DNA from: Candidatus Blackburnbacteria bacterium RIFCSPLOWO2_01_FULL_40_20
Lineage (GTDB): Bacteria; Patescibacteriota; Microgenomatia; UBA8517; UBA10165
Reading direction: 5' to 3'
Assembly: GCA_001816475.1 (NCBI GenBank)
Contig: MHCC01000025.1
Coordinates: 1 to 52,075, forward strand
DNA: 52,075 nt
This document shows, piece after piece, positions 1-52,075 of this stretch. The notes under the pieces are model-generated. The model made no database searches. It was not told where the DNA came from and saw only the letters and a list, made by a program, of their open reading frames with translations. Numbering within the stretch: the first letter of the stretch is position 1; each line of letters opens with the position of its first letter. The position numbers and the translations under genes were made by a program.

Positions 1-708
1 CCTTCCTTCACCGTTTGCCAACCAACTATCAATCAGAGGAGCAACCTCTCGAACAACGTGACGGCTTATTTCGTCTTTACCAAGCCTCCCGTCATCATCA
101 ATTTTAACAACAGACATGCCCGTATATTGGCATGTAAGCCTAAACAACACATCTAAATATCCCTCTCTTGTTCTTTCCCAAAAACCAGACCCTTCTCGGT
201 CAAACTTATCCGGATTGTCTCTTTCAGATCTCTCGCGAGCAGCTGCAATGCTGGTATCAATAAACATAATTACGTCCGGCATCGTTTCGCGCAGAACCTC
301 TTTGTTAAATTGTTTCCAAATCCCCCTCCATCCCTTGTAAAGCGGTTGTCCGCCTCCATCCCAAAGTCTCCCTTCTCCTTGATAGGCTAGACTTGATAAA
401 AACGAGCGGTCACTTATGACCAACTCTCCTCGTGCCAATGCGGGTCTTACCACCTCATCAAGAAGACTCTCTCTAGCTTTTGCAAACAATCTTGCCTCTT
501 CCTCAGCCGTCAATTTCTCGTACTTAACTATTTTCCTTATCTGGTCTGCTAAGGAAGTCCCCCCTGGCTCAAAAACAAGTCTAGTTGAAATATCATCGGA
601 ATAAGTTTTAAGGTTGTCACAAAGAAGTTTTATTTGTGTGCTCTTCCCAGTGCCAACAATTCCTTCAAAAACAATATATAAACCTGGATATGAATTATTT
701 ATTTTCAT
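1..708 (-). CDS. tmk: dTMP kinase, C-terminus beyond window edge
   Basis: Thymidylate kinase phosphorylates dTMP to dTDP with ATP in the cytoplasm. The frame reads from ATG at 708 through position 1 without a stop, so 236 residues are visible and the end lies outside. Near the N-terminus is a P-loop, GIVGTGKST (about residues 16-24). A central DRSFLSSLAYQGEGR stretch matches the family's DR(Y/S)..S.AYQG motif, followed by an Arg-rich lid (RERSERD). It is the last visible gene of a dTTP operon, starting directly after the stop of the preceding small ORF (TAAATG). The family call is secure; only the end is missing. Confidence 0.93.
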   Translation of the reverse strand, partial: MKINNSYPGLYIVFEGIVGTGKSTQIKLLCDNLKTYSDDISTRLVFEPGGTSLADQIRKIVKYEKLTAEEEARLFAKARESLLDEVVRPALARGELVISDRSFLSSLAYQGEGRLWDGGGQPLYKGWRGIWKQFNKEVLRETMPDVIMFIDTSIAAARERSERDNPDKFDREGSGFWERTREGYLDVLFRLTCQYTGMSVVKIDDDGRLGKDEISRHVVREVAPLIDSWLANGEGR

Positions 709-870
709 TTACTTTTTCCCATCACTTGGAACTCTAATCATAGTTCGTCTTACGACTCGCGCTTTTTGTTTCGTAAAAGCGAGCAAATCTATCCTGCGCA
801 AAAACTGACCTCCATTTTTTGGCACCAAACCATCATTCCTCCCTAGCAACAACCTTTCTTTAGTGTTCAA
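709..870 (-). CDS. small basic protein, 53 aa, unknown function
   Basis: A short frame between the ThyX-like gene and tmk. It starts at a TTG whose last two bases form the TGA stop of the upstream gene (TTGA), and its TAA abuts the tmk ATG (TAAATG). Both junctions are typical of translational coupling, which is the main support. The product is rich in Arg, Lys and Leu (for example FLRRIDLLAF) with no cysteines or membrane segment. I do not recognise it. It may be a real small operon member or an extended leader for tmk. Confidence 0.45.
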   Translation of the reverse strand: MNTKERLLLGRNDGLVPKNGGQFLRRIDLLAFTKQKARVVRRTMIRVPSDGKK

Positions 871-2687
871 CTTGTTTTCTCAAGTTTTTGTTGAGTTTTA
901 ATTTCAGCCTTAAGTCTTCCCAAGCCATAATCTTCTTTCCAGTCAATATTTGAAAACAAATCTTTCAAAAAGGGAATTATTTCAAAAATTTGTCTAGCTG
1001 CTTCTTGAACTGCATGCCTATATGTCGGATGACCGCCTGGAATTGTCCTGAGTTCTGCGAAGAAACACCACTGACGAATATTTGCTCTTATATTAAATCT
1101 TAACTTGTTTCCCAAGATAGTAACGTATTCGGCAGCTCTTGCAGTTTGCATCTCTTTAGTCTTTGAAATTCTCGAGTTTAGCGACTTTGTCCAGTGCGCC
1201 ATTCTTACATAATCAGTTAAAACTTCTTCCATTCCTTGCTCCCTAAATTCTTCCGGAACGTAAACTTCGGTTGCATCCAAACGCTGTCTTGTAGTCATGT
1301 TAAATCTATTTCTTTGAAAATCCCGGAATATCCCAAAATCGCAGTTAAATTCAACTTCGGCTTCTGCCCGTTCAAACGCTCTTGGAAGTTTTTTGCGTCT
1401 GTTATTGCGCTCGGGGACAGACTCGACAATTAAACTCGTAAGTCTCTTGCTCCAAATTGCCCATATGTCGGCTTGTTTATCCTGCTCTTTAACTCCTCTT
1501 GCCCAATCCAAAATTGCTGCTTTTGAAAAATGAGTGTCTGTTTGAGCTCCGTATACAATTTCTGCTGCAATTTGGACATCTGTGTCGATGTCGTAATCCA
1601 CAAGTCTAACGTCGGCAGATTCATTCGTCTCTTTAATAAAACTCGTCCACCATTCAGCTTGAATTTCTTGTCTGAATCTTACTTCTTCCATGTAACGTCT
1701 TATGCCAACCCCATATGTTTGAATTTCTAACAGAAAGCTTGGTGTAACTTTTGCAAGCTCTTCTAATGCCAAATTTCCCAAAAATCTAACTTCAGCAAAC
1801 GGCGAAGCCATGAGTTTGTTAATTGTGTGCTCTGCTGCCTGACCTGAGAAATTCGCGCCGATATTCGTAACTGTTGTTGTCGGCAAGAAAACTCGAACAA
1901 GGTCAAATGCTTTTGCCTTAAGTGCACGCTCGTACGCTCTTTTTGCTAGCTTTTGCAATTCACCATTCAAATCATCATATTTATTACTACTGCTCTTCAT
2001 TCCACAAGTCGTAATATCTATTTCCAGATCTAGCATTGGATATTTTGCTCTTAAAAATTCAATCGTTATTGGATAATGCTTTTTATAAGCTTCAAACGTG
2101 GCAATATTCCAGGCAGTGAACTCTTCCGCAAACTTCGAATGCATTATTTCTTGGGGTTCACAATATAAATAGTGTCCGTCAACCAAATTTCCAAAGTCTA
2201 CATAACGAGTTGATTTCTCAATAAATGCCGAACCTGGTCTGCCGTCTTCAATCGCTTTAGCTGCAATTTGAGAAACTCCCTCAAAAACTATATGCGCATT
2301 CCCCATTTGTTTAACCGATTCGTCCCCGTACTCTGCCAGTGCGTTTTTGTAAAAAGCTTTCGCTCTTTCATTTGCAACATCTAGCTCAGCACCCTGATTT
2401 TCAACAAGAAAGGCCGTAATATTTTGTATCCCCAATTCAGAGGCTTTGTAAAATTCATTTAGGAAGATTCTCCTGATGCTCAACGAAGTTCTGCTAAAAC
2501 GGGAAAGTAGCGCGCCTACAACTTCTTGAGGGAGATTGGGACGAATTGCATAAACCGGTTTATCATAATTTGTAAAATAACGCAGTAAAACTGCTTTTTC
2601 TTCTTCATTAAAAGTTTCTGTGGAGTATGGGAAAGGGCAGTATTCTAACGTTTGTCCTGCTTGCTCATATCTTTTTCCTTCAATCAT
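867..2687 (-). CDS. tandem ThyX-like (FAD-dependent thymidylate synthase family) protein
   Basis: A 606-residue protein, about twice the length of ordinary ThyX (220-250 residues), reading as two diverged ThyX-type halves. The first half carries FIEKSTRYVDF, matching the end of the ThyX signature, but the preceding RHR is replaced by DGRPG. The second half has RNRFNMTTRQR where RHR..S should be, and a C-terminal LRTIPGGHPTYRHAV stretch like the family's substrate-binding end. It sits between dut (31 bases upstream) and tmk, so reductive methylation of dUMP to dTMP is the likely role. Enzyme activity is inferred, because the catalytic signature is degenerate in both halves. Confidence 0.8.
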   Translation of the reverse strand: MIEGKRYEQAGQTLEYCPFPYSTETFNEEEKAVLLRYFTNYDKPVYAIRPNLPQEVVGALLSRFSRTSLSIRRIFLNEFYKASELGIQNITAFLVENQGAELDVANERAKAFYKNALAEYGDESVKQMGNAHIVFEGVSQIAAKAIEDGRPGSAFIEKSTRYVDFGNLVDGHYLYCEPQEIMHSKFAEEFTAWNIATFEAYKKHYPITIEFLRAKYPMLDLEIDITTCGMKSSSNKYDDLNGELQKLAKRAYERALKAKAFDLVRVFLPTTTVTNIGANFSGQAAEHTINKLMASPFAEVRFLGNLALEELAKVTPSFLLEIQTYGVGIRRYMEEVRFRQEIQAEWWTSFIKETNESADVRLVDYDIDTDVQIAAEIVYGAQTDTHFSKAAILDWARGVKEQDKQADIWAIWSKRLTSLIVESVPERNNRRKKLPRAFERAEAEVEFNCDFGIFRDFQRNRFNMTTRQRLDATEVYVPEEFREQGMEEVLTDYVRMAHWTKSLNSRISKTKEMQTARAAEYVTILGNKLRFNIRANIRQWCFFAELRTIPGGHPTYRHAVQEAARQIFEIIPFLKDLFSNIDWKEDYGLGRLKAEIKTQQKLEKTS

Positions 2688-2717
2688 TATTCAAAAACCT
2701 TTCCACTTTTTGCTTTC

Positions 2718-3161
2718 TCACTTCTTTCCTGTGCTTCCAAATCCACCTTCGCCACGTTCCGTGTCCTCTAGTACTTCAACCAGCTCAATTTGAGCTTGTT
2801 CGGCCTGTTGCATAATTCCTTGTGCAATCTTATCTCCTTTTTCAATTGTCACAACCTCTTGCCCATTGTTTACTAAAATTACTCCCCATTCTCCTCGGTA
2901 TCCGGCATCAATTACACCCCCCATTGTGTGCAAACCATGTTTTGCCGCCAAACCGCTTTTGTCACGGACTGAAACAAACCAACCTTGAGGAATTTGGGAA
3001 GTTAAACCAGTTTTAAAAACATGTCGTTGTCCCGGTTCAAGAACAACTGTTTCGACAGAAAAGATATCAAATCCTGCATCGTCTGAGTGCGCATATTGAG
3101 GCAATTTGCTATCCGGGGAAAGTAGTTTAAACTTGATTGTTGGCCTTGCCATTTCTTTCAT
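2718..3161 (-). CDS. dut: dUTP diphosphatase
   Basis: Trimeric dUTPase, hydrolysing dUTP to dUMP and pyrophosphate. It keeps dUTP out of DNA and supplies the thymidylate synthase substrate. All five family motifs are visible in 147 residues: DAGFDI, RDKSGLA, GGVIDAGYRGEW, GDKIAQ, and C-terminal RGEGGFGSTG. Either of two in-frame ATGs three codons apart (3161 or 3152) could be used. It is the first gene of the dTTP operon, with a TTGACA-type promoter just upstream. Confidence 0.97.
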   Translation of the reverse strand: MKEMARPTIKFKLLSPDSKLPQYAHSDDAGFDIFSVETVVLEPGQRHVFKTGLTSQIPQGWFVSVRDKSGLAAKHGLHTMGGVIDAGYRGEWGVILVNNGQEVVTIEKGDKIAQGIMQQAEQAQIELVEVLEDTERGEGGFGSTGKK

Positions 3162-3202
3162 TTGGATAATTTAGTAACTCAGTAGCTTTTTCAGCTTTAT
3201 CT

Positions 3203-3231
3203 TTTTTACAGAAACTCCCCAAACTTGTCAA
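3203..3231 (-). promoter_or_regulatory. putative promoter of the dut operon
   Basis: On the minus strand TTGACA, a 17-base spacer and TAAAAA lie about 45 bases upstream of the dut start. The -35 box is consensus and the -10 box is weak. Confidence 0.45.
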
Positions 3232-3242
3232 TGAGGAAAAAC

Positions 3243-3288
3243 AAAAAAAGGGCACCCTTAGAGGAAACTATTCCATCCTTAGGTGCCC
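3243..3288 (-). terminator. intrinsic terminator of the 3319-3684 gene
   Basis: Read on the minus strand, GGGCACC pairs with GGTGCCC across a 25-base loop containing a further GGAA/TTCC pairing, and is followed directly by seven Ts. It separates the unknown gene upstream from the dut operon downstream. Confidence 0.75.
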
Positions 3289-3318
3289 ATGGCAAAAACG
3301 GCATCAAATACGACTAAC

Positions 3319-3684
3319 TCATCCTCTCGGCGGAGGAACTACGTGCATACGAATGCGTCGGTGTTTTTCGCTATACGCCACGTCTAGTAAAATATCCACC
3401 TTCGCACTTCCCAAAAGCGGAACGACCCAAGTTTGTTGCTCACCTGGCTTAAAAACGTACTCTCGTGATTCATTGTCTGGTGAATCAAAGACAACCTTGA
3501 CTTTGATTTGACCGCGACTCTCGCTGGTAAAAGCGACCGCAGCCTCCATTTCCGTTTCCAGCAACTCGCCAACATCTATTGTGTTGACATCTTTGAATAT
3601 GAGATGCCATACAAAAGGCATAATCATTCGAACATCAAGTTGGAGGGGAAGAGTCTGCGCCACTGTAATTCTGTACTTGTCCAC
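3319..3684 (-). CDS. hypothetical protein, 121 aa
   Basis: I do not recognise this protein. The frame extends upstream to 3798, but the far TTG lies inside a good promoter (-10 at 3789-3794), so it cannot be on that transcript. A GTG at 3684 has AAGGAG six bases before it and is the better start. The product alternates hydrophobic and charged residues (IKVKVVFDSPD, KVDILLDVAY), suggesting a beta-rich fold, and ends in VVPPPRG. It has no signal peptide or membrane helix. It is a single-gene unit with its own promoter and terminator. Confidence 0.7.
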   Translation of the reverse strand: MDKYRITVAQTLPLQLDVRMIMPFVWHLIFKDVNTIDVGELLETEMEAAVAFTSESRGQIKVKVVFDSPDNESREYVFKPGEQQTWVVPLLGSAKVDILLDVAYSEKHRRIRMHVVPPPRG

Positions 3685-3788
3685 GTTGTACTCCTTGTCT
3701 GTATTACGCGGTTCGTTTTTCAATGAGCTGTCAGACTGTCCGCCAAGCTTACACTTGGTACCATTCTGGTCAAACGCAGGCTGATTAA

Positions 3789-3817
3789 AGTATAGCAAGA
3801 AAATGCCAGTAATTCAA
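3789..3817 (-). promoter_or_regulatory. promoter of the 3319-3684 gene
   Basis: TTGAAT, exactly 17 bases, then TATACT on the minus strand, directly after the stop of the deacetylase gene. It leaves a leader of about 100 bases before the GTG at 3684. Confidence 0.65.
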
Positions 3818-3818
3818 A

Positions 3819-4727
3819 CTACAGGCCGTAAGAGGATAGTGGAGAGTTGCCGATTCTTGTTCTTCTGAAGTCGTATGGGAGTTTTGCACATTGGTAAGAA
3901 CCCGGAACCGTTGTAAAAGCCGAGGTTATACCCATTTCTTTCATAATTGAGTCCACCTTTAAATTCTCTGTTCCGTACGGGTATGCAAATGACGTAACTG
4001 GCCCAAGTCCATGTTCTTCAAGTTGAGTTTTTGCAGTACTTATTTCATATCGAATCGTTTCTTCGCTTGCAGCACCCATATTTTTGTGTGACCAGGTATG
4101 GTTTGCGAAAGTAACAAGGCCTGAGCTTTTTATCTCAGAAATTTGAGACCAGTTCATGTAGTCCGAATTTCCAACCAACCCCGTTGGAACAAACACTGTT
4201 GCGCGCAAATTATTTTTAACAAGCTCCGGATAAGCATATTTGTAAAAGTCCTCATATGCATCATCAAATGTTAATAGAATGGAGCGTCCTTGAACGCCGC
4301 TGGCCACACCTTGCAAGAATTGATCAGGTGTCAAGGCGGTGTAACCACGGGACGCAAGATACGCCATTTGACTGGCAAAAACATCGTTGTTGACTGAAAT
4401 GCTCAGCTGTTTCTTTGCTTGGGCCTCTTCTTTTGGTTGAATATGGTGGTACATAAGAACAGGAATAATTCTGCATGGTCCATAAACTAATGGGTCTGGT
4501 AATGGAATGGGGCTTGCACCGATTGAATCGGGGCTAGGAGAAGGAGCAGATGGCGAAGGAATGGATGTTGGTTCGGGCACTGGAGTAGGCGCTGCGACAT
4601 TTACTGTCTGGACAGATAACTTCGAAACAGGGGAAATCAAACCGGTTTTTTTCCAACCTGCCATCAAAACAACGCCGATTATAACTAGCACTAAAACAAG
4701 TAACAAAATGGTCTTTTTTGCTGCCAT
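3819..4727 (-). CDS. membrane-anchored polysaccharide deacetylase (CE4 / NodB domain)
   Basis: Metal-dependent deacetylase of surface polysaccharide or peptidoglycan. From ATG at 4727 (302 residues) there is a Lys-rich start, one hydrophobic segment (about residues 5-24), a Pro/Ser/Thr linker (about 45-80), then the NodB domain. TFDDA is motif 1 with the catalytic Asp, HTWSH is the H...H metal site, and YPYG is motif 3. The frame is open further upstream, but that part would lie inside topA, whose stop is 26 bases away. The enzyme probably acts outside the cytoplasmic membrane. Substrate cannot be told from sequence. Confidence 0.88.
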   Translation of the reverse strand: MAAKKTILLLVLVLVIIGVVLMAGWKKTGLISPVSKLSVQTVNVAAPTPVPEPTSIPSPSAPSPSPDSIGASPIPLPDPLVYGPCRIIPVLMYHHIQPKEEAQAKKQLSISVNNDVFASQMAYLASRGYTALTPDQFLQGVASGVQGRSILLTFDDAYEDFYKYAYPELVKNNLRATVFVPTGLVGNSDYMNWSQISEIKSSGLVTFANHTWSHKNMGAASEETIRYEISTAKTQLEEHGLGPVTSFAYPYGTENLKVDSIMKEMGITSAFTTVPGSYQCAKLPYDFRRTRIGNSPLSSYGL

Positions 4728-4752
4728 ACAACCGGAATTTGAAATTTGAAAA

Positions 4753-6843
4753 TTAGGTGGTTTCTTGTGCCTTATCCGCTCCTGAACCGTCGGCCATAGC
4801 CCCAGCGGCTGCCGGTTTTCTCCAAGATGCCCACTTACACTTCGGGTATCTTGAACAACCAAAAAAATGCTTTCCTTTTGAAGTTCTTTTCACAACCACG
4901 TTACCTTTTCCACAGTCTGGACATTTCATTTGCAATGTCTCAACATAGGCTGCCGACCACTTACAATCCGGGAAGCGCGAACAGGCCAAAAACTTTCCAA
5001 ACCTCCCAACTCTCACAATTTGTTCGCCCTCCTTGCAAAGTGGACATTTCTTGCCTGTTGTTTCAACTTGAACTTTTACACGTTCGGCAACCTTTTCGAC
5101 TTTTTCAAGTTGAGTTGAGAACGGATTCCAGAAGTCCGAAATAACAGGAACCCATTGTTTCTCACCTTTTGCAATATCGTCCAGGTTGTCTTCCATCTGA
5201 GCTGTAAAGTTATAATCGATAACGCCTTCAAAATAAGAAACCAAAAAGTCATTAACAGCAATTCCCAAAGCTGTAGGGTAGAACTTCCCTTCTTTTTTCT
5301 CAACATATTGGCGGTCTTGAATTGTTGTTAGAGTAGGGGCATAAGTTGAAGGTCTTCCAATCCCCAGTTTTTCCAAAGTTTTGACTAAAGTTGCCTCAGT
5401 GTAGCGCGGTGGCGGTTCTGTGAACTTTTGTTCCGATGTCACTTTAATCAAGTTCAGCTGCTCACCTTCCTCCACACCAGGCAAAACCACTTCGTCTACA
5501 TTCCACCGACTACCGTCTACCACATTTTTCTTTTGAGCCGTAGTCTTTAGTCCGTAATCAGTAGTCTTTTCGTACACCTTCTTCCATCCCTCAAACTTCA
5601 TTACTTGACCCCGCGCTTGCATTTGGTAAATGCCACCATCCGACTTGGCTTCAACATTTATAACTGTCCCGTCAAAAATACTGTCTGCCATTTGACAAGC
5701 AACGAACCTCCTCCAAATAAGCTCATATAACCGAATAGCGTCATTCCCCATACTTACAACCTGACTCTCTGTACTTAACACTGACACTTGAGTTGGCCTT
5801 ATTGCTTCATGGGCTTCTTGTACAAGTTTACTTTTTGTTTTGTACAGTCTAGGGGAGTCGGGTACAAAGTTTTGCCCGTATTTATTCTTTATAAACTCGC
5901 GAGCTTGTGCAATTGCCTCAACTGATAAATTTGTTGAGTCTGTTCTGTGGTAGGTGATTAAACCCTCCTCGTATAACTTTTGGGCAACACTCATTGTCTT
6001 TTTTGCAGACCAGTACATCGACCGACCCGCAGCTTGAGTCATTGTTGATGTGGTAAATGGAGCAGGAGGGCGTTTAACAACTTCTTTCTTTTCAACTGTT
6101 GAAACTTCGTAGCTTGATTTTTCAAGATTACTTACTACTTCTTTTGCCTGTTCGCCATTGGCAACCTCGATTTTATTACTATCTTTTTTAATGAGTTTAA
6201 CATTAAAACTATTTCTGACTACTTGCCCCTCCGAAGCGCGAGCGAAGGGGGGTTTTACTTCTGCAAATATTTCCCAATACTCTCCCGACTTGAATGCTCC
6301 TATTTCACGCTCTTTTTCCACGACCAAACGAACAGCCACAGATTGAACTCGTCCGGCAGACAAACCCTTCCTTATCTTCTTCCAAAGTAGGGGGGAAAGT
6401 TTGTAGCCTACCAGTCTATCCAAAACTCGTCTTGCTTGCTGGGCATCTACCAACCGTAAATCGACAGTCCTGGGGTTCTCCAAAGCATGCTTGACAGCGC
6501 TTTCTGTGATTTCGTGAAAAACTATCCTTTTTAGCACCCTACCCTTTTCACCGTTAATCAAGTTGGCAACGTGGTGCGCAATCGCCTCGCCCTCACGGTC
6601 AGGGTCTGTGGCCAAATAAATGTTTTTAGCCTTTTTTGCATCAGTCTTAATCTTGGCAACCGTATCTTTTCTTTTTGCAACAAGAACATAATCAGGCTCA
6701 AAGTTTTTCTCGATATCAACCCCAAGCTTGCTTTTTGGCAAATCAACGATATGGCCCATCGTTGGGTCAATCGTATAGTCTCTACCTAAAAAACGGCTTA
6801 ACGTCCGAGCTTTAGTTGGTGATTCAACAATGATAAGATTCAT
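4753..6843 (-). CDS. topA: DNA topoisomerase I
   Basis: Type IA topoisomerase relaxing negative supercoils. The Toprim domain opens the protein (IIVESPTKART, then ATDPDREGEAIA). The active Tyr is residue 298 in ITYHRTDS. Two C-terminal zinc ribbons follow (CPLC...CSRFPDC and CPDC...CSRYPKC). The length of 696 residues is normal. Two stretches look like in-frame repeat insertions: residues about 198-207 (FARASEG), coded by a GC-rich palindrome, and about 425-450, coded by a GTAGAC-type repeat also found in rnhB. Both lie where loops would be tolerated. dprA lies 24 bases upstream. Confidence 0.97.
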   Translation of the reverse strand: MNLIIVESPTKARTLSRFLGRDYTIDPTMGHIVDLPKSKLGVDIEKNFEPDYVLVAKRKDTVAKIKTDAKKAKNIYLATDPDREGEAIAHHVANLINGEKGRVLKRIVFHEITESAVKHALENPRTVDLRLVDAQQARRVLDRLVGYKLSPLLWKKIRKGLSAGRVQSVAVRLVVEKEREIGAFKSGEYWEIFAEVKPPFARASEGQVVRNSFNVKLIKKDSNKIEVANGEQAKEVVSNLEKSSYEVSTVEKKEVVKRPPAPFTTSTMTQAAGRSMYWSAKKTMSVAQKLYEEGLITYHRTDSTNLSVEAIAQAREFIKNKYGQNFVPDSPRLYKTKSKLVQEAHEAIRPTQVSVLSTESQVVSMGNDAIRLYELIWRRFVACQMADSIFDGTVINVEAKSDGGIYQMQARGQVMKFEGWKKVYEKTTDYGLKTTAQKKNVVDGSRWNVDEVVLPGVEEGEQLNLIKVTSEQKFTEPPPRYTEATLVKTLEKLGIGRPSTYAPTLTTIQDRQYVEKKEGKFYPTALGIAVNDFLVSYFEGVIDYNFTAQMEDNLDDIAKGEKQWVPVISDFWNPFSTQLEKVEKVAERVKVQVETTGKKCPLCKEGEQIVRVGRFGKFLACSRFPDCKWSAAYVETLQMKCPDCGKGNVVVKRTSKGKHFFGCSRYPKCKWASWRKPAAAGAMADGSGADKAQETT
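5492..5570. repeat. GTAGAC-type repeat inside topA (family A, copy 1)
   Basis: Contains GACTACCGTCTACC and, about 30 bases on, GTAGTC/CAGTAGTC units. The same units recur in rnhB and upstream of rplA. The frame of topA is kept. Confidence 0.6.
6225..6252. repeat. GC-rich palindrome inside topA (family B)
   Basis: CCCCTCCG..GCGCG..CGAAGGGG forms an imperfect inverted repeat in an AT-rich gene and codes for about ten residues (near 198-207). Similar short GC palindromes occur upstream of dprA (about 7984-8006) and in rnhB. Confidence 0.5.
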
Positions 6844-6867
6844 GTTTTTAAAATTTTAAATTGAAAA

Positions 6868-7968
6868 TTATATTTTAATGTAGCTCCCTCCCACATTCTT
6901 TATCATTCCTTTTAGTTCCAAAGTCATCAGCGTTCCCAAGACCCTTCCCGTTTCCATGCTACTTATTCTAACAATCGTGTCAACATCTGCGCCCTCGGAG
7001 GGGATTGCGCCTAGTAACATTTCCTCGTCTGCCGACTCGGGTAGAGTGGACTTAGACTTTGACTGTAATATCTTAGACTGAATCTTAAGTTCATCCAACA
7101 CATCCCTAGCACTTTCAATAAGTTTTGCTCCGTTTCTTATTAAGTAGTGAGGTGCCCAAGACGTAGAAGAAGTAACAGGTCCCGGAACTGCAAAAACATC
7201 TCGTCCTTGACTGGCCGCTAGCGCCGCAGTAAGTAGAGTACCAGATTTTTCAGCTCCCTCAATAATTATAACACCCAGAGCCATACCCGAGACAATTCTG
7301 TTTCGGATTGGAAAGTTTTGTGGCATAGCCGGATAGCCCAGGGGGTATTCAGATAAAAGTACCCCCAGTCTATTTTTCACAATGGTTTCACCAAGCTGCT
7401 TATTTGTTGGTGGATAAATTTGGTCAAGGCCTCCGCCTAGTATGCCCACAGTTTTACCATTTAATTCGATAGTTGTCCTATGGGCTGCGCCGTCAATTCC
7501 TAGTGCTAAACCGCTAATTATAGTTACCCCCGCGTCAACTAAGCCGGTAACTATTCTTTGGCACATCTCCCTGCCATAGCTTGTCATTTTCCTTGAGCCC
7601 ACTACCGCGACAGACACCTCCGCAAGCTCGTTTAGCGACATATCCCACCCGGGATCCTTCTTGGCATACAACAAATATGGGCTGTCCTCAAGGGTTTTTA
7701 ACCTTTCCGGGTATCCCTTGTCGCCAAGGCACAAAGCATCAATACCCAGTTTTTCCATTTTTTGCTTGTACGAGTCTAAATCAAAGCTTTTTTTAAATTC
7801 TTGAAATTTTTGTGCTAAATCTTCTTTGAATCCAATATTTATAAATTCGTTTTTAGAAGCGTTCCAAGCTTTCAGCGCAGAACTAAAGTAACTTACTATA
7901 AGTTTATACCTTGCTGGTCCAATTGGGATAAAGCAACTAAACGCGATCCATGCTTCTCTTTCTGTCAT
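6868..7968 (-). CDS. dprA: DNA-processing protein DprA
   Basis: Loads RecA on incoming single-stranded DNA during transformation. The Rossmann-like core shows VVGSRKMTSYG, SGLALGIDGAAH, GILGGGLDQIYPP, LLSEYPLG, FPIRNRIVSGM and EKSGTLLTAALA, all family hallmarks. A small winged-helix-like tail follows. I place the start at ATG 7968 because GAGAGAGGTAGG lies just before it, giving 366 residues. The open frame to 8040 would only add a stretch coded by a GC-rich repeat. Its presence suggests DNA uptake, as in many CPR genomes. Confidence 0.95.
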   Translation of the reverse strand: MTEREAWIAFSCFIPIGPARYKLIVSYFSSALKAWNASKNEFINIGFKEDLAQKFQEFKKSFDLDSYKQKMEKLGIDALCLGDKGYPERLKTLEDSPYLLYAKKDPGWDMSLNELAEVSVAVVGSRKMTSYGREMCQRIVTGLVDAGVTIISGLALGIDGAAHRTTIELNGKTVGILGGGLDQIYPPTNKQLGETIVKNRLGVLLSEYPLGYPAMPQNFPIRNRIVSGMALGVIIIEGAEKSGTLLTAALAASQGRDVFAVPGPVTSSTSWAPHYLIRNGAKLIESARDVLDELKIQSKILQSKSKSTLPESADEEMLLGAIPSEGADVDTIVRISSMETGRVLGTLMTLELKGMIKNVGGSYIKI

Positions 7969-8048
7969 AAAAAGCCTACCTCTCTCAGTCTCGCCAGAGG
8001 CGGACGAAGAAGGGTCATACATCCACAATATCACAAGCACTTACAAAT

Positions 8049-8075
8049 TTGACATCAATTAATTAATAGTATTAC
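8049..8075 (+). promoter_or_regulatory. putative promoter of the 8084-8863 gene
   Basis: TTGACA, 15 bases, then TATTAC, with the GTG start eight bases after the -10 box. The short spacer weakens it; if real, the mRNA would be nearly leaderless. Confidence 0.4.
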
Positions 8076-8083
8076 ACTGGATA

Positions 8084-8863
8084 GTGAAACAAAAAGGTAT
8101 CATCTATGTCCTTCCCCTTTTAGCTTTGCTTCTAATTGTTGCAGTTGGTAGCTATTACTACTTGAACAAAAATAAAATTCCAGACATCCAACTCCCAATA
8201 ATTTCGTCTCCATCGCCTTCCCCTGTTGCCATTCCCAGCACAGAAAATTGGAAAACTTATAAAAACGATCTTTATGCGTTCGAATTAAACTATCCGGCTG
8301 ATTGGAAAATAACGGGAACAATAATAGAAGGAATTGTCAATTTAGAATCAGGTTTCAAATCAAGAAATCTGTTTGAAGGACTTCCAGGCCCAGACGAAAG
8401 GGTACGATACTCCGTGCTTGTAAGTGCTATTGATAACCCCAAAGAAGACGATGCATTAGATGTAATTTACAAGTACTATGGCATTACGGAGGACTTTGAA
8501 AAACAGAACATTAAATTCGAACGGCTACAAATTAACAACCAAACAGTTTACAAGTCACAAAACATTCCGGACATGTATGGAGCATTATCCTACTTTTTTG
8601 AATCGGCAGATAAAAACACATATATTGGCTTAACTTTGTGGCCGTATGATTTTAAAAATGAAGACAAGACTCAAGACGAACCGGTCGCCCTCTTCAACCA
8701 AATCATTTCAAGCTTTAAGTTCGCAGAAGCAGATTATCCCTTAGGTAAACCTTGTGGAGGATTTGCTGGAGAAACCGGACAACTTGCATGTCCTGGTGGA
8801 TATTACTGCCAATACCCCAAACCCAGGCACCCAGACGAACAAGGAAAGTGTATTAAAAAATAG
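8084..8863 (+). CDS. TM-anchored extracellular protein with Cys-rich tail
   Basis: 259 residues starting at GTG. An N-terminal hydrophobic segment (about residues 5-26) acts as signal anchor, then a Pro/Ser linker and a globular domain beginning near WKTYKNDLYAFELNYPADW, a pattern seen in PsbP-like and other CPR exported proteins. The C-terminus has five cysteines (CGGF, ACPGGYYCQYP, GKCIKK), likely a small disulfide or metal knot. Function unknown. It is divergent from dprA and followed by a toxin-antitoxin pair. Confidence 0.8.
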   Translation: MKQKGIIYVLPLLALLLIVAVGSYYYLNKNKIPDIQLPIISSPSPSPVAIPSTENWKTYKNDLYAFELNYPADWKITGTIIEGIVNLESGFKSRNLFEGLPGPDERVRYSVLVSAIDNPKEDDALDVIYKYYGITEDFEKQNIKFERLQINNQTVYKSQNIPDMYGALSYFFESADKNTYIGLTLWPYDFKNEDKTQDEPVALFNQIISSFKFAEADYPLGKPCGGFAGETGQLACPGGYYCQYPKPRHPDEQGKCIKK

Positions 8864-8920
8864 TACTTTTGGAAGTATCTTTAAAAGTACTGTTGACAAT
8901 ACCATTAAAAGTGCTATTAT
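8862..8920 (+). promoter_or_regulatory. promoter and operator repeats of the Phd/RelE module
   Basis: TTGACA (8893-8898), 16 bases, TATTAT (8915-8920), then six bases to the ATG. Around it lie three copies of one 9-mer: AGTACTTTT inverted at 8862-8870, AAAAGTACT at 8883-8891 and AAAAGTGCT at 8907-8915. The last two are 24 bases apart and bracket the -35 box. This fits autoregulation by the antitoxin or the complex, and a leaderless mRNA. Confidence 0.75.
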
Positions 8921-8926
8921 AAGAGC

Positions 8927-9187
8927 ATGACAGACATTATTTCAATAACCACACTTAAGCAAAACACAGCTGATGTGATAAAGAAAGTAAAGTCTGAGCC
9001 TGTCGTGGTTGTACAAAGATCAGAACCAGCCGCTGTCTTGGTGCATCCTGACCACTTCAAAGTACTGGAGCGTGCGCTTCAAGATTTGGAAGATTTAGAG
9101 GATATGATAGCAGTTGAAGAACGCAAAAATGAACCCCGAGTCCCCTTTGAAGTAGTCAAAAAGAAACTGTTCGGCAAAAAAAAGTAG
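8927..9187 (+). CDS. Phd/YefM-type antitoxin
   Basis: 86 residues. The N-terminus (TTLKQNTADVIKKV..EPVVVVQRSEPAAVLV) matches the Phd/YefM DNA-binding fold. The C-terminal half is charged and probably wraps the toxin. The start is fixed by the promoter: ATG six bases after the -10 box, no Shine-Dalgarno. The toxin gene starts one base after the stop. It should repress its own promoter through the AAAAGTACT repeats. Confidence 0.88.
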   Translation: MTDIISITTLKQNTADVIKKVKSEPVVVVQRSEPAAVLVHPDHFKVLERALQDLEDLEDMIAVEERKNEPRVPFEVVKKKLFGKKK

Positions 9188-9188
9188 G

Positions 9189-9437
9189 ATGAAGATTACC
9201 TTCACTAAATCCTCAGAAAAAGAACTCCTAGGGGTCGAAAGAAAACTTGGGCAAAGAATTTTTAGAAAGATAAGTACGCTCGCAACAAATCCTTATCAGA
9301 CCGGCTCTGTTAAGCTCAAAGGCAGTGAAAGTTACAGAATAAGAATTGGAGACTTTCGCGTGGTATACGCAATAGACAAGGAGAACAAAGAAGTAACAAT
9401 AATTAAAGTTGAACACCGCAAAGAAGTTTATAGGTAG
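9189..9437 (+). CDS. RelE/ParE-type toxin
   Basis: 82 residues. It has the family pattern: LKGSESYRIRIGDFRVVYAI followed by a final strand IIKVEHRKEVYR, with the basic residues and terminal Tyr/Arg that RelE-type mRNA interferases use. The fold is shared by RelE ribonucleases and ParE gyrase poisons; the YRIRIGDFRVVY and HRKEVYR pattern favours the RelE branch. Paired with the antitoxin just upstream. Confidence 0.9.
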   Translation: MKITFTKSSEKELLGVERKLGQRIFRKISTLATNPYQTGSVKLKGSESYRIRIGDFRVVYAIDKENKEVTIIKVEHRKEVYR

Positions 9438-9440
9438 GTA

Positions 9441-11231
9441 CTACTTAAACCACTCTTGATAAACTTTCTTGACCACTGGGGCAGCAACTACTGACCCTTC
9501 TCCTCCATCTTCAACGATAGCGGTTACGACTATTGCGGATTGTGCACCCTCCTCAACTACTTCTGCAGGGGCATAGGACGTAAACCAGGCATGAGTTTTC
9601 TCACTAATTGTCTGGGCAGTTCCAGTTTTACATGACGTTTGTGGCTTAAAATTGAAAAACACTCCTGCCGTTCCGCCTGGCGAGCAAGCTCCGAGCATCC
9701 CTTCTTTCACAACCTCAAGTGTCGAGTCCTTTATCCCCAAGTTCTTGCATTTTCCCCCACCATCCCCAACCCAAACACGAGGAACACAGAGGTTTCCGCC
9801 ATTTGCGACAACTGACGTCATGCTAGAAATCTGCAACGGCGTTGCAGCAACGTCCCCCTGCCCAATACTCATGTGATACGTGTTCCCTAAAAACCACCGC
9901 TCACCCTTTGTCTTTTCTTTCCACTCGGGAGTTGGAATAAGACCCGCGACCTCTCCGGGAAGATCGATCCCGTTCCTTCTTCCAAGTCCATACGTTGTTG
10001 CCCAATCAGCCAGTCGAGTAGGGCCTAAAAACTCCCCAACCTTGTAAAAAAAGGTGTCGGTTGAACGTGCAATCGCACGAGCCAAATTGATGCTACCTTC
10101 CCCTTTGCCATATTTTAAGAAATACCAGTTCTTGAATGAAAACTCACCAACTTTTATTTCTCCTGTATCTACATATTCAAAATCTTTGTCAATTTTCCCT
10201 TCCTCAAGACCGGCAGTTGAGGTTATAATTTTAAATGTTGATCCTGGGTGGTATGCACCTGAAATTGCACGATTAAAAAATGGTAAATTCGGGTCTTGCA
10301 CCCATTTTGCGTAGTCGGCAGTTATGTTGTTCGGATCAAAAGAAGGGGTTGAAACAAGAGCGAGAATCTCCCCATGGGTTGGGTTTTGGACAACCAACGC
10401 TCCACGAACTACCCCACCACTTTCCCGAATTGGGGCTGTTGCCTTTTCGTTTGGTGCATCCGTCAATGCATCAAATGCAGCCCTTTGCAAGGCAGAATCA
10501 ATCGTCAGTTTAATTGAAGTACCTGGCGTCGGGTCTTTTCTTCCAAGCCTCCTCACAAGTCTCCCCCTTGCGTCAACTTCTATTAACTCCTCACCATTCT
10601 CGCCCCGCAGCAAGCACTCATATTGTTCCTCTACTCCCATTCGGCCAATAAGATCTGAAACTTGGTAAGATGGTTTTTGGCTGTCTTGCGGGCAATCGGG
10701 TCTTTGGCCGACCTCCTTTTCCGAGGCTTCGTTTACATAACCCACAACGTGCGCCGCTGCCTCAGTTAATGGATATTCTCGCCCCACCTCTATCAATAAT
10801 CTATTTGCCTCCTCCGAGTCTCCCCCCGACTGAAGCTTTATGGCCTCCTCCCGGGAGATCGAGTCAGTTTTGGTGACAACTCCACTATTTGAAAAAGTTG
10901 CTATCTTATAAATGGGAATGTTGCGAGCAAGTGCAACTCCATTTCTATCAAATATTTCCCCACGAGGCGCTTTAATTGGAATTCGCCGAATCCGGTTGCC
11001 CTCCGCAAGTTGCCTAAAGTATGCTCCCTTTATTAACTGAAGTTCGAAAAGTTTCGCTGAGGCAACAATCAAAAAAATGCAGAGCGGCAAAAACAATAAT
11101 AGCCATCTATTAGATTGGCTTTCTTCTTGAAAATAACTTCGGGGCTTTTTGTTCCCCTGGGTTATCTTTGAACCAAACATTACGCGAGTTAAACGCGGGT
11201 TGTTAAAATAGCGCGAGCTCATATTAGACAA
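9441..11231 (-). CDS. mrdA: penicillin-binding protein 2 (peptidoglycan transpeptidase)
   Basis: Class B PBP for cell-wall elongation. 596 residues: cytoplasmic N-terminus, one membrane helix (about residues 43-62), a dimerisation domain (APRGEIFDRNG), then the transpeptidase domain with nucleophile Ser331 in STFK, an STD motif in place of SxN, and KTGT with Lys535. It forms a run with mreD (3 bases apart) and mreC, as expected for the rod complex. It ends four bases from the convergent RelE stop. Confidence 0.95.
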   Translation of the reverse strand: MSNMSSRYFNNPRLTRVMFGSKITQGNKKPRSYFQEESQSNRWLLLFLPLCIFLIVASAKLFELQLIKGAYFRQLAEGNRIRRIPIKAPRGEIFDRNGVALARNIPIYKIATFSNSGVVTKTDSISREEAIKLQSGGDSEEANRLLIEVGREYPLTEAAAHVVGYVNEASEKEVGQRPDCPQDSQKPSYQVSDLIGRMGVEEQYECLLRGENGEELIEVDARGRLVRRLGRKDPTPGTSIKLTIDSALQRAAFDALTDAPNEKATAPIRESGGVVRGALVVQNPTHGEILALVSTPSFDPNNITADYAKWVQDPNLPFFNRAISGAYHPGSTFKIITSTAGLEEGKIDKDFEYVDTGEIKVGEFSFKNWYFLKYGKGEGSINLARAIARSTDTFFYKVGEFLGPTRLADWATTYGLGRRNGIDLPGEVAGLIPTPEWKEKTKGERWFLGNTYHMSIGQGDVAATPLQISSMTSVVANGGNLCVPRVWVGDGGGKCKNLGIKDSTLEVVKEGMLGACSPGGTAGVFFNFKPQTSCKTGTAQTISEKTHAWFTSYAPAEVVEEGAQSAIVVTAIVEDGGEGSVVAAPVVKKVYQEWFK

Positions 11232-11234
11232 ATT

Positions 11235-11669
11235 CTACTTTATTCTTATCCCTCCCTCTGTTTGAGGTTGCCAAGCAAAATAAAAGACTAAAAAAGAAAA
11301 TACTAAACTTCCTAAAATAGGAAGCTCGAGGTTGCTTGCAAAAACTAATTTACTACGCAGCATCTCAAGTGCAAAAACTGAAAAAAGTAAATAAACCAAC
11401 CCCCCAGTTGTTTGATATCGTACTTGCGACTTTGAGTAATGGATGAAGACAGCAGTCGACAAAAAAATTATAGATGTCACCCCAAGCTTTTGGTTTTGCA
11501 ATAGATCAAGAAATAGTCCTGCCAAGAATAAAGGAAGTGCACTTTTACTCACGGAATTCGACAGTGAAAAAATCACAACTAAAATTTCTTCAAAAAAAAT
11601 CGACGGAAGTATAGGCCCCTGTAATAGAGCAAAGACTAAAGATAGGATCACAAATAGTCGAGAACGCAT
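11235..11669 (-). CDS. mreD: MreD-like rod-shape membrane protein
   Basis: 144 residues, almost entirely hydrophobic with about four to five membrane segments and a central SALPLFLAGLFLDLLQNQKLG stretch, the most conserved part of MreD-like proteins. Assignment rests mainly on size, topology and place between mreC and PBP2. Confidence 0.8.
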   Translation of the reverse strand: MRSRLFVILSLVFALLQGPILPSIFFEEILVVIFSLSNSVSKSALPLFLAGLFLDLLQNQKLGVTSIIFLSTAVFIHYSKSQVRYQTTGGLVYLLFSVFALEMLRSKLVFASNLELPILGSLVFSFLVFYFAWQPQTEGGIRIK

Positions 11670-11674
11670 ACAAA

Positions 11675-12499
11675 TTAATACTTTGTCACAAAAAACACAT
11701 AGTCTAAATCAGTAACGTTTACAGCGGGCGCAACTTCTGCCTCTTTCGAAGCCAAGTTAGTGTTTGTCGTGATATTCTTAACATACCCAATCAAAAGGTC
11801 TGGAGGAAATCCGGAATCTCCCGACGTTACAACCAAGTCGCCTTCCCCAATTGGGTCAGCAGCCAATACTTGGCCTAGCATAATTTTTCCACCTTTGCCC
11901 TCAATAATTCCGCTTGCGTGTTTATTGCCTGGCAACAAACTTTGTTTATCACCATTCGTCCCTCGTACTGTCACAGAAATTTTTATATTCGGAGCCGAAG
12001 GCAACAAAACTTTATGATTTCTACCAAAGCTTTCTTCCACTCGTCCCACTAATACTCCGCCTTTTGTTAAATCAGAAGTTGCCACAACTGGGGTTTCTTT
12101 TTTTGTGTTAATGTCAGCATAAACTGAAACCGAGTCGCCGTTTGCCCAAACCACTCTTGCAGGAGCAAACTGCCAATTTGACGGGACATCAGCCCCTAAA
12201 AGTTTTCGCATTTTTACATTTTCTTCTTCAATAGTCTTGAATGACACGACTAGAGAATTAAGCTCAGCTATTTTCAGCTCAAGTTTCCCTAATTTTTCTT
12301 TGTCCCCTAAAGCCAGCGCACCAAACGGAGAAAGCACAAAAGACTTGATCTTGAATAACCGCGACTGCACAGGATCTGCTAAAAAACGACTGCTCGTGTG
12401 AAGAAAAACAACTTTCGAGTTAATATCAAGGAAAAGGAGTAAGAACGATAAAACATAACACAAAAAGATTAAATAGCTCTCTTTCTTAACAGTCTGCAC
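11675..12499 (-). CDS. mreC: rod-shape-determining protein MreC
   Basis: 274 residues: N-terminal membrane helix (about residues 10-27), a coiled-coil stretch (ALGDKEKLGKLELKIAELNSLV), then the beta-barrel domain (ARVVWANGDSVSVYADINT; GVLVGRVEESFG). It links MreB to the periplasmic wall enzymes. The GTG start lies six bases after a TAAAAT -10 box (12506-12511), so the transcript is likely leaderless. MreB is not adjacent: a divergent gene and about 1 kb lie between. Confidence 0.92.
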   Translation of the reverse strand: MQTVKKESYLIFLCYVLSFLLLFLDINSKVVFLHTSSRFLADPVQSRLFKIKSFVLSPFGALALGDKEKLGKLELKIAELNSLVVSFKTIEEENVKMRKLLGADVPSNWQFAPARVVWANGDSVSVYADINTKKETPVVATSDLTKGGVLVGRVEESFGRNHKVLLPSAPNIKISVTVRGTNGDKQSLLPGNKHASGIIEGKGGKIMLGQVLAADPIGEGDLVVTSGDSGFPPDLLIGYVKNITTNTNLASKEAEVAPAVNVTDLDYVFFVTKY

Positions 12500-12566
12500 G
12501 CGCCCATTTTACCATGTCTTTCTTGGCCTGCCCATGGCAACTATTGCTAAATTTTCTCTTTTCACG

Positions 12567-12594
12567 GCTTGACTTTGAAGTTTTCACGGGTATA
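12567..12594 (+). promoter_or_regulatory. strong promoter for the 12636-13112 gene
   Basis: TTGACT, 16 bases, TATAAT, with the ATG about 40 bases after. One of the best promoter matches in the window. Confidence 0.75.
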
Positions 12595-12635
12595 ATGTAA
12601 GCTTGCCGTAAGAATTTTGTAAATATTAGGTAAGG

Positions 12636-13112
12636 ATGAGACGAATTACAACTGACCACTTCACTATTAACATCAAACACCGCGAGAGTACAACACACCT
12701 CTTCATGCACATGCTTTCCCCGACTCTATATACCGACCAGCTCCCTCACACTTACAAATTTTTGATGACCCACTTGCCGTGTATTTACAAATCTAAGTGC
12801 TTTAACCACTCAAAAGTGCCTTTTAAAAAAGAGGTAAAGGATACTGAAATCGCACATCTATTCGAGCATATTCTACTTGAACATTTACGGCTGGAAAAAG
12901 AGTCTCGAGGCTGTAAAAGTGCATGTTTTTCAGGCGAGACAAGATGGGATTGGAGTAAAAACCCGTGCGGCACGTTCCACATAAAAGTTGGCGTAAAACA
13001 CGCAGAGTTAGAAGTTTTTAGTAAAGCTTTTGAAAAGAGTATCAACTTATTTATGTCTCTGCTCGATTCGACAAAACTTATGCATCAACGTCCTGCAGTA
13101 GCCCAAAATTAG
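12636..13112 (+). CDS. stand-alone protein resembling the N domain of cyanophycin synthetase (HxxEH)
   Basis: 158 residues. H74-LF-E77-H78 begins a helix AHLFEHILLEHL, followed by GETRWDW (100-106) and a strand-helix unit GTFHIKVGVKHAELEVFSKA. This order, HxxEH helix, G.TR turn and final strand plus long helix, resembles the N-terminal domain of cyanophycin synthetases. Here it stands alone, without ATP-grasp or Mur-ligase domains. HxxEH is also the zinc motif of inverzincin (M16-type) peptidases, so a hydrolase is possible. The similarity is judged by eye. It splits the mreC and mreB genes and has its own promoter and terminator-like hairpin. Confidence 0.65.
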   Translation: MRRITTDHFTINIKHRESTTHLFMHMLSPTLYTDQLPHTYKFLMTHLPCIYKSKCFNHSKVPFKKEVKDTEIAHLFEHILLEHLRLEKESRGCKSACFSGETRWDWSKNPCGTFHIKVGVKHAELEVFSKAFEKSINLFMSLLDSTKLMHQRPAVAQN

Positions 13113-13147
13113 CCTCCTTTTCTTTCGTATTTATTTAGCTTGCCAAG

Positions 13148-13168
13148 AAACCTGTTGCTAACAGGTTT
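13148..13168 (+). terminator. hairpin after the HxxEH gene
   Basis: Perfect 9-bp stem AAACCTGTT / AACAGGTTT with a 3-base loop, 35 bases after the stop. Only a weak T-rich tail (TTTCTT) follows, so termination is likely but not certain. Confidence 0.55.
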
Positions 13169-13310
13169 CTTACAAGCTTAACACTCATTTGAAACCCAGC
13201 CTGGATATGATGATCAAGCAGTAAACCCTTCTGATTTTACCTTTAAGCCTTGGTTCATTTGGACTGCGGCTCAAGGAGCAATCTTAAGAAGGGCAAGGGA
13301 GGTGAGAATT

Positions 13311-13478
13311 ATGGCAGATTGGGACATGAATTACCAAGGTGAAGACACAAGCGGCGAGGATCAAAAAAAGCGAGAGGAAAAGGGTAAGAAAGGCGGAAAA
13401 ACAGGACGAGAACAAAAGCAAGAGAAAGGCAAGAACCAGCAAGATAGAGATCGAGAAAATCGTGGAGAGATGATGTAA
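13311..13478 (+). CDS. small highly charged protein, 55 aa
   Basis: ATG preceded by GGGAGGTGA at ideal spacing. The product starts MADWDMNYQGEDTSGEDQ and continues as a Lys/Glu/Gln/Arg run with Gly, likely disordered. The same frame is open upstream from 13182 and reads protein-like (for example FKPWFIWTAAQGAILRR) but has no good start codon, so this could be the tail of a decayed gene. The strong ribosome site favours a real small gene. Function unknown. Confidence 0.5.
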   Translation: MADWDMNYQGEDTSGEDQKKREEKGKKGGKTGREQKQEKGKNQQDRDRENRGEMM

Positions 13479-13542
13479 GGAGATGCTGGTAAAAAACGGG
13501 GGCAAACGGCCAACCAAGGTCGTTTTGCCGTGCTTGCAAAAC

Positions 13543-14604
13543 TTACCTTAAACCTCCGACGACACGGACTTTTTGCAAAAGACCTGGATTTTCTATAACT
13601 TTTGCCGTACCTCGGACAACTGTGGTTAAGGGGTCGTCTGCGATCCAAACTGGTATCCCGACAGCCTCGGACATCATTTGATCAATTCCGGAAATTAACG
13701 ATCCTCCGCCCCCCAAGACTATCCCCTTTTCCATAATATCTGAAACAAGCTCTGGGGGCGCTTCCTCTAACGTATGGCTTACCCTTGTTACAATTTGCTG
13801 CACTATTGGAGCCAGTGCTTCCCGAATTTCAATTGAAGATACTTTGAGAGACTTTGGCAAACCATTCTCTAAATCCCGCCCTCGAATTACATAATGCCTC
13901 TCGCTCTTTAAGGGTACAGCACTTCCGATTTGGTGTTTTAACTCCTCTGCTGACGTTTGGCCAATAAGCAGTGAGTACCTCATTCGAAGGTAATGGATTA
14001 TCGCCTCGTCCATCTCGTCGCCAGCGACCCTTAAACTTCTGTTTAAAACAATGCCACCCAAAGATATAACTGCAATTTCTGTTGTTCCGCCACCAATGTC
14101 AACCACGAATACCCCACCCGGTTCCTCAACATTAAGTCCGGCCCCTATGGCCGTCGCCATTGGTTCTTCAATAAGGTAAGCTTGTCGAGCACCCGCACCC
14201 AAGGCAGCGTCTTGTACAGCTCGACGCTCAACCTCTGTTACGTCTGAGGGGATCCCCACAACAACCAAAGGCTTGGGTATTTTGGGTAACCCAATCCGCT
14301 TTACCCCACTTGGTGTCTCGTGCACTTCTTTGATAAAGTGAGCCAACATCGCAGCCGTTGCATCAAAATCAGCAATAACCCCGTCTTTTAGTGGCCTAAC
14401 CGTTTCAATCGTTGCAGGAGTTCTTCCCTCCATGCGTTTTGCCAAAGCTCCCACAGCAAGGATTTCTTTAGTCTTTTTATGCCTGGCAACAACCGAGGGC
14501 TCGCGAATTACAATCCCCTTGCCACGAACATAAACTAAAGTATTAGCAGTACCAAGGTCGATTCCTATATCATGAGTGAAGAGTGAATAAAGCGAGTTGA
14601 ACAT
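13543..14604 (-). CDS. mreB: actin-like rod-shape protein MreB
   Basis: Bacterial actin organising lateral wall synthesis. From ATG at 14604 there are 353 residues, the family's normal length: DIGIDLGTANTLVY (phosphate 1), VVVGIPSDVT, EEPMATAIGAGLN, VVDIGGGTTEIAVIS (phosphate 2) and GIVLGGGGSLISG (adenosine site). An upstream ATG at 14661 would place the -10 box inside the gene. With start 14604, TATACT is seven bases ahead, implying a leaderless mRNA. Divergent from an O-antigen-ligase-like gene. Confidence 0.96.
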   Translation of the reverse strand: MFNSLYSLFTHDIGIDLGTANTLVYVRGKGIVIREPSVVARHKKTKEILAVGALAKRMEGRTPATIETVRPLKDGVIADFDATAAMLAHFIKEVHETPSGVKRIGLPKIPKPLVVVGIPSDVTEVERRAVQDAALGAGARQAYLIEEPMATAIGAGLNVEEPGGVFVVDIGGGTTEIAVISLGGIVLNRSLRVAGDEMDEAIIHYLRMRYSLLIGQTSAEELKHQIGSAVPLKSERHYVIRGRDLENGLPKSLKVSSIEIREALAPIVQQIVTRVSHTLEEAPPELVSDIMEKGIVLGGGGSLISGIDQMMSEAVGIPVWIADDPLTTVVRGTAKVIENPGLLQKVRVVGGLR

Positions 14605-14611
14605 CACGGGT

Positions 14612-14680
14612 AGTATACCACCTCGTCGCACGAGCTCGGAACGTACGCGTTCCACCATCACCAGCCTGAAATGATATTAT
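14612..14680. promoter_or_regulatory. divergent promoters with two hairpin palindromes
   Basis: Minus strand: TATACT (14617-14612) seven bases before the mreB ATG. Plus strand: TATTAT (14675-14680) six bases before the 14687 ATG. Between them are CTCGT-CGC-ACGAG and GGAACG-TACG-CGTTCC, two perfect short palindromes that could bind a shared regulator. No clear -35 box on either side. Confidence 0.55.
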
Positions 14681-14686
14681 TAGAAA

Positions 14687-16651
14687 ATGCAAAAAATTTA
14701 CGAGGGATCTCAAGGTATTATTGAGTTCTGTTTTTTAGCCTTATTTATTATAACTCCTTTTCTTTTTACTCCTTTTAATTCTGAACTTTTTGAGTTGAAT
14801 AAGATGCTGTTCGTTTATGCAATTACCACAATAATTGTGGGAACATGGGTCACAAAGTCCATCGCGGTAAAAAGGCTAATTTTTAAGAGAACTTTTCTTG
14901 ATATCCCACTTTTGCTGTTTTTAGCGTCCCAAGTCATGAGTACTATCTTTTCCATAGATCGGCATGTCTCGCTTTGGGGCTATTATTCCCGTTCTCAAGG
15001 CGGGCTTTTATCAACAATCTCCTATTTAGTTCTTTATTGGGCGTTTGTATCAAACATTAACAAATCAAAAATCGAAAACCTAATTCGATATTTATTAATT
15101 GGAGCAACAATTCTTTCAATCTATGCAATGCTTGAACATTTTGGCGTCAGTCCAAGCTGTTTGATTATTGGCGGTGAATTCAATGTTGATTGTTGGGTGC
15201 AAGATGTACAAAGCAGGGTTTTTGCAACACTAGGACAACCCAACTGGCTTGCTGCATGGCTTGTTGCCGTTATGCCCTTAGCTTGGCACAAACTTGATCA
15301 AGCAAAAACTGGCGAAAAAGGATTGTATTTCTCAGCGTCAATTTTAATGTTTGCTGCACTTTTATTTACAAAAAGCAGATCTGGAATTTTAGGATTTATT
15401 GTTGCCCTAGGAATATTTTGGATCTTTTATGCCTCCCGACACTCAATATCTCACGTTAAAAAACCACTTTTACTTTTAACTGTTTGCTTTTCACTATTAA
15501 CTGTTCTTGTTGGTACGCCATGGACGCCAGGAGCAGATAAACTGCTAGAGCAAAGAGCAAACATAATTGAGGTTAAAACTGGAACAGTGTTAGAAAACGG
15601 CGGAACAGAGTCGGGAGATATTAGAAAAATAGTTTGGAAAGGAGCTGTTGATATTTGGCGAGCACATCCTTTGTTTGGATCAGGAGTTGAGACGTTTGCT
15701 TTTTCTTACTACAGTTTCCGTCCAATTGAGCATAACCAAACCTCTGAATGGGACTTTTTGTACAACAAAGCGCACAACGAATATCTTAATTTTGCTGCAA
15801 CAACGGGAAGTGTGGGGTTACTTACCTATCTTGTTATAATAGCCACGTTCTTAATTTGGAGTTTTTCAAAACTTAAAACTTCAACTTTACAAATATCGCT
15901 ACTCGCTGGTTTTTCTTCAATTTTAGTAACCAATTTCTTTGGCTTTTCAACAGTCTCTGTGGCACTCTTGTTTTTCCTGTATCCGGCAGTTGGAGTGAAT
16001 AGTTATCAGAAGATAGAAAATAGTAACTCAAAAACAAATAGTCCACTCAATATTCGACAAGTTATCGCAATAATAATCTTTTTACTATTAACTATTTACT
16101 TTTCACTGCGTGTTTCTTTTTTGTGGCTTGCCGACTATTACTACGCTCAATCTCAAAAACTCAACAAGCAGGGCTTCCATATTTCAGCGCTTAAAGATAT
16201 TAAAAAGTCAGTTAATTTCAAACCGAATGAACCCCTGTTTTATGATGAACTTTCCCAAACTGCGGCAAACATTGCAATTGATTTAACAGACCAAAAAGAA
16301 GCAACCGACAGTGCCTTAGCTGCCAAACTTGCACTTGATTCCTCAAACTTTGCACTTTCAATTTCTCCGCGAAGTTTAAGCCTTCTCAAGTCAAGAGCAG
16401 CCACGTCGCGCAAGCTAGCTTATGTTGATCCAAAATATTTGTCTGGGGGTGTGGGTTACTTAGAACGTGCAGTGCAACTTGCACCAACCGACCCCAAGAT
16501 CCGCTATAATTTAGGAGCTCTCTATAGTCGTTTGGGAGACAACGAAAAGGCGATGGAAATTCTGCAAATCGCATTAAAACTCAAACCTGATTATATGGAC
16601 GCGATAAAAGGACTCGAGGAACTTAATGGAACAAAGCAAGGAAAAAAGTAA
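14687..16651 (+). CDS. O-antigen ligase / polymerase-like membrane protein with TPR tail
   Basis: 654 residues with about 10-12 membrane helices. The large outer loop has the Wzy_C/O-antigen-ligase pattern: GSGVETFAFSYYSFRP, then KAHNEYLNFAATTGSVGLL. After the last helix there is a cytoplasmic or surface TPR-like region ending in IRYNLGALYSRLGDNEKAMEI. Likely ligates or polymerises lipid-linked surface glycans, or glycosylates proteins (PglL-like members share the fold). Leaderless start six bases after TATTAT. A 16020-16110 stretch is repeat-like (ATAGTTA/TAACTAT units) yet in frame. Confidence 0.85.
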   Translation: MQKIYEGSQGIIEFCFLALFIITPFLFTPFNSELFELNKMLFVYAITTIIVGTWVTKSIAVKRLIFKRTFLDIPLLLFLASQVMSTIFSIDRHVSLWGYYSRSQGGLLSTISYLVLYWAFVSNINKSKIENLIRYLLIGATILSIYAMLEHFGVSPSCLIIGGEFNVDCWVQDVQSRVFATLGQPNWLAAWLVAVMPLAWHKLDQAKTGEKGLYFSASILMFAALLFTKSRSGILGFIVALGIFWIFYASRHSISHVKKPLLLLTVCFSLLTVLVGTPWTPGADKLLEQRANIIEVKTGTVLENGGTESGDIRKIVWKGAVDIWRAHPLFGSGVETFAFSYYSFRPIEHNQTSEWDFLYNKAHNEYLNFAATTGSVGLLTYLVIIATFLIWSFSKLKTSTLQISLLAGFSSILVTNFFGFSTVSVALLFFLYPAVGVNSYQKIENSNSKTNSPLNIRQVIAIIIFLLLTIYFSLRVSFLWLADYYYAQSQKLNKQGFHISALKDIKKSVNFKPNEPLFYDELSQTAANIAIDLTDQKEATDSALAAKLALDSSNFALSISPRSLSLLKSRAATSRKLAYVDPKYLSGGVGYLERAVQLAPTDPKIRYNLGALYSRLGDNEKAMEILQIALKLKPDYMDAIKGLEELNGTKQGKK

Positions 16652-16690
16652 CAAACAGCGTGATATTTTTGGTAAAATATCCTCAAACAG

Positions 16691-17524
16691 ATGCAATTAC
16701 CACTAGCCTTAGCATTGATACTTGTAGGGCTCACTGCTACCACAGTCCGATTACCAATTTTGTCGACCTTTGACTTTCAACTAACCTGGTACGGGTTAAT
16801 CCTGCTATTGGACAAGATTGTGGAAATTCGCGGAGGACGTTCGCTATTGTCCCAACCTTTTTCTTTCTTTCTACTACTTCTTGCAAGTATCCCCTTCTGG
16901 CTCTTTTTTGAATGGGCAAATATCTTTTTGGTCAACTGGCTATACCCCGATCAATATACGTTTGGAATTGTTAAATGGAGTATTTTTGCCTCTGTCTCTT
17001 TTGCAACAGTTCTTCCGGCAATCGTTGTATCCACCAATCTTGTTGCTACCATAAGCGGAAAATTAAGAAACGAGGTTCCAAAACAGGCAAAAGTAACAAG
17101 AATAAATGCTGGCTTTATTACAATCCTGGGGGCGACCATCCTTTTACTGGTTTTAAACTTTCCCGCTCACCTGTTCCCCTTTATCTGGGTTGTAATTTTT
17201 CTAATTCTTGACCCGATAAATGCTGCTCGCGGTCAAGAGAGTATAATGGCTCAAGTTATTAAAGGTAATTATCAAACCCTTCTTGTATTGAGTTTGGGCG
17301 CGATAGTTGCAGGATTAATTTGGGAAAGTGTAAACTTTATTATTCCAAAATGGACATATCCCCTAAGCATTGCTGGGTGGTTTTGGAACTTGCCTGCGCC
17401 CATCAACTCTAAGATTTTCCAAATGCCGGTTGCCGGATACTTAGGATATATTCCCTTTTCTTGGTCTGCCTTTTCTTTTGTAAAATTCCTAAAAATTGAA
17501 GTCCCATGGCTGTCAAACAAATAG
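16691..17524 (+). CDS. polytopic membrane protein with internal duplication
   Basis: 277 residues with seven or eight hydrophobic segments. I do not recognise the family. Two segments resemble each other: WLFFEWANIFLVNWLYP (about residues 76-92) and LIWESVNFIIPKWTYP (about 214-229), both (W/F)E..N.....W.YP, suggesting an internal repeat with a conserved Glu and Asn inside the membrane. It overlaps def by 19 bases, so they are probably cotranscribed. It might be a transporter or membrane-bound enzyme. Confidence 0.8.
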   Translation: MQLPLALALILVGLTATTVRLPILSTFDFQLTWYGLILLLDKIVEIRGGRSLLSQPFSFFLLLLASIPFWLFFEWANIFLVNWLYPDQYTFGIVKWSIFASVSFATVLPAIVVSTNLVATISGKLRNEVPKQAKVTRINAGFITILGATILLLVLNFPAHLFPFIWVVIFLILDPINAARGQESIMAQVIKGNYQTLLVLSLGAIVAGLIWESVNFIIPKWTYPLSIAGWFWNLPAPINSKIFQMPVAGYLGYIPFSWSAFSFVKFLKIEVPWLSNK

Positions 17525-18063
17525 TAAACGTAAAAGATCCAAATTTAAGACAAGGCGCAAAACCAGTTTCTCAAGCTGATAAAAAACTGATTAAACTTAT
17601 TGAGGACATGATCGATACGCTTAAGGCTCAAAACGATCCCGAAGGCGTGGGATTGGCTGCACCTCAAATTGGCGTACCTTTGCAAGTTTTTATAATGCGT
17701 GACAAGAAAAAAATATTGCCTGTTGTTAATCCACAAATACTTTCATTTTCAAAAAAAAATAACGATCCCAAGAAAGAAGAAAAGGAAAAGGGATATGTCA
17801 TGGAAGGTTGTTTGTCCCTGCCCCATTATTACGGCCCGGTTAAACGCGCTTGGGAGGTAAAACTTAAGTACCAAATTCCTAAATTGGAAAATGGTGAATG
17901 GAAACTGAAAAACATAGAAAACACGTTTACAGGTTTTCCCGCTCAAATTGTTCAACACGAGGTTGATCACTTGAATGGTAAGGTTTTTATAGATCGCCTT
18001 TTTGAGCAAGACAGAATCCTCTATGTGTTAAAAAACAACGAGTGGAAAGAAGTGGAGATATGA
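17506..18063 (+). CDS. def: peptide deformylase
   Basis: Removes the formyl group from nascent N-termini, using Fe2+ or Zn2+. The three motifs are GVGLAAPQIG, EGCLSLP (metal Cys) and QHEVDHLNG (HExxH). 185 residues, with a short charged insert before motif 2. The stop overlaps the fmt start (ATATGA), coupling formylation and deformylation genes as in many bacteria. Confidence 0.97.
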   Translation: MAVKQIVNVKDPNLRQGAKPVSQADKKLIKLIEDMIDTLKAQNDPEGVGLAAPQIGVPLQVFIMRDKKKILPVVNPQILSFSKKNNDPKKEEKEKGYVMEGCLSLPHYYGPVKRAWEVKLKYQIPKLENGEWKLKNIENTFTGFPAQIVQHEVDHLNGKVFIDRLFEQDRILYVLKNNEWKEVEI

Positions 18064-18995
18064 CAAAAATTGTTTTCTTTGGAACGCCAGATTTTGTTTT
18101 ACCAGTATTAGAAAATCTACACTCTAATTTTGAAGTTGTCGCAGTTGTTACTCAACCCCCAAAACCTGTTGGCAGAAAACAAATTTTAACTCCATCCTCA
18201 GTTGCCGTTTGGGCACAACAAAAAGGCATCCAAATTTTTGACGGATCGCCAAAAGAAATACTTCAACCGATTAAAGAACTAGGCGCAATAGTCGCAGTTG
18301 TTGCTGCATATGGAAAAATCATTCCCGGAGACTTACTTAACATCTTTCCGTCCGGAATGATCAACGTGCACTTTTCTCTACTGCCACGATATCGCGGAGC
18401 GTCACCGGTCGAAGCCGCGATCGCATCAGGCGATGAAAAAACGGGAATAACAATAATAAAATTAGATAAAGGACTGGACACTGGACCAATAATCCACCAA
18501 TCAGAAGAGCCAATTCTGGAAAATGACACTAAAGAAACCTTAAGAACAAGGCTTTTTAAAAAAACAGCAAAGATTTTAGTTGAAATATTACCTTCTTGTT
18601 TAGACAACAAAATAGAGCTCAAACCTCAAGACAATTCCAAAGCAACTTATACAACTCTTATTGAAAAAGAGCATGGCTTTATTCCGCCGGAATATGTACA
18701 AGCCGCTTTGGATGGAAAAACACTAGATGTTGAATGGCCTACTCCATTTATTAAAGGCTTTGTTCGAAAACCATCCCCGTCCTCCATGGAACATTTCATT
18801 CGTGCTCTTAGTCCTTGGCCAACAGCGTCAACAGAGGTTGCGAAAAACGACATGCAACATACGACAAAGAGGATAAAATTATTAAAGGCACACATTGAAG
18901 ATGGAAAACTAGTCTTGGACCAAGTACAACTTGAAGGCAAAAACCAAGTTTCTTGGAAACAATTTAAAGAAGGCTATCCCAAGGCAAAATTTTAA
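18060..18995 (+). CDS. fmt: methionyl-tRNA formyltransferase
   Basis: Formylates initiator Met-tRNA with 10-formyl-THF. From ATG 18060 (overlapping the def stop by four bases) there are 311 residues. KIVFFGTPDFVLPVL opens the Rossmann fold; INVHFSLLPRYRGASPVEAA holds the catalytic Asn/His and SLLP loop; a C-terminal OB-like domain follows. The frame is open to 18042 but the coupled ATG fits family length. Confidence 0.96.
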   Translation: MTKIVFFGTPDFVLPVLENLHSNFEVVAVVTQPPKPVGRKQILTPSSVAVWAQQKGIQIFDGSPKEILQPIKELGAIVAVVAAYGKIIPGDLLNIFPSGMINVHFSLLPRYRGASPVEAAIASGDEKTGITIIKLDKGLDTGPIIHQSEEPILENDTKETLRTRLFKKTAKILVEILPSCLDNKIELKPQDNSKATYTTLIEKEHGFIPPEYVQAALDGKTLDVEWPTPFIKGFVRKPSPSSMEHFIRALSPWPTASTEVAKNDMQHTTKRIKLLKAHIEDGKLVLDQVQLEGKNQVSWKQFKEGYPKAKF

Positions 18996-19001
18996 TAACA
19001 A

Positions 19002-19037
19002 GTACAGTCATTTCAGCACGTGCGAATTTCACTGCAA
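19002..19037. repeat. CACGTG-centred quasi-palindrome, copy 1
   Basis: ACAGT...GCACGTGC...ACTG, between the convergent fmt and rpmB genes. About 36 bases with near-identical sequence at 48054-48089, also between convergent genes. Confidence 0.65.
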
Positions 19038-19053
19038 CACATAGAAGAAAAAG

Positions 19054-19266
19054 TCAGACTATAGGGCTTGAAGAAGCTGTCGATTGGGATTTTTTGACAA
19101 TTCTCAAACACTTTGTACAAAACTTGCCTTTGCCGCGGTGGCCCGCAACCTCAACCCAAAATCTATGCAAATTAGGCCTAAAGGTCCTTTTTGTTTTTAC
19201 ATTTGAGTGCGAAACAAGGTTCCCCCGTTTTGCACCTTTTCCACATCTGTCACAAATTAATGCCAT
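19054..19266 (-). CDS. rpmB: 50S ribosomal protein L28
   Basis: 70 residues: ICDRCGKGAKRGNLVSHSN then KTKRTFRPNLHRFWVEV, the L28 core, and CTKCLRIVKK completing a CxxC/CxxC zinc ribbon. Start supported by GGAAAGGA before the ATG. Confidence 0.95.
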   Translation of the reverse strand: MALICDRCGKGAKRGNLVSHSNVKTKRTFRPNLHRFWVEVAGHRGKGKFCTKCLRIVKKSQSTASSSPIV

Positions 19267-19289
19267 ATTGTTTCCTTTCCAGTTTCTAA

Positions 19290-19318
19290 TTGTGCTCTAC
19301 TAATTGAGCCTGTATACT
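19290..19318 (+). promoter_or_regulatory. putative promoter of the M50 protease gene
   Basis: TTGTGC, 17 bases, TATACT, about 110 bases ahead of the ATG. The leader contains an imperfect inverted repeat (AGTAAACAGT..AAATAG against CTATT..ACTGTTAACT). Confidence 0.4.
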
Positions 19319-19429
19319 ATTATATGATAGTAAACAGTGAATTAGTAAATAGTTACGCACCATTTTACCATAAATTTTTCATTTTGTCAGTTTTATTTTC
19401 TATTAACTATTTACTGTTAACTAACAGGT

Positions 19430-20077
19430 ATGCTTAATCTAATTTTTTCAGACCCATTATTACTTGTGATTTATATTGCTGCGCTATTGCTTGCCATAAC
19501 AGTTCATGAGTTCTCGCATGCCTTAGCTGCCGATAAACTTGGCGATCCGACTCCTCGAGTTCAAGGCAGACTTACTCTAAACCCGATAAAGCACCTTGAC
19601 CCTATTGGAACCGTTGCTTTGATTTTAGTTGGTTTTGGTTGGGGAAAACCAGTTCAATTTGACCCTTACAATCTTGAAAATCCAAGACGCGATTCAGCCC
19701 TAATCTCACTTGCCGGCCCTGCATCAAATCTAATTGTTGCCACAATAGTTGCTCTCCTTTTTAGGTTGCTTATAAACTCAGGCCCAATTGTCGAAATAAC
19801 AACAATGATGTTTAGTGTGATTATTTACCTTAACGTTCTTTTAGCAATTTTCAACCTCGTTCCTATTCATCCATTAGACGGTGGAAAGATATTGATTGGC
19901 TTACTGCCCAAAAACATTGCATCCGATTGGGATAGAATTTTGAACCAATATGGCACGATTATTCTTTTGCTTTTAGTCTTACCAATTTTTGGCGGAGCTC
20001 CTTTAATTTCCAAATTCATTAGTCCAACAATTTCGTTTATTCTAAATCTCCTTTTCCCATACCCGAGTATGATATAG
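19430..20077 (+). CDS. site-2-protease-like membrane metalloprotease (M50)
   Basis: 215 residues, about five or six membrane helices. Zinc motif HEFSH at residues 26-30 in the first helix and NLVPIHPLDGG in a later one supply the His/His/Asp ligands. It belongs to the short rhomboid-neighbour type of M50 family without PDZ domain. Likely cleaves membrane-spanning substrates. Substrate unknown. Confidence 0.92.
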   Translation: MLNLIFSDPLLLVIYIAALLLAITVHEFSHALAADKLGDPTPRVQGRLTLNPIKHLDPIGTVALILVGFGWGKPVQFDPYNLENPRRDSALISLAGPASNLIVATIVALLFRLLINSGPIVEITTMMFSVIIYLNVLLAIFNLVPIHPLDGGKILIGLLPKNIASDWDRILNQYGTIILLLLVLPIFGGAPLISKFISPTISFILNLLFPYPSMI

Positions 20078-20090
20078 ACGTTTTTTGCCA

Positions 20091-20119
20091 TTGACTAAAA
20101 CTCCATTTTTTGCTAATAT
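20091..20119 (+). promoter_or_regulatory. promoter of a candidate structured RNA
   Basis: TTGACT, exactly 17 bases, TAATAT on the plus strand, with no coding frame behind it before a terminator-like hairpin 180 bases on. Confidence 0.55.
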
Positions 20120-20125
20120 GAACAT

Positions 20126-20312
20126 GCCCTGCCGACAGGGGTCAAACAGCGGAGTATTTTTCCCTTACTACTGTTTTCCCGGGAGAGCGACAGTTCTTGT
20201 TTTCTGTGGATCATAAGACAGCTCACCCACTTTATATTCTAAGGGGAAACGCCTCCGTAAGCCCTTTCCCGGTGGGGTTTTCAGTACTTCAAATCCCCAG
20301 AATTTTTTAATT
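20126..20312 (+). ncRNA. candidate structured RNA, about 187 nt
   Basis: The 390-base stretch between the M50 gene and the tRNA cluster has no convincing coding frame. Behind a good promoter lie a hairpin CCCTG-CCGA-CAGGG; a long paired element CGGAG + TTTCCCTTA (20150-20167) against TAAGGGGAAA + CTCCG (20240-20257) enclosing smaller CTGT/ACAG and GTGG/CCAC stems; then TGGGG(T)TTT / AAA(T)CCCCA (20273-20299) followed by six Ts. Size and the rod with an inner bubble would suit 6S RNA, but I see no diagnostic sequence of 6S, SRP, RNase P RNA or tmRNA. The class is open. The rest, to 20466, shows nothing I can name. Confidence 0.45.
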
Positions 20313-20466
20313 TTATTGGAAATTTTTTGAGACAGATGAAGACGTTGACTGTTGCCACTTACCAAACTGAGCCGGCGGTAGGAATATGAATCGCAGATTT
20401 ATATGTCTTGCCTCGCAATAAGGTGAACTAATTATATTTCGCGAGGAGCACCATCGACCCCACGTG

Positions 20467-20538
20467 AGCCTGGAGTGGGAATCGAACCCACACTCATTCC
20501 CTTACCAAGGGAACGTTTTACCACTAAACTATCCAGGC
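20467..20538 (-). tRNA. tRNA-Thr(GGT)
   Basis: Complete cloverleaf: acceptor GCCTGGA/TCCAGGC, anticodon stem TTCCC/GGGAA with loop TTGGTAA, T arm GTGGG-TTCGATT-CCCAC. No encoded CCA. Last of three minus-strand tRNA genes. Confidence 0.95.
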
Positions 20539-20593
20539 GTTAAGCGCTCTATTCCTGTCCGCCTTTGGTGGACCACACCGCGGCAAAAAAATG

Positions 20594-20676
20594 TGCTGAG
20601 GGTAGGATTCGAACCTACGTAGCCGTAAGGCGCTTGATTTACAGTCAAGTGCGATTGCCCACTCCGCCACCCCAGC
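20594..20676 (-). tRNA. tRNA-Tyr(GTA)
   Basis: Class II tRNA with a long variable arm. Anticodon stem CTTGA/TCAAG with loop CTGTAAA; T loop TTCGAAT; acceptor GCTGGGG/CCTCAGC with one G-U pair, discriminator A. Confidence 0.95.
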
Positions 20677-20719
20677 CCTTCGACTTCGTCCTTCGACAAG
20701 CTTAGGACTTCGCTCAGGG
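20677..20719. repeat. CCTTCGAC..GCTCAGG intergenic repeat between tRNA genes
   Basis: CCTTCGACTTCG and CCTTCGACAAGCTTAGG followed by ACTTCGCTCAGGG, an imperfect inverted repeat. Related units occur at 40320-40430 and 46596-46690. Confidence 0.6.
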
Positions 20720-20758
20720 TTGTAACCCTTTATTTTATTGAGCCATAAATCGAATGGG

Positions 20759-20830
20759 AGCCGAGAAGTGGATTCGAACCACCGACCTTACGCTTACAAA
20801 GCGTCTGCTCTACCACTGAGCTATCCCGGC
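20759..20830 (-). tRNA. tRNA-Thr(TGT)
   Basis: Acceptor GCCGGGA/TCTCGGC, anticodon loop TTTGTAA, T loop TTCGAAT. The outermost anticodon-stem pair is G-A. A TATAAT (20847-20842, minus) eleven bases ahead probably starts the three-tRNA transcript. Confidence 0.93.
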
Positions 20831-20880
20831 CTGATGTATGCATTATACCAAAAAACCGATTTTATTCCCACAATTGCCCA

Positions 20881-20908
20881 TTGACATACGTCATACGTAT
20901 GATATACT
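20881..20908 (+). promoter_or_regulatory. promoter with internal palindromic operator
   Basis: TTGACA, 16 bases, TATACT, then seven bases to the ATG. The spacer contains the perfect 12-bp palindrome TCATACGTATGA (20891-20902), an obvious operator for the ribbon-helix-helix antitoxin made from this mRNA. Confidence 0.8.
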
Positions 20909-20915
20909 ACGATCT

Positions 20916-21185
20916 ATGCAAAGAGTCAGTGTCTATATTCCCGAAGATACTCGCAAAAGAATAAATTTTATCGCCAAGGCCAAAAGCAAAGCAGAATCTG
21001 AAATTATTCGTAATGCTCTAGAGGAAGGCTTGGAGAGGATCTACCCAAAATCCGCCTCCGCTCAAGCACTACTCGACTTTTCCAAAAAGGCAGAAAAAAT
21101 CCCAACTCCACCTGGCAGCCCTACTGATGTTTCCGTCAACCATGACTATTATGCGTGGGGCGGAAAGAAGAAAAAGCATGACTAA
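20916..21185 (+). CDS. ribbon-helix-helix (CopG-like) antitoxin
   Basis: 89 residues from the ATG seven bases after the -10 box. RVSVYIPEDTRKRINFIAKAKSKAESEIIRNALEEGLERI is a typical ribbon-helix-helix domain; the acidic/Pro tail (TPPGSPTDVSVNHDYYAWGG) probably inhibits the toxin. An upstream ATG at 20838 lies before the promoter and is excluded. It overlaps the toxin gene by eight bases. Confidence 0.88.
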   Translation: MQRVSVYIPEDTRKRINFIAKAKSKAESEIIRNALEEGLERIYPKSASAQALLDFSKKAEKIPTPPGSPTDVSVNHDYYAWGGKKKKHD

Positions 21186-21606
21186 GATAGCAATAGGAGA
21201 CGCTGATTCTATAATTGCCCTAGTTTACAAAAATGACACCAATCATGTTAAAGCTCAAAATATAGCTGCGCAATTATTAGCTGAAAAATATCAAATTATC
21301 TATCCCAACACAGCAATCATTGAAGCAATCACTACTCTTAAAAGAGCATTGAACCTCTCCGATAAATCACATTTCATTAACAGACAATATCAAAAAAATA
21401 TATTCAATGTTGAGTTTGTAAGCCAAAGTATCATGCAAAGAGCCAGTGAAATCTTTGAAGAAACTCAATCAAAACAAAATACATTCTTTGATGCGGTTGT
21501 TGTAGCAACTGCAGAAAGTTTGGATACAAAACTTATATTCTCTTTCGACAAGTGGTATTCAAAATTTGGCTTCAAACTTGCTGGTGCAATTAACAAATCT
21601 TCTTAA
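21178..21606 (+). CDS. PIN-domain toxin (VapC-like)
   Basis: 142 residues. GDADSIIALVYKND has the first acidic pair, NTAIIEAITTL the conserved Glu, and FFDAVVVATAESLDTKLIFSFDKWY the later Asp residues of the PIN nuclease site. Likely a tRNA- or rRNA-cleaving ribonuclease held by the overlapping ribbon-helix-helix antitoxin. Confidence 0.88.
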   Translation: MTKIAIGDADSIIALVYKNDTNHVKAQNIAAQLLAEKYQIIYPNTAIIEAITTLKRALNLSDKSHFINRQYQKNIFNVEFVSQSIMQRASEIFEETQSKQNTFFDAVVVATAESLDTKLIFSFDKWYSKFGFKLAGAINKSS

Positions 21607-21619
21607 CAACCCTGCGTAT

Positions 21620-21682
21620 TTGATTGATTCTTGTTTTGTGGTACAATAAATCACCAGAAAACCAAACGGGTTTTCTTTTTTT
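21620..21682 (+). promoter_or_regulatory. rpmG promoter and 5'-terminal hairpin with U tract
   Basis: TTGATT, 16 bases, TACAAT (21642-21647). Transcription would start near 21654, right at an 8-bp hairpin AGAAAACC-AAACG-GGTTTTCT followed by a T tract. It looks like a terminator but sits at the very 5' end of the rpmG mRNA, so it may stabilise or attenuate it. Confidence 0.55.
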
Positions 21683-21694
21683 CTTTGAACAAAT

Positions 21695-21868
21695 ATGGCA
21701 AAAAAGGGTGCAAGACAATTATTTGGATTAGTGTGTGTAGTTTGTAAAACTCAAAATTACGTAACTGAGCGAAACAAAACTAACACAGAAAGCAAACTTC
21801 TCTTAACGAAGCACTGCCGGCGTTGCAGAAAGCATACGGAACATAAGGAAGTTCAAAAACTTAAGTAA
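21695..21868 (+). CDS. rpmG: 50S ribosomal protein L33
   Basis: 57 residues: CVVCKTQNYVTERNK...KLLLTKHCRRCRKHTEHKE, the L33 pattern with intact CxxC...CxxC zinc ribbon. It has no neighbours from the usual rpmG-secE context, since secE lies 15 kb away. Confidence 0.93.
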   Translation: MAKKGARQLFGLVCVVCKTQNYVTERNKTNTESKLLLTKHCRRCRKHTEHKEVQKLK

Positions 21869-21882
21869 CCCCGATTCTCCGC

Positions 21883-22218
21883 ATGTCTATCGAATTTTCA
21901 AGAAAAAGATTAGGCAAAAGAGAGCTTGCAAGAATTTACGACGAAGAATTACCTGCGTGTGGCGATTATCCACCACTTTCTGTTCCAGGTTCCGCAACTG
22001 TTGACGAGTCAATCCCAACAACGCCAGAAAAACTTGATGAGGCAGCAGGCAGATTTTGGTTAACTGAAGCCGGGAAAAAAGCCTTGGAAAAAGGCAAACA
22101 AATTGTCCCAAGAGTTGATCAAACAGGAGTTAAAGTATTAGTTGGCGGAGCAATAGCACTCGGCGGAGTCGTTGCAGCCTACGAAGTCTATAAACACCAT
22201 TTTGCAAAGAAGAAATAA
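21883..22218 (+). CDS. hypothetical protein with C-terminal membrane helix
   Basis: 111 residues, 14 bases after rpmG. A charged N-terminus (RKRLGKRELARIYDEELPACG), a Pro/Thr stretch, an amphipathic Lys/Ala helix, then a single membrane segment VLVGGAIALGGVVAAYEVY with a basic tail, so probably tail-anchored. I do not recognise it. Its stop is 15 bases before the target duplication of the IS element. Confidence 0.7.
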   Translation: MSIEFSRKRLGKRELARIYDEELPACGDYPPLSVPGSATVDESIPTTPEKLDEAAGRFWLTEAGKKALEKGKQIVPRVDQTGVKVLVGGAIALGGVVAAYEVYKHHFAKKK

Positions 22219-22233
22219 TGTCTTTGTCAAGAG

Positions 22234-22241
22234 GAAATATG
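22234..22241. repeat. 8-bp target-site duplication, left copy
   Basis: GAAATATG, repeated at 24655-24662 on the other side of the IS element. Confidence 0.85.
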
Positions 22242-22296
22242 AGCACCTATCCCTTGACTTCATGTAAGGCTAAAGTAGAACTGGTATAATCTAGGC

Positions 22297-23040
22297 ATGG
22301 GTTTTAAATTTGAGTTTGGTAGACCAAGAATAAAAAATATTTCAGAAGATGAAATACTGGATGAGCTCGAAGAAGTTGCGAAACATTTCAACTATAGCTA
22401 CTTCCGCCGCAGCGACTTTAATAAGATAGCTGAAATCCATTCAGCAACTGTCGAAAGGCATTTCGGTGGGTCTTGGAGTGCCGCCGTACGAGCTCTTAGT
22501 AAAAGACTAAAGCGCAAGAATATTACTCTCTTATTAGGAAGACAAAGGGGGAATTCTGATGAGACGATGTTTAATGAAATGGAAAGGATTTGGAGAAAAC
22601 TGGGACATCGACCTTCTCGGGATGAATGGAGAAAGATGAAACCCATTATTAGTTATGATTCCATATACCGTCGTTTTGGAGGATGGACTAATGCCTGTTT
22701 AAAATTCATTGAATATAAATCTGGGTCATCTGTGGTTTCTAGTCACAAAGTTTTTGGGAAAGTTGACACAAGTAAAACTCGAGCCATTTCACCAAAAGTC
22801 AACGCTACAGAGATAGAGAAAACAAGGTCAATATCGCTAAATATTAGGCTTAAGGTTCTAAATCGAGATAAATTTCGTTGCGTATTCTGTGGTAAGAGCC
22901 CCGCAACAGACATTGGAACGCAACTTCATATTGACCATATAGTTCCTTTCTCCAAGGGAGGAGGAAATAACCTAGAAAATTTACAAACTTTATGTTTTGA
23001 ATGTAACTTAGGGAAAAGTAACCGAGACGTTGCAGAATAA
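22297..23040 (+). CDS. HNH endonuclease with homing-endonuclease-associated repeats (IS passenger)
   Basis: 247 residues. Two repeats of the type found with homing endonucleases (ATVERHFGGSWSAAVRAL; then LGHRPSRDEWRKM...IYRRFGGWTNACLKF) precede a C-terminal HNH domain: CVFCGKSP, HIDHIVPFSKGG, NLENLQTLCFECNLGKSN, with both Cys pairs and the catalytic DH. ATG is six bases after TATAAT. It lies inside the IS1595-type element, 55 bases from the left end. Passenger role is unknown; it could nick DNA, help transposition or act as a selfish nuclease. Confidence 0.9.
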   Translation: MGFKFEFGRPRIKNISEDEILDELEEVAKHFNYSYFRRSDFNKIAEIHSATVERHFGGSWSAAVRALSKRLKRKNITLLLGRQRGNSDETMFNEMERIWRKLGHRPSRDEWRKMKPIISYDSIYRRFGGWTNACLKFIEYKSGSSVVSSHKVFGKVDTSKTRAISPKVNATEIEKTRSISLNIRLKVLNRDKFRCVFCGKSPATDIGTQLHIDHIVPFSKGGGNNLENLQTLCFECNLGKSNRDVAE

Positions 23041-23064
23041 AAATTAGTCTGCTAGAGTGGGCTT

Positions 23065-23232
23065 ATGACAAAACTTCGGAGCTTAACACTTAAAAGACTC
23101 TTAAGAAGACACAAAAAAAATCCTCAAGATGAAGAGCTTCATAGGACTATTGAAGTAAGTTCTATGGGCAAAGGAGAATTTTTAGGGTTCATCACTAAGG
23201 CCAGCATCCCCAAGAAAGGAAAAAATAAATGA
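23065..23232 (+). CDS. small basic protein, 55 aa (IS passenger)
   Basis: Starts 24 bases after the HNH gene and ends in ATGA with the next frame. Basic N-terminus (TLKRLLRRHKKNPQDEELH) and a strand-like C-terminal half (GKGEFLGFITKASIPKK). Not recognised. Supported by the coupling and by its place in a compact passenger operon. Confidence 0.55.
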   Translation: MTKLRSLTLKRLLRRHKKNPQDEELHRTIEVSSMGKGEFLGFITKASIPKKGKNK

Positions 23233-23432
23233 CAATCAGTTTATGGTCGATTGAAAAAACAAAGCTAGGCGAGGTTGTTACGTCAGGCCTTCATAAGGTA
23301 GAATTCGTTGATGAGGAACTATCGGAACAAAATTGGAACAGAAAAATTAAACCAAGTTGGGGCGGCAATAAAGGTGAAAATTTCTTCTCGAGGTCAAAAA
23401 GAACCTTACAAAATCGGCTGGGCCAAAATTGA
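23229..23432 (+). CDS. small ORF, 67 aa, overlapping the retropepsin gene
   Basis: Starts at the ATGA overlap with the 55-aa ORF: MTISLWSIEKTKLGEVVTS... The last 120 bases run out of frame through the start of the retropepsin gene. It may be a genuine small protein, or the true N-terminus of the retropepsin separated by a +1 shift between about 23311 and 23400. I cannot decide from sequence alone. Confidence 0.4.
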   Translation: MTISLWSIEKTKLGEVVTSGLHKVEFVDEELSEQNWNRKIKPSWGGNKGENFFSRSKRTLQNRLGQN

Positions 23433-23736
23433 TACAGGCGGAAGCCATACTCATATTGAGAAAAAACTGATAGAAAGTCTTAAACTAAAACCGTTCGAAA
23501 AGGTTCTACACAGCAATTCTTCAGTAGAAAAAGAACCCACGGACAGATATTTAATCCATATGTATTTTCCAAAACTAGATGTAGAGGGAGATTTCAAGGT
23601 AACTGCTTCTAATATGAAATTTGAAAAGTTTGAAGGAGAGCCTGTTATGGCAATACTTGGACGAGATTTTCTAAGAGAATGTAAATTTATCTACAACGGA
23701 AAGACAGGTGAGTATCAGGTTATTATTGAGACTTAA
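23311..23736 (+). CDS. retropepsin-like aspartyl protease (IS passenger)
   Basis: 141 residues from ATG 23311. AKIDTGGSHTHIEKKLIESL carries the DTG active-site loop, and VMAILGRDFLRECKFIYNG is the ILGxDFL strand of the retropepsin fold, so this is a single-lobe protease that would act as a dimer. The last 14 bases overlap the convergent transposase gene. A passenger in an IS is unusual for this fold. Substrate unknown. Confidence 0.82.
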   Translation: MRNYRNKIGTEKLNQVGAAIKVKISSRGQKEPYKIGWAKIDTGGSHTHIEKKLIESLKLKPFEKVLHSNSSVEKEPTDRYLIHMYFPKLDVEGDFKVTASNMKFEKFEGEPVMAILGRDFLRECKFIYNGKTGEYQVIIET

Positions 23737-24607
23737 TTGTCTTTACTTCTCCAATCTGATTCAGAAGCAATTCAAACATTCCGCTCCCTACTTCTCGATT
23801 GTTATATCTCCACCCATACTCATCTGCATACGTCTGAAGATATTTAGGCGAGATTACTCTATAAACCCCATACACTCCTCTTTTGAAATGTGACCAGAAG
23901 TTTTCGATGTTTTGGGTATGAACCTCGCCTTTTCTAAATTGACCAATACCATGAGCAACAGACTCATGACTATATCCGTGGTATTTTAATTGGGTGTAAC
24001 CTTTATACTCGTCACTATAGACAATTGCTCTTGGGTCTATGTAGTCTTTTATTTGCTTTAGAAGTGTCCATTTTCCAGTGTTGGGAATGTGTTTAAGGTG
24101 AACCTTGCCTTGTCTTTCAACCATTCCCATTAGAACCTCTTTTTGCTTTTCTCCTTGTCGCCAATCCCGTCTATTTCGACCTTTTCCACCTACAAATGTT
24201 TCATCTACCTCAACCACCCCCGTTAGCTGATTTCCTGAAGTGTCAGCCATCAGCATACGGATTTGCTTGAACATTCTCCAAGCTGTTTTGTAGGTTATTC
24301 CTAGCTCTCTTTGTAATTGCTTAGCTGATATTCCTGAACGGGTAACTGACATGAGGAAAATTGCATAAAACCAATACTGGAGAGGAGTTGTGGTTTTCTC
24401 AAAAATGGTTCCAGACAGAGGAGCAACCTGATATCCACACGAGCATTGATAAACCTGTCTGCTCTTGATTTTATAGAAATTTGTGATTTCCTTGCAGTTC
24501 TGGCAGTAAATTCCCTTGGGGTACTTAATACGTCTGACGTACTCCAGACACCTCTCATTAGAGCCAAATTTCTTCAGAAACTCGCCAAGGCTAAATCTTT
24601 CATTCAC
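23723..24607 (-). CDS. IS1595-family (ISXO2-like) transposase
   Basis: 294 residues. N-terminal zinc ribbon (CQNC...CSCG), a HTH region (SAKQLQRELGITYKTAWRMFKQ), then the DDE-type core: VEVDETFVGGK, IVYSDEYKGY, and TQNIENFWSHFKRG with the Asn-Ile-Glu arrangement of IS1595. It appears intact. The right inverted repeat lies 22 bases beyond its start codon. Confidence 0.95.
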   Translation of the reverse strand: MNERFSLGEFLKKFGSNERCLEYVRRIKYPKGIYCQNCKEITNFYKIKSRQVYQCSCGYQVAPLSGTIFEKTTTPLQYWFYAIFLMSVTRSGISAKQLQRELGITYKTAWRMFKQIRMLMADTSGNQLTGVVEVDETFVGGKGRNRRDWRQGEKQKEVLMGMVERQGKVHLKHIPNTGKWTLLKQIKDYIDPRAIVYSDEYKGYTQLKYHGYSHESVAHGIGQFRKGEVHTQNIENFWSHFKRGVYGVYRVISPKYLQTYADEYGWRYNNREVGSGMFELLLNQIGEVKTIKSQ

Positions 24608-24638
24608 AGGCTCATATTAGCAGATTATTTACCTGTTG

Positions 24639-24986
24639 TCAAGGGATAAGTGCCGAAATATGTAAGTGTTCCTCAATTTTCTCGATTCTTTTTCGTAATT
24701 CCAAATACTCCACATCAGAAAAATTAATCACTGTGTTAATATTTTTTCTGATTTTCACAATATCTTTTTTAACTGTTTGTATATCCCTTTTAACTGGCTC
24801 AAGCTCTTCCTTAACAATTTTTCTCGTCTCTTCTTGTACAATCTTTCTTGTTTCAGTCTGAATTATTGCCATTATTTCTTCACGAACAATTTTTCGAGTT
24901 TCTTCCTGTATAACTTTCTTTGTTTCAGATTGGACTTCAGACTTTACAATTTTTTGGATTTGTTGAAGATCGTTCTTTGTTAACAT
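24639..24986 (-). CDS. coiled-coil protein with heptad-like repeats, 3' end altered by IS
   Basis: 115 residues, almost all helix: repeated 11-12-residue units of the ETRKIVQEE / ETRKIVREE type, then KRDIQTVKKDIVKIRKNIN and a C-terminal KRIEKIEEHL. The family is common in CPR genomes, function unknown. The last four codons (ALIP, stop) come from the IS end. Joined to the left flank without the IS, the reading would be HISS and stop, so the loss is trivial and the protein probably still works. Start preceded by TAAATT nine bases upstream. Confidence 0.75.
   Translation of the reverse strand: MLTKNDLQQIQKIVKSEVQSETKKVIQEETRKIVREEIMAIIQTETRKIVQEETRKIVKEELEPVKRDIQTVKKDIVKIRKNINTVINFSDVEYLELRKRIEKIEEHLHISALIP
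24655..24662. repeat. 8-bp target-site duplication, right copy
   Basis: GAAATATG, matching 22234-22241. Confidence 0.85.
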
Positions 24987-25127
24987 TATGAAGTCAATTT
25001 ACACACAAAGGGTAATTTATTACAAGAAAACAAACTGTATCAAATAGACACCCTTCTTTGTAAACTCAAAGAGCTGTTTAGCCTTAATTATGGGAAAAAA
25101 CATGAGTGTGAGGTATAATAAGTATAT

Positions 25128-25198
25128 AGGGGTGTCGTTCAGTGGTAGGACAGCGGTCTCCAAAACCGCTAACAAGTGTTCGATTCACTTCACCCCTG
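25128..25198 (+). tRNA. tRNA-Trp(CCA)
   Basis: Acceptor AGGGGTG/CACCCCT, anticodon stem GCGGT/ACCGC with loop CTCCAAA, T arm AAGTG-TTCGATT-CACTT, discriminator G as expected for Trp. No encoded CCA. TATAAT at 25114-25119 is its -10 box. Confidence 0.96.
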
Positions 25199-25202
25199 CA
25201 AA

Positions 25203-25717
25203 ATGATAAGCAATATTCAAGAAACTTCTACTTACAAAGAGCAACTTATCACCCGTACTTGGATTCAAACTGACTCACTAGAAGGAATGTCCCCGATTAC
25301 TCAAGTTTACGCAATTTGTTTCAACGAAAAACACGAAATATTAGTTTGTAGAGAAGATTCAAACAAACCTTGGATACTTCCCGGAGGTCATCCTGAAAAT
25401 AATGAATCGGTTGAAGAAACCTTGATTCGCGAACTCCAGGAGGAAACAGACGTACTAGTCAAAAATATAAAATACTAGGAGCACAAAGAGTCGATAATCC
25501 CGACAACCCTAACAAGAATGAAGGAAATAGGTTTTATCAAGTTAGAATCGTGTGTAAATTAGAAAAGCTTCTGCCGCAAACAATCGACCCGGCAAGCGGG
25601 ATTATTTGGGAACGGAAATTTGTTCCAGCCGACAAGATAACAGAATTTGTTAAATGGGGATTAATCGGAGAAAGAATGTTTGCAGACGCACTTGGTAAAC
25701 TTGAACAATCAAGCTGA
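25203..25717 (+). pseudogene. Nudix hydrolase, frameshifted
   Basis: The first frame (ATG 25203, four bases after tRNA-Trp) reads to TAG at 25476-25478 and contains the Nudix box: GGHPENNESVEETLIRELQEET. Shifting frame by one base at that point continues without a break as LGAQRVDNPDNPNKNEG and onward to TGA at 25715-25717, giving a normal-length Nudix protein. A single lost base at the TACTAG stop (from TAC-CTA-GGA) explains it. Either a recent pseudogene or an assembly error. The intact enzyme would hydrolyse a nucleoside diphosphate derivative. Confidence 0.8.
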
Positions 25718-25730
25718 ATCACTGATCCAC

Positions 25731-25830
25731 TTTGATAATTGCGTAGTGCAGCGAAGCATATTACAAGCTTTGCTTATACCTTTGTCCAAATTTAGCCTCA
25801 GTTCGACGTCAGACGTGGATTGTTGTTTAC
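25731..25830. repeat. AAATTTAGCCTCAGTTC repeat (family C), copy 1
   Basis: GATCCACTTTGATA at the left, core AAATTTAGCCTCAGTTC then GACGTCAGACGTGG at 25788-25818. Shared with 28000-28072 and 31582-31650. Confidence 0.7.
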
Positions 25831-25853
25831 CTCCAACGTCTAAGCACCTCAAC

Positions 25854-26249
25854 CTAAACCTTGCTTGAGGCAAGACTGCTCAGTTTTTTGTCAAACGTAA
25901 AAAGCTTAACATTTTCAAGTTTTGTCCTTGCCAGTAAAAATGAATCCACAAAGCTAATGTTGTTTACTCCATAAATTCCAATAGCTTCACTAAATACCTC
26001 TCTTGATTCGAGAGTTACATGTGGTGTGGCAATAACTGCTTCCAGTTTTTCAATGATTTCTTGTTTTTGAAGTAAATAATACTTTTCCAGGATGTAGTTA
26101 ATTTCAAATAATATGATTTGAGGGACAAGAATTCTTACCTTTCCTTTTTCAGCTTTTTTTAACAATTTCTCAATCTCATCTGCCTGCTTGGGGATATCAT
26201 CTAGAAACAATCTTAAAAACCCATTTGTATCGATAATTACCGATTTCAT
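25854..26249 (-). CDS. PIN-domain toxin (VapC-like)
   Basis: 131 residues: VIIDTNGFLRLFLDD (first Asp), LVPQIILFEINYIL (Glu), ISFVDSFLLARTKLENVKLFTFDKKL (later Asp residues), the full PIN site. Four-base overlap with the upstream AbrB-type antitoxin (ATGA). Its 3' end abuts the family C repeat. Confidence 0.9.
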   Translation of the reverse strand: MKSVIIDTNGFLRLFLDDIPKQADEIEKLLKKAEKGKVRILVPQIILFEINYILEKYYLLQKQEIIEKLEAVIATPHVTLESREVFSEAIGIYGVNNISFVDSFLLARTKLENVKLFTFDKKLSSLASSKV

Positions 26250-26509
26250 TTTGTTCTCTTGATTTTCTTGGAATACTCATCGACCACAGATTTCGCAAAA
26301 AGATCATGAATTTCGTCGTTAGTTAACGGTCTTTTATTTGTTTTTAGTGAGCCACGAAGTTCTAATATGTCCTTTACTGGCTCCACAATTAGCTTACCAT
26401 TTTGTTCAGTTACAAAAGCTTTGCCCTTCTTGTTTAGCCCCAGCTTATCTCTTAGTTTTGTTGGAATACTAATTTGTCCTTGTGAAGTAATCGAGACCGT
26501 GTACGTCAT
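26246..26509 (-). CDS. AbrB/MazE-type antitoxin
   Basis: 87 residues. VSITSQGQISIPTKLRDKLGL is the swapped-hairpin AbrB fold; a C-terminal charged half (TNDEIHDLFAKSVVDEYSKK) should bind the PIN toxin. TATACT (26521-26516, minus) lies six bases before the ATG, so the mRNA is likely leaderless. Confidence 0.9.
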   Translation of the reverse strand: MTYTVSITSQGQISIPTKLRDKLGLNKKGKAFVTEQNGKLIVEPVKDILELRGSLKTNKRPLTNDEIHDLFAKSVVDEYSKKIKRTK

Positions 26510-26647
26510 GCATTAAGTATATCATATTCCATTACTTTTGTCATTTTGCATTAAATCTTAACATGAATAATGCAACACAGTCTCCCCCGATGTGAACTTG
26601 AACTTCTCCCACACGACTCAGTAAGGTTTGTTATATAATACTTACTG

Positions 26648-27187
26648 ATGGTCACAATTGTTTTTGAAGCCCACGGGACAACTTTTGACAACGAAGAGCA
26701 TCTGTCTTCCGGCCACTACGACATTGAACTATCCCCTCTCGGAGTCAAACAATCAAAAGAACTTGGGCAGCGCTACAGCGTGGATTCGTTTGATGCGATT
26801 TTTACATCAGACTTGAAGCGCGCACTTACAACTGCCGAAATTGCCTTTGGGAATAAATTCCCGATTATCAAAGATCCACGACTTAGAGAATGTGATTATG
26901 GGGATTTGACTCAACACCCAAGTGAGGAAGTTGACATGGAAAAAATTGAAAGAATTCGCGAGCCGTTTCCAAACGGTGAAAGCTATGAACAGACAACAAC
27001 ACGCGTAAAAAGCTTCCTAATTGATTTGTTAAAAAATTATGACGGCAAGCGCGTTTTGATAATTGGCCACAGAGCAACCCAATACGGGATTGAAAACGTA
27101 ATTAACAATAAACCGCTCGAAGAATTAGTTGCCACTCCCTTCAAATGGCAACCCTGCTGGACCTACCAGCTATCAGAAATAAAATAA
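26648..27187 (+). CDS. histidine-phosphatase-superfamily protein with AHG in place of RHG
   Basis: 179 residues. The fold markers are present: HLSSGHYDIELSPLGVKQSKELG, FTSDLKRALTTAE, LRECDYGDLTQ and GHRATQYGIE (second catalytic His). The first motif reads FEAHGTT: the nucleophile His is kept but the phosphate-binding Arg is Ala. It may be a subfamily with another substrate or weak activity. TATAAT lies eight bases before the ATG. Confidence 0.85.
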   Translation: MVTIVFEAHGTTFDNEEHLSSGHYDIELSPLGVKQSKELGQRYSVDSFDAIFTSDLKRALTTAEIAFGNKFPIIKDPRLRECDYGDLTQHPSEEVDMEKIERIREPFPNGESYEQTTTRVKSFLIDLLKNYDGKRVLIIGHRATQYGIENVINNKPLEELVATPFKWQPCWTYQLSEIK

Positions 27188-27204
27188 GCCTCATCCTTTA
27201 AGCC

Positions 27205-27239
27205 TTGACATATGTACATTTGAGTGTATACTTAAATGT
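27205..27239 (+). promoter_or_regulatory. promoter and palindromic operator of a toxin-antitoxin module
   Basis: TTGACA (27205-27210), 16 bases, TATACT (27227-27232). A near-perfect inverted repeat ACATTT.AGTGTATACT.AAATGT (27216-27239) covers the -10 box, a likely autorepression site. Confidence 0.7.
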
Positions 27240-27240
27240 A

Positions 27241-27344
27241 GAACGTACCCAAAACCCAGTTGACTCTTTTGTCACATCTACGAGTATTTGGGATTAAAAA
27301 TGTGGCCACTTTACTTGCGAACATGTAAGGGTTTTGAAACGTTC
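27241..27344 (+). promoter_or_regulatory. structured leader RNA of the antitoxin mRNA
   Basis: The roughly 110-base leader is closed by a long-range stem: GAACGT (27241-27246) with ACGTTC (27339-27344), and CAAAACCC (27250-27257) with GGGTTTTG (27329-27336). Inside is GTGGCCAC and other short stems. The 3' strand ends seven bases before the antitoxin ATG, where a ribosome would bind. A cis-regulatory RNA is the simplest reading; no known class recognised. Confidence 0.5.
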
Positions 27345-27351
27345 CAAGCAT

Positions 27352-27621
27352 ATGGATTATATTACAACAACTGAACTTAGAACCAAATCAAAAGAACTTG
27401 TTAAGGAGTTAGAAAACGGCAATTCAGTTCCCTTAGTCCACAGATCCAAAGTTGTTGGAGAAATCAGGCCAAGAATCGCAGCAAAGCCACTAACAGAAGC
27501 GGACATCAACGAAATTTTAAGAATAGGCGAAAAGCTTAATTTGCCCAAGCTTTCCCACAAAGAACGCGAAAAAATATACAGGAAACACTTAATGAAAAAA
27601 TATGGCAAGGGTCTTTCTTGA
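27352..27621 (+). CDS. Phd/YefM-like antitoxin
   Basis: 89 residues from ATG 27352. ITTTELRTKSKELVKELENG then VPLVHRSKVVGEIRPR matches the Phd/YefM N-domain. A basic C-terminus follows. Overlaps the PIN toxin by 20 bases. A start at 27334 is possible but lies within the leader stem. Confidence 0.82.
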   Translation: MDYITTTELRTKSKELVKELENGNSVPLVHRSKVVGEIRPRIAAKPLTEADINEILRIGEKLNLPKLSHKEREKIYRKHLMKKYGKGLS

Positions 27622-27976
27622 TACCAATTATTTTATCGACGCGATTCACAGAAAGCCTGAAACGAAAATTTTAGACTCGCTAAAAGATCACATCGTTTGT
27701 GCTTCCCCCCTCTCTTTTCACATTTACTGTTACATATTCAAAATCAAAATTCCTAACAAATTGGCAAGTGCCCAAGTAAAAAAGTTCCTTCTTGTTGATT
27801 TTTCTGAAAATATTCTTGTCAAAGCTGCAAGCGGACCAACGAAAGACTTTGAAGATAACGTCCAGCTCCATTCATCGGCCGAAGGAGAATGCGATTTACT
27901 TTTAACGACCGACAGGAAGTTACTTAACCTTAAATTTTTTGGCAAAGCCAAAATTATACAAAGCCTAGAACGATAG
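27602..27976 (+). CDS. PIN-domain toxin (VapC-like)
   Basis: 124 residues: VFLDTNYFIDAI with the first Asp, then FEDNVQLHSSAEGECDLLLTTDRKLL with the later acidic residues. The middle is shorter and more divergent than in the other two PIN proteins here. Overlaps its antitoxin. The family C repeat follows within 25 bases. Confidence 0.82.
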   Translation: MARVFLDTNYFIDAIHRKPETKILDSLKDHIVCASPLSFHIYCYIFKIKIPNKLASAQVKKFLLVDFSENILVKAASGPTKDFEDNVQLHSSAEGECDLLLTTDRKLLNLKFFGKAKIIQSLER

Positions 27977-27999
27977 TAAACTAGCAGCCTTACACTATT

Positions 28000-28072
28000 G
28001 ATACACTTTGATACTTTGTTTAAATTTAGCCTCAGTTCTACGTCGGACATAGGTTTCTAGACGTAGGGTTAA
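28000..28072. repeat. AAATTTAGCCTCAGTTC repeat (family C), copy 2
   Basis: GATACACTTTGATAC, then core AAATTTAGCCTCAGTTCTAC at 28022, then a CTACGTC/GACGTAG hairpin. Lies between the convergent PIN and cupin genes. Confidence 0.7.
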
Positions 28073-28533
28073 ACACTTCTCGTTTTGATATATTCCAAAA
28101 ATTCATCGTAATTCCTTATGTAATCACTTTCTTTATACTCATCACTCGCCACAACTAACATAATGCACCCATCAGAAAAATTAGTCATCTCATGCCAAAG
28201 TTTCGGCCCAAGTCTGATCCCTCGCCTTACTGTATCCATAATTATCACTTGCTGATTTTCTCCATCATCAAACATCAACTCAAAAGAACCTGAAACACAA
28301 AAAATAACCTGTTCCAACTCTTTGTGGGCATGTTTTCCACGTAGCGCTTCTGGCCTGTGAATTTCGTTTGTAACAAAAAAGCGCAGGATGGGAAAAGAAA
28401 CTTGTTTGCCAACCTGGCAAATATTCAAAACCCCATCGGGCTGGTCTCCAATAACCGTTAAGTCGACAACGCCTGAGTTCATAACAACAAGTTCAGGCAC
28501 TCCTTTTGAAGCTCTGTAAATTTCCTTAAACAT
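28069..28533 (-). CDS. FdtA/WxcM-like cupin, sugar 3,4-ketoisomerase family
   Basis: 154 residues. RGKHAHKELEQVIFCVSGSFEL is the cupin motif of dTDP-4-keto-6-deoxyhexose 3,4-ketoisomerases, followed by GIRLGPKLWHEM. Probably makes a deoxy-keto sugar for the surface glycan; gmd nearby supplies another nucleotide sugar. The exact isomer cannot be told. Confidence 0.85.
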   Translation of the reverse strand: MFKEIYRASKGVPELVVMNSGVVDLTVIGDQPDGVLNICQVGKQVSFPILRFFVTNEIHRPEALRGKHAHKELEQVIFCVSGSFELMFDDGENQQVIIMDTVRRGIRLGPKLWHEMTNFSDGCIMLVVASDEYKESDYIRNYDEFLEYIKTRSV

Positions 28534-28566
28534 TTCTCAACAACTAATCGGGAATTATAGCAGATA

Positions 28567-29088
28567 TTATTTCACTTCTTTCTTAAACTCCTTCATCAAT
28601 TTTTGAAGCTTTGGATCGATAACTATTCGGCAATACAAGGATTCTCGATTTCTTGAGTAGTAGTTCTCGTGATACGCTTCTGCAGGGTAAAAGGCAGTGA
28701 ACAAAGTGATTTCCGTAACAATCGGGTCGGCAAAATCTTTTTGTGCTTCTTTTTTAGATTTTTCGGCGATTTCTCTTTGTTTTTCTGTCTCGTAAAAAAT
28801 TGCAGATCTGTATTGGGTTCCAATATCCGTACCTTGGCAATTTAATGTTGTCGGATCGTGCAACTTCCAAAATACTTCAAGCAGTTTTTCAAAATTAATA
28901 ATTTTAGGATCGAACGTTATTTGAATCGATTCGGCGTGTACTGTCATCCCATTTGATACTTCCTCGTAAGTCGGACTTGTTTTTGTTCCTCCTGAGTAGC
29001 CCGGAATTACTGAAATAACACCTCGAAGCCGCTTAAAAACAGCTCCAGTACACCAAAAACAACCGCCAGCTAAAGTCACTTTTTCCAT
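28567..29088 (-). CDS. msrA: peptide-methionine (S)-S-oxide reductase
   Basis: 173 residues. GGCFWCTGAVF holds the catalytic Cys; GYSGG, YHENYYSRN and the charged C-terminus agree with MsrA. Repairs oxidised methionine. No MsrB in view. Confidence 0.96.
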   Translation of the reverse strand: MEKVTLAGGCFWCTGAVFKRLRGVISVIPGYSGGTKTSPTYEEVSNGMTVHAESIQITFDPKIINFEKLLEVFWKLHDPTTLNCQGTDIGTQYRSAIFYETEKQREIAEKSKKEAQKDFADPIVTEITLFTAFYPAEAYHENYYSRNRESLYCRIVIDPKLQKLMKEFKKEVK

Positions 29089-29153
29089 ACCTATATTTTA
29101 CCACCTTGAAGCTACTTTTAGCCTTGCAGGCTTGTGCTACAATGTCCCAAGAT

Positions 29154-29627
29154 ATGCAAAAATTCGGATCAGATAAATCTAATATTGCTTTAATCGGCGG
29201 AGTTTTACTTGTAGTCCTTGCATCTTTTTTACTTATCAACAAGTCCGAGCCCACTTTAACTCCAACCCCATCCCCAATCCAAGAATCGACTAATATCCCC
29301 CAACCTCAAGTTGGCATCAGAACCTATACAGTGGTCAAAGGCGACACGCTAAAGGAAGTCGCCGAGGTATACGGCATAAGCTTAGATACTATTAAGTGGG
29401 CCAACAATTTAACTTCTGAAAAATTAACTCCAGGCCTTACCTTGCAAATTCTCCCAGTTGATGGAGTAACCCATACAGCAGTTGAAGGAAACACGATTGA
29501 ATCGATTGCCAAAAAATACAATGTTGACCCACAAAAAATCGTAGATTTTCCCGGCAACTCATTTGCCGACTCTCAATATTCTCTTACTCCAGGTTCAGTA
29601 ATTATAGTCCCCGACGGGACAAAGTAA
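29154..29627 (+). CDS. TM-anchored protein with two LysM domains
   Basis: 157 residues from ATG 29154. N-terminal anchor helix (about residues 11-29), Pro/Thr linker, then two LysM domains: YTVVKGDTLKEVAEVYGIS...LTPGLTLQILP and HTAVEGNTIESIAKKYNVD...LTPGSVIIVPDG. Binds peptidoglycan outside the membrane. TACAAT at 29138-29143 is a likely -10 box, excluding the upstream ATG at 29142. Confidence 0.88.
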   Translation: MQKFGSDKSNIALIGGVLLVVLASFLLINKSEPTLTPTPSPIQESTNIPQPQVGIRTYTVVKGDTLKEVAEVYGISLDTIKWANNLTSEKLTPGLTLQILPVDGVTHTAVEGNTIESIAKKYNVDPQKIVDFPGNSFADSQYSLTPGSVIIVPDGTK

Positions 29628-29642
29628 TTTATAGCCGTTGAG

Positions 29643-29984
29643 TTAAACCTCTTTGAAGTTAAACTCAACAATCTTTTCCTCAACAAAAACTTGTCTTAAT
29701 ATCCCCTCTACTTTATCTTTTTCCAAAGGAACACAAGTCATCAAATCAACATGCAGTACGTTTAGCTCCGGCCAGGTATGTAAAACTAAGTGAGATTGGG
29801 AAAGAATGTAAGCCAAGGTTATCCCTTGCGGCGTAAACTCAAAATGGTTTTGGCCAACAACAGTCAAGCCTAATTTTTCAATAATCGCGTCCCCTTTTTC
29901 TTTAAGGCGCGACAGATTTTCAGGAAAATTTTTATCAAGTTTGATTAAGGCGGCAAATTGGTTAATTATTAGTGTAGATGTCAT
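29643..29984 (-). CDS. speD: S-adenosylmethionine decarboxylase-like protein
   Basis: 113 residues. The signature is LSQSHLVLHTWPEL: the Ser that becomes the pyruvoyl group, the catalytic His and HTxPE are present, but the Glu that normally precedes the cleaved Ser is Gln. Later DLMTCVP carries the second catalytic Cys. It would give decarboxylated AdoMet for aminopropyl transfer. A strong AAAGGAGG site precedes the ATG, inside the end of the partner gene. Family call good; processing at Gln-Ser is untested. Confidence 0.85.
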   Translation of the reverse strand: MTSTLIINQFAALIKLDKNFPENLSRLKEKGDAIIEKLGLTVVGQNHFEFTPQGITLAYILSQSHLVLHTWPELNVLHVDLMTCVPLEKDKVEGILRQVFVEEKIVEFNFKEV

Positions 29985-30870
29985 CTCTTGTTCCTCCTTT
30001 GACTAACGGCTTTGTTTTTGGCGTAATGTCGCAAACAAACAAAGTGCTTGTACTGCCAATCGACTCTGCCCCCTCATACCTGTTGAACTTATCAAAAACC
30101 CACCGTAGCATCAATCCCGAATCAACAATCGCTTGATAAATCGGCAAAAACCTTTCTTTTGCCCGGTCGCTATTGCCAAAACAAAAATAAATTCTTGCAG
30201 CTTCATTTTGCTTATCAAGTGCATCAATCGCCCGCGACAAAAACAGTCTTACACCTTCTGTCGTATAGGGCGGATCTGTAAAAACTACATCAAACCTGCC
30301 TTTATAGCGGGCCGGTAAGTCGTTTCGTGCATCATACAAATCTGCAAAAATTGTTTTACCGAAGTCTTTCCCCACAGCTTTTATTGTTTCAAGTTGCCTT
30401 TTATCAATATCAAGTGCTTGAACAAGTATGGGCTCTCCCACTACATTAACGGCCGCCAACATCAAGTCGTCATCCCCCAAAAACAAAAGTCTCTTGTCGC
30501 GTATGTCTTCAAAAAAATTCATCAAAGCAACACGTTTTGCTGTTGTTTCAAGGGTTGCCATGAACTGATCATATTCCCGTTTGGGTTCCGGTCTATTGTA
30601 CTTTTGAAGCGCTGATGTAATTTTTACCACATCACCAGGAACGCAAAACAGTTCTTCTTCGGTTTTGTAGTTTGCGTCAAATTCAACTTGAATATTCGCC
30701 AGACGTGGTAAAACCAAACTTAACACGTTTTTTGAAATCCCCGTTTTTTCTTCGAGCGCATCTTTTTTCCCCTGTTTTATAATGAACAAAAGATCCAGAA
30801 TTTTCTTGACCGGCAAGCCTGTATTTTGCGAGATATCAAGCAATTTTCTATAGTTCAAGTTATTCATCAT
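29962..30870 (-). CDS. bpsA: branched-chain polyamine synthase-like aminopropyltransferase (BpsA family)
   Basis: 302 residues. An N-terminal winged-helix-like region (about 1-95), then a Rossmann methyltransferase-like core with GDDDLM and TDPPYTTEG, the substrate motifs of BpsA (DUF43). BpsA in thermophiles transfers aminopropyl groups from decarboxylated AdoMet to spermidine. It overlaps speD by 23 bases, so the pair forms a donor-plus-transferase unit. The actual polyamine product in this organism is unknown. Confidence 0.85.
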   Translation of the reverse strand: MMNNLNYRKLLDISQNTGLPVKKILDLLFIIKQGKKDALEEKTGISKNVLSLVLPRLANIQVEFDANYKTEEELFCVPGDVVKITSALQKYNRPEPKREYDQFMATLETTAKRVALMNFFEDIRDKRLLFLGDDDLMLAAVNVVGEPILVQALDIDKRQLETIKAVGKDFGKTIFADLYDARNDLPARYKGRFDVVFTDPPYTTEGVRLFLSRAIDALDKQNEAARIYFCFGNSDRAKERFLPIYQAIVDSGLMLRWVFDKFNRYEGAESIGSTSTLFVCDITPKTKPLVKGGTRDDIYTNN

Positions 30871-30938
30871 TCCTTAATTTTACTTGATTTGATAAATTAT
30901 AGCCAATTTTGCTTTGTTCTCACCAAGAGGCTATGGGC

Positions 30939-30967
30939 TTGCATTAAACATTGAACTGGTGTACAAT
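30939..30967 (+). promoter_or_regulatory. promoter of the GC-rich 31147 gene
   Basis: TTGCAT, exactly 17 bases, TACAAT. Predicted start near 30974 coincides with the base of the first leader stem. Confidence 0.65.
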
Positions 30968-30973
30968 ACTTTT

Positions 30974-31138
30974 AACAAGAGCAGTGGTTAACTTAGGAGC
31001 TATCTGCTAGAAGCTTGTTGTTCTCCATTGTACTTCTTGTGTGCTCTTTTAAACCTATTCCGCCATCTCCTTTCTAGGTAGTTTGTTGCGCGCACGAGAC
31101 GTACGTAACAATCCGCCTAGAAAGGTGGAACGAGGAGG
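30974..31138 (+). promoter_or_regulatory. structured 5' leader
   Basis: Stem 1: AACAAG+AGCAG (30974-30984) with CTGCT (31004-31008) and CTTGTT (31014-31019). Stem 2: CCTTTCTAGG (31069-31078) with CCTAGAAAGG (31116-31125), nested around TTGTT/AACAA (31083-31087, 31107-31111). GAGGAGG at 31132-31138 is the ribosome site. This 276-base gap holds no other gene. Confidence 0.6.
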
Positions 31139-31146
31139 AACCCCCT

Positions 31147-31440
31147 GTGAGTAGCGCTTTATCTGGTATGGGTCAGATTGGATCGTGGGGTCGGAGCCAA
31201 ATCCCTGCAAGGCAACAGCACAACGGCACTTCGGCCTTCCAGGCATTAAGGGTGGTCAATGCAGTGCAGCCCTACTTGGGCAGCAATGCATCGATAAATC
31301 CCGACAATGTCCGGGTCGTAAGAGTTGCAAGGGAACTCGGCGTCCCGCGCGGCGATCTGGTCCAGGGACTCCAGGACTTGGTGGCGGCTGGCCAGTTCGT
31401 CAAGGACGGCAGCAGCTATCGTCCATTGTCTAACCGGTAA
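31147..31440 (+). CDS. GC-rich small protein, winged-helix-like C-terminus
   Basis: 97 residues from a GTG with GAGGAGG nine bases upstream. Base composition and codon use (many GGC, GTC, CTC, CAG) differ sharply from all neighbours, suggesting transfer from a GC-rich source. The N-terminus is Gly/Ser/Gln-rich and probably flexible; VRVARELGVPRGDLVQGLQDLVAAGQFVKDGSSYRPL reads as a winged-helix (helix-turn-helix plus wing). DNA or RNA binding is a guess from that. Flanked by a structured leader and a large terminator hairpin. Confidence 0.7.
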   Translation: MSSALSGMGQIGSWGRSQIPARQQHNGTSAFQALRVVNAVQPYLGSNASINPDNVRVVRVARELGVPRGDLVQGLQDLVAAGQFVKDGSSYRPLSNR

Positions 31441-31477
31441 CAAGTTTCGCGTCTCACAAGTGGGGTGGTGCGGCGGA

Positions 31478-31566
31478 GGCAGCAGGAAGAATTACAAAGA
31501 ACTCATTGTCACGAGGGCGTGGCTATTGTGTTTTATGTTTTCTCTTCCTGCTGCCGGGGTTTTTCT
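31478..31566 (+). terminator. large hairpin with T tract after the GC-rich gene
   Basis: Perfect 13-bp inverted repeat GGCAGCAGGAAGA (31478-31490) / TCTTCCTGCTGCC (31543-31555) with a 52-base loop, followed by GGGGTTTTTCTT. Works as a terminator; the long loop could have another role. Confidence 0.6.
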
Positions 31567-31581
31567 TCTACCAAGCAAACT

Positions 31582-31650
31582 GATGCACTTTAATACACTT
31601 CCTTAAATTTAGCCTCAGTTCTACGTCGGGCGTGGATAAGATACGATTGC
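31582..31650. repeat. AAATTTAGCCTCAGTTC repeat (family C), copy 3
   Basis: GATGCACTTTAATAC, core at 31605-31635 (AAATTTAGCCTCAGTTCTAC then GTCGGGCGTGG). Its right end merges into the promoter of the next gene (TTGCAC at 31647). Confidence 0.7.
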
Positions 31651-31675
31651 ACTCCTCGTCTAACTTGTATATAAT
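31647..31675 (+). promoter_or_regulatory. promoter of the 31683 gene, leaderless
   Basis: TTGCAC, exactly 17 bases, TATAAT, then seven bases to the ATG. Confidence 0.75.
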
Positions 31676-31682
31676 CTCGTGA

Positions 31683-32216
31683 ATGTCACCTGAAAGTACA
31701 AGAGGCGCGAAAGACAAAACTAACTATCCCCCAAAAGAATTTTACTTTTCAGAATCTCGAAGCCGTGAGATATGGCTTGCGTGTTACGGAATGCTTCCTG
31801 AAATCATCACAATTTTGGCTGACGATGAAAATGACATAAGAACAGACCTGGCCAACTGTCGTCTTACCATTTTCAAGGAATTTCTAAATGGAATCGGACT
31901 CTCCCCTCATCTTTACCCCGAGCCACGGAACAATCAATCTTTAAATTTTTGGAAAGATTGGGGTCCAATTCCGACTTCAGAATATGCAGCTTGTCATCTT
32001 CTTCTTATTTTAGAAACCCTCCCAGATCTTAATATTGAACAAGTAAAGATTATGTCTCCAGAGTTTGTGGTTGAAAAATCAGACGCAGTAGAGTTGCTAA
32101 AACACGCTATATTATTTGAACTCCCTAAACCTCTACAAGAATGGATAGAAGCTTATGTATTTACACTTATGACAGCAAAAATTTTGGGCATTCAACAATC
32201 CGAATTCCAATCCTAA
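31683..32216 (+). CDS. hypothetical protein, 177 aa
   Basis: Not recognised. Soluble, helix-rich and acidic (for example EITTILADDENDIRTDLANC is not conserved in any family I know), with one cluster FWKDWGPIPTSEYAACHLL. No signal or membrane segment. Own leaderless promoter. Convergent with gmd; the 50 bases between contain TATATCGAAGTGG, half of a palindrome also seen at 39613. Confidence 0.7.
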   Translation: MSPESTRGAKDKTNYPPKEFYFSESRSREIWLACYGMLPEIITILADDENDIRTDLANCRLTIFKEFLNGIGLSPHLYPEPRNNQSLNFWKDWGPIPTSEYAACHLLLILETLPDLNIEQVKIMSPEFVVEKSDAVELLKHAILFELPKPLQEWIEAYVFTLMTAKILGIQQSEFQS

Positions 32217-32268
32217 TTCACCAATTCTATATATCGAAGTGGAATAACAAGATTATTCTCTTAAATTA

Positions 32269-33285
32269 CTATCTGCTTAGCCTTTTTATATTCTCATCAA
32301 CCATCATTTTTATAAGTTTTTTAAAGTTCACTTTTGGTTCCCAGCCAAGCTCCTTCTTTGCTTTTGACGCATCTCCAATCAAAGGCCCTGTTTCTGTCGG
32401 CCTGATAAACCTCTTATCAACAATTACGTGCGTTTCCCAATTTAAGCCAACATACTTGTACGCTTCTTCGGCCAATTCTTGTATTGTGTGAGTTTCTCCT
32501 GTTGCTACAACGTAGTCATCCGGAGTCTCCTTCTGCATCATAAGGTACATTGCCTCAACATAATCTCCTGCAAATCCCCAATCGCGTTTTGCTTGCAAAT
32601 TTCCAACCGAAACTTTGCCATTTTTGACAACAGGCTCCCCTTCCTCATTTAAATATTTTGACGTTTTAACTCCTGCTTTTGCACAGGCTGCGCCGTAACA
32701 AATCTTTTGTGTAACAAACCCCAAACCTCGACGAGGAGATTCATGGTTAAAGAGTATCCCGTTACAAACAAACATGCCATAACTAACGCGGTAAATTTTG
32801 GCCATGCTGTGGGCATATAATTTAGCAACGGCGTATGGATTGGCGGGGTTGTAGGGCGTTTCCTCGTTTTGGGGAATTTCCCGAACCCAACCAAACATCT
32901 CACTTGAAGAAGCTTGGTAAAATTTTGCTTGGGGACATTCCGATCTTACGGCTTCCAAAACCCGGTGTGCCCCAATTGCCGTAATTTCTGCCGTGTGTAT
33001 GGGTTGTTTGAATGAGTCGCTAGGAGCAGATTGGGAAGCAAGGTTGTAAACCTCATCGGGCCGAGTAAGTTTTAAGGCTGAGGTTATTGAAACAGGGTCA
33101 AGAAGATCCGCGTTGACCAAAGTTAGCCTGTCTTGAATTTTTCCTATGTTTGCATAAACAAAATGACTTGATTTGCGAATCGTTCCTGCAACTTTATAGC
33201 CCTTTTTGAGCAAAAGTTCGGCCAGGTAAGACCCGTCTTGACCGGTAATGCCGGTAATTAAAGCAACCTTTTGTTGTTTCCTCAT
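32269..33285 (-). CDS. gmd: GDP-mannose 4,6-dehydratase
   Basis: 338 residues, extended SDR. ITGITGQDGSYLAELLL is the NAD(P) motif; SSSEMFGWVREIPQNEETP, YAVAKLYAH (YxxxK) and RPTETGPLIGDASKAKKELGW are typical of GMD. Makes GDP-4-keto-6-deoxymannose for fucose- or rhamnose-type sugars. No GDP-fucose synthase is next to it. Confidence 0.94.
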   Translation of the reverse strand: MRKQQKVALITGITGQDGSYLAELLLKKGYKVAGTIRKSSHFVYANIGKIQDRLTLVNADLLDPVSITSALKLTRPDEVYNLASQSAPSDSFKQPIHTAEITAIGAHRVLEAVRSECPQAKFYQASSSEMFGWVREIPQNEETPYNPANPYAVAKLYAHSMAKIYRVSYGMFVCNGILFNHESPRRGLGFVTQKICYGAACAKAGVKTSKYLNEEGEPVVKNGKVSVGNLQAKRDWGFAGDYVEAMYLMMQKETPDDYVVATGETHTIQELAEEAYKYVGLNWETHVIVDKRFIRPTETGPLIGDASKAKKELGWEPKVNFKKLIKMMVDENIKRLSR

Positions 33286-33361
33286 TGAAGTAAATTATGG
33301 ATCAGTCGAACTTAAAAGTCCAGAATTTGAAAAATATGGGCCCAAGTGATAGTCTTAAGAT

Positions 33362-33589
33362 ATGGAGGTGCAAACAACAAACAATAAACTAATTAATGAT
33401 TTGCTTCTAATTCTTCAAACAAATCAAAACACTGTAATTATAGCTTTTATCGCAGTTGCCTTAATAACTTTGCTGATACTTCGAAAAGGAGTTGTCATAT
33501 CAATTATTGCAGGACTTGTGTTTTCGGGATTTGTTGTACTTTACTACTACTTTGTACTTCTAGCTGGACATCGGCCAAATATTATTTAA
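33362..33589 (+). CDS. small membrane protein, 75 aa
   Basis: Two hydrophobic segments (about residues 23-41 and 45-66) after a Gln/Asn-rich N-terminus. Not recognised. The promoter is TTGAAA (33327-33332), 17 bases, TAGTCT (33350-33355), six bases to ATG, again leaderless. Confidence 0.65.
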   Translation: MEVQTTNNKLINDLLLILQTNQNTVIIAFIAVALITLLILRKGVVISIIAGLVFSGFVVLYYYFVLLAGHRPNII

Positions 33590-33594
33590 AAGAG

Positions 33595-33885
33595 TTAGTT
33601 ATTACTCGGGTTCACTGGAGAACGAACTCTGTTTGCACTTGGTCCCTCAGGAACCCACGTTCCTGGCAGCCTGCTTGTTGGAAAAGAGAAGTTTTTACCC
33701 CCACGCTTTTTTTCAGATACAATCTCAACTTTATAACCCGTAACTTGCTCCATACCTTGGGCTAATACTTTTATAGCTTCCTCGTCAGTCGCATGACAAT
33801 CATAACAAACTTGAGTTCCTTCACTTGTAGCTACAACTTCTGCTGGGTGAGCACATGCGTGCCTGTGGGGTTCCGTGTCTTTCAT
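33595..33885 (-). CDS. hypothetical protein, 96 aa, possible zinc-binding N-terminus
   Basis: HRHACAHPAEVV and TQVCYDCHATDEE give a C-x-H...CxxC pattern able to bind zinc. A helix-strand middle (EEAIKVLAQGMEQVTGYKVEIV) and a Pro/Ser/Arg-rich, probably flexible tail follow. Not recognised. Convergent with the 33362 gene, stops six bases apart. Confidence 0.65.
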   Translation of the reverse strand: MKDTEPHRHACAHPAEVVATSEGTQVCYDCHATDEEAIKVLAQGMEQVTGYKVEIVSEKKRGGKNFSFPTSRLPGTWVPEGPSANRVRSPVNPSNN

Positions 33886-34080
33886 AATTGATAGGATATC
33901 AACCCTGCTATATTTTTGTCAACTATGGGAATCTATGTAAACGAGAACGATACCCCCTAGGATTTTGGGCATTCTATAAAGCTGGGAAAAATGGTAAAAT
34001 GACAACCAATGCTCGTCCACATGATCTTACCTTTCGAACCCGTCAAACGGATCTCAAGGAGCGATCGTTAGTGGACTGCG

Positions 34081-34097
34081 TCCCGATTAAATCGGGA
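34081..34097 (+). promoter_or_regulatory. leader hairpin upstream of rpsU
   Basis: Perfect stem TCCCGAT-TAA-ATCGGGA ending nine bases before the AAAGGGGG ribosome site of rpsU. A -10-like TAAAAT is at 33994-33999. The 234-base gap before rpsU holds no convincing gene. Confidence 0.5.
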
Positions 34098-34119
34098 CTT
34101 GAAAGGGGGCGAATTATGA

Positions 34120-34314
34120 ATGGTTGTTGTCAAAGCAAAACCTGGCGAATCGGCGGAACGCCTGATTTCTCGTTTCAGAAAAAGAGTAATCCAATCGGGA
34201 CTTCTTTTAGAACTTCGAGAGCGTGAACGCCATAAGACAGGTTCAGAACGCCGTAAAGAAAAACTATATCGAGTAAGATATTTGCGAGAGTTAGACAAGA
34301 AAAGAGTTATTTAA
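34120..34314 (+). CDS. rpsU: 30S ribosomal protein S21
   Basis: 64 residues, small and very basic: MVVVKAKPGESAERLISRF then KRVIQSGLLLELRERERHK, the bS21 pattern. AAAGGGGG lies ahead of the ATG. The last eight bases overlap the convergent rnhB. Confidence 0.9.
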   Translation: MVVVKAKPGESAERLISRFRKRVIQSGLLLELRERERHKTGSERRKEKLYRVRYLRELDKKRVI

Positions 34315-35035
34315 GTTCCTTTTGAACAAAATCTTTTCTGTGAAGATGTGTGAGGCCATGTTTTTTGATGGCTTCCTGGTGTTTTAGTGTTCCATACCCC
34401 TTGTTTTTATCCCAACCATATTTTTTATACTTTTGGGCAAGTTTGCACATCAAGTTGTCTCTATAGACTTTGGCAATTATTGAAGCGGCGGCAATTGAAA
34501 ATGACTTCTCGTCTCCATGAATTATGGCCAATTGGTTCTTGCGTTTTATACCTTTTGTAAAGGGTAAATAAAAAGCGTCGATCAATAGGAAGTCTACGGT
34601 CAACGATCTACCGTCTACTGTCATGTTTTTTGCGGTAGTCTGTAGTCTCTTGTTACACCCTGCCACTGCCCTCCTAAAGGCCATCCTTGTCGCTTTCCCA
34701 ATTCCTAGCCGGTTAATTACTGAAACTGGTGCCTCCCCAATTCCCCAAACAAGTGCATTTTCTTTAATCCATCTATCCGCATTTTCTCTTTGTTGAGGAT
34801 TTAATTTTTTGGAGTCATCAATTTTAATTCCTTTGGAAATTTCAAATTGCCGCCGAAGGCGAGCCTCGCCTCTGGCGGGAAAATTGAAAATTGAAAATTT
34901 GAGTGGCGGCCACACAACCACTGCTGCCACGACCGGCCCTGCCCATGCACCCCGCCCAACCTCATCAGTCCCGGCAACAACCTTAAATCCCTTTTTCCAA
35001 AACTTTTTTTCAAAAACAAAATCCGCCACGTTCAA
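34307..35035 (-). CDS. rnhB: ribonuclease HII
   Basis: Removes RNA from RNA-DNA hybrids and single ribonucleotides from DNA. AGTDEVGRGAWAGPVVAA holds catalytic D24 and E25, LLIDAFYLP D153, HGDEKSFSIAAASIIAKV the later acidic site, and GYGTLKHQEA the C-terminus. At 242 residues it is about 40 longer than usual because of two repeat-coded inserts: residues about 45-69, coded by an AATTTTCAATTTTC repeat around a GC palindrome, and about 130-147, coded by a GTAGAC repeat. All catalytic residues remain. Confidence 0.94.
   Translation of the reverse strand: MNVADFVFEKKFWKKGFKVVAGTDEVGRGAWAGPVVAAVVVWPPLKFSIFNFPARGEARLRRQFEISKGIKIDDSKKLNPQQRENADRWIKENALVWGIGEAPVSVINRLGIGKATRMAFRRAVAGCNKRLQTTAKNMTVDGRSLTVDFLLIDAFYLPFTKGIKRKNQLAIIHGDEKSFSIAAASIIAKVYRDNLMCKLAQKYKKYGWDKNKGYGTLKHQEAIKKHGLTHLHRKDFVQKELK
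34591..34650. repeat. GTAGAC-type repeat inside rnhB (family A, copy 2)
   Basis: AGTCTACGGTCAACGATCTACCGTCTAC, then about 14 bases, then GGTAGTCTGTAGTCTC. In frame, coding for about 18 residues. Confidence 0.6.
34838..34903. repeat. AT-rich repeat with GC palindrome inside rnhB
   Basis: AAATTTCAAATT on one side and AAAATTGAAAATTGAAAATTT on the other flank GCCGCCGAAGGCGAGCCTCGC..GGCGGG. The AT parts match intergenic repeats at 6844, 47328-47500 and 50283. Confidence 0.6.
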
Positions 35036-35041
35036 ATTTTA

Positions 35042-35335
35042 CTACGCGCTTTCTTTCTCGCGGAGTATTATCCCGAAAGATAAGAAGAGCTCCTCTTTTA
35101 AAGCCTGAAGAAGCCAAACGGGCGTATTTTTCAGTTCCAAAGTTTCCCTATCAACTTCAAACTCTGCCCCTGCTTTTGTTTTAATTTGGTTAATTATCTC
35201 AAGCAATGCGCCTTTATATTCCTTCGCATCGTCATTCAAAACAATGGATAATTGTCCTTGCTTTTTATTAAAATACACTGATCCAACGCTTGTACCTTTG
35301 CTTTTGTATAAAACGCCTTCAATTCCGTTGTTCAT
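35042..35335 (-). CDS. hypothetical protein, 97 aa
   Basis: Start at ATG 35335, which follows AAAGGAGGGG, one of the best ribosome sites in the window. Reads as strand-strand-helix (GVLYKSKGTSVGSVYF, LSIVLNDDAKEYKGALLEIINQI) and a C-terminal helix WLLQALKEELFLSFG. Not recognised. Overlaps the metallopeptidase end by 17 bases; rnhB starts six bases after its stop, so all three may be one transcript. Confidence 0.75.
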   Translation of the reverse strand: MNNGIEGVLYKSKGTSVGSVYFNKKQGQLSIVLNDDAKEYKGALLEIINQIKTKAGAEFEVDRETLELKNTPVWLLQALKEELFLSFGIILREKESA

Positions 35336-37046
35336 TTTTTCCCCTCCTTTCATATTTAGTGTGTACCCTTATTGCATCATCCTCAGTCCAACCTTTTGAT
35401 CGCCAATAGCGAGCTGTTTGTCGCATTTGTCTTGCTAAACGTCGATGCATTCTGGCACGCTCAGCTGGTTGTGAATATTTTTCGAATAAACTTCGCATGT
35501 ACTCAAACCTATTGGGTGAAATAGCTGCCAAAACCATTGGGTAATGTGTAAAAAGCTCAACTGTTTCTGCAAAACCTTCTCTTGCACCCATGCCATGATC
35601 CTGACCTTTTGCATATTTTGCATACCAACTCACCGCTTCCCTATCTTTTGCTGAAGCAACATGCCAAGTCTTAAGGTCGTCATACGTTAAAACAAAATGT
35701 ATCGCGTGACCAACCTCGTGATTGATACCCTCAACCGTACTATCTAGCCTAACCTCTCTTGCCTTCTTTTCCTCTTCTGTCTGAGCAGTTTTTACTTCTG
35801 CCCAAACACTAGAATACCACTCAATTCTTGCAGAAACCAGTTGGCCCTCCCGAGTTATATCCCTAAAACATCCAGCCGCCTCTAATCTTTTACCTTCTTT
35901 TGAAAAAACTTTAAAACCTTCCGTATTTTCTTTTTTAACTATCGATTCGACTCTTTTCAAAAAATAAGCAGGGAATGAATTTCTTAGTTCTGCCAAAACC
36001 TCCTCTTCTGTTATAAGTAACTCCTGGTCTTCTTTTTCATCAAATCCCACTGTATGAATTCCCGACCAAATATCCAACGGATTAAAATCCAGGACGTTAG
36101 CAACAAAAGCAGCTTGCTGCTCTGGAGTTTGAGGAAGCACACCTTGCAAGGCATAATACTGAATTTTACTTGATACGGATTTCTCAGCAGCATCCAACAG
36201 TCTAGGATCAAAGTCAATAGTTTCAAACCCTTCTGGGGCTCCATGTAATTCTCCCCAATTAAAAATGTGCCCAAGTCCCTCAAGTAGGCGTTCCACTCCA
36301 AGGGACTTTGCTGTGTCACCCCTATAAAACCTGTCCCACTTAACAAAAGTATCAAAATTGAAAAGTGTTACGTCTACGACCGTCGCAAGCTCTTGTCTTC
36401 TCGCAGTCACATTCCTGCCATATTCCTTGCTAAACTCAAAGTCCGGACTTGCTTCTTTCCTCAAAAAATTATCCTGGCTCCAATTCGATTCATACGCAAC
36501 AAGCGATTGTTTAAGATAGTCAAGATGTTGGATACTGTCACCTGAGATAGCTCCAGTAACTATTGATAATTCTATTCGTCTTAGTTCAAAAAGCTCGCCA
36601 AGTGTATGGAAAAAATACCTGGAGTCATCAAACTCTTCGATAAATGCTTCAAAGTTTACCCTTGAAGAAAGATTTTTCGCGCATCTTGTTACATCTTCAA
36701 CAATGCATTCGCGATATTCTTTTTGTAATTTTTGTTGTTCAAAATCCAAGGCTCTTGATCGTTTAACACTTTCAAAAATTAAATCAATATTTCCATCTTG
36801 AGGAAATTGGCTTCTTGCCTCTGTCAATCCTACTTTTCCTGCATACACATCGTTAAAAACTTCATCCAGCTTTTCTCTTTGCGCGCCGGGGATATTTTTC
36901 CAATTTTCAGCAGTTTTCTTATCAACCAGCCCCATTGATTCTTGGACATGAGTCATCCTCGCTTCAATTTCTTCACGGCTTAAAACGACTTTTGTTTCTT
37001 GCAATTCTGGAGATACTTCACCTTCGAACATATCTAAATTTAGCAT
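35319..37046 (-). CDS. zinc metallopeptidase-like protein (HExxH)
   Basis: 575 residues from ATG 37046. Mostly helical and acidic, no signal peptide. Near the C-terminus NHEVGHAIHFVL (HEVGH at 443-447) and, about 70 residues on, GAREGFAETVELF give an HExxH...E gluzincin-type zinc site. The overall family is not one I recognise. The upstream start at 37196 would cross the secE promoter and is rejected. Probably a cytoplasmic peptidase. Confidence 0.72.
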   Translation of the reverse strand: MLNLDMFEGEVSPELQETKVVLSREEIEARMTHVQESMGLVDKKTAENWKNIPGAQREKLDEVFNDVYAGKVGLTEARSQFPQDGNIDLIFESVKRSRALDFEQQKLQKEYRECIVEDVTRCAKNLSSRVNFEAFIEEFDDSRYFFHTLGELFELRRIELSIVTGAISGDSIQHLDYLKQSLVAYESNWSQDNFLRKEASPDFEFSKEYGRNVTARRQELATVVDVTLFNFDTFVKWDRFYRGDTAKSLGVERLLEGLGHIFNWGELHGAPEGFETIDFDPRLLDAAEKSVSSKIQYYALQGVLPQTPEQQAAFVANVLDFNPLDIWSGIHTVGFDEKEDQELLITEEEVLAELRNSFPAYFLKRVESIVKKENTEGFKVFSKEGKRLEAAGCFRDITREGQLVSARIEWYSSVWAEVKTAQTEEEKKAREVRLDSTVEGINHEVGHAIHFVLTYDDLKTWHVASAKDREAVSWYAKYAKGQDHGMGAREGFAETVELFTHYPMVLAAISPNRFEYMRSLFEKYSQPAERARMHRRLARQMRQTARYWRSKGWTEDDAIRVHTKYERRGKNEQRN

Positions 37047-37103
37047 ATTACCCGTATAAGTTGAAATTGAATGTATGGGATTTTCATTTTTTTGAAAAAG
37101 TGA

Positions 37104-37140
37104 TATAATAATAGTTGACAAGGACTGGTAGGTCCTTTTT
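37104..37140 (+). promoter_or_regulatory. secE -10 box and 5'-terminal hairpin
   Basis: TATAAT (37104-37109), then AAGGAC-TGGTAG-GTCCTT followed by Ts at 37120-37140, ten bases before the secE ATG. Same layout as at rpmG: a terminator-like hairpin at the very start of the mRNA. The -35 box is unclear. Confidence 0.5.
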
Positions 37141-37149
37141 GGTTTAAAG

Positions 37150-37332
37150 ATGAATCCTGTTTCTTTTTTACTTGAAGTTAAATCAGAAATGGCCAAGATT
37201 GTTTGGCCAAGGCGACAACAGGCAATTCAACTTACCCTGTTAGTCATAGTAGTATCAGTCGTTGTTGGAGTTTATATCGGAGGATTGGATTTTATTTTTA
37301 CAAATATTTTAAACAAAATACTTAATAGATAA
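37150..37332 (+). CDS. secE: protein translocase subunit SecE
   Basis: 60 residues, the short bacterial form: FLLEVKSEMAKIVWPRRQQAIQ amphipathic helix then one membrane segment. nusG follows after one base, the classic secE-nusG-rplK-rplA order. Confidence 0.95.
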   Translation: MNPVSFLLEVKSEMAKIVWPRRQQAIQLTLLVIVVSVVVGVYIGGLDFIFTNILNKILNR

Positions 37333-37333
37333 C

Positions 37334-37957
37334 ATGGCAGACGAAAACGATACAAAAAGTTCACCAATTGCAGAACGTGGCACTGGTAGTAAAAAACTCC
37401 CAGGCCATATTATCATCAATAAAAGCGAGGACCCTCGCGCTTCTTGGTATGTTGTCCACACAACCTCAGGCCATGAGGCAAGAATTGCAGAATCGTTACG
37501 CCAAAGAATTGAAACAATGGGACTTACTGAGCAAGTCATAGAGCTTCTTATTCCTACCCAAGACAGGGTTGTTATTCGCTCCGGTAAAAAATACACAATT
37601 AAAGAAAAAATCTTTCCAGGATACTTATTAGTTAAAATGATTTTGTCAGACGAGGCATGGTTGGCTGTGCGTACAACGCCTGGAATCACAGGCTTTGTCG
37701 GCGCAGGCACAAAACCTTCTCCACTTTCAAATCAGGAAGTCGCAAATATTGAAAAGTTCGTTGCAGCGCCCGCTGCCCGTTACAAAGTACGTTTCTCTGT
37801 TGGTGAAGCTGTAAGAATTACCGACGGTCCATTTTCTCAATTTTTGGGAACAATTAGCGAAATGGACGAAACACGAGGAAAAGTCAAGGTACTGGTTTCT
37901 ATATTCGGGAGGGAAACTCCAGTTGAACTGGACTTCCTGCAAATTGGAAAAGTGTAA
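37334..37957 (+). CDS. nusG: transcription termination/antitermination protein NusG
   Basis: 207 residues. The NGN domain has SWYVVHTTSGHEARIAESL and KIFPGYLLVKM; the C-terminal KOW domain has VGEAVRITDGPFSQFLGTI. An N-terminal extension of about 35 residues is rich in charged residues. Couples RNA polymerase to the ribosome or Rho. Confidence 0.96.
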   Translation: MADENDTKSSPIAERGTGSKKLPGHIIINKSEDPRASWYVVHTTSGHEARIAESLRQRIETMGLTEQVIELLIPTQDRVVIRSGKKYTIKEKIFPGYLLVKMILSDEAWLAVRTTPGITGFVGAGTKPSPLSNQEVANIEKFVAAPAARYKVRFSVGEAVRITDGPFSQFLGTISEMDETRGKVKVLVSIFGRETPVELDFLQIGKV

Positions 37958-38001
37958 TTTTCAATTTTTAAATGTCACCTTCCTGCCTGTGATCATGTCA
38001 C

Positions 38002-38238
38002 ATGCACGAACAAGAACCAAAATCTGAACAAGGGCCAAAATTACAAGTAGAAGCTTTGGGAGAAAAGCATGGCGTTTGGCCGTTTAGGAAACGACGCTAT
38101 TTTGTTTACCAAATCGACCGGATTGACGAACATGGAATGACGCACAGGACGGAAGTTTTAGAGGGTGAATTCCGTAATGGTAGGTCAGCCTTAAGGGCTG
38201 CAGAGGAAAAATTGAAAGTATGGCAGCAAAAAAGATAA
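38002..38238 (+). CDS. small hypothetical protein between nusG and rplK
   Basis: 78 residues. Charged N-terminus, then HGVWPFRKRRYFVYQIDRIDEHGMTH and a Lys/Glu C-terminal helix. It overlaps the first 19 bases of rplK in another frame. Not part of the usual operon; its place suggests a ribosome- or transcription-linked role, which is inference only. Confidence 0.65.
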   Translation: MHEQEPKSEQGPKLQVEALGEKHGVWPFRKRRYFVYQIDRIDEHGMTHRTEVLEGEFRNGRSALRAAEEKLKVWQQKR

Positions 38239-38648
38239 AAACCATGATTAAGTTGAACTTAAAAGGCGGAGAGGCCACTCCAGCCCCTCCTTTGGGTCCG
38301 ACTTTAGCCCAACACGGAATTCCTATTATGGATTTTGTGAAAGCATATAACGATCGAACTTCAGGTATGAAGGGAAACGTCGTGCCTGTTGTTATCACAA
38401 TTTATGAAAATAAAACTTTTGACTTCGAAACAAAGCTTGCACCAGTTTCTGAGTTGATCAAAAAAGAACTTGGTGGAATAAAAGGCAGTGCTCAAGCTGG
38501 AAAAGTTCAAGCAGGAAGATTAAACAAAGAACAAGTTAAAAAGATCGCCGAGAAAAAGTTGCCAGACTTAAATACAACTAGCATTGAGGCAGCAATGAAA
38601 ATTGTTGAAGGTACCGCCCGAAGTATGGGAGTTAAAGTAGAAAGCTAA
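38220..38648 (+). CDS. rplK: 50S ribosomal protein L11
   Basis: 142 residues: IKLNLKGGEATPAPPLGPTL, then the C-terminal RNA-binding domain AKKIAEKKLPDLNTTSIEAA-like helices. Length and sequence are canonical. Confidence 0.97.
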   Translation: MAAKKIKTMIKLNLKGGEATPAPPLGPTLAQHGIPIMDFVKAYNDRTSGMKGNVVPVVITIYENKTFDFETKLAPVSELIKKELGGIKGSAQAGKVQAGRLNKEQVKKIAEKKLPDLNTTSIEAAMKIVEGTARSMGVKVES

Positions 38649-38693
38649 TAGTCTACTGACTACAGCCATTGCTGTAGACGGTAGACAGTAGAC
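38649..38693. repeat. GTAGAC-type repeat between rplK and rplA (family A, copy 3)
   Basis: AGTCTACTGACTAC (left) and GTAGACGGTAGACAGTAGAC (right), an imperfect inverted repeat filling the 50-base gap up to the rplA start. Confidence 0.65.
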
Positions 38694-38698
38694 AAAAA

Positions 38699-39457
38699 AT
38701 GGGTAAAACAAAAATACACGCCGTAGGGGGCGAACCAGACAAGAAAAAAGTTCATATCTCCGGGCTAAAGGGTGGGCAACGCGTAAAAATAGTTGAAGGC
38801 GCGCCAGAAAAGGTTGTCGAGGAACAAGTTACACGTAAACAGCCTTTAATGACTAAGTCAACTAAGGCCAGGACACGTGGAAAAAAGTACAAAGCAGCAC
38901 GTGCTAAAGTTGATCCTAAAAAAACGTACAGCCTTGATGATGCAACGAAATTAGTTAAGGAAACCTCGATTTCAAGCTTCCCAGGCTCAGTCGAACTTCA
39001 TATTGTTCTTGTAAAAGACAAGGTAAACGCTCAAGTGGAACTTCCCCACTCAACCGGAAAATCAAAAAGAGTTGAAATAACCTCAGACGACACTGTTAAA
39101 AAGCTACAAGCCGGAAAAGTAGATTTTGATGTATTGCTTGCCTCAGCGGCGATGATGCCAAAACTTGTTCCATTTGCCAAATTACTTGGACCAAAAGGCC
39201 TGATGCCAAATCCTAAAAATGGAACTTTAATTGACAATCCTGAGAAAGCTGCAGAAAAGTTTAGAGGAAACTTATTGAACATAAAGACAGAAAAGTCTGC
39301 ACCCTTAATCCATACTGTTGTTGGAAAGGTAAATCAACCAGAAAATGAAATTGAAGATAACATTAAAGCAGTAGTTAACTCAATCGGCATAAAACAAATT
39401 AAAAGAGCTTCAATCTCTTCCTCAATGGGCCCCGGAATCAAGATCGCATTGGCATAA
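38699..39457 (+). CDS. rplA: 50S ribosomal protein L1 with N-terminal extension
   Basis: 252 residues. The L1 core begins near residue 60 (RGKKYKAARAKVDPKKTYSLDDA) and shows LLGPKGLMPNPKNGT. The first 58 or so residues (VHISGLKGGQRVKIVEGAPEK...) form an extra basic region absent from most L1 proteins. No better internal start is obvious because ATG is close to the repeat end and no ribosome site precedes the core. Confidence 0.95.
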   Translation: MGKTKIHAVGGEPDKKKVHISGLKGGQRVKIVEGAPEKVVEEQVTRKQPLMTKSTKARTRGKKYKAARAKVDPKKTYSLDDATKLVKETSISSFPGSVELHIVLVKDKVNAQVELPHSTGKSKRVEITSDDTVKKLQAGKVDFDVLLASAAMMPKLVPFAKLLGPKGLMPNPKNGTLIDNPEKAAEKFRGNLLNIKTEKSAPLIHTVVGKVNQPENEIEDNIKAVVNSIGIKQIKRASISSSMGPGIKIALA

Positions 39458-39612
39458 TTTCCCACAAATCATTTTCATTTTTAAATCTTAATCCAAGTGA
39501 TATTGATAGATATCATGTCGAAATTGCCAGAGGATGAATGCTTCATTTGTTTTGGGTGAAATTTGCAAAAAATATGCCAGTGGGTTGGAAAGGAAAAGAC
39601 GCCGCTAATCAT

Positions 39613-39626
39613 TTCGATATATCGAA
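39613..39626. repeat. 14-bp perfect palindrome TTCGATATATCGAA
   Basis: Lies in the 195-base gap between the convergent rplA and Suf operons. Half of it (TATATCGAAGT) recurs at about 32229-32239. The gap holds no convincing gene. Confidence 0.4.
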
Positions 39627-39652
39627 GTAGCACATCAAAGGTTTACAGAAAG

Positions 39653-39949
39653 TTAGAAGTAAGTCCCCAACTCCAACTTTCCCTTTTTTGAAATTTTGTC
39701 AGGAGTCCAGGGGGGATTAAAAGTAAGTTTTACTTTTACTTTTTTAACTTCTTTAACTTTTTTTGCAGCATCAGTTACTTGTTCTTTGAAGGTCCCAGCC
39801 AACGGACAGCCCGGACTGGTAAGAGTCATCAAGATATTGGCCACTCCATCTTTTTGGCCAACTTTATAAATCAGTCCCAAGTCTACAATATTTATTCCAA
39901 GTTCTGGGTCTATTACTTTTTTTAATGCCCTAAGTATTTTGTCTTCCAT
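39653..39949 (-). CDS. sufT: SufT / MIP18-type (DUF59) iron-sulfur assembly factor
   Basis: 98 residues. VIDPELGINIVDLGLIYKV is the DPE...D.GL motif, and LTSPGCPLAG the conserved Cys loop. Helps mature Fe-S proteins. Overlaps sufU by 20 bases at the end of the Suf operon. Confidence 0.88.
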   Translation of the reverse strand: MEDKILRALKKVIDPELGINIVDLGLIYKVGQKDGVANILMTLTSPGCPLAGTFKEQVTDAAKKVKEVKKVKVKLTFNPPWTPDKISKKGKLELGTYF

Positions 39950-40310
39950 TTCCCTCCAGTGCTTTTTTTAATGCCTGATATGCTAAAAGTGCGCATTTTT
40001 TGCGTCCGGGAACAACGTTCGTTCCTAAAATTTTAAAGTATTCCTTTTCATCTATTTTACATATTTTGTCCAGCTTTTTAAGTTTCCTAACTTCTTCAGT
40101 TAAAAGACTGCCTGCAGCTTGAGAAATAATGCAACCTGTTCCGCTAAAACCCACGTCCGCGATTTCTCCATTTTCAACCTTTAGCTCTAAAGTCATTTTG
40201 TCACCACACAGAGGATTGACAAGTTTTACCCTGCTTGTTGCCCGCTTTAACCGTTTAAAGTTTCTCGGATTTTTCCAATGGTCAATTAGTAATTCTTTAT
40301 AAAGGTCCAT
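39930..40310 (-). CDS. sufU: SufU-type iron-sulfur/zinc sulfurtransferase
   Basis: 126 residues. VNPLCGDKM, GTGCIISQA and RKKCALLAYQAL supply the three conserved cysteines and the GD Asp of SufU (zinc ligands). Accepts persulfide sulfur from SufS. Confidence 0.9.
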   Translation of the reverse strand: MDLYKELLIDHWKNPRNFKRLKRATSRVKLVNPLCGDKMTLELKVENGEIADVGFSGTGCIISQAAGSLLTEEVRKLKKLDKICKIDEKEYFKILGTNVVPGRKKCALLAYQALKKALEGNGRQNT

Positions 40311-40319
40311 TGTCGTTTT

Positions 40320-40430
40320 GTCATTCCGAGCACATTCGACAAGCTCAGTGTAAACTCTGCGAGGAATCTCTGGCTTGTCCGAGAAAATTCTGAAACGAGT
40401 TTAGAAGTCCTTCGCGTTGCTCAGGATGAC
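40320..40430. repeat. 111-bp MITE-like repeat between sufS and sufU
   Basis: Ends are GTCATTCCGAGC and GCTCAGGATGAC, inverted repeats matching at 10 of 12 bases. Inside are ATTCGACAAGCTCAG, GAGGAATCTC and TCCTTCGCG units seen in other intergenic repeats here. No coding frame. Confidence 0.6.
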
Positions 40431-40438
40431 ATTTCTAA

Positions 40439-41641
40439 TTATTTTAATATTTTCTTTGCTTTATTAATTCCCTCAACAAGTCGATCAACGTCGGTTTTTG
40501 TGTTGTAAATATAAAAACTTGCTCGGGCGGTTGATGTAACCCCTAATTTACCATGCAAGGGCATGCAGCAATGGTGCCCTGCACGAATTGCAATATTTTG
40601 CTCATCCAAAATTGACGCCAGGTCGTGAGGGTGGATCTTGTCAACCGTAAACGAAATAACTCCGCCCCGCAAATTTGTTTTTTCTGGTCCAAACACCCTT
40701 ACACCCCTTACTTCCCCTATCACCCCTGTCCCATATTCTACCAACTTTTCCTCATAAGATCTCACTTTCTCCATCCCAATTTTGTTCAAATAGTCAATTG
40801 CCGCTCCAAGCCCAATTACGCCGTCAATATTAGGTGTTCCCGCTTCAAACTTTAGTGGTAAATCTGCATAAGTTGTATCGCCAACGGTAACTTCATTTAT
40901 CATTCCACCACCTGACAAAAATGGTTCCATTCCGTTTAACAATTCTTCTCTCGCCCACAAAACCCCAATGCCGGTCGGCCCCAACATTTTGTGTCCTGAA
41001 AATGCAAAAAAATCACAACCTAAATTTTCGACATCAACTTTCATGTGTGGAGCCATTTGCGCTCCATCGACTAAAACTTTTGCACCAACCATCTTTGCTG
41101 CCTGAGTAATTTTTGTAATCGGATTAATTGTACCGAGTACATTTGATACCCCAGTTACACAAATCAGCTTAACCCGCTTTGATAGTAATCTATTGAAATT
41201 TTCCATATCAAGATGGCCGTCTTCTGTCAATCCAACCACTTTCAGCTTTGCCTTTTTTCTTTCTGCTAGGCGCTGCCAAGGAACAAAATTACTGTGGTGT
41301 TCCATAATTGTTGTAATAATTTCGTCACCCTCTTGTGTGTTTTTTTCACCCCAAGTATAAGCAACTAAATTTATTGCTTCTGTAGTGTTGCGAACAAAGA
41401 TAATTTCGCGAGCGGAATTTGCGCCGATAAATTTGGCAACCTGGTCACGAGTGTTCTCATAAAGGTTTGTTGCTATGACTGAAGATTTATAAATGCCTCG
41501 ATGAACTGTTGCTCCGATTTCTGAGTAATAGGATGCAACCGACTCGATTACCTGTTGAGGCTTTAAAGACGTAGCAGCAGAGTCAAGATAGACAAGACTG
41601 TTTTTTATTAGTATTGGAAAATCTTTACGTAAATTTTGCAT
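40439..41641 (-). CDS. sufS: cysteine desulfurase SufS
   Basis: 400 residues, PLP enzyme of the SufS group: YLDSAATSLKP, MEHHSNFVPW, VDGAQMAPHM, SGHKMLGPTGIGVLW (PLP Lys), and GHHCCMPLHG with the catalytic Cys. Starts nine bases after sufD. Supplies sulfur to SufU. Confidence 0.96.
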   Translation of the reverse strand: MQNLRKDFPILIKNSLVYLDSAATSLKPQQVIESVASYYSEIGATVHRGIYKSSVIATNLYENTRDQVAKFIGANSAREIIFVRNTTEAINLVAYTWGEKNTQEGDEIITTIMEHHSNFVPWQRLAERKKAKLKVVGLTEDGHLDMENFNRLLSKRVKLICVTGVSNVLGTINPITKITQAAKMVGAKVLVDGAQMAPHMKVDVENLGCDFFAFSGHKMLGPTGIGVLWAREELLNGMEPFLSGGGMINEVTVGDTTYADLPLKFEAGTPNIDGVIGLGAAIDYLNKIGMEKVRSYEEKLVEYGTGVIGEVRGVRVFGPEKTNLRGGVISFTVDKIHPHDLASILDEQNIAIRAGHHCCMPLHGKLGVTSTARASFYIYNTKTDVDRLVEGINKAKKILK

Positions 41642-41649
41642 TTCTAAGC

Positions 41650-42231
41650 TTAATTTTCAATTTTTTTCGGCATTCTACTTCTAACTTCTTCCAAAAAACC
41701 TTCTGTTATCAACTGTTGCGCAGAGTGGGTATCTAAACCTCTTGATTGCAAATACCAAAGCTGCTCTTTATCGAGCGTTGAAACAGTCACTGCATGGTTG
41801 ACTGATACATCGTTATTTTTAATCTCAAGAAATGGCAACGATTCTGCTTTTGCCGCATCTGACAAAAGTAGAGTGCGCTCGGTAAGGGACGCAATTGTGC
41901 CTGAGGCAGATTTTTCAATTTCCACAAGGCCGGAAAATATACACTGAGCGCTATCTTTTAATACTCCTTTTACAAGCGTCTCGCTTCGAGTGTCTAAAGC
42001 GTCGTGGTGTATAACAATGTTTAAATGGAATTTGTCACTGCCGGACCCGTTAAAAACACCCAAAACTCGAGCTTGTGCAAACTCACCTTTTAGGTTTATC
42101 TCTATTAGGATGTTTCTTTCGCCTTTGTTCAAATCTATAACATAAACCAAGGAAGCATTCCTTTCAATTTGAAAGCTTCCGCCTCTGGTGCCGTCAAATA
42201 CAACTTTGTTTTTCCCCTCCAAAATTCTCAT
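41650..42231 (-). CDS. sufD: SufD-like Fe-S scaffold subunit, short form
   Basis: 193 residues against about 400 in typical SufD. It keeps the beta-helix core (HHDALDTRSETLVKGVLKDSA) and the C-terminal SRGLDTHSAQQLITEGFLEEV seen in SufB/SufD. The N-terminal part of ordinary SufD is absent. Four-base overlap with sufB (ATGA). Confidence 0.88.
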   Translation of the reverse strand: MRILEGKNKVVFDGTRGGSFQIERNASLVYVIDLNKGERNILIEINLKGEFAQARVLGVFNGSGSDKFHLNIVIHHDALDTRSETLVKGVLKDSAQCIFSGLVEIEKSASGTIASLTERTLLLSDAAKAESLPFLEIKNNDVSVNHAVTVSTLDKEQLWYLQSRGLDTHSAQQLITEGFLEEVRSRMPKKIEN

Positions 42232-43613
42232 CCCATCGATCCTTCCATCTCAAGTTTTACTAAACGATTAAGCTCAATTGCATATTCAAAAGGTATCTCC
42301 CGCGTGATAGGCTCAATAAACCCATTCACTATCATCATCTCTGAATCGGATTTGCCCAAGCCTCGTGACTCAAGATAAAAAAGCTTTTCTTCTTCAATTT
42401 TTGAAACCGAGGCCTCATGTTCAACGAAAGCACCTTTTCCCAAAATGCTCATTACGGGATACGTATCAGATCGAGATTTTTTGTCCAGGATCAAGGCATC
42501 GCAATTAACTTTTACCTTGCAATCTTTTGCGTTCTTTGCAACCCTAACAAGTCCCCGATAGCTTGTTCTTCCACCTTTATAACTGATAGACTTTGAAATA
42601 ATCCGAGATGAGGTTTCAGATGCAAGATGCAATACTTTTCCACCAGTGTCTTGGTATTGCCCTGCGCCTGCCATTGACAAAGATAAAACATCTCCTCGAG
42701 CTTTTTTGCCAACTAAATACACCGACGGGTATTTCATCGTCACTTTTGAACCACCATTGAAATCCACCCATTCGACAATCCCTTCTTCTTCGACCTTTGC
42801 GCGTTTGGTAACCAGGTTATAAACATTTTTCGACCAATTTTGGACTGTCGTATATCTAACTCGAGCGCCTTTCTTGACAATTATTTCAACAACTCCGGCG
42901 TGGAGTGAGTTACTTGTATAAATTGGACTTGTACAACCTTCAAGATAATGAACAAAGCTTCCCTCGTCCGCAACTATTAATGTTCTTTCAAATTGACCCA
43001 TCCGACGAGCATTGATTCTAAAATATGCTTGCAGGGGCATGTCGACTTTTACCCCTTTAGGAACATACAAAAAGCTTCCTCCTGACCAAACTGCACTGTT
43101 TAGGGCTGCGAATTTATTGTCCTCTGGGGGAACTACAGATCCGATAAAGCGCCGGACCAAATCCGGGTACTTTTCCAATCCCTCGTCCATGCTCATGAAA
43201 ACGACACCTTTTTTCTTTAACGTCTTCAAAACAGAACCGTAAACTACTTCGCTGTCCCATTGGGCTTTAACACCTGCAAGATATTTCTGCTCTGCCTCCG
43301 GAATTCCCAGTTTTACATAAGTATCTTTAATCTGCTTGGGAACTTCCTCCCAACTATCTGCTTCACCTATGGAAGATTGAGAGTAGTAGTAAATGTCATC
43401 AAAGTTAACGCCCGATAAATCCGGCCCCCAAGCGGGCATCTTTTTTTCTTTAAATACTTCAAAGCTCTTTAATCTGTAGTTACGCATCCACTCAGGTTCG
43501 CTTTTATAATCGGAGATTTGCTCAACCAGACTCGAGGAAATACCCTTTTCCGGCTTGAGCATTATTTTCTTCTTTCTTGAGGAAATTTCGTTAGTCAAAG
43601 TTTGAGTATCCAT
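42228..43613 (-). CDS. sufB: Fe-S cluster assembly scaffold SufB
   Basis: 461 residues from ATG 43613. PEWMRNYRLKSFEVF, PPEDNKFAALNSAVWSGG, GCTSPIYTSNSLH and LESRGLGKSDSEMMIVNGF are SufB hallmarks. Overlaps sufC by 23 bases. An alternative start at 43655 would lie deeper in sufC. Confidence 0.97.
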   Translation of the reverse strand: MDTQTLTNEISSRKKKIMLKPEKGISSSLVEQISDYKSEPEWMRNYRLKSFEVFKEKKMPAWGPDLSGVNFDDIYYYSQSSIGEADSWEEVPKQIKDTYVKLGIPEAEQKYLAGVKAQWDSEVVYGSVLKTLKKKGVVFMSMDEGLEKYPDLVRRFIGSVVPPEDNKFAALNSAVWSGGSFLYVPKGVKVDMPLQAYFRINARRMGQFERTLIVADEGSFVHYLEGCTSPIYTSNSLHAGVVEIIVKKGARVRYTTVQNWSKNVYNLVTKRAKVEEEGIVEWVDFNGGSKVTMKYPSVYLVGKKARGDVLSLSMAGAGQYQDTGGKVLHLASETSSRIISKSISYKGGRTSYRGLVRVAKNAKDCKVKVNCDALILDKKSRSDTYPVMSILGKGAFVEHEASVSKIEEEKLFYLESRGLGKSDSEMMIVNGFIEPITREIPFEYAIELNRLVKLEMEGSMG

Positions 43614-44328
43614 CTTTTTCAATTCTTTGTGCCAGTTCAAAACCACCGGATTCAACTATTTTCCCTTTTACCAAAATATGAACTTTGTCCGGCTTTATAT
43701 AATCCAAGATTCGGCAGTAGTGAGTTATCAAAATTACACCAAGCCCTTTTTCAACCTCGTCTTTAAGCACTTTTGAAATTATTTTTAATGCGTCTACGTC
43801 CAGCCCAGTGTCAAGTTCGTCTAAAATTGCAAATTTCGCGCCCAATGAAACAAGCTGCAAAGTTTCAGATTTTTTGCGTTCTCCCCCGGACAAACCATCG
43901 TTAACTGGTCTTTCCAGAAACGCTTTATTCAAACGAAGTGCGTCCGATGTGTTTTCAAGTTCTTCTTGGAAAGCAAGAAGGTCGAGCTTTTTTTTTCGCA
44001 AGCGTGCAGATTTAGCCGTGCGCAAAAAGTTACCCAAAGAAACTCCGGGGATTGAAATCGGATTTTGGAATCCCAAAAATAAACCACTCCTTGAACGCTC
44101 GCAAGGACAAAGCGTACTTAATAGCTTGTTTCCAATCTTTATGCCGCCAGCTTTTATTTTGTAACTCGGGTGGCCAGCAAGCGCATAAGCTAAGGTTGAC
44201 TTGCCTGACCCGTTCGGACCCATGATTGCATGCACCTCACCGGGTTTTACAGTCAGTGAAATACCATTGAGTATTTTTTTGCTCTCAATGTTTACCACTA
44301 GACCAGTGATGTTTAAATTGTTTTCCAT
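43591..44328 (-). CDS. sufC: Suf ATPase SufC
   Basis: 245 residues. ABC ATPase with Walker A GPNGSGKST, signature LSGGERKKSE, Walker B FAILDELDTGLD and LITHYCRIL switch. Drives the SufBCD scaffold. Three bases after the regulator gene. Confidence 0.97.
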   Translation of the reverse strand: MENNLNITGLVVNIESKKILNGISLTVKPGEVHAIMGPNGSGKSTLAYALAGHPSYKIKAGGIKIGNKLLSTLCPCERSRSGLFLGFQNPISIPGVSLGNFLRTAKSARLRKKKLDLLAFQEELENTSDALRLNKAFLERPVNDGLSGGERKKSETLQLVSLGAKFAILDELDTGLDVDALKIISKVLKDEVEKGLGVILITHYCRILDYIKPDKVHILVKGKIVESGGFELAQRIEKDGYSNFD

Positions 44329-44331
44329 ATG

Positions 44332-44721
44332 CTAAATTAAATCTGAAAGAGAATACGACTCAAAAGTTTTCTCCAAACTTTCCCGTGCCTTTGTCCAAAC
44401 AATCTTGTGGTTACAGCCTTTCCCAAAGCACTTCCCAGTCTTAGCACAATTTGGAGAAATTAACGGCCCCTCAACAGCCTTTACTATTTCAAGTACAGAT
44501 ATTTTGTTTGCTGCTTTTGAAAGTTTGTATCCGCCGAGTTTTCCTTCATGAGAAATAACCACTTTGCCATTTTTGAGAAGCGACAATACCCGATCCATAA
44601 ACTTTGCAGAAATCCCGTGCTTTTTTGCAATATCTGAAGAAGACATGTAGTTGCCGTTTTGCCGAGCAAGTTCTGAAGTAACAATAAGTGCGTAATCAAC
44701 TTTGCGTGATAAAGCCAACAT
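44332..44721 (-). CDS. Rrf2-family regulator of the Suf operon (IscR-like)
   Basis: 129 residues. VDYALIVTSELA then DIAKKHGISAKFMDRVLSLL (winged HTH) and GGYKLSKA wing. NCAKTGKCFGKGCNH has three cysteines spaced C-x5-C-x4-C, the cluster-binding loop of IscR-type sensors. First gene of the operon with a palindrome over its promoter, so autoregulation by cluster status is likely. Confidence 0.92.
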   Translation of the reverse strand: MLALSRKVDYALIVTSELARQNGNYMSSSDIAKKHGISAKFMDRVLSLLKNGKVVISHEGKLGGYKLSKAANKISVLEIVKAVEGPLISPNCAKTGKCFGKGCNHKIVWTKARESLEKTFESYSLSDLI

Positions 44722-44739
44722 AGACCTGTCCCCAACGTA

Positions 44740-44808
44740 CTCCGATCAGATCGGAGGAAGTGGGATAACTCCTACTGGTATGGTAGGAGTTAGATGAGTA
44801 TTTGTCAA
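44740..44808 (-). promoter_or_regulatory. Suf operon promoter, operator palindrome and leader hairpin
   Basis: Minus strand: TTGACA (44808-44803), 17 bases, TACCAT (44785-44780). The palindrome AACTCCTAC-N7-GTAGGAGTT (44767-44791) covers the -10 box and start site, a likely Rrf2 operator. Downstream, CTCCGATC-A-GATCGGAG (44740-44756) forms a perfect hairpin in the leader. Confidence 0.7.
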
Positions 44809-44821
44809 GTGGAAAAATGGG

Positions 44822-44850
44822 TTGACACGGAAATGTTTTTAAGCTATCTT
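44822..44850 (+). promoter_or_regulatory. promoter of the reductase-ferredoxin operon
   Basis: TTGACA, exactly 17 bases, TATCTT, 20 bases before the ATG. Divergent from the Suf promoter with 13 bases between the -35 boxes. Confidence 0.7.
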
Positions 44851-44869
44851 CAATAGTATCCTTGCAGAA

Positions 44870-45580
44870 ATGGCAAATAGTTTCATAAAATCCAAAGTTA
44901 TCACAAACCAGGAATTAAATTACAAATTTCGTTTATTGAAATTTGAGACACAAGATCCTGCATTTATTTTCAAAACTGGTCAGTTTACAAACGTAAGGGT
45001 TGCCGAAAACACTTTTCGAAGCTACTCAATCGCCACCCACCCTGGAACCTTGCCAAGCTGGGAAATTTTTATTGACACGACCCCAAGAGGCCCGGGAAGC
45101 CAATTGATGACTTGTTTAAAACCGGGTGACGAGATCGAGACCACAAAACCTGCGGGGCACTTTTACCTCGAGGAGGCAAACTCGCCTTATATAATGGTCG
45201 CAACGGGATGTGGGATGGCCTCGGTAAGACCAATGATAGAAGAGCTTTTACCACAACAAAAACAAGTTTATCTCCTTTGGGGTTTAAGATTTATAAAAGA
45301 TATTGTATTTGAAAAGGAATTAGAAAATTGGCATAAAAACTACGACAATTTTGATTTTGAGATAGTTTTGTCAAAGCCTGAAGAGAAATGGCCTGGGAAA
45401 ACAGGACACGTAACGGAATATGTTGTTGACCTTGTTAAAAAACTTGCTCCTCAAAAACCCAACCTTTACCTTTGCGGAAACAGCTCCATGATTGAAGAAG
45501 TTAACAGCTCACTCTCGCAATTATCCGATTCTTTTGGTAAAATTCATTTTGAAAGATATTTCAACGATGGCAAAAAGTAA
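44870..45580 (+). CDS. ferredoxin-NAD(P)H reductase-like flavoprotein
   Basis: 236 residues. FRSYSIATHPG is the FAD RxYS motif, PGSQLMTCLKPGDEI the isoalloxazine loop, VATGCGMASVRPMIEE the NAD(P) site, and LYLCGNSSMIEEV the C-terminal motif. Resembles the FNR and PyrK group. The next gene is a ferredoxin overlapping by 14 bases, so the pair probably passes electrons, perhaps to Fe-S assembly given the divergent Suf operon. Confidence 0.9.
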   Translation: MANSFIKSKVITNQELNYKFRLLKFETQDPAFIFKTGQFTNVRVAENTFRSYSIATHPGTLPSWEIFIDTTPRGPGSQLMTCLKPGDEIETTKPAGHFYLEEANSPYIMVATGCGMASVRPMIEELLPQQKQVYLLWGLRFIKDIVFEKELENWHKNYDNFDFEIVLSKPEEKWPGKTGHVTEYVVDLVKKLAPQKPNLYLCGNSSMIEEVNSSLSQLSDSFGKIHFERYFNDGKK

Positions 45581-45824
45581 AGTAATTACTGGAGAGACAG
45601 TAGAATTAAAGATAGAAATTGACCAAGAAACTTGTATTGGCTGTGGAACATGCTCTGTTATTGCTCCCGATTCATTCGAGCTTGATAAAAATTTCAAAAG
45701 TTGTTTAAAATCCCCAATTAAAGATAACAAAAAAACAATCCTTGAAGCGGCTCAAAGTTGTGCCGTAGATGCGATAAAAGTAATTGACAATAGGTCCGGC
45801 AAACAACTCTGGCCCGAAAGTTAA
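45567..45824 (+). CDS. 4Fe-4S ferredoxin
   Basis: 85 residues from ATG 45567. TCIGCGTCSVIAPDSFEL gives C-x2-C-x2-C, and AAQSCAVDAIKVID the fourth Cys, so a single [4Fe-4S] cluster. Cognate partner of the reductase just upstream. Confidence 0.92.
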   Translation: MAKSKVITGETVELKIEIDQETCIGCGTCSVIAPDSFELDKNFKSCLKSPIKDNKKTILEAAQSCAVDAIKVIDNRSGKQLWPES

Positions 45825-45831
45825 ACCCTAT

Positions 45832-46548
45832 ATGAAAAATCTTATTCTTCAAAGTTTCCGCCAGGGTTTTGCGCTTGCAAACAAAAACTGGGAAGTTTTC
45901 CTGGTTGGCCTTATTTTTTACCTCACCGCCTCTATTAATGATTTGCTGGGCGATTCGACAATTAGTGGCTTTGTAGAAATTTTGGTGCTTTTACTTCTAC
46001 CCGTTTTTCTTGGTTTTTATTTGTCAATGCCATTTTTCTTACTTCAAAAACAACAAGGCAAATTGGAGTTAAGTAATATCTTGTCAACAACACTACAAAA
46101 CGCCAAAAGATTGATTATTCCGTCAGTCCTGCTTTTTCTAGTTATGGTAATTTTTGTTGTTCTATTTGCGATAATCGCAAGCCCGCAAAACATTGATTTT
46201 GATGCTTTTATTAAAGATGTCAACAACGTAAGCATGTGGAAGTACTTGGTTCCAATCTCGCTCATTGGCACTTTTTTGAGCTTTACTCCAATTTATTTTT
46301 CTATCGAAAAATTTGGACTGCTGAGTTCAATTAAAAAAAGTGTGGGCTTTAGCGCTAGACACTTCAATTTCGTTATCCCTTTGGCCATATTCATGTTAAT
46401 TTACACACTCCTGCCGTCCGAAATTGTAAAACGGTTGCCCGGCGTAGTCGGAATTTTATTACAAAGCATAGTCAATAACTACCAGGAAATCTTTTTCACT
46501 GCAGCACTGTTGATTTTTTATCAAAAAGCTACAAAAGTTGCAAAATAA
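45832..46548 (+). CDS. polytopic membrane protein, 238 aa
   Basis: Starts seven bases after the ferredoxin stop. About five or six membrane segments with a short basic stretch SIKKSVGFSARHFNFVIPLA, a pattern shared with small CPR membrane proteins annotated only by topology. No motif I can name. The N-terminus (RQGFALANKNWEVFLVG) faces the cytoplasm by charge. Confidence 0.75.
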   Translation: MKNLILQSFRQGFALANKNWEVFLVGLIFYLTASINDLLGDSTISGFVEILVLLLLPVFLGFYLSMPFFLLQKQQGKLELSNILSTTLQNAKRLIIPSVLLFLVMVIFVVLFAIIASPQNIDFDAFIKDVNNVSMWKYLVPISLIGTFLSFTPIYFSIEKFGLLSSIKKSVGFSARHFNFVIPLAIFMLIYTLLPSEIVKRLPGVVGILLQSIVNNYQEIFFTAALLIFYQKATKVAK

Positions 46549-46566
46549 ATCAAAAGCAGATATAAT
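46538..46566 (+). promoter_or_regulatory. rplJ promoter
   Basis: TTGCAA, exactly 17 bases, TATAAT. It overlaps the last codons of the membrane protein gene and gives a leader of about 227 bases. Confidence 0.7.
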
Positions 46567-46572
46567 TCTTAA

Positions 46573-46763
46573 CATAGCCAAAGACAGTAGCCCCTCGGCG
46601 AGCTCGGGATAAAACCCTTCGTCGAGATAATTTTGAGACTAGTGCAGGTCAATCCTGAGCAAAGCCACGCTTAGCGTGGCGAAGTCGAAGGACTACCGAG
46701 GTAAAAACAGTATTCAGTCAAAGAATACAGTTATTTCACACCTCGGTTTAGCCGAGGTTTTTT
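46573..46763 (+). promoter_or_regulatory. L10-type leader with attenuator
   Basis: CCAAAGACAGTAG (46578-46590) and CTACCGAGG (46693-46701) frame the leader arm known from bacterial L10 leaders. CCGAGGT at 46696-46702 can pair with ACCTCGG at 46740-46746, or that ACCTCGG can pair with CCGAGGT at 46752-46758, which is followed by six Ts. These are mutually exclusive antiterminator and terminator. Binding of L10 or L10-L12 would favour the terminator. Confidence 0.75.
46596..46690. repeat. intergenic-type repeat inside the L10 leader arm
   Basis: About 95 bases with CCTCGGCGAGCTCGGG, CCCTTCGTCGAG, TCAATCCTGAGC, CCACGC/GCGTGG and GCGAAGTCGAAGG, matching the CCTTCGAC..GCTCAGG family. It sits where a short loop would be in other L10 leaders. 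Confidence 0.65.
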
Positions 46764-46799
46764 GATCGGCGAAAATCAGCCATAATCAGTGGAAATCTT

Positions 46800-47327
46800 A
46801 TGAAAAAATCAGACAAACCAATCGTCGTTGAAAAACTTGCAAATTTAACCCGTGACGCAAAAAGCATTACTGTTGTTGACTACCAAAAAATGGGTACAAA
46901 ACAACTTAATGAACTGCGCCAAAAGGTTACAAAAATGGGTGGCTCATTTGTTGTTGCCAAGAACACGCTAATTGCATTAGCGCTCAAGAAAGCAGGGGTT
47001 GCTAATAAAAGCGAGGTTGAAAAGTTGTTGGAAGGTCCAACCGCACTTATTGTTGCCACAGATGATGAGATTGCTCCGCTTCAAGTGATTGGAAAATCAA
47101 TCACTGAAACTGAATTGCCAAAGCTTAAGTTTGGTATTTTTAATGCCGAAATTCTCATGCCGGAAAAATTGATGGCACTTTCGAAGCTTCCCGGGAAGAA
47201 TGTATTGTTTGGAAAATTGGTTGGAGTGATGGCGGGTCCTTCTTATTCCTTAGTTGGAACCTTAAATGGTAATTTGCAAAAGCTGGTTTATATTTTAAGC
47301 GAAAGACAAAAAACACTCAATAAATAA
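46800..47327 (+). CDS. rplJ: 50S ribosomal protein L10
   Basis: 175 residues: VVDYQKMGTKQLNELRQKV, FVVAKNTLIALALKKAG, EGPTALIVATDDE, and a C-terminal helix (KLVYILSERQKTL) for L7/L12 dimers. Canonical length. Confidence 0.97.
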   Translation: MKKSDKPIVVEKLANLTRDAKSITVVDYQKMGTKQLNELRQKVTKMGGSFVVAKNTLIALALKKAGVANKSEVEKLLEGPTALIVATDDEIAPLQVIGKSITETELPKLKFGIFNAEILMPEKLMALSKLPGKNVLFGKLVGVMAGPSYSLVGTLNGNLQKLVYILSERQKTLNK

Positions 47328-47505
47328 ATTTGAAATTTTTAATTTGAAATTTGAATTCAATTTTAAAATCTTAATGCTTCGATTACACTCAGCATTAATC
47401 CTGAGTTTATCGAATGGATTAATTTTCAATTTTTAAACATTAAAAATTTAGTCATTTAGATTTGATTGAAAATTTAAAATTTCAAATTAAAAATTTATTA
47501 GACTG
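47328..47505. repeat. AT-rich repeat between rplJ and rplL
   Basis: AATTTGAAATTTTTAATTTG at the left and AAATTTCAAATTAAAAATTT at the right are inverted around CACTCAGCATTAATCCTGAG. Similar AATTTTCAATTTT runs occur after topA and rnhB-type loci. No gene here. Confidence 0.6.
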
Positions 47506-47517
47506 GTGGTGACTATT

Positions 47518-47940
47518 ATGGCAGACGAAAAAGACACAAAATTATCAAGTAAACTTGAAAAAATAGCAAAAGACATTGAAGAACTTTCAGTTCTTGAACT
47601 TTCTGAATTGGTTACAGCTTTGCAAGATCGCTTAGGCGTGTCCGCAACCCCAATTATATCGGGGGCACCAGTTGCCGCATCAGGAGCGGCACCAGCGGAA
47701 GCCGCAGCAGACTCAGGTGCAGGAGCTGCAAGCCAAACAGTAGTTTTAACTGATGCAGGTACAAACAAAATCGGGGTTATCAAAGCTTTGAGAGAAATAA
47801 ATCCAAATTTAGGACTTAAGGAAGCAAAAGATATGACCGAAAAACTTCCTGCAGAAGTTCTAAAAGACGCAAAGGCAGAAGATGCAAAGGTAGCAATCGA
47901 TAAGCTACAAGCAGCTGGAGCGAAAATAGAAGTCAAATAA
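47518..47940 (+). CDS. rplL: 50S ribosomal protein L7/L12
   Basis: 140 residues from ATG 47518. N-terminal dimer helix (LSVLELSELVTALQDRLG), Ala/Gly/Pro hinge (about residues 47-75), then the factor-binding domain (NKIGVIKALREINPNLGLKEAK) ending AAGAKIEVK. GGTGGTGA precedes the start. Confidence 0.97.
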   Translation: MADEKDTKLSSKLEKIAKDIEELSVLELSELVTALQDRLGVSATPIISGAPVAASGAAPAEAAADSGAGAASQTVVLTDAGTNKIGVIKALREINPNLGLKEAKDMTEKLPAEVLKDAKAEDAKVAIDKLQAAGAKIEVK

Positions 47941-48021
47941 TATTTTCGCGGAAGTCCCGTTAAATCGCTCCTGCCCGTAGCGGGTAAGATTAGAGAGGAA
48001 GCCAAGATCGAGGTTAAATAA
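47941..48021 (+). other. in-frame tail after rplL with repeated AKIEVK end
   Basis: The 27 codons following the rplL stop stay open in the same frame and end EEAKIEVK plus TAA, repeating the L7/L12 terminus with different codons. The middle (CCCGTTAAATCG..CGTAGCGGG) is repeat-like. Probably a partial duplication, not translated. Confidence 0.5.
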
Positions 48022-48053
48022 TAATCTAACCTCACTTCTACCCACTTTTAACT

Positions 48054-48089
48054 GTACAGTCAATTCCGCACGTGCAGATTTCACTGTAA
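48054..48089. repeat. CACGTG-centred quasi-palindrome, copy 2
   Basis: ACAGTCAATTCC-GCACGTGC-AGATTTCACTGT, between the convergent rplL and RimK-like genes. Matches 19002-19037 at about 30 of 36 bases. Confidence 0.65.
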
Positions 48090-48091
48090 TT

Positions 48092-48985
48092 TTAAAGACT
48101 TGCCAAGTACTTTACAATCTCTTCCTCAATGTTTATTCCTGCATCGTGGGACACACCTTCCCAGCGAGGCGCGGAATTTACTTCCAAAATAAAGGTTTCA
48201 CCAGAAACCTCGTCATGCACAACATCAACTCCCGCAATTTCCAAAGACGCTACCCGGGCTGCCGATAAAGTAATTTTTGCGTCATTCTCAGGAATCGGCA
48301 CAATTGGTTCCCTTTTTCCCTCCGGCATTTCTCCGTTTACCCTCTCTAAAAACCTTCTTCTCCAAATTGTTGGCCTTGTAATCCCCGCGACTATCTTGTC
48401 TCCTACGACAAAATATCTCTCTCTTTGTGAAGCATACACAAAACTTTGTGCAAAAAATCTCTCGCCGTTTTCCTCCCTTTTAAGAAGATCTGCTTTCAAT
48501 ATTTCTGCTTCTTCTTTAGTCTTGAGAGACCAAACTGCCTTACTTCGTTTACCGCTTGTGCTTTTTATAACAAACCATTTTCCAAGCACTTCCTGGCCTT
48601 TTTCAAAAATATCCAAAACCCGTCCAAAATATGTTTTTGGAACCAAAACTCCGGCTTCAAATAATTTCTTAATTTCTAAAGATTTTGGCAAGACTCCTTG
48701 ATTTAAATGCGTAGTATCCAACACTTTAATCCCCTTATCTTTTGCATATTCTGTTAAAAGTATCGCGTCCTCTCTCCTTTTTCCCACTAAGCGAATATAA
48801 ACAACGCCGTAGGACGCAACGTCGACTCCATTTACTTTGAGTTTGAAGTTTCCATCATTCAAAATGTAACTCAATTCCGAGAAAGAGGCTGTCGTTAAAT
48901 CGACGCCAAGACGGCCACTTGCTTCCTTAAATGGATCAAGTCGTTTTTTACTACCCCCAGTGATAACTAGAATTTGTTTACTCAT
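48092..48985 (-). CDS. RimK-like ATP-grasp ligase
   Basis: 297 residues. ATP-grasp core: KWFVIKSTSGKRSKAVW (ATP loop), FFAQSFVYASQRERYFVVGDKIVAGI, and EVSGETFILEVNSAPRWEG with the Mg-binding E.N. Such enzymes join an amino acid (often Glu) to a carboxylate of a peptide or cofactor. The gene overlaps the ATP-grasp/retropepsin fusion by eight bases (ATGAGTAA). Substrate unknown. Confidence 0.85.
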   Translation of the reverse strand: MSKQILVITGGSKKRLDPFKEASGRLGVDLTTASFSELSYILNDGNFKLKVNGVDVASYGVVYIRLVGKRREDAILLTEYAKDKGIKVLDTTHLNQGVLPKSLEIKKLFEAGVLVPKTYFGRVLDIFEKGQEVLGKWFVIKSTSGKRSKAVWSLKTKEEAEILKADLLKREENGERFFAQSFVYASQRERYFVVGDKIVAGITRPTIWRRRFLERVNGEMPEGKREPIVPIPENDAKITLSAARVASLEIAGVDVVHDEVSGETFILEVNSAPRWEGVSHDAGINIEEEIVKYLASL

Positions 48986-50291
48986 TTTTGTGAATTGGTG
49001 TGGGATTAACCAAGAAGCCTGTTAAATCGTTACTGCCAACGATAAATGGCTTTGTTAGCCTTTTTCGGTCACTTACCCCTGCTGTCGTATCAATCCTTTT
49101 TCCCTTTAACCAAAAAGTAATTTGAATAACCGGCCGGCGTTGTTTTCCTAAGCTGCTTTTGAAAGTTCTTTTCCAAAGTATATTGTCCGCGTCGTACAGC
49201 CCCAACTCTTTTGCTAATTTTATATCAATTGAGCTAGACTTTGCACCAGTATCAATTTTGGCCGGGACCAAGACCTTTTTACCCCTCTTGTTGCGAATTT
49301 TTACACTTTCAAATATTTCAACCGTTTTATATCCCTCCTCTTCTGCTTTAACCCGAGCAGCCAGAGAAGATGCGAACAAAGCCTTGCCCATTTTTACACC
49401 GTGTTCTGGGCTGTTAATTTTTAATCCCTCTACACGTTCAAGGCGGCGGCGGAGTCCTGTCATGTTGGCAAGTTGAATCTCCAGGCCCGGAGCAGAATTT
49501 AACTCAAGAATCATCGGACCTTTTTCGGGATGAATTATTACGTCCACCCCCAAATACCCAAGACCCGAGATGTCTCCGCTTTCTACAGCTAGCTCTAATA
49601 TTTGATTCCAAAAAGGAATTTTAATTCCGTGAAGTTTTCTTTTTGTCCCTGGTTTAAAACGAATTGATTCTTTGTGATGCACCGCGTGAGTTGTAATACC
49701 AGTTGCTATGTCTATTCCTACCCCTATGGCACCTTGGTGCAAGTTTGCCCGTCCACCTGACTCCTTCGTTGGCAACCTTAGCATTGCAATAATCGGAATC
49801 TTGTTAAACACTATGATTCGAATATCTGGCGTCCCACGGTAAGCAAACCTTCGAAAAGCTTTATGGCGCGGAACATATTCCTCGCAAAACCCAACATCTG
49901 GAATTCCGTCAAAGTTATATGCGCCCTCTAGAATATCAAGGGCGTGAAGTTGCAAGTCGTCGGGCGTAACTCTTTTGCGTTGAGTTGTTATCCAGCCATT
50001 TCCGTCTCTAGCCTTTTTCTTGACAACTATTATTCCTTCTCCGCCCAAGCCTCGCGTTGGTTTAAAAGCAAAAGAATCGGGCAATGTTGCCCAGTTAAAG
50101 CAGTAAACACCCTGGGGTTTACGAAATATCGCCCAAACTTTTGGCGTTGCAATCCCCACCTTTAAAAGTACTTTTTTTGTTAAAAGTTTTGAGCCAGCAA
50201 TTTTTTTACCCTTCCTTGTATTGTAAGGATAAGAGTATAAAGAAAAACGGGCATTTAAGCCAAGAATTGAGGATATGTTCATAATTTTCAA
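48978..50291 (-). CDS. ATP-grasp ligase fused to retropepsin-like domain
   Basis: 437 residues. N-terminal ATP-grasp of the alpha-L-glutamate-ligase-like type (KPTRGLGGEGIIVV; YLGVDVIIHPEKGPMILELNSAPG). After about residue 325 a second domain starts: VLVPAKIDTGAKSSSIDIKLA with D347-T-G and PFIVGSNDLTGFLVNP, the RimB/DUF785 retropepsin-like fold. In proteobacteria these are usually separate neighbouring genes, together with a 7TM protein, so the fusion supports a joint job. Start at MKIM or MNIS (three codons on). Confidence 0.88.
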   Translation of the reverse strand: MKIMNISSILGLNARFSLYSYPYNTRKGKKIAGSKLLTKKVLLKVGIATPKVWAIFRKPQGVYCFNWATLPDSFAFKPTRGLGGEGIIVVKKKARDGNGWITTQRKRVTPDDLQLHALDILEGAYNFDGIPDVGFCEEYVPRHKAFRRFAYRGTPDIRIIVFNKIPIIAMLRLPTKESGGRANLHQGAIGVGIDIATGITTHAVHHKESIRFKPGTKRKLHGIKIPFWNQILELAVESGDISGLGYLGVDVIIHPEKGPMILELNSAPGLEIQLANMTGLRRRLERVEGLKINSPEHGVKMGKALFASSLAARVKAEEEGYKTVEIFESVKIRNKRGKKVLVPAKIDTGAKSSSIDIKLAKELGLYDADNILWKRTFKSSLGKQRRPVIQITFWLKGKRIDTTAGVSDRKRLTKPFIVGSNDLTGFLVNPTPIHKNE

Positions 50292-50338
50292 TTTTCAATT
50301 TACAAATTCCAAACAGTTTGAAAATTGTAAATGGCCAT

Positions 50339-51196
50339 TTATTTGCTAAGTATAAGTTTCCTAAATCTCCACAACTCCAGCAACCTAAGTCCTGCATATC
50401 TTCCCAAGAAAATATCAAAAATGGCAACAGTAATAAACAAGATTTCTGGATTAAGAAGTGCAAACCTTTGAATGGCCTCAAGCTGCAAAATAGCAAAAGA
50501 CATGAGCGCTAAAAATAAGGTTTCAGAAGTTAAAGAAATTGCAACACGAACGCTCTTGCCCAATTGAACTCTTGCAAAGTCTTCTGCTAAAAGCACTAAA
50601 ATTAAAACAGGGAAAATAGAAATGTTAACAATGTCCGGGTATTTTGCCAAAAGTGGTCCTGAAAAAAGTATTCCTATCATTCCCAAAACTACGAGCCACA
50701 ATATCAATGACATTCTTGGTAAATATTGGAGTTTTACTTTTAATTTGCGCAGAATTATACGAAATGCCGTTGAAATAAAAACAATCACCAAGAACAACCC
50801 GATTCCAACAACGGGACCCGTTGCGACAAATGAAACGGACAAGGCAGCCGGCAATAATATACCGAACCCTTGAATTCCAACAAGATGGCGTGCTGCTGAG
50901 ATCACAGCAGCAACAACCGGAAGTAAAAGAAGAAGTACTACTGTATCAATTGGCATTCCCGAGTTGACACCGGTTCGGATTGTGTACTTTAATGGATTAA
51001 AAAGTGGAGCACCAAGCTCTTGCTCATTCAAAAGACTCTTCAACTCTATTAAACCTTCTTCCCTATGAGACCTACTTAAGGGTTTTACTTGGTCTAAAAC
51101 AAGTTGGGTTGCATCTTGGGTTTGAGCATGTACTACATTCCCTCCTAAGAAAAGCAAAGACACCAAAACAAAAAATAGTATGGTTTTTTTGAACAT
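50339..51196 (-). CDS. 7TM membrane protein of the ATP-grasp cluster (UUP1-like)
   Basis: 285 residues from ATG 51196. Signal peptide MFKKTILFFVLVSLLFLGG...HAQ, a short outer region (about residues 25-80), then about seven helices with VGIQGFGILLPAALSVSF and VFISTAFRIILRKLKVKLQYLPRMS. This matches the 7TM half of the inactive-transglutaminase/7TM proteins that accompany the RimK-like and retropepsin-like proteins. The transglutaminase-like part is missing or reduced here. First gene of the three-gene unit. Confidence 0.8.
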   Translation of the reverse strand: MFKKTILFFVLVSLLFLGGNVVHAQTQDATQLVLDQVKPLSRSHREEGLIELKSLLNEQELGAPLFNPLKYTIRTGVNSGMPIDTVVLLLLLPVVAAVISAARHLVGIQGFGILLPAALSVSFVATGPVVGIGLFLVIVFISTAFRIILRKLKVKLQYLPRMSLILWLVVLGMIGILFSGPLLAKYPDIVNISIFPVLILVLLAEDFARVQLGKSVRVAISLTSETLFLALMSFAILQLEAIQRFALLNPEILFITVAIFDIFLGRYAGLRLLELWRFRKLILSK

Positions 51197-51246
51197 GAGT
51201 TTGATTCTGACCGATAAAATAGCGCGTAGCACAACTGCTCATATGA

Positions 51247-51266
51247 AACATCGCTAGCGCGATGTT
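51247..51266. repeat. hairpin AACATCGC-TAGC-GCGATGTT
   Basis: Perfect 8-bp stem in the 265-base gap between the 7TM gene and the HTH gene. No T tract, so more likely an operator or palindromic repeat than a terminator. Confidence 0.4.
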
Positions 51267-51336
51267 GATTATACCAATTCCAGGGCTACAAAATCCACAA
51301 AACCATCCTTTTCGTCTACGACTTGCCTTTCGGGGC

Positions 51337-51366
51337 TTGACATTCTTGATATCCTTCTGATACATT
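51337..51366 (+). promoter_or_regulatory. putative promoter of the HTH gene
   Basis: TTGACA, 18 bases, TACATT, leaving a leader of about 90 bases. Confidence 0.45.
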
Positions 51367-51461
51367 CTTAACTAGAAAGCACCTGTCCTTTTGGTGAACG
51401 TTTCAAAGCCTAATAGGTTTTGATTTACGTTCTATTTATTTAAAATTTTAATTAGCGGAAT

Positions 51462-51677
51462 ATGGCCCAAGTTAAAAGGCAACTTAAACTCGAAGATCTA
51501 CCAGACCTTCTGACAGTCCGCGAAGTAGCAGATATTCTTCGTGTCTCTCCCTTGACAATTAAACGTTGGGGCAAAAGAGGAAAATTGTCAGCAATACGTA
51601 TTAATTCCCGAGGCGACCGCAGATATCGCAAAGAACAAGTCCTTTGGCTACTTGGAATCCAACCCAAGGGGCTATAA
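51462..51677 (+). CDS. small HTH protein (MerR/excisionase-like)
   Basis: 71 residues. LLTVREVADILRVSPLTIKRWGKRGKLSAIRINSRGDRRYRKEQVLWLL is the winged-helix DNA-binding domain of the MerR/excisionase group, without any effector domain. It could regulate a neighbouring surface gene or, less likely, act as an excisionase. Confidence 0.88.
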   Translation: MAQVKRQLKLEDLPDLLTVREVADILRVSPLTIKRWGKRGKLSAIRINSRGDRRYRKEQVLWLLGIQPKGL

Positions 51678-51688
51678 CCCAATAACTT

Positions 51689-52075
51689 TTAGGGCGCGAC
51701 TTCTTTTTGAACAACTCCCCTTCTTGAAATTTCTGGAGGCAATGTAAAGATTAAATCAGGTGCGTATTCAAAATATTCTGCAGGATTTGCGTCATTTGAG
51801 TTACCTAAATCTCGCTCAAGCGTTATTCTATCCCATCCAACAAACGATCCTCGCACACGTAATTTACTAGTTCCAAGTCCGGTTCGTATTCTTCCATTTG
51901 CAACGTATAATCCTTCAAGTGCAAAACCTGTTCCACTTTGGGTTAAAGTGGAATCGATTAATATATTTCCACTCACAATCGCTGCAAAAAATCCTAAACC
52001 ATCAGTTAAATTAATATTGCTATTTATAGTAAGATCCCCGTTTACAAAAAGTACAACTTTATTGCTCCCAATGTC
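51689..52075 (-). CDS. C-terminal part of a beta-rich surface-type protein (partial)
   Basis: Open from the right edge to TAA at 51689: 128 residues visible. Short repeated strands with Asn/Gly/Ser turns (VVLFVNGDLTINSNINL, GNILIDSTLTQSGTGFALEGLYVANGRI) suggest a beta-helix or beta-solenoid; the C-terminus ends PPEISRRGVVQKEVAP. Likely an exported adhesin or pilus-associated protein. The N-terminus lies outside. Confidence 0.7.
   Translation of the reverse strand, partial: DIGSNKVVLFVNGDLTINSNINLTDGLGFFAAIVSGNILIDSTLTQSGTGFALEGLYVANGRIRTGLGTSKLRVRGSFVGWDRITLERDLGNSNDANPAEYFEYAPDLIFTLPPEISRRGVVQKEVAP

Follow-up and report, generated by a model that had tools for sequence, protein, structure and literature searches.

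An IS1595-family element at the 3′ end of a coiled-coil gene

The window, a stretch of 52,075 nucleotides on contig MHCC01000025.1 of Candidatus Blackburnbacteria, contains an intact, cargo-carrying IS1595-family element of 2413 bp (22242–24654), inserted at the 3′ end of a gene for a coiled-coil protein and sharing its architecture with dozens of relatives. The element is flanked by a perfect 8-bp target-site duplication (GAAATATG; left copy at 22234–22241, right copy at 24655–24662, identical at 8/8 positions), and its terminal inverted repeats match each other at 21 of 26 positions, the transposase-distal one lying at 22242–22267 on the plus strand (AGCACCTATCCCTTGAC...) and the transposase-proximal one at 24629–24654 on the minus strand (GGCACTTATCCCTTGAC...). 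Between them, the plus strand carries frames for an HNH nuclease, a 55-residue protein (hereafter the mini-protein), a 67-residue product and a retropepsin-like protease; the minus strand carries the transposase (294 residues, 23723–24607), which converges with the cargo and overlaps the end of the protease gene by 14 nt.

The transposase is matched by the Pfam family DDE_Tnp_IS1595 (PF12762; E=3e-38, 131.7 bits, cut-off 27), by an N-terminal zinc ribbon (PF12760; E=1.6e-6, 28.4 bits, cut-off 25.4) and by the NCBIfam IS1595 model (NF033547; E=7e-60, 202.5 bits, cut-off 75), and its translation contains the segments VDETF, YSDEY and ENFWSHFKRG. The element thus has four hallmarks of the IS1595 family, a DDE transposase, a zinc ribbon, inverted repeats and an 8-bp duplication, and both the sequence and the family profiles uphold the initial annotation, which had described an IS1595 element from these ends, the duplication, the single transposase and the passengers. 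In a transposase tree, the window copy is placed among Patescibacteria elements; its size falls in the range of the passenger-bearing ISNwi1 subgroup. When the 958-kb genome was searched for the end sequence, allowing up to two mismatches, only the element's own two ends were found (none with a reversed control); the element is present in a single copy, with the transposase frame and both ends intact.

The insertion has replaced the last codons of the coiled-coil gene (24639–24986, minus strand) by element sequence: the protein now ends in ...EEHLHISALIP, whereas joining the flanks restores ...EEHLHISS*, and relatives of the protein stop six to seven residues past the same EKHL/ETHL. The initial annotation had also suggested looking for empty sites. 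A syntenic search via the flanking coiled-coil protein yielded no clean one: L168 has the L33 gene and the coiled-coil gene within 1.5 kb, but arranged differently. The pre-insertion state is supported only by the gene end that is regained on joining the flanks.

Cargo genes of the element

The gene at 22297–23040 (plus strand) codes for a cargo HNH nuclease of 247 residues with two homing-endonuclease-associated repeats and a C-terminal HNH domain (Pfam HNH_repeat, E=4e-14; HNH, E=5e-13). It thereby combines an HNH catalytic domain with DNA-binding repeats, as expected of homing endonucleases, and has this organization in common with other HNH nucleases bearing such repeats, with the difference that the window gene rides an IS1595 element. 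Its relatives, the best of them 54% identical over the full length (L180), are chromosomal and have no IS1595 transposase nearby. Homing was considered as the mobility mechanism and rejected, as the element ends and the duplication explain the insertion; no homing site, intron or intein was seen around the gene, which lies within the transposon ends.

The product of 23308–23736 (plus strand; 142 residues, IDTGG ... ILGRDF) is, judged by alignment and predicted fold, a single-lobe retropepsin-like aspartic protease. It scores 23.5 bits against Pfam Asp_protease_2 (PF13650), just below the curated cut-off of 24.3; the IDTG and GRD columns are invariant across its relatives, a profile built on it finds the HTLV-1 protease (E=0.02), and the best PDB matches of its predicted fold (pLDDT 73) are retropepsins (Foldseek E about 1e-4). 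Chromosomal Patescibacteria retropepsins share with it the DTG and GRD motifs and the single lobe; however, they are paired with a gene for a protein of 85–108 residues (YKGQFVLIKGxxxxGSFTTxxEAY), and the window protease, carried by an IS1595 element, has no such partner and is without some ten residues that they have inserted ahead of the catalytic strand. The relatives L020–L023 are chromosomal, with no IS1595 transposase nearby. The only other IS1595 element with a retropepsin (L024; 26–29% identical) differs in its partner gene and carries the protease together with the 85–108-residue partner and a mini-protein.

Upstream of the protease gene, a frame of 67 codons (23229–23432, plus strand) has a start codon overlapping the stop of the mini-protein gene (ATGA) and had no family match in profile searches. 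All four passenger frames initially listed are present on the plus strand; they could represent three genes, because 23229–23432 and 23308–23736 share 125 nt that are read in different frames. If a frameshift exists, the small frame may be the 5′ portion of the protease gene.

The proposal that the nuclease and the protease form a new passenger set did not survive comparison. Both families occur without the element, no second locus with both genes was found among the relatives searched, and none of the related IS1595 elements carries the pair; we have rejected it as a recurring set. That nuclease and protease belong to an operon helping the element, as the initial annotation supposed, is conjectural; the gene that recurs is the 55-residue frame between them. 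When the whole element was compared with its relatives as DNA, a check proposed at the outset, the matches were nearly all confined to transposase segments.

A mini-protein conserved among variable cargo

The group to which the element belongs spans Patescibacteria, Chloroflexota, Acidobacteriota and Armatimonadota, and has a common layout. The transposase lies near one end, and the remainder, up to the opposite end, is a slot that holds different cargo in different members. The question raised earlier of whether other copies keep the same ends could be answered positively: of 70 relatives whose transposase-side end could be recognised, 54 have an exact 8-bp duplication and a matching far end (ten offset runs, used as a null, gave 0–1 each), and the transposase-proximal end shares an identical 17-mer with the corresponding end of several relatives (from the set L027–L044). 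Nearly all related elements carry cargo, and their 102 cargo ORFs fall into 83 clusters, only seven of which have more than one member; PIN, NYN, nuclease and methyltransferase genes are included. Searches of phage DNA and viral contigs found no relative.

What recurs is the mini-protein (23065–23232, plus strand; motif GKGEFLGFITKAS). The motif [ST][KR]x[DE]Fxx[LA]L[KR][KR]A[ST] was detected in 49 of 57 bounded elements from four phyla, including all 20 from Patescibacteria (leave-one-out scoring after iteration, above 99% of 238 controls), carried either by a protein of 39–89 residues or by the C-terminus of a cargo protein, and on the strand opposite the transposase in 49/49 cases. The eight elements in which it went undetected are mostly from Dehalococcoidia and Armatimonadota. 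The window motif itself passes narrowly, with a score of 11.4 against 11.2 at the 99% level of the controls and 12.0 for the best of the 238, and belongs to the two lowest-scoring matches that were accepted; over its whole length, the window mini-protein is 36–50% identical to p55-type proteins, with E-values down to 4e-10. The signal carries over between phyla: a matrix trained on elements from outside Patescibacteria gave 9 of the 20 Patescibacteria elements a higher score than any of 103 flank controls, and one trained on Patescibacteria placed 18 of the 37 other elements above 99% of the controls and 12 above all 155. Of 351 genomes searched with a Patescibacteria profile, 27 contained matches, 30 in total, and 29 of these matches have an IS1595 transposase next to them (the exception is L146). 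A cross-phylum profile of 32 sequences (A3) proved too diffuse to scan with high sensitivity, and its loci (L211–L213) again lie beside IS1595 transposases.

Constraint acts at the level of the protein: the conserved Leu is encoded by six codons, and Ala and Thr by four each, with identities of 46/56/31% at the three codon positions. The mini-protein is modelled as three helices (pLDDT 77). Its divergence tracks that of the transposase (45 elements; Mantel r=0.31, 0/5000 permutations), also within 15 Patescibacteria elements (r=0.47, 3/5000 permutations); such co-divergence would arise from plain co-inheritance too. In five elements with a truncated or broken transposase (L015, L024, L090, L093, L100) the mini-protein and cargo frames are still open, and a transposase of its own may thus be dispensable for the mini-protein. 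It matches no Pfam family, and no description was found in literature searches, which did not cover Siguier, Gagnevin and Chandler 2009.

Possible roles of the mini-protein and its cargo

Insertion sequences are regarded as having a single gene, and any passengers as accidental. The mini-protein is probably a second working part of these IS1595 elements, because, in a comparison with about 60 relatives, it keeps travelling with the transposase while the cargo differs in nearly every copy. On balance, we favour a reading of sequence and model in which it is a second core gene of the cargo-carrying IS1595 group, most likely binding the transposase, with the HNH nuclease and the retropepsin as exchangeable cargo that probably serves host or element fitness, in conflict with phages or other elements. 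The mini-protein would form a short helical domain and dock, through its last helix, which is amphipathic (DFxxLL+RA), on a partner identical in every element; as the transposase is the only other universal protein, it is the most likely partner, and the mini-protein would tune or direct transposition. Cargo fused to the mini-protein, or translated together with it, would in this way be bound to the element. The fusions to cargo in L042 and in 12 Acidobacteriota elements (see below), where the motif behaves like a module, speak for this reading. More tentatively, the group in at least four phyla might be a general cargo shuttle, in which a near-universal helical mini-protein, separate or fused C-terminally, links exchangeable nucleases, proteases, methyltransferases and defence-candidate genes to the transposition machinery.

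A different reading is that mini-protein and cargo form one system, in which the mini-protein has the regulatory part and, as an antitoxin-like component or an adaptor, restrains or recruits the cargo enzyme, the elements being kept by addiction. PIN, NYN, nuclease and methyltransferase genes in the cargo would suit such a system, as would the overlap or abutment of the mini-protein with a cargo stop in L024 and L160 and its fusion to cargo, seen in L100, in L042 (where the motif follows residue 300, the point at which similarity to the profile of the phage P63C family ceases; phrog_2384, E=2e-110) and in 12 Acidobacteriota elements, at the end of a trypsin-like protein. However, a single motif would not easily neutralise unrelated proteases, FHA phosphatases and methyltransferases, and the mini-protein sequence follows the transposase, so that we regard this role as rather unlikely. 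We give slightly less credence still to an ordinary passenger-carrying IS1595 element, with the HNH, protease and small frames as random hitch-hikers and the 55-residue frame as a frequent small gene with no role in the element. Passenger-bearing IS1595 elements are known (PMC5704250), HNH and retropepsin genes occur outside elements, and no mini-protein was detected in Dehalococcoidia elements; yet a hitch-hiker is not expected in 49/57 elements of otherwise differing cargo, at a constant relative strand and nearly absent away from the transposase, and this linkage to the transposase makes the lack of a role unlikely.

It is improbable, in our view, that the mini-protein copies a transposase helix (the C-terminal MFxLLLxQ segment) and limits copy number through competition or dominant-negative inhibition. 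The single copy in the genome would agree with this, the C-terminal window is the most motif-like of 278 transposase windows, and mini-proteins resemble their own transposases more than permuted ones (own mean 11.6 against 8.8, z=3.9; Patescibacteria, z=2.6). But F..LL helices are common, the signal outside Patescibacteria is weak (z=2.0), and the similarity can be put down to shared ancestry and composition, as z is just as large or larger for other transposase windows. Least probable by far is that the conserved stretch serves as a signal in DNA or antisense RNA, close to the 3′ end of the transposase gene, and is translatable by chance: many copies do overlap or abut that end on the opposite strand, but third codon positions vary freely and the frame lies far from it in L029, L031, L093 and the window. 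Codon use led us to reject the DNA signal.

Siguier, Gagnevin and Chandler (2009) reportedly described IS1595 elements with passenger genes, termed 'tIS', such as tISCpe8 and MTnSag1. The window element resembles these in its IS1595-type DDE transposase, inverted ends, 8-bp duplication and passenger genes, and differs in that the cargo varies in nearly every related element while the mini-protein motif recurs across four phyla. The earlier remark that some IS1595 members carry passengers holds, for a kind of element already known (PMC5704250); the mini-protein is previously unnamed. If it is common to dozens of IS1595 elements, this would imply a dedicated second component, visible only with the cargo ignored, that would help to explain how small transposons ship defence-like genes, in ultra-small bacteria included, and would offer a searchable mark for finding IS1595 cargo.

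Some listed phage-defence candidates are themselves transposon cargo. Twelve cargo proteins match PADLOC PDC-S45, including all four trypsin-like ones that were checked singly, the cargo of L033 matches PDC-S42 (E=1e-95), and the proteases of the window and of L024 give weak matches to PDC-M08B; what sets these proteins apart from the PADLOC candidates is that they are IS1595 element cargo. For such candidates, neighbourhood-based inference needs checking for this reason, and the defence label could stem from insertion of elements into defence islands. Alphaproteobacterial plasmid elements (L176–L178) also have ends, duplications and passengers, and two of the three have small frames overlapping the transposase end (e.g., L177, 68 residues) that resemble the mini-protein by eye only.

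The element in the window

The element spans positions 22242-24654 (2413 bp), exactly where the initial annotation had placed it, between two copies of an 8-bp target-site duplication, GAAATATG (22234-22241 and 24655-24662); the outermost 26 bases of its two ends match at 21 positions. The transposase (23723-24607, minus strand) satisfies the curated IS1595 models, and by the features tested the element is a member of this family. A scan of the source genome with the end sequence, allowing at most two mismatches, found two sites, which are the element's own two ends, and element and transposase are each present in one copy. When the flanks were joined in silico, the coiled-coil gene at the insertion site regained a natural end (...EEHLHISS), resembling the short tails that follow EKHL or ETHL in its relatives, so that insertion did little harm. 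Elsewhere (G000:C15:5371-5718), the same genome encodes another coiled-coil protein that has ETRKIV repeats and is related to the gene neighbouring the insertion site (44-61% identity).

The plus strand carries four frames. The first (22297-23040) encodes an HNH nuclease that contains two homing-associated repeats, the second (23065-23232) is 55 aa long, the third (23229-23432; 67 aa) begins on the stop of the second, and the fourth (23308-23736) encodes a retropepsin-like protease and overlaps the end of the transposase by 14 nt. The protease assignment is credible: the catalytic IDTG and GRD motifs are common to chromosomal relatives in an alignment, a profile of the protein found HTLV-1 protease, and the structural model (pLDDT 73) matches the retropepsin fold. 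The 67-aa frame had no match in the family libraries searched. It overlaps the protease, in a different reading frame, by 125 nt, and a +1 shift, for example at the A-run at 23342-23346, would fuse both into one longer protease gene. The 67-aa frame could be a gene in its own right, or could encode the N-terminus of the protease, cut off by a frameshift; the overlap of these two long frames could reflect a programmed frameshift, an assembly error or two genes.

Exchangeable cargo in related elements

In a set of 80 loci with related transposases, the transposase-side end was recognisable in 70, and 54 of these also had a matching far end and an exact 8-bp duplication (0-1 when the duplication was taken at ten displaced positions). 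The ends are thus conserved in other copies. Cargo was analysed in 57 bounded elements, namely that of the window, 54 of the 80 loci, and L015 and L024 from genome searches; the duplication has one mismatch in L015, L024 and L048, and the far end of L015 is weak. As the elements mostly measure 1.7-4.2 kb, nearly all hold far more than the ~0.9-kb transposase. They contain 102 cargo ORFs of at least 80 aa in 83 clusters, some of the smaller ORFs being spurious since calling was mechanical. The largest cluster comprises 12 trypsin-like proteins from Acidobacteriota. Among the others are DNA methyltransferases, nucleases of the BglII, Mrr, PIN and NYN types, phage-type P63C and KilA-N proteins, PP2C/FHA proteins, and ClpP-like and CAAX proteases. 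Elements with close transposases in the transposase tree (L040/L044, L084/L085) carry unlike cargo. Of the phage-defence candidates in PADLOC, PDC-S45 was matched by 12 cargo proteins, PDC-S42 by one (E=1e-95), and PDC-M08B, weakly, by both retropepsins. The trypsin-like proteins related to PDC-S45 (L059, L064, L065, L072, L076-L078, L080-L082, L092, L097) are IS1595 cargo, in elements with exact 8-bp duplications; several of their genes have the start codon inside the terminal repeat.

IS1595 elements bearing passengers are already known (PMC5704250). A description of near-universal, changing cargo in this group was not found, in literature coverage that lacked ISfinder and the 2009 IS1595 paper. 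The passenger-carrying element of the initial annotation was borne out, but not its HNH and retropepsin genes as a new passenger set: no IS1595 transposase lies near the best HNH relatives (L180-L184) or the retropepsin relatives L020-L023. Because cargo differs between elements, the two are here regarded as exchangeable cargo genes. Only one other IS1595 element, L024, has a retropepsin, and there it is accompanied by a partner gene known from chromosomal loci, whereas the window retropepsin has none. At L020-L024 and L164 this conserved gene (85-108 aa; YKGQFVLIKGxxxxGSFTTxxEAY...FLIKQV) precedes the Patescibacteria retropepsin and overlaps its start; on the chromosome the two apparently form a two-gene unit.

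A mini-protein linked to the transposase

The interest of the element centres on the 55-aa frame, which the initial annotation did not single out. This frame encodes a conserved mini-protein that accompanies the transposase whatever the cargo type, and is at times covalently joined to the cargo. Homologues are present in L015, L027, L029, L030, L031, L032, L090 and L093, and further elements have a comparable short protein or a cargo protein terminating in its motif. Since the seeds had been selected visually, the motif was subjected to cross-phylum tests. With a matrix trained outside Patescibacteria, 9 of 20 Patescibacteria elements exceeded all 103 flank segments, and four proteins overlooked before were recovered; in the reverse test, 18/37 elements exceeded 99% of 155 controls. 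After iteration, with leave-one-out scoring, 49 of the 57 elements exceeded 99% of 238 controls, and in all 49 the motif lies on the strand opposite the transposase. On the 14-residue motif the window copy exceeds the 99% level only slightly (11.4 vs 11.2; control maximum 12.0), but its whole-protein similarity is clear. A 17-copy Patescibacteria profile gave 30 matches in 27 of 351 genomes, 29 adjoining an IS1595 transposase (the exception is L146); about half of the 29 are the profile's source elements and the rest are independent. Three phylum-level matches in other classes likewise adjoin IS1595 transposases, and a fourth (L214) has none within 1.5 kb.

Selection on the mini-protein acts at the protein level. 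All six leucine codons are found at the conserved leucine, and all four codons each for alanine and threonine; identity at the three codon positions is 46/56/31%, partly by construction, the motifs having been selected at the amino-acid level. Its divergence tracks that of the transposase (Mantel r=0.31, 0/5000 permutations; Patescibacteria subset, r=0.47, 3/5000). In the P63C cargo of L042 the motif is located past the end of the phage family match, and it forms the C-terminus of the 12 Acidobacteriota trypsin-like proteins; these fusions identify the mini-protein as a module. Pfam has no family for it, and the window copy found none in NCBIfam and PHROGs (one weak, chance-like NCBIfam match, E=0.02). 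For the window copy AlphaFold predicts three short helices (pLDDT 77), with the motif in the last. No description of the mini-protein was found in the same literature coverage, so an earlier report is possible.

The partner of such a protein would be common to all elements and, since the transposase is the only candidate within them, we infer that the mini-protein binds or regulates the transposase; a fused copy would tether cargo to the element. Against this reading, five elements with broken transposases still hold the mini-protein open, and eight elements are without a recognisable one. Likeness of the motif to the C-terminal helix of the transposase, from sequence comparison, may serve as a lead only.

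In L015, L024, L090, L093 and L100 the ends, cargo and mini-protein are retained and the transposase is truncated or broken; these are apparently non-autonomous derivatives. From its far end, L090 (4954-7401) has a gene order like that of the window (small HNH, mini-protein, three other genes), its mini-protein being 52% identical to the window's. In IS1595 elements of alphaproteobacterial plasmids, a small frame containing ...DLDxLxALIKRP / DLDTYNCALEAVVRPP overlaps the 3′ end of the transposase (L176, 4791-4994; L177, 4812-5090), and may represent a divergent version of the mini-protein.
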